Program-made: the position numbers and the translations under genes
From: a virus
DNA length: 29,272 bases
IMG/VR virus record: IMGVR_UViG_3300044608_000166
Coordinates: 1-29,272 of that record
Reading direction: 5' to 3' (one strand)
Shown: one piece after another, positions 1 to 29,272 of the stretch
How positions within the stretch are numbered: the stretch's first letter is position 1
Layout: each line of letters starts with the position of its first letter
Notes under the pieces: generated by a model
What the model saw: only the letters and a program-made list of their open reading frames with translations
What the model was told of the DNA's origin: nothing
The model's database searches: none

Positions 1-2
1 GT

Positions 3-740
3 GCAACATTCTCTAAGGTCGAACTTACTACCAAGAAGATTCGTCTTGATTGGGAAGTAACAGCAGAATCATTGGAAGATGGTGTAGAAGGTGACGCTCT
101 AGAAGATCACTTGGTACGCTTGATGACCAACGCATTCGCAAATGATATCGAAGATCTCGCTATCAATGGTGATGGTGCAACAGGAGCATTCTTGTCAATC
201 ATGCCAGGCTTTATCAACAAGGTAAAGACAAACGGAGATGCACATGAGTCAGTAGTGACCGTAGCAGATAATGCTTGGACACCTGATGTAATGCAGGGCA
301 TCATCAATGCAATGCCACGTAAGTACCGTGCACTTAAGAACAATCTTAAGTTCTACGCAGGTACAGATGCATTCGGTGGAATCGTTAAGAACAACGGTAC
401 ACTTGCTGATGCAGTAGCAGAAGCATTTGCTGGACAGGTCCCAGGATCAACCCAGGCAAACCGCCAGTCATACCTTGATGGTATCGGACAGACATTCGGT
501 GGAGCACGTACAACACGTGTTCTCGGAATTGAAGTTCAGGAAGTTCCTTACTACCCAGCAGGCTATATCGATTTGACATTCCCTGCAAACCGTGTATGGG
601 GATTCCAGAGAGATATCACTGTAAACCGTGAGTACGTAGCGAAGAAGGATACAATTGAATACACTGTATTCGTTCGCTTCGGTATCAACTGGGAAGAAGA
701 GGATGCAATTGCATTCGCTGACGCTGCAGCAGATGAGTAA
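3..740 (+). CDS. Major capsid protein, HK97 fold (3' part; 5' end outside window)
   Basis: This frame is already open at the left edge, so the gene begins outside the window; about 245 codons are present. The product is the major capsid protein that forms the icosahedral shell. The visible start has the pattern common in HK97-type capsid proteins: a strand with KVELTTKKIR, then W-E-V-T-A-E-S-L-E-D, an acidic stretch and D-L-A-I-N-G-D. The C-terminal part is rich in beta strands (TVFVRFGINWEEED). A TTG at 72 could be read as a start but lies inside this conserved block. Arg codons are 10 CGT/CGC to 1 AGA, unlike the downstream tail-tip genes, which fits very high expression. A terminator follows directly. 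The family is recognised from memory of its pattern and from synteny with neck and tail genes. Confidence 0.9.
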   Translation, partial: ATFSKVELTTKKIRLDWEVTAESLEDGVEGDALEDHLVRLMTNAFANDIEDLAINGDGATGAFLSIMPGFINKVKTNGDAHESVVTVADNAWTPDVMQGIINAMPRKYRALKNNLKFYAGTDAFGGIVKNNGTLADAVAEAFAGQVPGSTQANRQSYLDGIGQTFGGARTTRVLGIEVQEVPYYPAGYIDLTFPANRVWGFQRDITVNREYVAKKDTIEYTVFVRFGINWEEEDAIAFADAAADE

Positions 741-760
741 TCTGTAACAGTACCTTTAAT

Positions 761-800
761 GGGGGGCGGGAGTTCACTCTCCTGTCCCCCTTAATACTTT
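761..800 (+). terminator. Intrinsic terminator after the capsid gene
   Basis: A 12-bp stem (761-772 with 779-790, two G-T wobbles, six-base loop 773-778) is very G+C-rich at its base. It is followed by a weak, A-interrupted T tract (TTAATACTTT). It lies 20 nt after the capsid stop codon and just before a new promoter, so it probably limits read-through from the highly expressed capsid gene. Confidence 0.75.
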
Positions 801-802
801 AA

Positions 803-811
803 TGATATAAT
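803..811 (+). promoter_or_regulatory. Extended -10 promoter (TGA-TATAAT) for the connector genes
   Basis: A perfect TATAAT at 806-811 has a TG one base upstream. No -35 box is visible at 16-18 bp. Counting from the -10, the start would be near 818, giving a 12-nt leader that begins with the Shine-Dalgarno AAGGAGG (818-824) of the next gene at 830. It sits right after the capsid terminator, where a restart promoter is expected. Confidence 0.6.
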
Positions 812-829
812 ACAAACAAGGAGGATACA

Positions 830-1276
830 ATGGAAAATAATGATTACAACAAGCCGTTTTCAGTAGAAAATGTAGAAGAGCCAGCACACGTTGAAGCCCC
901 AGTGGTAGAGACACCAGCAGAGCCAGTAGTAGAGCCAGTCGTAGAGCCAGTAGTTGATGCACCAGTTGAGGTAGCAGTCGAGCCAGCAGTTGTCGAAGCA
1001 CCACCAGCAGAAGAGCCAGTTCAGTCACTAGGATTTACAGAAACAGGTGCTATTGGATCAATGGCAGCAGATGGTCCAAAGAAAGATATTAAGCCAGCAA
1101 AGGATCTTGGAGACAAGGTCGCTATCTACTCAACAAGCAATGTTCGTTGGGAAGAAGCAAATGGAGCAGTTTACAAGGGTGTTAATATTGTAACAAAGGA
1201 TCAAGCAGACAAGTGGCTAACCCGTTCACATGTTCGCTTAGCAACAACCGAAGAAGTACAAAAGGCTGTAAGGTAA
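830..1276 (+). CDS. Small virion-associated protein with acidic Pro/Val/Glu linker (function unknown)
   Basis: This 148-residue protein lies directly after the capsid gene, with a strong AAGGAGG five bases before the ATG. Residues about 15-65 are a low-complexity acidic linker of repeated E-P-V-V units. Residues about 90-148 form a compact basic-acidic domain (VAIYSTSNVRW, then DKWLTRSHVRLAT near the end). I recall similar small proteins after capsid genes of actinobacteriophages, but no function is known to me. Position suggests a head decoration or head-assembly protein; the linker could tether the C-terminal domain to the capsid surface. That role is inference. Confidence 0.75.
   Translation: MENNDYNKPFSVENVEEPAHVEAPVVETPAEPVVEPVVEPVVDAPVEVAVEPAVVEAPPAEEPVQSLGFTETGAIGSMAADGPKKDIKPAKDLGDKVAIYSTSNVRWEEANGAVYKGVNIVTKDQADKWLTRSHVRLATTEEVQKAVR
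920..955 (+). repeat. Three tandem 12-bp units encoding E-P-V-V
   Basis: Three near-identical 12-bp units (920-931, 932-943, 944-955; pattern GAGCCAGTAGTA with single changes) encode the E-P-V-V repeats in the linker of the small virion protein. Such a repeat can expand or contract by slippage without breaking the frame. Confidence 0.8.
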
Positions 1277-1282
1277 TTTAGC

Positions 1283-2179
1283 ATGGAGATATTGAGAGTT
1301 TCGCCATATGCAGAAGTACCTGCTAATTTTTTAATTCCTGCGGGGATTGTAGATGCAGATATAACTGTTACCATAACGGATATGGCGGACCTTTCAATTT
1401 CAACATCAACCTTTACAGAGTCTTCTTCTGGAGAAGTTCTAGAAATTTCTTTGCCAGGGAAGTATGACTCTTCATACAGAGTTGAGATTGTTAAAGATCT
1501 TGGAACATCAGATGAGCAAATTTTACAGGATGAGACATACGAGATAGTTAGACCGTATATTGATCCATCAACAAAAGCAACAACAGCATCAGACATTGCA
1601 GCCTATGCGCTAAATGAGGAAATTGCCAGAGCAATTATTGACTCAATAATCCCAGAAGGATTTTATTATAAGAAAAAGGTTTTACATTTTACAGGAACAG
1701 GTGCCGACTATCTTCCAATCTGGGACGATGTTAAAAAAGTTTTAGCGGTATATGAAAACAATAAGTTAGTAGAAGATAGACAATACGAAGTATCATCAGA
1801 CAAGACGGCGATTATCGAAAAGTCTTCTGATAACATCAATCGTGCAGAGTCTTCTCCACTAGTTTTACCAGCAGCAGCATCGGATTCTTTGGACCCACAG
1901 TTTGTATATAGAGGGTTTGGCAAAACATGGGACTACCTAATAACTGTTGAGTATGGATATACAACAGTTCCATCAGACATTATCAGAGCAACAGAGATGC
2001 TGGTTCACGATTTAGAGTGTGGAAAGTTAGATTATTACAAGAGATTTATTTCTTCTTACAACACAGATCAATACAGAATTCAGTTTGATAAGGGTCTTTT
2101 CGAAGGAACAGGAAACATAATTGTAGACAAGATACTTTCTAAGTATGCTAAGTCTATTACAAAACTTGGGGTGTTGTAA
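1283..2179 (+). CDS. Head-tail adaptor-like protein (type 1 neck, first gene)
   Basis: The product has 298 residues. The first ~95 residues look like a beta-sandwich (alternating hydrophobic strands such as ADITVTITDM and YRVEIVKDL). The middle and C-terminal parts contain helices (IARAIIDSIIPEGFY; IRATEMLVHDLECGKLDYY) typical of head-tail adaptors that dock on the portal ring. It is the first of four genes between capsid and major tail protein, which is the adaptor position in type 1 siphovirus necks. The start follows the previous stop by 6 nt with only a weak ribosome site, so it is probably coupled. The stop overlaps the next ATG by one base. The adaptor role rests mainly on synteny. Confidence 0.6.
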   Translation: MEILRVSPYAEVPANFLIPAGIVDADITVTITDMADLSISTSTFTESSSGEVLEISLPGKYDSSYRVEIVKDLGTSDEQILQDETYEIVRPYIDPSTKATTASDIAAYALNEEIARAIIDSIIPEGFYYKKKVLHFTGTGADYLPIWDDVKKVLAVYENNKLVEDRQYEVSSDKTAIIEKSSDNINRAESSPLVLPAAASDSLDPQFVYRGFGKTWDYLITVEYGYTTVPSDIIRATEMLVHDLECGKLDYYKRFISSYNTDQYRIQFDKGLFEGTGNIIVDKILSKYAKSITKLGVL

Positions 2180-2628
2180 TGACAGTTTGCGAAACTCCAG
2201 ACTTCATGTTTCCAATGCAGGCCTCTCTTTATCACCCAATCATTGAGCAGGGTGACTTTGGAGCAATTAAAAAGCAATGGGTTTTAGATAGAACATTTGC
2301 CTGTAGTTTTTCATCAGGTGGATCAGCATTCAAAGAGGATGTAAAGCCAAATGTTAACATTACTCAGAACTCACTACTGGTCGGAAGAACAAAGTCAGAC
2401 ATAAGAATATCTTCAAGAGACAACAAAAATGCACTAACAAACATATTAATAACAGATATAAAAGACCAAGAAGGAAATCTAATATACATGGAAACCTCTG
2501 GCGTTAGATCTGGAAAGCCAACTCTTTTTGAAATAGCAACCTGCGAACCATTTGTAGGACCATTCGGAGTTGTAGAGTCATTTAAATTAGTTATTAGAAG
2601 ATCAGAAAATCAATCAGGTGACCTATGA
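2179..2628 (+). CDS. Head closure (stopper)-like connector protein
   Basis: A 149-residue protein starting in a TAATG overlap with the adaptor gene. It opens with MTVCETPDFMFPMQASLYHP and is mostly beta-strand-like afterwards, ending with a strand (VESFKLVIRRSE). Small beta-rich proteins at this position normally form the head closure ring below the adaptor, sealing the filled capsid and receiving the tail. I recall similar N-termini in actinobacteriophage connector proteins, but I have no search result. Assignment is by size, composition and gene order. Confidence 0.55.
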   Translation: MTVCETPDFMFPMQASLYHPIIEQGDFGAIKKQWVLDRTFACSFSSGGSAFKEDVKPNVNITQNSLLVGRTKSDIRISSRDNKNALTNILITDIKDQEGNLIYMETSGVRSGKPTLFEIATCEPFVGPFGVVESFKLVIRRSENQSGDL

Positions 2629-3299
2629 AACCAGTATACAATTCTAAGAAGTTTAAAAAAGAAATGAACAACATTATGAGGTATTCTTTTGGTTTCTTGG
2701 ACGGTGTTCAAAAAGGAAAAACCCCATTCCTAAAGTCTTTAGGAGTACAGACAGTAGAAATAATGAAGCAGTTCGTAGACTCAAATGCTAGAGTAAATCC
2801 AGAAATGCTACACCACATCTATGAATGGAATCGAACAGGCAGCCCTGCTGCAAGACTGTACGACATATCGTTTACAACCAGTAACATTGGGCTATCATTT
2901 AAATCATCTTTTCGTCAATCAGAATCAATTCAGGATGGGTCAAAGACACCTTTTTATGACAAAGCAAGAATTATTGAAAGTGGGGTTTCTGTGTTGATCA
3001 AGCCAAGGAACTCAGATGTTCTGGCTTTTGAAGAAGATGGAGAGATGGTGTTTACAAAACAACCAATTAAGGTTACTAATCCTGGAGGAGTTGAAGCACA
3101 GGGTGGATTTGAAAAAACTATGGATCTATTTTTTAATAAATATTTTTCACAATCATTTTTGAGAACTAGTGGAGTTGCACAATATCTTGAAAACCCAGTA
3201 GTTTACAAGAAGAACTTAAGAGCAGGCAAAGCAAGAGGAAGAAGCAAAGGCCTTTCTGTTGGATACACATGGGTTGCTAATGCTGGGGTTGGTGCATAA
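2625..3299 (+). CDS. Neck / tail completion protein (HK97 gp10-like position)
   Basis: The product has 224 residues and overlaps its upstream neighbour by 4 nt (ATGA). It has a basic N-terminus with a helix (KKFKKEMNNIMRYSFGFLDG), a helix with EIMKQFVDSNARVNPEMLHH, and a basic C-terminal tail (LRAGKARGRSKG). This resembles minor capsid or neck proteins of the HK97 gp10 type, where an N-terminal helix precedes a small alpha/beta core. It is the third of four genes in the connector block, the Ne1 slot. Most Arg codons are AGA/AGG, in contrast to the capsid gene. Exact role is inferred from synteny. Confidence 0.55.
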   Translation: MKPVYNSKKFKKEMNNIMRYSFGFLDGVQKGKTPFLKSLGVQTVEIMKQFVDSNARVNPEMLHHIYEWNRTGSPAARLYDISFTTSNIGLSFKSSFRQSESIQDGSKTPFYDKARIIESGVSVLIKPRNSDVLAFEEDGEMVFTKQPIKVTNPGGVEAQGGFEKTMDLFFNKYFSQSFLRTSGVAQYLENPVVYKKNLRAGKARGRSKGLSVGYTWVANAGVGA

Positions 3300-3907
3300 T
3301 GGCTGCAGCAATTCATCATCCTCCAACAATTATCAACGCTTACTTGGCAGACAAGATAGGTCCAAGTTTTGGTTCTTCTGGAGTAACTTATTTTTTCCCT
3401 ACACTCCCTACCCAGATAGATGATTTAACAAATACATTCCCTCAGAGCAACGGTGTCTTTGGTGTGTATGACAGAATGTTTAAGATGAGAAGAGAGGCTT
3501 TTCCATATATCAAGTGTGAGCAGTTGCTGTATTACTTTTATTCTGTAGGTGATGACGCACAAAAGAATATGATCATTACTCAGCAACAGATAAGTAATCT
3601 GCTTGATAATGGGGATGACTCAGCAAAAGACCTAAATGAATGGGCAGCAGCAAATGAGGGTGATTGGGATGAAAACTCTCTACCACTGTTCTTCCATAAC
3701 TTCAAGATCTACCAACTAGAAGAAACTAGAGACATAGTAGACTTTGGCACAGCCCGTACTTATGCAGGGAATAAGATAATCATAGACTACGATTGGCACC
3801 CAGTAAATGTATATCAAGGTGCCCCATGCACCCAAGCAGGTGCTACAGAGGGAAGTTTTGTTTGTACATCAATAGATGGCAAATTAGTCTGGGACAAAAA
3901 CACCTAA
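3299..3907 (+). CDS. Tail completion / tail terminator-like protein
   Basis: A 202-residue protein starting in a TAATG overlap. It is the last connector gene, directly before the major tail protein, where siphophages encode the tail completion or terminator protein that caps the tail tube and joins the head. The sequence is a mixed alpha/beta protein with N-terminal helix (INAYLADKIGPSF), strand-rich centre (IKCEQLLYYFYSVG) and C-terminal strands (NKIIIDYDWHPVNVYQ). I see no catalytic motif. The call depends on position and size. Confidence 0.5.
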   Translation: MAAAIHHPPTIINAYLADKIGPSFGSSGVTYFFPTLPTQIDDLTNTFPQSNGVFGVYDRMFKMRREAFPYIKCEQLLYYFYSVGDDAQKNMIITQQQISNLLDNGDDSAKDLNEWAAANEGDWDENSLPLFFHNFKIYQLEETRDIVDFGTARTYAGNKIIIDYDWHPVNVYQGAPCTQAGATEGSFVCTSIDGKLVWDKNT

Positions 3908-3916
3908 TAAAAAGCC

Positions 3917-3924
3917 TGTATAAT
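3917..3924 (+). promoter_or_regulatory. Promoter -10 (TGTATAAT) for the major tail gene
   Basis: A perfect TATAAT at 3919-3924, inside the palindrome TATAATTATA, lies 10 nt after the connector block's last stop codon. TG is adjacent rather than one base away, and there is no -35 box. The start would be near 3931, giving a leader of about 44 nt before the ATG at 3975. The 8-mer AAGCCTGT just upstream (3912-3919) recurs at 5403-5410 before another promoter. Confidence 0.5.
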
Positions 3925-3959
3925 TATAGCGAGGAAACAACCCCCTTTTAATAAAAATG

Positions 3960-3970
3960 AAAGAGGTGAG
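3960..3970 (+). promoter_or_regulatory. Ribosome binding site that sets the major tail protein start
   Basis: AAAGAGGTGAG lies four bases before the ATG at 3975. It is inside the reading frame that would begin at the upstream ATG 3957, so it marks 3975 as the real start. A weak 6-bp stem (CCTTTT at 3944-3949 with AAGAGG at 3961-3966) could partly hide it. Confidence 0.65.
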
Positions 3971-3974
3971 ATAT

Positions 3975-4640
3975 ATGGCATACAGCCGTGGTTCAAGTAG
4001 TAACATTATCGTGGGTGCAGCAGCACTTTTTACACATAATGCAGGTCCACTAGGATTGGTATCATCTGGCGCTAATGCAGGAAAGATTACTGATGCTCAA
4101 GCAGCAACAGACCTTCCAGATTTAGCAGCAAGTGCAACATCCTACAAGGATGCATTGACATCAGACAATGCGTTCACAAATATCGGTTACACATCAAATG
4201 GTTTGGAACTAGCGTTCGAACCAGATTTTGGTGAGGTAGCAGTAGATCAACTTCTCGACGTTGCTCGTTTGTTCAAGCAAGGTATGACAGTTAATTTAAA
4301 TACATCTTTTGCAGAGGCAACACTAGAAAATCTTCTAGTAGCAATTGCAGCAGATACAGACGATCTAGATGATTCAACCGCAGGTCTTGTAGACATGAGA
4401 ATGTCTGCAGGAGATATCGGTGACGTTCCACTAGAGCGTGGAATCGTAGCAGTAGGACCAGGTTCTGGTTCTGCACTAGATCCAAAGGAAAGAATCTATG
4501 TTGCATACCGTGCACTTTCAATCGAGAGCGTAACAGTATCAGCAAAGCGTGACGAGGCTTCAATGTTTGAAGTTTCATTCCGTCTTCTTCCAAACGATGA
4601 CGCATCATACGGTAAGATCGTAGATCGTTCACTCGTATAA
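3975..4640 (+). CDS. Major tail (tube) protein
   Basis: The 221-residue product is the subunit of the long non-contractile tail tube. It starts MAYSRGSSSN and has the composition of tube proteins: small residues, acidic, beta-rich. Characteristic blocks are NIGYTSNGLELAFEPDFGEV, a helix DQLLDVARLFKQG followed by a strand and the helix TLENLLVAIA, and a C-terminal strand set ending FEVSFRLLPNDDA. The start at 3975 is preferred over 3957 because a good ribosome site precedes it. The gene has its own promoter and is closed by a strong terminator, as expected for a very abundant protein. Arg codons are mostly CGT, as in the capsid gene. It lies between connector genes and tail chaperones, the standard position. 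Confidence 0.85.
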   Translation: MAYSRGSSSNIIVGAAALFTHNAGPLGLVSSGANAGKITDAQAATDLPDLAASATSYKDALTSDNAFTNIGYTSNGLELAFEPDFGEVAVDQLLDVARLFKQGMTVNLNTSFAEATLENLLVAIAADTDDLDDSTAGLVDMRMSAGDIGDVPLERGIVAVGPGSGSALDPKERIYVAYRALSIESVTVSAKRDEASMFEVSFRLLPNDDASYGKIVDRSLV

Positions 4641-4657
4641 TATAACTTAATAGGACT

Positions 4658-4686
4658 AGCCCAGACCCTTGAAAGTCTGGGCTTTT
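4658..4686 (+). terminator. Strong intrinsic terminator after the major tail gene
   Basis: A perfect 9-bp stem, AGCCCAGAC (4658-4666) with GTCTGGGCT (4675-4683), has an 8-base loop and runs into TTTT at 4683-4686. It lies 17 nt after the major tail stop codon and is the clearest terminator in the window. Confidence 0.88.
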
Positions 4687-4697
4687 CCATTTCCATT

Positions 4698-4706
4698 TGG
4701 TATACT
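4698..4706 (+). promoter_or_regulatory. Extended -10 promoter (TGG-TATACT) for a leaderless message
   Basis: TATACT at 4701-4706 has TG one base upstream. Exactly six bases separate it from the ATG at 4713, so the predicted start of transcription is the A of the start codon. No Shine-Dalgarno is present upstream. A second TATAAT (4709-4714) overlaps the ATG but would place the start inside the gene. Confidence 0.65.
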
Positions 4707-4712
4707 TGTATA

Positions 4713-5393
4713 ATGGCAACTAGCATATACCCAAAAAGAAAGTTTTATTTTGTAGACAGGACAGAGATTAATGCTGGGCCCCTTAAAATAAAGTACCTTA
4801 GAGATTTTCTAGAAACCTTTGAGCCAATCAAAGAAGCAAAAACAGACAATGAATCAATCTCTATTTTAGTTGACTGTGCTTTAATAGCAATGAAGCAGTA
4901 TGCCCCACATATTAAAACGGTAGAAGACCTTGAAGATAATTTAGACCTTCCAACAATTTATGAGGTTTTAGATATAGCAGCAGGAATTAAAATTAATCAA
5001 AAATCAGAAGAGCCAGTAAAATCTCAAGCAGTAGAAAGTGGCTCATCATGGGAGACCCTAGATTTAGCAAAACTGGAGTCAGAGGTTTTTGTTCTTGGAA
5101 TATGGAAAGATTATGAAGAACTAGAAGAGTCTTTATCTATGGCAGAACTAAGTGCAACACTTGAAATAAAAAGAGAACTAGAATATAATGATAAAAAGTT
5201 TTTTGCTGCAATGAAGGGTATTGATTTAGATAAGCAGTCAAAGAAGAGCAATGAATGGGAAGACATGAAAGCCAGGGTGTTTAGCAAAGGCAAGGCAACA
5301 GATGGAAGCGACATTATGGCTCTGCAGGGCAAGAATGCAGAAAGGGCTGGGTTTGGAATTGGAATGGGCCTCACTTACGAGGTTTACGAATAG
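4713..5393 (+). CDS. Tail assembly chaperone, long (GT-like) form
   Basis: This 226-residue protein has two parts. Residues about 15-95 match the separate short chaperone at 5449 (shared P-L-K-I, D-N-E, D-C, I-A, K-Q-Y, N-L-D-L-P-T; about 35 identities in 82 positions by eye). Residues about 110-226 are an extra domain with VFVLGIWKDYEELEESLSM, a Glu/Lys-rich helix and KKFFAAMKGIDLDKQ, resembling the T extension of siphophage GT chaperones. Such proteins coat the tape measure protein during tube assembly and are not in the virion. Here G and T parts are encoded in one continuous frame, so no frameshift is needed. There is no ribosome site; the ATG lies at the predicted transcription start, after the terminator. 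High confidence in the family, moderate in the G/GT reading. Confidence 0.8.
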   Translation: MATSIYPKRKFYFVDRTEINAGPLKIKYLRDFLETFEPIKEAKTDNESISILVDCALIAMKQYAPHIKTVEDLEDNLDLPTIYEVLDIAAGIKINQKSEEPVKSQAVESGSSWETLDLAKLESEVFVLGIWKDYEELEESLSMAELSATLEIKRELEYNDKKFFAAMKGIDLDKQSKKSNEWEDMKARVFSKGKATDGSDIMALQGKNAERAGFGIGMGLTYEVYE

Positions 5394-5414
5394 CCAAAAA
5401 ATAAGCCTGTGCTA

Positions 5415-5423
5415 TGGTATAAT
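5415..5423 (+). promoter_or_regulatory. Extended -10 promoter (TGG-TATAAT) for short chaperone and tape measure
   Basis: TGGTATAAT is a perfect extended -10 with no -35 box. The predicted start is near 5430, with a leader of about 19 nt. The leader opens with the 10-bp palindrome CCTTATAAGG (5432-5441), which overlaps the Shine-Dalgarno AAGGAGG (5438-5444); this could be an operator or chance. Confidence 0.65.
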
Positions 5424-5448
5424 TAACTAAACCTTATAAGGAGGATAA

Positions 5449-5772
5449 ATGTCTACAAAAGTTGAAGACAAAGAAGAACTACATCTTATCGATGGAACAA
5501 AGTTTGAAGTAAGACCACTAAAGATCTCATTGCTAAAGCCATTTATGCAGAAGTTTAATGAGTTACAGGAAGTGGCAGAAGATAACGAAAAATCAATGAA
5601 CGTTCTGCTAGATTGCGTACAGATTGCATTCAAGCAGTATCTACCACTAGTGGCAGACAACAGAGAGGCGATTGAGGAAAATCTAGATCTTCCTACAGTC
5701 TATAAGATTATTGATGCAGCGTCAGGTATGAAACTGGCAGATGCAACAGGTCTTTTAAACTCAATCAAATAA
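5449..5772 (+). CDS. Tail assembly chaperone, short (G-like) form
   Basis: The 107-residue product is a paralogue of the N-terminal half of the gene at 4713 (see there). It lacks the T-like extension and ends shortly after the block NLDLPTVYKIIDAASGMKL. It lies directly before the tape measure gene, the normal position of the G chaperone. It has its own promoter and an excellent ribosome site (AAGGAGG, four bases before the ATG), which fits the usual excess of G over GT. Near its 3' end, TTTAAAC at 5754-5760 is in the phase X-XXY-YYZ for a -1 frameshift, but the shifted frame stops after 12 codons at 5798. Confidence 0.8.
   Translation: MSTKVEDKEELHLIDGTKFEVRPLKISLLKPFMQKFNELQEVAEDNEKSMNVLLDCVQIAFKQYLPLVADNREAIEENLDLPTVYKIIDAASGMKLADATGLLNSIK
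5754..5760 (+). other. In-phase -1 slippery heptamer T-TTA-AAC at the end of the short chaperone
   Basis: The zero-frame codons are CTT-TTA-AAC (5752-5760), so the heptamer TTTAAAC is correctly phased for tandem slippage. After a -1 shift the frame reads 12 codons and stops at TGA 5796-5798, overlapping the tape measure start. In related siphophages the G-to-GT frameshift lies at this place. Whether it is used here is unknown; A+T-rich DNA makes chance occurrence possible. Confidence 0.5.
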
Positions 5773-5790
5773 AGAAGAAGGTGTTAATGA

Positions 5791-8700
5791 GTGGCTGATG
5801 TAAACTCCAATATTGGTATTAATTTTGATACCACAGCAGCCCTTGCATCTCTTCGTAAACTCCAGGCTGGATTAAGCACATTTAATCAATCCCTAACTCA
5901 GGGTAACGTTGCAGCAATGAATGCCCAAAAGGGCCTTAATTCTCAACTGATTCAAGCAATCAATGCAACTGGAAAGTTTGTTGCAAGTCAAAAAGAAATA
6001 GCAACAAGCACAGGATCTTTTACTCAGGCTCTTGAAAAAAATCAACTGTCAATGCGACAGTACTTTAGGTACACCGCAGCAGCAGCGACGGCAAACACAA
6101 AAACCTTTAAAGGTATGTTTGCACAAGAGCGTGAGATTATTAACCGTGCTCGTAAAGATAGAGTAAAACTTCTTCAGTCTCAATACATTCAACTAGGTAA
6201 TGCCAATGGCGACCTTGTCAAGGTTTTGCAGGTAGTTCCAAAGCATCTACAAATGGCTAATGGTAAGTATGCCGACTATACAACAAGAGTGCAGATGGCT
6301 GCCCAGCGTCAACAGTTCTTAAACCAGTTATTAAAACAAGGATCAACAAACCTCCTAAACTTTGGTAAGAACACTCAGTGGGCAGGACGTCAGTTGATGG
6401 TTGGTTTGACAATCCCACTTTCTATTCTTGGATCTGCAGCAGCAAAGACATTTATGGAAATGGAAGAGGCAGTCCTTAAGTTTACAAGAGTTTACGGAGA
6501 CATAACTACTTCTGGAGATGCAACTAACAAAGCCGTTGCTGACATACAAAGACTAGGTAAAGAATTTACAAAATACGGCATTGCTGTAAAGGACACAATG
6601 GAAATGGCTGCAACAGCAGCAGCGATGGGTATGCAGGGAAGTGCTCTAGAAGCCCAAGTAGTCCAGGCGACAAGACTTTCAGTACTTGGTCAAGTAGAGC
6701 AACAGCAAGCACTTGAGACTACTATTTCCTTACAAAATGCTTTTGGTATTTCTTCAGAACAACTTGCACAAAAAATTAACTTTCTTAACGCAGTAGAAAA
6801 CCAGACTGTTCTTTCTATCGAAGATTTAACGATTGCAATTCCAAAGGCTGGGCCAGTTGTAAAGCAACTTGGTGGAGATGTTGAAGATCTAGCATTCTTT
6901 ATGACTGCAATGAAGGAAGGTGGAATCAACGCATCAGAAGGTGCTAACGCACTTAAGTCTGGTCTTGCTTCCATGATTAACCCAGCAAAGAAGACTAGTG
7001 AGTTCCTTGCAGGACTTGGAATTAATATCAAGGGCATTGTAGATAACAATGCTGGAAACTTAAAGGGCACAGTAGTAGGACTTGCTAGAGCATTAGATAC
7101 TCTAGATCCACTTAATCGTGCTCGTGCTATTGAACAACTATTTGGTAAGTTCCAGTTTGCCCGTATGTCAACATTGTTCCAGAACGTTGCAAAAGATGGA
7201 ACTCAAGCATCTAGAGCACTAGATCTTGCTGGAGCATCAATTGAAGAACTAGCAATTTTATCTGAACGAGAATTGGCAAGAGTTGAAAATTCAACAGGGG
7301 CTAAATTCAAAAAAGCCATGGAAAATTTAAAGAATGAATTAGTCCCAGTAGGTAAAGCATTCTTGCAAGCAGTAACCCCAATAGTTGAGTTTGTTGGAAA
7401 AATATTAACAAAGTTTAATGGCCTTAGCGATGGAACTAAGAAGGTCATAACAATTATGATTGGAGTGCTTGGAGCAATAGCCCCAGTTGCACTTATGACA
7501 TTTGGTGTTCTTGTTAACGGTATTGCAAACGTAATTAAGTTCTTCGCAATGCTTCGTGGTGGAATTGCTAAACTCAATGGACAAAACAATGTCTTGGGTG
7601 GAGGGTTTGATTATTTAACTAATCAGCAGACTGAGTTACTTGCAGAAACAAATGCTCTTCACACCTCTCATCAGCAACTTCTATCTACATTCAATGTTGA
7701 AAAAGGAGCAGTCGATGCATTGGCCTTAGCATACGGAAATGCAGCCAGTCAAGCAAGAGCCCTTGCTCAGTCATCACCAGGACTGTTTAACACGGTCCCA
7801 GGGCCAGCAGGAGCCGTAGCAGGGCTACCTCCTAAGAAGTTTGCAGATGGTGGAGTTGTTCCAGGCACAGGAAATAAAGATACAGTCCCAGCACTACTAA
7901 CCCCTGGAGAAGTTGTTCTTACAAAGCAGACTGCAAAAGAAAATCCAGAGTTAGTTGCAGCACTTCAAAACGGATCCGTAATGAAGTACAACGGTGGAAC
8001 TGGTAAGAGACAGACCACAGGACAAGCATCCAAGGGAGCAATGTTTGATGTTGGTGGAAGGCAACTTAGATTAGGTATAAAGCCAGAGTCTGAAGCAAAT
8101 GTTCAAAATGTACAAGCACTTGTTAAAGCCATGGAAACTGGTATAGGCGGAGTTACCAATGGAACAGAAATTGTCGAAGAGGTGTTTGCAAGATTTGCAG
8201 GAGATTCAAAGGTATCACTTACAGACTTCCTTGCTGAGTTAAGAATTGCAACCGAAGAAATGGCTGGCGTAACTTTATCATCTCATGATATTAATAAAGC
8301 AGCAGGCCAACAAGGTGCTAGTAAAAAAATTGCAGGTCACTCAGCATCTGAGGCTGGAGTAGGAACCCTCAGAGAAGAATCTAAGCGTCAAGGTCCAGAA
8401 CAGTTGGCAGAGTTCGAAAGAATGGACAAGATAGTAAATGAAACTGCAGACAAACTAGAAAGAGAAAGACCAGACTTAACAAAAACACAAAGGCAGGTTG
8501 ACAGAGCACACACTGGAGCAGTTGGCGCAACAGCAAAAAGCACTAAAGAGGGATGGTCTCCTGATTTTTATGATCTTGGAACACATAATGAAAATGAATT
8601 ATCTCAAGCACTTGCACCTGGTAAAAACTCAAACAATGAAGCAAGAGAAAAATACTTAGAATTATTAAAATCTTCATCCGCAACTGAAGCAGAAATTGCT

Positions 8701-11700
8701 TCAATAACTAAAAAAATAAATGAAAATGGAGCATTAACTGAGTCAGAACTTCAAATTCAAAAAGGCATTCTTGAACAAATGCTCAGAGATAAAGATTTTA
8801 TGGCTGCAGAGCAAAAGAAAAAAGGCAAGGGTCCGCTTGCTATTGAAAAAACAATGCTTGCCACAGTTTCTGATGCAGAACTTCGTGAAAAATATCCAAG
8901 AATAGCACCAGAAGACACAAGGTCTCCAGAAGAAAGAAGTGCAGCAGGACAGGTTGCACTTACAAAAAGATTTGGTAAAAGAAATCAAGCAGGAGTTGAT
9001 CCAAGCAAAGGCTTTGTTCCATTATCAGATGAAGAAAAAGCAAAAAGAATAGAGTCTATTTCAGGACCAACAGTAAAAGTAACAGAAGAAGATAAGGCAT
9101 CTGCAGCAGCAGAAGGTGCAAAGGTTGGTCAAGCAGCAATTGATGGAGCCGAAGGTCCAGATGGAGTAGACAAGGGCTCTCCTTCTCGAAAAGGTAAAAA
9201 AATTGGTAAAAGCGTTGCAGACGGAATTGTTGATGGAATGCAAGAAGGTCAGCCAGAAGTCAAATCACAGGCCTCACAACTTGGCAACTCAGCAGTTCCA
9301 TCAGCAGCAGAAACACAGTCAAAAGTTTCAAAGATGGATCTTGGCAATAAGGCTTTCTATGATGATATTGATACACCAGAGATGCGTGATGAAAGACAGG
9401 TTCTTAAGTCTTTAGATAGACAAAGAAGAAAGCGTGGTGCTAAGGGTTCTGTAGAACTTCCAGCAGATAAATCATCAGTCAAGTCTAAAGTTAGTTTAGC
9501 AAAGAAAACACAAGTACAAAGTCAAGAGATTGCTAAGGAAACAGGAAATGTAGCAAAATCAACTGTTCTTGTTGCAGAACAAACAGATGAATTTGCCAAT
9601 GTTACTCAGGCTGCGGTAGATGCTCAAACAACAAATACATCCAACCTAATTACCACTAACCAACTAACCGATGCAGCAAATAACAACCTTGGTCAGATGC
9701 TTCCAGCAATGGACAAAGCAGGAGTTGCCCAACAAGATCTTGCAGACTCTTCGGCAAATATTGCAAAGACAAATGATCAAATAGACGCAGAAAAGAAAGA
9801 ACAGTTAGAGCGACTAAAAGCATATAACGCTCAAGAGGCTGCTCGTATGGCAGCAGAAAATGGAATTGTTCCACCAGGAAGTCAGACAGGAAATGAAGAA
9901 CTAGGCAAAAACAGAATGGGATCAGTTGAGGCTTATGAAGAAGCATCCACTTATACCAGAGATAAGAATGGCCAAATCATTTTTGATCCAGAACTTGATG
10001 CAGATGGAAAGAAGCAGCCAACAACTCTTTCAGCAAAACAGGTTAAAGAAAAGAAGCGTGGCATGCGTAGAGAGAAGGTTGGAAGGTTTTCTGGTAAAGC
10101 CTCTGGCGTACTGGGAGCAGCAACTATGGCAGCAGGAATGGCTGGGGCACCACCACAGGTCACAGCAGCACTTGGTGTAGCGTCAACAGCATCTCAGTTT
10201 GCCCCAATGATTGCAGGCCTTACAGGACCGCAGGGTATTGTAGTAGCACTAGCAGCAGTAGCAGCAGGTGCATACTTATTTAACAAGCATCTCAATGCTA
10301 TGGCAGGCAAGGCAGCACAGTTTGCAAAAGACCTATCTGCAACAAGAAGTGGACTTAAAGCAATAGGTGAGGTTTCTGGTAAGGTTGGCTCATCTGAAAT
10401 AATGGATAAGCGTAGATCAAAGAGTCAGTATGGCAAGTATGACGAAGCAGTAAAGATTAATGATATATTTGGAAAGCAATTCTTAGGATCAGATGCTGGC
10501 AAAAAAGAGAAGCAACTATTTCAGCAAAATGTTAAAGACTTCGGCAAAGATAAGGCTATATCTGATCTATCATTAAAACTTTCAACGGCTGTTGCCGACG
10601 GGGTATTAGATAGCGACGCAGCAAACAGCATTGCAGCAGCCATGGCTATAGACCTTAACGATGCAAAAATTGAAATGCAGATAATTGGTCAAATGAACTC
10701 ATTGATTGGCCCAGATGGAGAAGATCTTAAAAAGGATCCAATGAAGACCAGAATTGCAATCATGGCAAAAGCAGGACAAAGAACTAAGGATCTTGAAACT
10801 GATATTGCAGGAAAAACTGGTTTTGGAGAAAGTTCAAGAAAAGAAGTTGCAGCACTTGCAGCACTAAACATGAACAACCTAGAACTAGCAACAATGATGG
10901 CTGATCAGGTGCAAATTGAATACGAAACACAAAAGAAAAAACTTGAAGCAGAGTTGGCAGCAACAACAAATGCACAAAAGAAGTTAGATCTTGAAAAACA
11001 AATTTCGACTCTTAATGCTCAGAATCTAAAAGATTCACAGTTTATGAATGATAACATTGCTGCACAAATAAATAAAAACGCTATAAGTTTTAACAAGGTT
11101 TACAGTGGGTCTGTTTGGGGCAAGCAGGCAATGCGTGAAGACGCATACTTTGATGCATCTAAGGCTCAGGTTGAGTCTACATACAAGGGCACAGATCAAG
11201 AGGGTGCAGCAAAGAGTTTCTTGAATAAAACCAAGGCTCTTGTAACAGACACCACGACTGGAAAATATAACTCAAGCACTGGTCAGTATGTAAAAACTGG
11301 ACTTGGAACTGCAGAAGCAGCACAAAAGTTCCAAGCAAAAATGGAAATGCTTGTAGGAAGCAAGGTATTGAGCCCAGGAGAAGCAACAAGTTACATGGAT
11401 CTTTTCCGTGGCAAGTTAAATGAGATGGACTTCTTATTAAACGCAGGAATTAAAACAAAGGGTGCTGCAAAGACAAAAGAATTGTTTGGAATGTTTGCAG
11501 GCTTTAGTGCTGGAGGAAGAAAGCAAGCAACATCAATCATTACTGAAATGATTATGAAGAAGAAAGATCCAGCAGAGTTTGACTCAATTATGGAAACCCT
11601 AAAGAGTGTTCAGTCAATGGATGGAAATACTCTTGATTTTGAAGTTCTTGTAAAGACAACAGGACTTGAGGGAATTGAATTAATTAAAAAAGAGCAAGAG

Positions 11701-14700
11701 GCTCTTGAAAAAATGAAAGAGGATGCTAAGAAGTCTGGCAAAACATCTTTAACCTCAAAAGATGCTGCTGGAAATGATGTTGTTGATGCCTCTGCCGATG
11801 TCTCTGGAAATATGAAGGCTGCCACAGATGCACTAGAGAAGAACAAAGAAAGAATGGAAGAGTTTAAAAAGGGAAGTCTTGAACAACAAACAGAGTATCT
11901 ACAAAAACTTGCAGCACAGATGATGTATGAGGCCACAGTAAATGATAAAACACGTGAGGCAGACATACAGTTCCTTGCTGAGCAGCAGGCGATGAATGAA
12001 GCATACCTACAAGGTATTGCTATTGGATCTGATGCTTACGTAAAGATTTTAGAAAAAAATGTTGCAGCATTAAAACTTCTTTCAGATAGTGACTTTGCAG
12101 TTAAGAAGGTTGAGATGGTTGGAACAGGTGGAGTCACCAGCCTTGGAGCAGATGTACCAAAGGTAACTACTGATGGTGGTGGCAAGAAGCCTCTATCTTT
12201 CCTTGATGATCTTGCAATGAGAATTAAAAATGTTCGTGACGGAGCATTTGATGCAACAAAGCCATTAGAGTCTATGCTTGCTGCATTTAGTAATCCAAAA
12301 ATAAAGAAAGACATGGACAAGGCGTTTAAGGCATTTGATGGTCTTCAACAAAGAATGATTGACATGAAGATTCCAAAAGAATTTAGAGATATGATCGCAG
12401 GAATGTCTGCTGAAGATTTCAACGACATTGCAAAACTTACAGGCAAGAAGGCTATATTTAAATTTAAAAAGGGTAAGCCAAGAACAAAGGCAAACATCGA
12501 AGGACTAACTGACACTGGTAAGAAGACAATGAAAACCTACAACGAGGCTATCGTTGGAGAAGGTAACGTTGTAAATAGAGAAGCCGTAGAGCAAGTTGCC
12601 AATCAAGAAAAAGCATTTAGAATATTAGTTTCAGAAGGAGCAAGTGCAACAGAAGCACTAGAGCATGTTCAAGACGCAGCACTAGCAGCATCTATTGCTG
12701 CAGGAGCACTTGGTAAAAAGGGAAGTGCAGAAAGAAAACAATACATTGCAGATCTTAAAAAGGCTACAGATGAAACAGAAAGATTTGCTCTTCGTCAAAA
12801 AATGATTCAGGCTAATGAGGAGTTTAAACTTCTTGAGCAAATGCCAAAACTTGGAACAGCAATGAAGATGGCAGGTTTCTCTGCAGATCAAATGCAAGAG
12901 GTACTAAATGATCCCGCACTTGCAAAGTCTTTAATTGAAGACCTCAAAGATGGAAAGGTTGACTCTAAAGAAATAGCAGACTACCTAAACTCTATTGAGG
13001 CTAGAAAGATAATTGATATTCAGGTAAACTATAACTCTGGAAACTATTCTGAGTCTGCTCGACCTGGCATGGAAATTGTAAATGAAATGTTTGCTGTTCA
13101 AGAGCAGATGCTAAGAACTGGGGCAGATCCAAGAACAACTGCCATGGTTGACCAAATGGATAAGAACAATAAGGCAATTAGAGACGCAGAAATGAGTGCT
13201 AAGGGTTTTAGAGACGAGATTGAAGGAATTAATCGCAGCATTGCTAATGATGAACGAGCAATTGAACTAAACTATACAAGACCTATAGAAGACATGCAGG
13301 AGCAGATTAGCGACAAGCAGAGAATCTTGGAGATGGATCCTGAATTTGGTGATCGTGCCATGGAGGAAATTAACAAGGTAAATTCTATTATGTCAAATGA
13401 TTCTGCAATCATGGCTAATCAAGCAGAGAAGATTAATGAAGAATATGATAAGCAGGCAGAGGCTCTTGAAAAGGTTGCACAAATAAATGAAGAAATTACA
13501 AACCAACAAAAGAGCCAACTCGATATTGCAGGTGCTTTAACTAGCGGAGATATCGCAGCAGCAGCAAGAGCAGCACAAGATGCCCGTGCACAGTCGGCAC
13601 AAAGATTTGGAACAGCAACCGCAGATGCTTTGCAACAGTCTAGAGAAAATGAGATCAAGGGTCTTCGTGGAGCCCAGACTGGTTTATCTCAAGAAGAAAT
13701 TGATGATGCACAATTTGCAAATTCTCAAGCACTCTATGAAATGGAAACTGATCCAAGACGAACTCAGATTCTTGAAGATATTAGATTACTAGAAGATGAA
13801 ATTTACAAGAAGGAAGAGTTGCGTGAAGGAGCACTTCTTGCAATTAGGGGCAAGCAAGATGAAATTTATGAAATAGAAAAAAAGAAACTGCAACCACTAG
13901 AAGACCAAATTAAAAGACTTACAGATCAAAACGAACTATTCCAGATGAGAATAGACAAAGAGGTTGAAAACATAACAGTTTTGGATAAGACCAAGTTGCA
14001 GTGGGATAGAATACAAGCCCAGATTGATGCTAATGCTCTTGCAGGTAAGAACCTTGATGGTGTGCTTGGAGGATTGCTTGCTTCAGTAGGTGCGATTGCA
14101 GACAAGTGGCAAACTATTCTTGACAAATTAAAAGAGTATAACTCAACACCAGTTGCTGTTAAAAATGCACAGACAACAGTAGTGAATAACGCTGCAACTG
14201 CAGCAGCAGCAGTCACAGCAGAAAAGTTAGCAGCAAATGTAGTAACTGGAGCAACAACAGATTCAGCAGCGACAGCAGCATCAAATGCTGCAGCAGCAAC
14301 TTATGCAGCAGCAAAGGCTGCTGGAGACTCAGCAGGAGCAGCCCTGGCTGCAGCAAAGGTAATCCCAAGTGTTCTAGCATCAGGAGAAAGCGGTGCAATC
14401 GGTGCAGCATCTATAGCATCACAACTAAAAGCAGCAGAGAAGGCTTTGGCAGCATCCAATGCAATAGCAGCACAAGCAAATGCATTAGCATCTTTTAGAG
14501 CAAAAGAAGCAGCAGATGCAGCAGCATATAAAACAGCAAAGGGTGGTGGGTCAGGATTCTTTGATAGGTTTAAGGCAAAGGGTGGACTAATTGATCCAGT
14601 AAAATTTGCTAAGGGTGGATTTGCAAAGGGTACTGATACAGTGCCAGCAATGCTAACTCCAGGAGAATTTATCATGAGTAAGTATGCTGTAGATCAGTAT

Positions 14701-14886
14701 GGTGTAGACACAATGAGAAAAATTAATAATGGTGATTCTGTTGGTGGGGCAGTGTATAATAATACATATACGTTAACAGTAAATGCCAAGACCGATGCAA
14801 ACCCTAATGAGATTGCACAGGCAGTTATGTCGACAATTAGAAATGTTGAAGGCAGAAGAGTTAGAGGAGTATCATTAAATGACTGA
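5791..14886 (+). CDS. Tape measure protein, very long (3031 residues)
   Basis: It sets tail length and is carried inside the tube, then released during DNA injection. The GTG start at 5791 follows AAGAAGG with normal spacing. Visible regions: residues 205-480, the TP901-type tape measure core (EMEEAVLKFTRVYGDI, AAMGMQGSALEAQVVQATRL, AFFMTAMKEGGINASEGANA); 551-590, a hydrophobic segment; 684-707, the motif FADGGVVPG then DTVPALLTPGE; 1129-1145, GSPSRKGKKIGKSVADG, a motif common in tape measures; 1439-1505, a second hydrophobic segment; 2451-2751, a long coiled-coil region; 2791-2917, Ala-rich helix; 2935-2960, a second GG...DTVPAMLTPGE motif. No lysozyme or peptidase motif is evident. At the usual ~0.15 nm per residue the tail would be about 450 nm. 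The stop overlaps the next gene by 8 nt. Confidence 0.93.
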   Translation: MADVNSNIGINFDTTAALASLRKLQAGLSTFNQSLTQGNVAAMNAQKGLNSQLIQAINATGKFVASQKEIATSTGSFTQALEKNQLSMRQYFRYTAAAATANTKTFKGMFAQEREIINRARKDRVKLLQSQYIQLGNANGDLVKVLQVVPKHLQMANGKYADYTTRVQMAAQRQQFLNQLLKQGSTNLLNFGKNTQWAGRQLMVGLTIPLSILGSAAAKTFMEMEEAVLKFTRVYGDITTSGDATNKAVADIQRLGKEFTKYGIAVKDTMEMAATAAAMGMQGSALEAQVVQATRLSVLGQVEQQQALETTISLQNAFGISSEQLAQKINFLNAVENQTVLSIEDLTIAIPKAGPVVKQLGGDVEDLAFFMTAMKEGGINASEGANALKSGLASMINPAKKTSEFLAGLGINIKGIVDNNAGNLKGTVVGLARALDTLDPLNRARAIEQLFGKFQFARMSTLFQNVAKDGTQASRALDLAGASIEELAILSERELARVENSTGAKFKKAMENLKNELVPVGKAFLQAVTPIVEFVGKILTKFNGLSDGTKKVITIMIGVLGAIAPVALMTFGVLVNGIANVIKFFAMLRGGIAKLNGQNNVLGGGFDYLTNQQTELLAETNALHTSHQQLLSTFNVEKGAVDALALAYGNAASQARALAQSSPGLFNTVPGPAGAVAGLPPKKFADGGVVPGTGNKDTVPALLTPGEVVLTKQTAKENPELVAALQNGSVMKYNGGTGKRQTTGQASKGAMFDVGGRQLRLGIKPESEANVQNVQALVKAMETGIGGVTNGTEIVEEVFARFAGDSKVSLTDFLAELRIATEEMAGVTLSSHDINKAAGQQGASKKIAGHSASEAGVGTLREESKRQGPEQLAEFERMDKIVNETADKLERERPDLTKTQRQVDRAHTGAVGATAKSTKEGWSPDFYDLGTHNENELSQALAPGKNSNNEAREKYLELLKSSSATEAEIASITKKINENGALTESELQIQKGILEQMLRDKDFMAAEQKKKGKGPLAIEKTMLATVSDAELREKYPRIAPEDTRSPEERSAAGQVALTKRFGKRNQAGVDPSKGFVPLSDEEKAKRIESISGPTVKVTEEDKASAAAEGAKVGQAAIDGAEGPDGVDKGSPSRKGKKIGKSVADGIVDGMQEGQPEVKSQASQLGNSAVPSAAETQSKVSKMDLGNKAFYDDIDTPEMRDERQVLKSLDRQRRKRGAKGSVELPADKSSVKSKVSLAKKTQVQSQEIAKETGNVAKSTVLVAEQTDEFANVTQAAVDAQTTNTSNLITTNQLTDAANNNLGQMLPAMDKAGVAQQDLADSSANIAKTNDQIDAEKKEQLERLKAYNAQEAARMAAENGIVPPGSQTGNEELGKNRMGSVEAYEEASTYTRDKNGQIIFDPELDADGKKQPTTLSAKQVKEKKRGMRREKVGRFSGKASGVLGAATMAAGMAGAPPQVTAALGVASTASQFAPMIAGLTGPQGIVVALAAVAAGAYLFNKHLNAMAGKAAQFAKDLSATRSGLKAIGEVSGKVGSSEIMDKRRSKSQYGKYDEAVKINDIFGKQFLGSDAGKKEKQLFQQNVKDFGKDKAISDLSLKLSTAVADGVLDSDAANSIAAAMAIDLNDAKIEMQIIGQMNSLIGPDGEDLKKDPMKTRIAIMAKAGQRTKDLETDIAGKTGFGESSRKEVAALAALNMNNLELATMMADQVQIEYETQKKKLEAELAATTNAQKKLDLEKQISTLNAQNLKDSQFMNDNIAAQINKNAISFNKVYSGSVWGKQAMREDAYFDASKAQVESTYKGTDQEGAAKSFLNKTKALVTDTTTGKYNSSTGQYVKTGLGTAEAAQKFQAKMEMLVGSKVLSPGEATSYMDLFRGKLNEMDFLLNAGIKTKGAAKTKELFGMFAGFSAGGRKQATSIITEMIMKKKDPAEFDSIMETLKSVQSMDGNTLDFEVLVKTTGLEGIELIKKEQEALEKMKEDAKKSGKTSLTSKDAAGNDVVDASADVSGNMKAATDALEKNKERMEEFKKGSLEQQTEYLQKLAAQMMYEATVNDKTREADIQFLAEQQAMNEAYLQGIAIGSDAYVKILEKNVAALKLLSDSDFAVKKVEMVGTGGVTSLGADVPKVTTDGGGKKPLSFLDDLAMRIKNVRDGAFDATKPLESMLAAFSNPKIKKDMDKAFKAFDGLQQRMIDMKIPKEFRDMIAGMSAEDFNDIAKLTGKKAIFKFKKGKPRTKANIEGLTDTGKKTMKTYNEAIVGEGNVVNREAVEQVANQEKAFRILVSEGASATEALEHVQDAALAASIAAGALGKKGSAERKQYIADLKKATDETERFALRQKMIQANEEFKLLEQMPKLGTAMKMAGFSADQMQEVLNDPALAKSLIEDLKDGKVDSKEIADYLNSIEARKIIDIQVNYNSGNYSESARPGMEIVNEMFAVQEQMLRTGADPRTTAMVDQMDKNNKAIRDAEMSAKGFRDEIEGINRSIANDERAIELNYTRPIEDMQEQISDKQRILEMDPEFGDRAMEEINKVNSIMSNDSAIMANQAEKINEEYDKQAEALEKVAQINEEITNQQKSQLDIAGALTSGDIAAAARAAQDARAQSAQRFGTATADALQQSRENEIKGLRGAQTGLSQEEIDDAQFANSQALYEMETDPRRTQILEDIRLLEDEIYKKEELREGALLAIRGKQDEIYEIEKKKLQPLEDQIKRLTDQNELFQMRIDKEVENITVLDKTKLQWDRIQAQIDANALAGKNLDGVLGGLLASVGAIADKWQTILDKLKEYNSTPVAVKNAQTTVVNNAATAAAAVTAEKLAANVVTGATTDSAATAASNAAAATYAAAKAAGDSAGAALAAAKVIPSVLASGESGAIGAASIASQLKAAEKALAASNAIAAQANALASFRAKEAADAAAYKTAKGGGSGFFDRFKAKGGLIDPVKFAKGGFAKGTDTVPAMLTPGEFIMSKYAVDQYGVDTMRKINNGDSVGGAVYNNTYTLTVNAKTDANPNEIAQAVMSTIRNVEGRRVRGVSLND

Positions 14887-15520
14887 TCCAGCACCAGACC
14901 GTAGAGTCGCCTATATGTTGGGCCGTAAGAAATATCACAGACCCAGTGGTATGCTTTGGTCTGAAAATTCGGGTACACTACAAGATGGTCTTTATGTCCC
15001 TAATGGATATGAAGTAGGAGCAGACCCTGAACTAATTGAGGATCCATCACTAGCAGATCAGTTCTTGTTGATTACTGATGATAACAGAATGCCTTTGCAG
15101 TTTAAAAATGAAAGAATAGAAAAAAGAGAAAGAATGATTAATGGCCGTATGAGATCTTATCATATTGCTGACAAACTAACTTTAAGTACCAGTTGGTCAT
15201 TAATTCCATCTAGGTCTCACAATGATATTCCAACATTCGATACAGACACTGGGCTTTCTACAAACAAATCATATACAACAGATGGAGGAGCAGGTGGTGC
15301 TGACATGCTTGAGTGGTATGACTCACACAAAGGATCTTTCTGGGTGTTCCTTGCTTATGATAGAAAAGGCATCTTTAAAGGAACTGCAGAACCATATAGA
15401 CATCTTCAGCAATACAATCAATTGATTGAAATGTTTATTAGCGACTTTTCTTACTCTGTTGAAAAACGAGCAAACAAGTTTGATTACTGGAATGTCTCAG
15501 TGACTTTGGAAGAAGTATAA
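14879..15520 (+). CDS. Distal tail (Dit)-like minor tail protein
   Basis: The 213-residue product starts inside the last codons of the tape measure gene (8-nt overlap), so it is translationally coupled. The sequence is beta-rich, with RMPLQFKNERIEKRERMINGR, an aromatic block MLEWYDSHKGSFWVFLAYDR and a terminal strand YWNVSVTLEEV. The gene right after the tape measure normally encodes the Dit ring that attaches the tail tip to the tube. An N-terminal Dit-like fold is plausible, but I cannot confirm it from sequence alone. Confidence 0.6.
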   Translation: MTDPAPDRRVAYMLGRKKYHRPSGMLWSENSGTLQDGLYVPNGYEVGADPELIEDPSLADQFLLITDDNRMPLQFKNERIEKRERMINGRMRSYHIADKLTLSTSWSLIPSRSHNDIPTFDTDTGLSTNKSYTTDGGAGGADMLEWYDSHKGSFWVFLAYDRKGIFKGTAEPYRHLQQYNQLIEMFISDFSYSVEKRANKFDYWNVSVTLEEV

Positions 15521-18500
15521 TGTTTGAAGACAAAGATTTAAAAGCATTTTTAGAAAGTGCTGATACTGTTAGGAATAAGTCGGCAGTCATTGCAGAACTA
15601 AATATGAACAGAACAAACAATATTAGACATATTGGAAACTATAGATATAGGCCTACACAGCCAGCGTCTATATATTCTTCTTTGCCAACAAGTTTTGATA
15701 TTAATGATGCTGGAAATTTTTATACAGGAGCAACTGATGCAGATATTTTAATTGATGGCACTTTTGAAAATGATAATACTCCAACTACATTTTTAACTAA
15801 AAAAGAAAAAACACAAACTTTATACTCACTAGAGAGTTGTTTTGAAAGATTTAGACCAAGGTCTGGAATCAACAAGGCAGTATATTTTGAAAATGGTAAA
15901 CTGCACTATCCTAATATGTTTATGGCAGATAGACCTAGATATTATATGCCAGAGAAAAAGGATAAGTTTAAATACTGGACCTCATACAGAACTGAGTCTG
16001 GTCAAGAGTATGGAATTTCTTCAAAAGTAAGTGGTTCTCAAAACTCCATTGAAGATGCTTGTCCTTTTGTAGTATATAAAGATCAGGTACCAACAAACAG
16101 AGTTGTAATTAAAATGCAAACACATACTGGAACCGAAGACCTAGGGCCATTCTCATCTTCAACAGGATCTTTTGCTGATCCATTTTACGGAGAAGTAAAT
16201 CAAAAGGTTCCAAGCAGATGGAAGATTCAATTTTTAAAAGACAACAACTGGCAAGACATTATTTCTTTTGACCCATCAAAAAGAAGAAGAGATGGTTCTG
16301 CAATTATTAAAAGCGATGGGTATGTTGAAATTGCTTATGGCTTTATTGTCCCAGAGGAATGGAGAAATGTATTTGTTTTTGCTGAGGTTTATTCAAGCGA
16401 GACCCTTCTTCCTGAGCAGTCTGTAATTGGATATGCTTATCTTATTAAAGCAAACGAAAGCGATATCGGTGCCTATCATATCTGGAACGGATCAGCCTAT
16501 GAGGTTGTAACTCCAAAATATGGCTGGTATGTTCAAGATGAGACTGTTGACAGATTAACCAACTTCCTTACAGATGCAACATCTCCAGCAAAGTTTGTAA
16601 ACCCATTAAACAATAGAGTTCAGTATAGAGAGTTTGAGTTTATTTCTGGAATTAGAATCGTTGTAGATTCTATGACATCAAAAGACTCAACATTTGATCT
16701 GATTGAAATATCTCCAAGGCTTACTATGAATCTTTCTGATAAAGTTATCAGTTATTCAATTAACAAGAGTGCCTCTGACCTAGGTCTAAGTGGTTTGCCT
16801 GTTGGTCAATTGGTTGCGTCAAATGGAAGTGTTAGTATCTTTGATCATGATCAAGCCTTTAATGATAACAATCCTTTTTCTTTTGATACTGGCCAAGGTA
16901 GCATAATATCAAAATATGTGGACAGCCATGTACAGTTTAAGTTTTATGAAATTATTATAAATGTTAATGGATGGGACTACTGGGTTCCAATGAAGACATT
17001 GTACTCAGACTCATTTCCAAAAACAGATCTAGAGAATAAAAAAATCTCGATAGCCTTAAGAGATATGTATTGGTATTTAGAATCACTTACAGCCCCAGAA
17101 ATATTGATGACAGAGGTTTCTGTTAGTTCTGCAGTGTCTTTACTGTTAGACAGCATCGGGTTTTCTAACTATACATTTAAAAGAATTCTAAATGAAAAAG
17201 AAATGATTATGCCATTCTTTTTTGTTGCTCCAGACAAGAGTGTTGCTCAAGTCCTACAAGATTTGGCAGTGTCAACACAGACAGCAATGTTCTTTGACGA
17301 ATACAACAATTTTGTTATGATGAGCAAAGACTATATTATGCCAACTAAAGAACAAAGACCAACTACATTTGCCCTTAAAGGGACTAACGATCTATATGAA
17401 GAAAACGAAATAAAAAACAAAACAGTCGACAACTCTAAACTGGCAAACGTTATCTCAGTATCAAATGAATCAAACGCTATCTATAACGGAGGCTCGATAA
17501 ACTATACCGTCAGACACATTCAAAGATCCATTGGAACTTTAAGGCAGGCAGGCCTATTAGAAGATGAAAGAATGTATGCTTACAAGCCAGCCTTACTTTG
17601 GGAAGTGTCTGGTACTGAAAATACAAAGTCAATCAATAACGAAGTTGGCACAATGTCCTCATACGTTCTTGCTGCCATCCCTTTAAACTCTAACCTATCA
17701 GATAAAGTCCCAGAAGTAAAAAACGGTATCGTAATCAATAATACCTTCAGCCTAGGAGAAGCAGTATACTGGATAACAAGATACAACGGATACTTCTACT
17801 CTAGTGGAGAGGTTATAAAATATGATGCCGTTCAATATAATGTTAGTGGGTTTGGTAATGTCTGGATATCATCGGTTGAAGAATATCAGAACTACTTTTC
17901 TAAGTTGCCATTCAATGGGAAGATCTACCCTACTGGCCTTGTAAGAATTTATTCTGTGCCAAACTATGAGCAGATGCCTGGTGTCTTAAAGTTAAAGAAT
18001 GGTCCAGTAGCAAAGCATGGCCGTGGTCAATTTGGAACAACAGTTGTAGAGCATTCTGCTGGTATCTCTGATTATTGGAAATCTGATGACAACGTAAAGG
18101 GCTGCTCTATGGCTTCAGAATATTTATTTGAAACAAAGGCTGATTCTCCAGCAACAACTATAGATGCTGCAGGAAAAACATTAAGCAGTGGCGTTGCATC
18201 AGATGCTTTAGCAAGAACCTCAACAAGAACAGGTCTTGTTAAAAATTTCTTGTCAACTGCTCTAACAGGAGAAATAACTACAAAGACTCAGCAAGTTCCT
18301 GGATCTGTACAGTCATCAGCATTTTCTTTAACTGGACCAAACTTTACAACAAAAGATAAACCAAGAGACTTTATCTCTTATGTGCACAAGCCTTTAACAG
18401 ACAAGAAATATAAGCACTTTGGTACAAGAGTTAGACTAATTGGTAAAATAGAAAACGATCAGAGTCGAGGACAAACTGCTAACGGAGCAGCAGCATATTA

Positions 18501-19833
18501 TGTTGTAACTGGTTCTACCCCAGATAAAAATGTTACAATCTCTGGAGGTTCTGCTGGAATAGCAGTAATGCTAAATCCAACCACTAATGTGGGGTATTAC
18601 TTTGAAATTGCAGCACTTGGTTTGAACAAGTTATCAGAAAGAGAAAAACAAGATGTTCAGAATGTTTTGTTTTATAAAGTTAAGTCTAGTGGAGGAAAGG
18701 GAATCCCAGTCCCACTATATAAGGGCTTGGCTAAAATTATTGTAGACGATGGTAGGTTTACTGGTCAATCAAGAATGTTTGCTGAGGAAAATCCGACGGT
18801 ATATGATTTGGCAGTAGAATACGAAAACATAGGAAAGATAAGAAGATTCTATCTATATATAAACGGAACCATGGTAAAGACAGTAGACGACCTAGATCCA
18901 TTGCCAGAGTACTCTAATATTGCACTCTTCACTAGAGGGTCTTCAAGAGCAATGTTTGAGAATGTTTATGCATTGTGCAACAACTACTCTCAGAACACAT
19001 CCTTTTCTTTAGGAACTGTGGTCAATTCTATTTTTGCAGATGCTGATATTGATGCAAGCAATTCTTTTAGAAAGTATGCTCTTAGTGGACTTATTCAGAA
19101 CACATACCTTACTGGCATTGGATCTTCCGAACCACCGAAGTATAATATTTATTTTGAAGAGTTTGGAAGCATAATGAGAGAAGTAGCAGAATTTAGTTTT
19201 AGATATGACAAAGCATTTCCAGCACTAACTGCAAAAGTTTCTCCAACATTTAATAGCATAAAAGGGTTTGTTATCTCTGGCTTTAGGGCAGGTTCATACG
19301 GGGCAGAGTTCCTAGTATTTAATGCAACAGATACTGCTCTTAACTTAGATGAGACTAGTGGAAACTATCTAAGAATACAAGGAATTACTTTTACTCAGCA
19401 GTCAAACAATACCTTGACGGTTGATCAATATTTTAGCAAGAACAGTCTTATGTCGGACCCAAAGTTTGTGGCAGATAAACTAATTTCAAATCCTTTTAAG
19501 TTTAAACTAGACTATGAAGATATAAAATTTAGCAGGATGCAGCATGGTAAAAAAGATTTCTCTTTAGATGCTGCCTATATTCAATCACAAGATGAGGCAT
19601 CAGAACTGATGAAATGGATTGTTACAAAAATATCAAAACCAAGAAAGTCTCTGGGGGTTAAGATATTTTCTATTCCAACAATCCAACTTGGAGATATAGT
19701 GACGCTAGACTATAAAGAAAATGGAATAGACATTGCAGCAAACTCATCTAACAGATTTGTTGTCTATAATATTGACTTCTCAAGAAGTTCTAACGGTCCA
19801 GAAATGCAATTATATTTAAGTGAGGTAATCTAA
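15520..19833 (+). CDS. Large tail-tip hub (Tal-like) minor tail protein with ConA/LamG-like domain
   Basis: A 1437-residue protein beginning in a TAATG overlap. Residues about 460-610 have the layout of baseplate hub proteins: strands (VQFKFYEIIINVNGWDYWVP), a helix SVSSAVSLLLDSIGFSNYTF, and FFFVAPDKSVAQVLQDLAVS followed by a strand (MFFDEYNNFVMMS). Residues about 948-1155 look like a concanavalin/laminin-G-like sandwich, with GTRVRLIG, GYYFEIAALG, VYDLAVEYENIGKIRRFYLY, NGTMVKT and a final ALFTRGSSRAMFENVYAL strand pair; such domains often bind carbohydrate. The C-terminus (LGVKIFSIPTIQLGDIVTLD to EMQLYLSEVI) resembles hub closing domains. It is the likely centre of the tail tip, with a cell-surface binding module. 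Nearly all Arg codons are AGA/AGG. No protease motif was recognised. Confidence 0.65.
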   Translation: MFEDKDLKAFLESADTVRNKSAVIAELNMNRTNNIRHIGNYRYRPTQPASIYSSLPTSFDINDAGNFYTGATDADILIDGTFENDNTPTTFLTKKEKTQTLYSLESCFERFRPRSGINKAVYFENGKLHYPNMFMADRPRYYMPEKKDKFKYWTSYRTESGQEYGISSKVSGSQNSIEDACPFVVYKDQVPTNRVVIKMQTHTGTEDLGPFSSSTGSFADPFYGEVNQKVPSRWKIQFLKDNNWQDIISFDPSKRRRDGSAIIKSDGYVEIAYGFIVPEEWRNVFVFAEVYSSETLLPEQSVIGYAYLIKANESDIGAYHIWNGSAYEVVTPKYGWYVQDETVDRLTNFLTDATSPAKFVNPLNNRVQYREFEFISGIRIVVDSMTSKDSTFDLIEISPRLTMNLSDKVISYSINKSASDLGLSGLPVGQLVASNGSVSIFDHDQAFNDNNPFSFDTGQGSIISKYVDSHVQFKFYEIIINVNGWDYWVPMKTLYSDSFPKTDLENKKISIALRDMYWYLESLTAPEILMTEVSVSSAVSLLLDSIGFSNYTFKRILNEKEMIMPFFFVAPDKSVAQVLQDLAVSTQTAMFFDEYNNFVMMSKDYIMPTKEQRPTTFALKGTNDLYEENEIKNKTVDNSKLANVISVSNESNAIYNGGSINYTVRHIQRSIGTLRQAGLLEDERMYAYKPALLWEVSGTENTKSINNEVGTMSSYVLAAIPLNSNLSDKVPEVKNGIVINNTFSLGEAVYWITRYNGYFYSSGEVIKYDAVQYNVSGFGNVWISSVEEYQNYFSKLPFNGKIYPTGLVRIYSVPNYEQMPGVLKLKNGPVAKHGRGQFGTTVVEHSAGISDYWKSDDNVKGCSMASEYLFETKADSPATTIDAAGKTLSSGVASDALARTSTRTGLVKNFLSTALTGEITTKTQQVPGSVQSSAFSLTGPNFTTKDKPRDFISYVHKPLTDKKYKHFGTRVRLIGKIENDQSRGQTANGAAAYYVVTGSTPDKNVTISGGSAGIAVMLNPTTNVGYYFEIAALGLNKLSEREKQDVQNVLFYKVKSSGGKGIPVPLYKGLAKIIVDDGRFTGQSRMFAEENPTVYDLAVEYENIGKIRRFYLYINGTMVKTVDDLDPLPEYSNIALFTRGSSRAMFENVYALCNNYSQNTSFSLGTVVNSIFADADIDASNSFRKYALSGLIQNTYLTGIGSSEPPKYNIYFEEFGSIMREVAEFSFRYDKAFPALTAKVSPTFNSIKGFVISGFRAGSYGAEFLVFNATDTALNLDETSGNYLRIQGITFTQQSNNTLTVDQYFSKNSLMSDPKFVADKLISNPFKFKLDYEDIKFSRMQHGKKDFSLDAAYIQSQDEASELMKWIVTKISKPRKSLGVKIFSIPTIQLGDIVTLDYKENGIDIAANSSNRFVVYNIDFSRSSNGPEMQLYLSEVI

Positions 19834-20369
19834 TGGCAGACACAAGCATGCCAGCAACAGCAGCAATTCCAAAACCAGCCAAGACAAGTACTGTTGGTTC
19901 TGTAAAAATTGCAACACCTGATTTGCTCATCTTTGGCGAACAGGTTGTTGCTATTGAAATAATGACAGACCTTATCTTTGAAGACATAGGTGGGTTTGAA
20001 CTTGCAACAATATCAAGACACGATTTGGTAAATGGTCAGACAGTAATCTACGAACCAATCAAAAACCTAACAGACCTTTACTTACAATACAATCCAAACA
20101 ACGTTTTAAGACTTCAATCTGCCGACTCATTCTTTAGTTCTTTGGCTATAACACTTGCCAACTATCTTCCAAAATATGGCAACGGATATGATTTGATCGG
20201 AACTAATCCAGACTTAACAAAAAGAGTAAAGGTCTATAATGGAAAGTCTATATACATCGACCCAATAAGCGGAGACCTTGTGATTAATCTAATAAACGTA
20301 AAGGAAAATGAGCAGGTAGAGGTTGAAATATTAACTGCTGGAGGGACTTATGATGATACAATATACTAG
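19833..20369 (+). CDS. Minor tail / virion structural protein
   Basis: The 178-residue product starts in a TAATG overlap with the hub gene. It begins with an Ala/Pro/Thr-rich stretch (about 25 residues) and then a strand-rich body (GEQVVAIEIMTDLIFEDIGG, KVYNGKSIYIDPISGDLVIN, EQVEVEILTAGG). A helix with ADSFFSSLAITLANYLP lies in the middle. Its place between hub and fibre-like genes marks it as a tail-tip component. I do not recognise a specific family. Its last codons overlap a possible promoter for the next gene. Confidence 0.6.
   Translation: MADTSMPATAAIPKPAKTSTVGSVKIATPDLLIFGEQVVAIEIMTDLIFEDIGGFELATISRHDLVNGQTVIYEPIKNLTDLYLQYNPNNVLRLQSADSFFSSLAITLANYLPKYGNGYDLIGTNPDLTKRVKVYNGKSIYIDPISGDLVINLINVKENEQVEVEILTAGGTYDDTIY
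20354..20362 (+). promoter_or_regulatory. Possible extended -10 promoter (TGA-TACAAT) before the fibre-like genes
   Basis: TACAAT at 20357-20362 has TG one base upstream and no -35 box. The predicted start at 20369 would give a 12-nt leader containing GGGGAG, the same layout as at 803-830. It lies inside the last codons of the upstream gene, so chance is possible. Confidence 0.35.
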
Positions 20370-20380
20370 GGGAGTAACAA

Positions 20381-21574
20381 ATGATAACTAATTCAGGTAA
20401 AAACATCTTGGCAAAGTACCTTGTTGGGCAGACCACATCCTATGCATCTCACATTGCCATAGGCTGCGGAACAAAGCCAGTTGTCTCTGATCATACATTT
20501 AGTCCTGCCGAGTTACTAGCAATAAAAAATAAAAAGTCTTTAGAATTTGAAATGATTCGTATGCCTATTATTTCTAGAGGCTTTGTTGATGAGGACGGAC
20601 AATCAAAAGTTGTCCTAACCGCAGAACTTCCAACCCAAGAAAGATATGAGATTACTGAGGTAGGTATATTTTCTGCAGCATCAAATCCAGCAGCAGGAGC
20701 ATTTGATAGCAGAGTAGTTTATTCTTTTTCAGATACAGACAACTGGAGATATAGTATTGATGGACAATCTCCTGTTAATATTGTACCAAAGTATGAGCCA
20801 TTGGATGGAAATTCTGCAAATGGAGTTATAAATGTCGTTGATGAAAACTTACAACCACTAAAGGTTTTTGCAACAAATGCAGACAACAGAATATTTACAG
20901 ACGAAGACAGAGTTGGGTTAAATGAAAGATGTAGATTTTTAAATAACATTATTGCAATGAGAGGCGACACATCAGACATTGAATATAATTTACAAGGAAG
21001 CATGGTTGGCGCAACTGGGTCAGACAGTATTGTTTTAGATCCAACAACTATTGATTTTACCAAAAATAGCCCGTTAGATGAACTTAAACTTGCATTTTCT
21101 GTTGTTAATAAAACCCCTGGAACAGAACAAGTTCCTGCAATTGTTCCAGACAATGTTAAAATACTGCTACAGTTTTCTCATAACCTAACAAATCAGGGCG
21201 TTCAGTATGCAAAGTTTGCAGTAGACATTGATAACATAGGATACGCAAATGGAACATCTGAAAATAATCATGATTTTGAAAATAATAGATACGTAGTAGT
21301 AAGTAAAACCTTTCAAGAATTAGACAAAAGTTTAAGATTCAATTGGGCCGAAGTTACAACAGCAAGAATTTTTGTTACTGTCACTAAAAATAATTTACCT
21401 TCTGACTCTTTTTATGTTTGTCTAGATGCCCTAAGAGTTGAAAATAATACAGCAACAAACTCTTTGTACGGACTAACTGGATACTCCGTAATTAAAAATG
21501 TACAGGCTAGGCCAATCATAAAATCAGCAAACACCACAAACTACATAGAGTTTAGATTTGCATTGGACGTTTAG
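20381..21574 (+). CDS. Tail fibre-like minor tail protein
   Basis: The 397-residue product has a good ribosome site (AGGGGAG, 20368-20374). The N-terminus (MITNSGKNILAKYLVGQ, SHIAIGCG) and the block ELPTQERYEITEVGIFSAAS resemble the attachment domains of tail-collar or fibre-like phage proteins. The remainder is beta-rich with many Asn, Thr and Asp residues, as in receptor-binding fibres. A jelly-roll-like region (about 225-345) contains VKILLQFSHNLTNQ, YVVVSKTFQELDKSLRFNWAEV and ARIFVTVTKNN, and could be a carbohydrate-binding sandwich. Only an 11-nt gap separates it from the upstream gene. Role in host recognition is inference. Confidence 0.6.
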   Translation: MITNSGKNILAKYLVGQTTSYASHIAIGCGTKPVVSDHTFSPAELLAIKNKKSLEFEMIRMPIISRGFVDEDGQSKVVLTAELPTQERYEITEVGIFSAASNPAAGAFDSRVVYSFSDTDNWRYSIDGQSPVNIVPKYEPLDGNSANGVINVVDENLQPLKVFATNADNRIFTDEDRVGLNERCRFLNNIIAMRGDTSDIEYNLQGSMVGATGSDSIVLDPTTIDFTKNSPLDELKLAFSVVNKTPGTEQVPAIVPDNVKILLQFSHNLTNQGVQYAKFAVDIDNIGYANGTSENNHDFENNRYVVVSKTFQELDKSLRFNWAEVTTARIFVTVTKNNLPSDSFYVCLDALRVENNTATNSLYGLTGYSVIKNVQARPIIKSANTTNYIEFRFALDV

Positions 21575-21576
21575 TT

Positions 21577-22014
21577 ATGGCAATTACCCCAGATCCTGGA
21601 ATTAAAAATGTTGTTATTAAAAAGCAGTCACTGGGAAAGGTGACAGGAAATAACAAAACTGTTTTAAGATTTAGAATAGTTGCAGAAGATAAGAACAGAA
21701 AGTCTGCTTATTCTCCAATAGTATTTACTGAATCAGAAAAGGTTGAAGATGGTACTGGAGATTTAAGACAACTGGGAAATACTCTGTTTCTTAGTTGGGA
21801 CCCTGGAAATCTTTCTACACAGATACTATATGATATCTTTGTTGGCTTTGACTCTTCTAGTCCAACATACAGAGCAACAACTGGATCGACTAACTATTCA
21901 TTTTTAAAAACTGGAACAACCTCAGTGAGGGCTGTTGTTCAAGTATCTTCAATAAATCCAACATTAAATACATCGTTAACTATTTATGATTCTGGAACTG
22001 AGAGTCTGGTATAA
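21577..22014 (+). CDS. Small fibronectin-like minor tail protein
   Basis: A 145-residue beta-rich protein starting two bases after the previous stop, with no clear ribosome site, so probably coupled. Strand pattern VLRFRIVAEDKNRKSAYSPI, LFLSWDPG, LYDIFVGFDSSSPTYRATTG and VRAVVQVSS looks like a single fibronectin type III-like or similar immunoglobulin-fold domain. Such domains decorate phage tails and may aid weak attachment to cell surfaces. Its stop codon overlaps the -10 element of the next promoter. Confidence 0.55.
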   Translation: MAITPDPGIKNVVIKKQSLGKVTGNNKTVLRFRIVAEDKNRKSAYSPIVFTESEKVEDGTGDLRQLGNTLFLSWDPGNLSTQILYDIFVGFDSSSPTYRATTGSTNYSFLKTGTTSVRAVVQVSSINPTLNTSLTIYDSGTESLV

Positions 22015-22015
22015 T
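22007..22015 (+). promoter_or_regulatory. Extended -10 promoter (TGG-TATAAT) for a leaderless message
   Basis: Perfect TGGTATAAT; exactly six bases separate it from ATG 22022, so transcription should begin at the A of the start codon. No Shine-Dalgarno lies in front of that ATG. The element overlaps the stop codon of the upstream gene. No -35 box is seen. Confidence 0.65.
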
Positions 22016-22021
22016 TATATT

Positions 22022-22468
22022 ATGGCAATTTTACCCGTACCAGAACGAGGACAGCCCTTAGACGTAACCTACATCTATCAGATTGTTAAGGCTGTTAATG
22101 ATCTATCAACTCAGGCTTCTACATCTGTCAATAAGTATGTCACGGTTGACACACCAAATGCAGGCAAGCAGAGCGTTAAGACTTCAGAGGCAAGAGTTAT
22201 TGGTGGCTATGTTAGAGTCACAAATGGTGAAAGCCAGACTGCTGGCTCATCTCGTACATTTTCTTATTCTTTTCCAACTGAGTTTAAGTTTGTTCCAATT
22301 GTAACAGCAACCCCTGTAAGTATTGGAACTTCCTCTGACGCTGGAAAAGATGTTGTAGTTACTCTTTCTAGCGTAACCACTTCAAGCATAGAGGGATCAA
22401 TCAAGTTTAATATTGGCGGAATAACAAGTGTTGGCATTAACCTTATTGCAATAGGTATCCCCAACTGA
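22022..22468 (+). CDS. Small tail fibre / receptor-binding-like protein
   Basis: I place the start at 22022 (MAILPVPERGQ, 148 residues) rather than the in-frame ATG at 21986, because the former sits at the predicted transcription start and the latter lies deep inside the upstream gene. Residues 1-40 include a short helix (YIYQIVKAVNDLSTQ) that could form a trimer stalk. Residues about 75-148 are beta-rich (FSYSFPTEFKFVPIVTATPV, VVVTLSSVTTSSIEGSIKFN, VGINLIAIGIPN), resembling the H-type lectin-like heads of some tail fibres. It is the last clear tail gene. The receptor-binding role is inference. Confidence 0.6.
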   Translation: MAILPVPERGQPLDVTYIYQIVKAVNDLSTQASTSVNKYVTVDTPNAGKQSVKTSEARVIGGYVRVTNGESQTAGSSRTFSYSFPTEFKFVPIVTATPVSIGTSSDAGKDVVVTLSSVTTSSIEGSIKFNIGGITSVGINLIAIGIPN

Positions 22469-22659
22469 TGATTTTTTGTAAAAAATGCAAAGGAAGAATG
22501 TTCCTAGATAGACAATATACAGAGATAAATAATTTAGAACTGTACTGTATGTCTTGTGGAGCACGATCATTCTTTCATCCACCAAGTAATTCTCAGGAGG
22601 GCCGATGGCTATTAAAAAGGGAACAATTGAGAGCGAAGGCTACAATGTCCTCCCTGTAA
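22468..22659 (+). CDS. Small zinc ribbon protein
   Basis: A 63-residue protein starting within the previous stop codon (TGATG). Cys4-x2-Cys7 and Cys27-x2-Cys30 form a clear two-knuckle zinc ribbon. The C-terminus is basic (WLLKREQLRAKA). The gene overlaps the next one by 55 nt, so its last 18 codons are double-coding. Small zinc ribbons at this place could bind DNA, RNA or protein; the function is unknown. Confidence 0.7.
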   Translation: MIFCKKCKGRMFLDRQYTEINNLELYCMSCGARSFFHPPSNSQEGRWLLKREQLRAKATMSSL

Positions 22660-23147
22660 TTCCAGGGAATAAAAAGGTTTGGTTTCTTAACGGAGACCTA
22701 GTAAGAATACACCATTTCAACAAGTCTAATGGGATTATGTCTGTTTATAATATTACAAAGGATCAGATTGAAAGTTGTTTAATTAGTGATTTTAAAAATA
22801 AAAGAGAACGAGCATATACCGTAGGGCAGACTGCTGATTTAGTTAATCGTCATAAAAAATATATGCCATCACTAATGAAACGAAGAATCATTCCTTTTCC
22901 AACGGGATCTCAAAAAGGTGGAGCAAGAGGATTTCAAGTAAGATCGTACTACTCAGAATCACAAGTCAGAGAGATACGTGATATACTTGCTTCATACCAT
23001 ATTGGTAGACCAAGAAAAGATAAATTAATAACTAATGATATTACGCCCAGCAAGCAAGAGTTGACACGCAGGATGGGCGATGGTATACTTACATATAGAA
23101 GAACAGAAGATGGACGGTTTGTTCCCATTTGGGGCGAATCTATTTAA
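22605..23147 (+). CDS. Helix-turn-helix (MerR-like) DNA-binding protein
   Basis: The 180-residue product has a strong ribosome site (AGGAGG, four bases before the ATG). Residues about 68-130 look like a MerR/excisionase-type winged helix: a first helix (AYTVGQTADLVNRH), a basic recognition region (MKRRIIPFP), a Gly-rich loop with R-G-F, and a second helix opening YYSESQVREIRDILAS. The N-terminal 65 residues form a small beta-rich domain. This could be a regulator of the switch between late and replication genes, or a DNA-structure protein. It lies between tail and replication genes, and its 3' end contains a strong promoter (23061-23089). The HTH call is fairly secure; the target is unknown. 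Confidence 0.65.
   Translation: MAIKKGTIESEGYNVLPVIPGNKKVWFLNGDLVRIHHFNKSNGIMSVYNITKDQIESCLISDFKNKRERAYTVGQTADLVNRHKKYMPSLMKRRIIPFPTGSQKGGARGFQVRSYYSESQVREIRDILASYHIGRPRKDKLITNDITPSKQELTRRMGDGILTYRRTEDGRFVPIWGESI
23061..23089 (+). promoter_or_regulatory. Consensus -35/-10 promoter for the replication genes
   Basis: TTGACA (23061-23066), a 17-bp spacer and TATACT (23084-23089) with a TG extension form a near-perfect housekeeping-sigma promoter inside the 3' end of the HTH gene. The start would be near 23096, giving a leader of about 65 nt before ATG 23161. It is the best promoter match in the window. Confidence 0.65.
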
Positions 23148-23160
23148 CGAAGGGTATAGC

Positions 23161-23370
23161 ATGGATAACGAATCAACAAAGGTATCTGTAACATTGGGAT
23201 ACACATTAAATCTAGGAAATTTTCAATCACTAAGGCTGGACCTTGGCGTTACAGATTCAAAGCGTGATGGAGAGAATACAGATCAGGCTTTTGAGCGTGT
23301 GTACAAGTTTGTTGAAGACAAACTAACTGCTAAGATTTTAGAAGCACAATCCGAGGCTGAAGAAAAGTAA
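23161..23370 (+). CDS. Small conserved-looking phage protein, function unknown
   Basis: I choose ATG 23161 (69 residues) because GAAGGG (23149-23154) lies six bases upstream and the in-frame ATG at 23080 is inside the previous gene. The product has a strand pair (KVSVTLGYTLNLGNFQSLRL, DLGVTDSK) and a C-terminal helix (TDQAFERVYKFVEDKLTAKI). I recall similar small alpha/beta proteins in actinobacteriophages, without a known function. It is the first gene after the strong replication promoter, and its stop overlaps the next ATG, so it is probably co-expressed with the helicase. Confidence 0.65.
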   Translation: MDNESTKVSVTLGYTLNLGNFQSLRLDLGVTDSKRDGENTDQAFERVYKFVEDKLTAKILEAQSEAEEK

Positions 23371-23678
23371 TGGCCGAACGCAAAGACCGTATGGCTTTGC
23401 TTTCAAGATACAGCAAGTATCATACCGCAAGGTACGAATCAAAGCCATCTCTGAACCTAAATGTAGAACAGTGGGCATCTGATGCTCTCATTGAATCCTA
23501 CACGCTGCCAGGATGCTACGATATACTTGAGTACTACTTTGCTGTTTCAGAAACCCCATCGTGGAACTATTTTGCATACAATGCAGAGAAAATATTACAG
23601 GCAAAAAAAGATAGACTAAAGGATAGTCAAGAAAGAGCAGAGCGTAGACGAATGGCAAAGGAGTGGCTAAGTGAATAA
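23370..23678 (+). CDS. Small helical protein upstream of helicase (possible helicase partner)
   Basis: A 102-residue protein starting in a TAATG overlap. It is all-helical by appearance, with a central aromatic block (CYDILEYYFAVSETPSW, then NYFAYNAEKIL) and a highly charged C-terminal helix (KKDRLKDSQERAERRRMAKE). Its stop overlaps the helicase start by 8 nt, so the two are tightly coupled. Position and size would suit a helicase loader or replisome adaptor, but I see no Walker motif and recognise no family. The partner idea is inference. Confidence 0.6.
   Translation: MAERKDRMALLSRYSKYHTARYESKPSLNLNVEQWASDALIESYTLPGCYDILEYYFAVSETPSWNYFAYNAEKILQAKKDRLKDSQERAERRRMAKEWLSE
23657..23663 (+). 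promoter_or_regulatory. Ribosome binding site for the GTG start of the helicase
   Basis: AAAGGAG lies seven bases before GTG 23671. It supports this GTG as the start, within the last codons of the upstream gene. Confidence 0.6.
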
Positions 23679-24891
23679 TACAGAGTCAAAACTAATTACT
23701 GCTGTTCTTCAGGATAAGCAGATCCATGTTCTGCTACAGGCAAACGTAGATACACTACTTAGAACTCACGGAGATATTTGGAATTTTGTAAGACTTTATT
23801 TTGAGAATAACTCATCTCTTCCTCCAGTAGATTTGGTAAGAGAAAAGTTTCGTGACTTTGATCCAGTTCCAGGTGTTGGTGCTACTAAGCATCACCTTGA
23901 AGAGTTGCAAGGAGAATACTTACGGGATAGTCTAAAAGATATCTTAAGGTCTGCTGCAACTGATGTTCAGCAAGGTGAGGGTGGTAAAGCCTTAGAGGGA
24001 CTTATTACAAAAACCTCAGAACTAAAAAAGAATACTGCTGCTATTCGTGATATTGATGTAACAGATCTAGAGTCTGCGATTGCTTACTTTGAAAATGTAA
24101 AGAAGCAACAAGCACTAGGTCATATTGGCATCAAGACTGGCTTGCCAGGATTTGATAACTATCTGCCATCTGGAATTATGCCAGGGCAGTTAGGAGTCTT
24201 CTTGGCATACCCAGGTATAGGAAAGTCTTGGTTAGCCCTGTACTTCGCTGTACAGGCCTGGAAACAGGGTAAGACACCCCTTGTAATCTCTCTTGAGATG
24301 TCTGAGACAGAAGTCAGAAACCGTGTCTTCACTATTATGGGAGAAGGCCGTTGGTCTCACAGAAAGATTAGTAATGGCGAGATTGAGATTGATATGCTAA
24401 AGGAATGGCATGCAAAGAATCTTCAGGGCAAGCCAGAGTTTCACATTATCTCAAATGATCAGGGTGGAGAAATTAACCCTTCTGTTCTTCGTGGAAAGAT
24501 TGATCAATACAAGCCAGACTTTGTAATTGTTGACTATCTACAATTGATGGCTCCTAATCAGAAGTCAGATAACGAAACGGTACGAATGAAGAACCTTTCA
24601 AGAGAACTTAAACTTATGGCTATTGGTGAAGAGGTTCCTATTATTGCTATCTCATCTGCTACACCAGATGATGTTAACGACCTCTCTACAGTGCCTACAC
24701 TAGGCCAAACGGCATGGTCTAGACAGATTGCCTACGATGCTGACTGGGTTCTTGCCCTAGGCCGTGGAACCAATAGCGACATCATTGAGTGTGCCTTTAG
24801 AAAGAACCGTAATGGTTTTATGGGAGACTTCTTGGTTCAGTGCGACTTTGACAAGGGATATTACAGGTATAAAGACTTTGAAGATAAGTAG
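23671..24891 (+). CDS. dnaB: DnaB-like replicative DNA helicase
   Basis: The 406-residue product unwinds DNA at the phage fork as a hexameric ATPase. Residues about 1-110 are the helical N-terminal domain. Residues about 150-406 form the RecA-like motor: Walker A in AYPGIGKSW (Lys185-Ser186), the H1a-like Glu in VISLEMSE, Walker B in FVIVDYLQLM (Asp288), and a C-terminal block TAWSRQIAYDADWVLALGR. The length is a little below cellular DnaB (about 450-470) because of a short N-terminal part. Start is GTG. It sits with primase, single-strand binding protein and polymerase on the same strand. The following gene starts from its own promoter that overlaps the region just after the stop. Confidence 0.9.
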   Translation: MNNTESKLITAVLQDKQIHVLLQANVDTLLRTHGDIWNFVRLYFENNSSLPPVDLVREKFRDFDPVPGVGATKHHLEELQGEYLRDSLKDILRSAATDVQQGEGGKALEGLITKTSELKKNTAAIRDIDVTDLESAIAYFENVKKQQALGHIGIKTGLPGFDNYLPSGIMPGQLGVFLAYPGIGKSWLALYFAVQAWKQGKTPLVISLEMSETEVRNRVFTIMGEGRWSHRKISNGEIEIDMLKEWHAKNLQGKPEFHIISNDQGGEINPSVLRGKIDQYKPDFVIVDYLQLMAPNQKSDNETVRMKNLSRELKLMAIGEEVPIIAISSATPDDVNDLSTVPTLGQTAWSRQIAYDADWVLALGRGTNSDIIECAFRKNRNGFMGDFLVQCDFDKGYYRYKDFEDK

Positions 24892-24892
24892 G

Positions 24893-24898
24893 TATAAT
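24893..24898 (+). promoter_or_regulatory. -10 element (GG-TATAAT) next to a start codon, probably leaderless
   Basis: A perfect TATAAT two bases after the helicase stop is followed by ATG 24904 after five bases, so the message would begin at or next to the start codon. There is no Shine-Dalgarno. TG extension and -35 box are absent, making this the weakest of the three leaderless candidates. Confidence 0.5.
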
Positions 24899-24903
24899 AT
24901 GGT

Positions 24904-25275
24904 ATGTCAAAAATTAAGGAGAACATACCTCCAGATTTCTATCACCACAAGCCACTTAAAAAGTTTTACCTAAGTGGGATAATTCAAGACGAGGCTTTGC
25001 TTGGAAGATTAAAGATAGAATACGTAAGATTATTAGTTTCAGAGATGAGGTTGAGTGGGTATGTTCCAAGAATTGATATTGACCCAGACTTCACCTTGCT
25101 GTATAATGATAGTAAAGACTTTTTTGAATTTGAATTATCTGTACACGGAGTTTACGCAGGGAAAAGGAAGAGCGAATGCATAGCAGGGGTAGACGGGACC
25201 AATCCAGTCCTTATACAGCCGAGCAAGTCAAGCGAGTCATCACTGGATCAGGCACAACAATCGAGTCAGAACTAG
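24904..25275 (+). CDS. Small protein between helicase and primase, function unknown
   Basis: The 123-residue product starts at ATG 24904; the ATG at 24899 is in another frame. Residues 1-90 look like a compact alpha/beta domain: IPPDFYHHKPLKKFYLSG, a helix ALLGRLKIEYVRLLVSEMRL, YVPRIDIDPDFTL and FFEFELSVHGVYAGK. Residues from about 91 are a Ser/Gln-rich tail encoded in the 100 nt that overlap the primase gene in another frame, so the tail is probably constrained by the primase. Placement among replication genes suggests a replication accessory factor. I recognise no family. Confidence 0.6.
   Translation: MSKIKENIPPDFYHHKPLKKFYLSGIIQDEALLGRLKIEYVRLLVSEMRLSGYVPRIDIDPDFTLLYNDSKDFFEFELSVHGVYAGKRKSECIAGVDGTNPVLIQPSKSSESSLDQAQQSSQN
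25164..25170 (+). promoter_or_regulatory. Ribosome binding site that sets the primase start
   Basis: AAGGAAG lies five bases before ATG 25176. This supports the primase start inside the upstream gene; the next Met (residue 60) would remove half of the zinc ribbon. Confidence 0.65.
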
Positions 25276-26120
25276 ATGCTGACTTTATAATCTTTTGTCC
25301 ATTTCACAACAATCATAGAACGCCAGCAGGAGAAGTGCACAAGACCAACGGAATGTTCTTTTGTTTTTCATGTCAAAAGTCTGCAGATCTAATAGAGTTA
25401 GTAATGCACACATCTAACAGAACATATTTTGAAGCAGCAAGATTTATAAAGAGCAAAGAAAAAGAGAGCAATCTTGCAGTGGAGATTGACCGTGCCTTAG
25501 TAAAAGAAGAACAGTATAAGCCATTTGACGAGTTAATCATTAAAAGACTTCATAACAATCTTATTTCATCTGATAGGGCTAAGAATTATTTTCAGTATCG
25601 TAAACTAACTAAGCATTCTTGCGAGAAGTTTGTTTTAGGGTATTCTGAAAAGCAGGATATGGTTACTGTTCCAGTCCACAGCCCAGACGGAGTGCCACTT
25701 GGATTTGTTGGAAGATCTATTGAGGGTAAAGACTTTAAGAATACACCAGGACTTCCCAAGAGCAAAACTCTTTTTAACTTGCACCGTGTTAAGAAATCTG
25801 ATATAGTATATGTTGTAGAGTCTTCATTTGATGTGATCAGACTTGACCAACTAGGAATTCCTGCAGTCGCAACACTAGGTGCAAACGTCTCAGGTAAACA
25901 AATAGAATTGCTTCAGAAGTATTTCAATAACATTCTTGTTATTGCAGATAATGATGAAGCAGGAGGAAACATGAAAGACAGGATAATTGAAAAACTTGGA
26001 TCTCGTGTATCTGTTATACAACTAAATAAAAAATATAAGGACATAGGCGATATGCCAGATGAAGAAATTAAGGCTTTAAGTTCTTCGTTTGACAAAACCA
26101 TAGAGTCTATGCTAAACTAA
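25176..26120 (+). CDS. dnaG: DnaG-like primase with zinc ribbon and TOPRIM domain
   Basis: The 314-residue product makes RNA primers at the phage fork. The N-terminal zinc ribbon has Cys41-Pro-Phe-His44 and Cys63-Phe-Ser-Cys66, the CHC2 type. A linker and RNA polymerase-like part follow (KRLHNNLISSDRAKNYFQYR, VPVHSPDGVPLGFVGRSIEG). The TOPRIM core has Glu215 in VYVVESSFD, GIPAVATLGANVS, and the Asp258-Asn-Asp260 pair in VIADNDEAGG. It is much shorter than cellular DnaG (about 600 residues), lacking an evident helicase-binding domain, as usual for phage primases. The 5' end overlaps its upstream neighbour by 100 nt. A promoter for the next gene lies in its last codons. Confidence 0.88.
   Translation: MHSRGRRDQSSPYTAEQVKRVITGSGTTIESELDADFIIFCPFHNNHRTPAGEVHKTNGMFFCFSCQKSADLIELVMHTSNRTYFEAARFIKSKEKESNLAVEIDRALVKEEQYKPFDELIIKRLHNNLISSDRAKNYFQYRKLTKHSCEKFVLGYSEKQDMVTVPVHSPDGVPLGFVGRSIEGKDFKNTPGLPKSKTLFNLHRVKKSDIVYVVESSFDVIRLDQLGIPAVATLGANVSGKQIELLQKYFNNILVIADNDEAGGNMKDRIIEKLGSRVSVIQLNKKYKDIGDMPDEEIKALSSSFDKTIESMLN
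26089..26118 (+). promoter_or_regulatory. -35/-10 promoter for the single-strand DNA-binding protein gene
   Basis: TTGACA (26089-26094), an 18-bp spacer and TAAACT (26113-26118) with TG extension (TGC-TAAACT). The start would be near 26125, with a 20-nt leader that carries AAAGGAG. It lies in the last codons of the primase gene. The -35 is exact, the -10 matches 4 of 6. Confidence 0.5.
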
Positions 26121-26144
26121 TACAAACACACAAAGGAGAAAAAT

Positions 26145-26801
26145 ATGAGCATTGTAAAGGGAATCAAGAACATCAACGCCCTGCTCGACAGACCAAAGTA
26201 CGAAAACGAAGGACCAAAGGTTAAGTGGCTAAAACTTGCCGATGGACAATCAGTAAAGATCCGATTCATTGAAGAACTCGATGAGGATTCTGCAAACTAT
26301 AATGAAAAGCGTGGACTAGCACTTGTTGTTAAGGAGCACGTAAATCCAAAGGACTACAAGCGTAAGGCTGTAGACACAATGGAATCAGAAGGCCGTGACT
26401 GGGCAGAAGAAATGCACCGCAAGGATCCAAAGGCAGGATGGCGTGGCCGTCTTCGCTTCTATTGCAACGTTCTTGTTGACGATGGAATTGAAGCACCCTA
26501 TGTTGCAATCTGGTCAATGGGTATCAGCAAGCAGTCATCATTTAATACAATTCGTGAGTATGCACTTGAAACAGGAAGCATCTCAAACGTAATCTGGAAG
26601 TTAAAGCGTAATGGTCAGGGAACTGAAACCAATTACACACTTATTCCATCAGCACCAGATAAGGAACCATTCGATTGGAAAGATATCGAACCTTATCCTT
26701 TGGAGTCAGCACTAAAGAAGATTCCATACGCAGAACAAGAAGCGTTCTACTTGGGCTTTGATGGCCCATCTACTACCTCAGCAACAAACGCTGATTGGTA
26801 A
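26145..26801 (+). CDS. Single-strand DNA-binding protein (phage gp2.5/gp32-like)
   Basis: The 218-residue product coats single-stranded DNA at the fork and interacts with polymerase and helicase. The sequence has an N-terminal basic block (IVKGIKNINALLDRP), an OB-like strand set (KVKWLKLADGQSVKIRFIEE, RLRFYCNVLVDDG, PYVAIWSMGIS), then VIWKLKRNGQGTETNYTLIP, a pattern I associate with phage DNA-binding proteins of the gp32/gp2.5 type. The extreme C-terminus (GFDGPSTTSATNADW) is mildly acidic and ends in an aromatic residue, as tails that recruit partners do. The ribosome site (AAAGGAG) is strong and 9 of 11 Arg codons are CGT/CGC, both fitting high expression. It lies between primase and polymerase. 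Confidence 0.75.
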   Translation: MSIVKGIKNINALLDRPKYENEGPKVKWLKLADGQSVKIRFIEELDEDSANYNEKRGLALVVKEHVNPKDYKRKAVDTMESEGRDWAEEMHRKDPKAGWRGRLRFYCNVLVDDGIEAPYVAIWSMGISKQSSFNTIREYALETGSISNVIWKLKRNGQGTETNYTLIPSAPDKEPFDWKDIEPYPLESALKKIPYAEQEAFYLGFDGPSTTSATNADW

Positions 26802-26802
26802 T

Positions 26803-29272
26803 ATGAACTACGTAGGCTTACATGTCCACACCCATTTTAGTTTGTTTGATGGGATTGCTACTCCAGAAGAATACGTGAACCGTGCAGTTGAGTTAGGGAT
26901 GCCTGCAATAGCCATCACTGACCACGGTACTTTATCTGGGCATAGGGAACTGCACCGTATTGCAAAAGCAAAGGGCATAAAGCCAATTCTTGGACTAGAG
27001 GGATACATGTGTGCAGACATATCTGATACACGAGATAAGTCTGAAAGAGAAGGTCAGCAAGATCTTGTCTACAACCACATTATCCTTCTAGCCAAGAATC
27101 AAATTGGTTTGGAAAACCTAAACAAGATTAGTGAACTATCTTGGACAGATGGTTTCTTTAAGAAGCCACGCTTTGACTTTACTATTTTAGAAAAGTATAA
27201 AGAAGGAATTATCGTAACCTCTGCTTGCCCAAGTAGCGTTTTAGTTAAAGCACTTGAAGAAGAAGAGTTTGCTCTTGCTAAGAAATATATATCTTGGTTT
27301 AAGGAACGCTTTGAAGATGACTACTATATTGAAGTCATGCCTCACAACGAAGCACATATTAATAAATATTTAATTGAACTTGCAGATGAGTTTGGAATTA
27401 AGGTTGTTGTAACACCAGACTGCCACCATGTAGACTCGTCACAAAAAGAGGTTCAAGAGTTTAAGTTACTTATGAACACACACGGCAAGTTCGTAAAAGA
27501 TGCAACATATGAAAAGTCAAAGAAAAAGGGCAGCATGATGGAACGCCTTGACTATCTTTATGGTGAAGATCGCCAAATAACCTTTAATAAGTTTGATATC
27601 CACCTGCTTTCATATGAAGAAATTAAATCAGCCATGGAAGCGCAGGGTATTGATCGACCAGACATCTACTCAAACACACTCCTATTAGCAGACACAGTAG
27701 GAGACTATGGAATTCAAGAAGGTCTAAACCTTCTACCAGTACAATACAAAAGCCCTGACAAAGAACTTGCAAAGGTAGCATTAGAAGGTTTGGCAGAACG
27801 AGGTTTGTCAGAAAATAAAGAATATCTAGATAGACTTGAAGAAGAGTTGCAGATTATTAAGGATAAAAAGTTTGCTCCATACTTTCTTGTTGTGAGTAAC
27901 ATGATCAACTGGGCCAAGAAAGAAGAGATTATGGTTGGACCTGGTAGAGGTTCATCTGCTGGTTCTCTTGTTTGTTACGCACTAAAGATTACAGACATCG
28001 ATCCTATTGAGCACAATCTTTTGTTCTTCCGCTTTATCAATCCAGAGCGTAATGACTTCCCAGATATTGATACAGATATTCAAGATACTCGTCGTGAAGA
28101 AGTAAAAGACTATCTTGTTAGACAGTATCGACATGTTGCATCTATTGCCACATTCCTTCAGTTTACTGGTAAGGGAATTGTGAGAGACGTTGCACGAGTA
28201 TTAAACATTCCGCTATCGGACGTGAATAAAGTATTGAAAACTGTAGACACATGGGATGACTTCTGTACATCTAAATCAACATATGAGTTCCGTGAAAAGT
28301 ATCCAGAGGTGGAGATTTATGGAGAGCAACTACGTGGTCGAATTCGTGGTACAGGAATCCATGCTGCAGGTGTTGTAACTGCAAAAGAACCAATCTTTAG
28401 GTACGCACCACTCGAAACAAGATCATCTACTGGGTCTGATGAAAGAATTCCTGTCGTAGGTGTAGACATGGAAGAGGCTGAAAGAATTGGTCTAATTAAG
28501 ATTGATGCGTTGGGTCTTAAGACACTTTCTGTTCTTAAGAATACAATCGACATTATTAAAGAACGAGATGGAAAGAAGATTGACCTTCTTAAAATTAAGA
28601 TGGATGATGCAAATGTTTATCAGATGCTATCTGACGGATATACAAAGGGAGTGTTCCAGTGTGAAGCAGCACCATACACAAACCTTCTTGTTAAGATGGG
28701 TGTCAAGAATCTAAACGAACTTGCAGCATCAAATGCACTTGTCCGTCCAGGTGCAATGAATACTATTGGTAAGGACTATGTTGATCGTAAGCATGGTCGT
28801 CAAAACATTTCCTATACTCACCAAGTACTAAAACAATTTACGGAGGACACCTATGGCTGTATTCTTTACCAGGAACAAGTTATGCAAGCATGCGTACACC
28901 TTGGCGGTATGTCCATGTCGGAAGCAGATAAAGTTAGAAAGATCATTGGAAAGAAAAAGGATGCTAAAGAATTTGATCAGTTTAAAGAGAAGTTCGTAGA
29001 GGGAGCATCTAGATACATTACTCCGCATGCTGCTCTAGATCTATGGCATGACTTTGAGGCCCACGCAGGGTACTCATTTAATAAGTCACACGCAGTAGCA
29101 TACTCAACGCTATCCTATTGGACGGCATGGCTAAAGTATTATTACCCACTTGAGTTTATGTACTCAGTGCTAAAGAATGAAAAGGACAAAGATGCAAGAA
29201 CTGAATACCTTATTGAAGCAAAAAGAATGGGCATTAGCATTAAGTTACCTCACATTAACGATTCGGATATCG
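26803..29272 (+). CDS. dnaE: DNA polymerase III alpha subunit, DnaE type (3' end outside window)
   Basis: The gene starts one base after the previous stop and is open to the right edge: 823 codons are seen of a probable 1000-1200. It is the replicative C-family polymerase. Residues 1-260 form a PHP domain with its metal ligands apparently intact: His7-x-His9, Asp40-His41-Gly, an E in LGLEGYM, NHIILLAKN, TSACPSS and VTPDCHH. The palm has GPGRGSSAGSLVCYAL and the catalytic pair Asp421/Asp423 in PDIDTDIQDTRR, with the third acid Asp568 in IKIDALGLKTL. Further blocks are GIHAAGVVTAKEP, VRPGAMNTIG, ILYQEQVM and YSFNKSHAVAYS. An intact PHP can act as a 3'-5' proofreading exonuclease in some bacterial DnaE proteins; that could apply here. 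It completes a phage-encoded replisome with helicase, primase and binding protein. Confidence 0.92.
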   Translation, partial: MNYVGLHVHTHFSLFDGIATPEEYVNRAVELGMPAIAITDHGTLSGHRELHRIAKAKGIKPILGLEGYMCADISDTRDKSEREGQQDLVYNHIILLAKNQIGLENLNKISELSWTDGFFKKPRFDFTILEKYKEGIIVTSACPSSVLVKALEEEEFALAKKYISWFKERFEDDYYIEVMPHNEAHINKYLIELADEFGIKVVVTPDCHHVDSSQKEVQEFKLLMNTHGKFVKDATYEKSKKKGSMMERLDYLYGEDRQITFNKFDIHLLSYEEIKSAMEAQGIDRPDIYSNTLLLADTVGDYGIQEGLNLLPVQYKSPDKELAKVALEGLAERGLSENKEYLDRLEEELQIIKDKKFAPYFLVVSNMINWAKKEEIMVGPGRGSSAGSLVCYALKITDIDPIEHNLLFFRFINPERNDFPDIDTDIQDTRREEVKDYLVRQYRHVASIATFLQFTGKGIVRDVARVLNIPLSDVNKVLKTVDTWDDFCTSKSTYEFREKYPEVEIYGEQLRGRIRGTGIHAAGVVTAKEPIFRYAPLETRSSTGSDERIPVVGVDMEEAERIGLIKIDALGLKTLSVLKNTIDIIKERDGKKIDLLKIKMDDANVYQMLSDGYTKGVFQCEAAPYTNLLVKMGVKNLNELAASNALVRPGAMNTIGKDYVDRKHGRQNISYTHQVLKQFTEDTYGCILYQEQVMQACVHLGGMSMSEADKVRKIIGKKKDAKEFDQFKEKFVEGASRYITPHAALDLWHDFEAHAGYSFNKSHAVAYSTLSYWTAWLKYYYPLEFMYSVLKNEKDKDARTEYLIEAKRMGISIKLPHINDSDI

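Follow-up and report, generated by a model that had tools for sequence, protein, structure and literature searches.

A tandem two-gene tail assembly chaperone locus, probably descended from a frameshifted ancestor, in relatives of Stanwilliamsviridae phages

The sequence analyzed here (hereafter the window, i.e., the whole stretch of 29,272 nucleotides) corresponds to positions 1 to 29,272 of the IMG/VR record IMGVR_UViG_3300044608_000166 and has a G+C content of 39%. The tail module on this 29,272-base record comprises a major tail protein gene, a long gene, a short gene, and a tape measure gene, all of which lie on the + strand together with the signals between them. The major tail protein gene (3975 to 4640) belongs to an open reading frame that runs from 3957, with its likely start at ATG 3975 after AGAGGTGA; its product matches PHROG 2175, shows weak matches to major-tail-protein PHROGs, and is 44% identical to the products of the genes at the corresponding position in Sham, Beuffert, and Gilson, annotated as major tail protein in Sham and Beuffert. 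A terminator-like hairpin (4658 to 4683) separates this gene from the long gene (4713 to 5393, 226 aa), which holds a G domain (4713 to 4997), a fusion linker (4998 to 5087), and a T domain (5088 to 5390) in a single frame. The short gene (5449 to 5772, 107 aa) encodes a G domain alone, and directly 3' of it lies the tape measure protein gene (5791 to 14886, 3031 aa), in the place of the annotated tape measure genes of relatives; by the usual rule of thumb, a tape measure protein of 3031 aa would go with a very long tail. Both open reading frames on which the original prediction was built are thus present, between the major tail protein and tape measure genes, and their assignment draws on the list of open reading frames, PHROG matches, alignments, and a survey of related loci. 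A short and a longer product sharing an N-terminal domain are known here from the genes alone.

The domain shared by the two proteins, in which about 35 identities in 82 positions had earlier been counted by eye, is real, with 39 of 96 positions identical (41%, E 2e-25) and a Smith-Waterman score of 207 (no more than 61 in any of 2000 shuffles). PHROG 10504 is matched by the first 101 residues of the long protein (2.9e-20) and by 100 residues of the short protein (5.3e-20), and PHROG 10474 by residues 130 to 218 of the long protein (7.5e-19), both families being without a named function in PHROGs. By tblastn, 130 phage records match the long protein and 128 the short one, and in both sets 127 are from Streptomyces phages; many of the 60 records listed (of 130) are annotated as tail assembly chaperone and others as hypothetical. 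Searches with the chaperone proteins gave no match above the cut-offs in Pfam, and a sequence profile search of the PDB returned nothing better than E 0.5.

Structure models were built for both proteins. That of the long protein, based on 44 sequences (the alignment holds 43 of the 45 relatives picked), has moderate confidence (pLDDT 68, pTM 0.53), and Foldseek found no match to it in the PDB at E ≤ 0.001. Its match in BFVD is a 215-aa viral protein without a name (5e-14), followed by weak matches to GT of phage N15 (E 0.016, probability 0.80), a Kitkat chaperone (E 0.023, probability 0.99), and the frameshift chaperone of EfaCPT1 (E 0.076, probability 0.80); its named structural neighbors are mostly chaperones. 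The model of the short protein (pLDDT 78), for which 38 of 40 picked short genes and 15 of 25 picked frameshift G genes were aligned, matches an annotated tail assembly chaperone (7.6e-7); the HK97 chaperone 2ob9 came second in the PDB re-alignment (87 residues aligned, rmsd 5.9) at Z 4.1, a score too low to carry weight by itself and tied with unrelated entries, and predicted viral chaperones match the models better than 2ob9 does.

Relatives that still encode G and T in two frames give the long gene its context. The Stanwilliamsviridae records examined all have a G open reading frame followed by a T open reading frame in the −1 frame, between the major tail protein and tape measure genes; a joined CDS is annotated in Sham and in Rhodococcus phage NiceHouse, and the slippery heptamer in Sham and Gilson is CCCAAAT within Asp-Pro-Asn codons. 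The C-terminal half of the long protein, whose kinship with T domains was one point on which the original prediction could have failed, is a homologue of this −1-frame T. After a −1 slip Gilson would read ...SSSGGSGGSWEELNLAQLEAEAFLLG, and the fused gene of the window reads ...ESGSSWETLDLAKLESEVFVLG, which indicates that the fusion continues in the frame reached by frameshifting; the linker (...SGSSWETLDLAKLESE) is likewise similar to what frameshifting relatives encode in the −1 frame (Gilson ...GSWEELNLAQLEAE). Among the matches listed, which come from Streptomyces Stanwilliamsviridae and several uncultured groups, T lies in the −1 frame at 75 of 75 distinct frameshift loci, 71 of which have a canonical heptamer. 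The four loci without one (L246 to L249) are from Boydwoodruffvirinae, with T in the −1 frame and CCCGGAA where others have CCCAAAY. Ten sister phages from IMG/VR (L356 to L358, L361, L362, L364, L365, L368, L375, and L376) carry CCCAAAT, CCCAAAC, or GGGAAAC in each case; they resemble the phages with the fused gene in being their nearest kin in a six-gene tree described below (from which L364 is absent) and in having the same type of T, but differ in that G and T are still in two frames.

To compare the locus across relatives, we combined seven IMG/VR scans, one genome-contig scan, phage records, and the window into a sample of 440 loci, taking the best 80 hits per scan and classing the loci by G and T profiles built for this analysis. 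As the 440 include the window, its sub-loci, and several loci per contig, counts of distinct DNA are also given. A fused G and T followed by a separate G was found at no fewer than 296 loci (at least 175 distinct in DNA, window included), and G and T in two frames at no fewer than 131 (at least 75 distinct). Of the remaining 13, eight are fused genes with no short gene, on contigs that stop either inside T or no more than about 120 nt beyond it; another four are truncated on the opposite side, and the last is that of Rhodococcus phage Trina, in which a weak G match occurs twice in one open reading frame and T follows in another frame. Among the matches listed, a short gene accompanied every fused gene whose contig extended far enough downstream, and a separate second G was absent from all two-frame loci, Trina being ambiguous. 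The scan of bacterial and archaeal genomes yielded one locus among the matches listed, of the frameshift type. This locus (L359, CAINGU010000031.1), with a long next open reading frame, sits on a contig binned as an uncultured cyanobacterium that is perhaps a phage contig.

These comparisons bear on whether the long gene could instead encode a different tail protein that happens to contain a G-like domain, leaving the short gene as the only chaperone. Its G domain is the more diverged of the two, with a median identity among representatives of 51% compared to 60% for the short G and 70% for T in the same 26 phages, and may no longer act as G. Yet the whole length of the long protein, linker included, matches the two-frame product of relatives, the long gene is accompanied by the short gene wherever the contig allows among the matches listed, and the named neighbors of its predicted structure are chaperones for the most part, making this alternative quite improbable.

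In the window, no slippery heptamer joins G to a −1-frame T: the long gene reads into T without a change of frame, and no T follows the short gene. Nor is the short gene joined to a T domain in any sampled relative, as the original prediction had required: its stop lies 10 to 29 nt from the next long open reading frame at the 162 measurable loci, which leaves no room for a remnant of T. A hidden frameshift might nonetheless set the ratio of the two products, either by ending the long gene early or by extending the short one. The heptamer TTTAAAC, known to be slippery elsewhere, does occur at 5754 to 5760 near the end of the window's short gene, and heptamers of any kind precede T in 24 of 175 long genes among the matches listed (one of them GGGAAAC), or in 41 of 137 if the stretch is widened to reach the first codons of T. 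However, after a −1 shift the window's short gene would run for 12 further residues to a stop codon, yielding no T, and the short spacing to the next gene holds throughout. Moreover, heptamers are not conserved in either gene: TTTAAAY is found in 26 of 170 complete short genes, window included (five of the 175 ran off the contig), 144 of the 170 have no heptamer near the end, and 151 of 175 long genes have none before T, again among the matches listed, and the kinds differ where heptamers are present. Residual frameshifting was rejected for both genes on this ground, and we regard a hidden frameshift that sets the ratio as extremely improbable.

Start signals differ between the two genes in the way first proposed, i.e., leaderless-type for the long gene and an own promoter with a strong ribosome site for the short gene, and conservation in relatives backs this reading of the sequence. 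Upstream of the long gene, the final T of the extended −10 element TGGTATACT (4698 to 4706) is 7 nt from the A of ATG 4713; the element lies downstream of the hairpin at 4658 to 4683, and may serve as a leaderless promoter. TATAAT at 4709 to 4714 was rejected as the −10 box of the long gene, as it overlaps the start codon and would start transcription within the gene; TGGTATACT was preferred because it fits the start and is kept in most relatives. The short gene (ATG 5449) is preceded by the extended −10 element TGGTATAAT (5415 to 5423), putatively its own promoter, and by the Shine-Dalgarno site AAGGAGG (5438 to 5444). A consensus scan requiring a −35 box lists neither promoter, and its totals for the window were near chance (7 promoters compared to 5.5 in shuffles, and 2 terminators compared to 1.8). 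It lists no terminator between the long and short genes, so the short gene should also be read from the long-gene promoter. Within the long gene, a promoter-like site at 5161 to 5189 (TTGAAA-17-TATAAT, 11 of 12 promoter matches) was rejected as a conserved promoter, since 174 long genes were examined and only 11 match it.

Each of these signals was followed through the relatives. In 129 of 129 distinct relatives, the 60 nt ahead of the long gene hold a hairpin with a folding energy of −10 kcal/mol or lower, and a hairpin precedes G at 56 of 57 frameshift loci; the terminator therefore looks ancestral. Among the matches listed and at a threshold of −5 kcal/mol or stronger (with one of 175 long-gene and one of 75 frameshift starts unscored), a Shine-Dalgarno site is present in just two of 174 long genes and missing from 172, compared to 174 of 175 short genes (median −12.1 kcal/mol) and 73 of 74 frameshift G genes (median −11.6 kcal/mol). 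Values for G in the ten sister frameshift phages range from −4.5 to −11.4 kcal/mol, six of them from −4.5 to −6.8, suggesting that a strong site is no fixed ancestral trait. The motif TANNNT ends exactly 7 nt before the long-gene ATG in 84 of 119 distinct upstream regions among the matches listed (mean 6.0 and maximum 11 in 200 shuffles of the last 30 nt) and 5 to 9 nt before it in 105 of 119, accompanied by the TG of an extended −10 in 99 of 119. The other 14 upstream regions each have, by eye, a TGNTANANT-like box slightly further up. Among the matches listed, TANNNT at −7 occurs in none of the short-gene or frameshift starts examined, and TGNTATAAT precedes the start codon in 136 of 139 distinct cases for short genes and in 46 of 54 for frameshift loci. 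Judged by these signals, the short gene shares its kind of promoter, its ribosome site, and its place before the tape measure gene with the frameshift G genes, and the start of the long gene differs. Elsewhere in the window (22007 to 22022), TGGTATAAT recurs with its last T 7 nt before ATG 22022 (a gene that extends to 22468) and no ribosome site visible by eye; with this second leaderless-type start, leaderless initiation may be usual for this phage.

Trees of the two domains were built for 51 phages (26 fused, 25 frameshift) that remained after thinning at 80% T identity, from which NiceHouse (by domain-length filters) and Trina (by its odd class) were left out. The G tree of these 51 representatives (77 rows, 104 columns; bootstrap unsettled) places all long G domains in one clade (100/98) and all short G domains in another (100/97). 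In the T tree, most sister frameshift T domains fall inside the fused group, but the data do not reject a tree that keeps all fused T together (p-AU 0.494). A further tree from six genes (the major tail protein, four upstream genes, and the start of the tape measure gene; 1343 columns), computed by a quick method without bootstrap, holds 47 of the 51 phages, too little sequence being available for L075, L076, and L080 (fused) and L364 (frameshift). All 23 fused phages present in it form one clade (SH-aLRT 100), and frameshifting phages lie outside that clade on every side of any root placed among them, so that a single switch, maintained ever since, is the most parsimonious history. Purifying selection acts on both genes, with a median dN/dS of 0.12 for the long and 0.11 for the short gene (first 401 pairs met per gene), and the long and short G domains of one genome are 38% identical.

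The original prediction had read the order, long before short, as duplication followed by loss of T; the short copy does look like an ancestral G minus T, but the best G tree splits long from short, joining the short G to the sister frameshift G (L356 to L376) with support of 98/81 and leaving the long G outside. Such a topology would be expected if the long gene had been acquired sideways from a phage with a fused GT while the resident frameshifted gene lost its T, with no duplication within the lineage, and median identities to the sister frameshift G (41% for the long G, 56% for the short G) lean in the same direction. However, all 23 fused phages form one clade, so no outside donor is seen; long, short, and sister G domains stand together against the other frameshift G domains (100/98); and the fused-gene T groups with the sister frameshift T (99/95). 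Faster evolution of the long copy would yield the same tree, and forcing the long and short G together costs 3.7 log units and is not rejected (p-AU 0.434). Sideways acquisition is thus unlikely, though less so than the alternatives above. From its Shine-Dalgarno site and its place before the tape measure gene, the short gene looks like the ancestral G minus slippery site and T, and the long gene looks like a moved, faster-diverging copy.

We hold, with considerable confidence, to a two-gene tail assembly chaperone locus that probably arose from a frameshifted ancestor via duplication and in which the start signals would keep G-T low and G high. The ancestor would have made G and G-T from one gene by a −1 frameshift at CCCAAAY or GGGAAAC near the end of G, as is proposed because relatives show the −1 frame and the heptamer. 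The trees and the anatomy of the locus suggest a single duplication, of G alone or of G and T as a unit, in the clade's ancestor; the upstream copy would then have been fused in frame to T, and the copy beside the tape measure gene would have lost the slippery site and T. Transcripts of the long gene probably start at its own ATG and lack a ribosome-binding site, and would give few G-T molecules, while the short gene, with its own promoter, a strong Shine-Dalgarno site, and probable read-through from the first promoter, would give abundant G. By analogy with lambda, G may coat the tape measure protein, and the scarcer G-T may bring in the major tail protein via T. We infer that the GT:G ratio is set by initiation, since the differences in signals predict more G than GT, as in lambda. 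Somewhat more tentatively, though still on the favorable side of even, we propose that control of the G:GT ratio has moved from elongation to initiation, that the two G domains have specialized, and that leaderless translation sets the dose of the minor chaperone.

Low-level frameshifting between G and GT is described as widely conserved among long-tailed phages, except T4, with low-level −1 slippage in lambda giving a G:GT ratio of 30:1, G binding the tape measure and T binding the tail protein (PMC5009743). The lambda system is alike in its two products with a common N-terminal domain and in the division of labor to be expected from them, and differs in that its ratio comes from slippage, compared to two genes here. 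Closer by descent are the Stanwilliamsviridae (Sham, Gilson, Beuffert, Karimac, Paradiddles, and Coruscant) and Trinavirus (NiceHouse), which share the G and T domains, their place, and the hairpin and promoter before G, but have a single G open reading frame with a Shine-Dalgarno site, T in the −1 frame, and no second G. For some Gordonia phages, no chaperone locus is reported to have been found (PMC12859696). The passage on T4-like phages in the PRFect paper, citing Vladimirov et al. 2022 (Virology 566:9), states that in some of them one chaperone gene is short and the other a longer fusion (PMC10885494). The same Vladimirov paper is cited in a passage elsewhere for slippery sites in T4-like chaperone genes (PMC12846349), so the T4-like picture appears mixed. 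As far as these passages describe them, the T4-like two-gene chaperones resemble the present pair in having a separate short and a longer fused gene that make a frameshift unnecessary, a likeness of working rather than of belonging to the same group. In T4, the pair of Vladimirov, Gautam, and Davidson (2022) is reportedly genes 26 and 51; we find gp26 and gp51 to be 20% identical (E 2e-6), with divergently transcribed genes, whereas the pair described here is tandem and its switch from frameshifting can be traced.

Within the passages of open-licence literature searched, such a gene pair is described only for T4-like phages; the kind is thus already known, and the locus in these relatives of Stanwilliamsviridae is a separate, tandem case of it. 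What it adds to the T4-like example is another lineage, a traceable switch, and a split between leaderless and Shine-Dalgarno starts. Because the branch on which frameshifting was lost can be identified, with phages that still frameshift lying outside it, it becomes possible to ask what slippage is for, i.e., the ratio alone or also a common G domain in both products. The two genes also leave two G domains free to diverge, and the locus may be a natural example of a low dose set by leaderless initiation.
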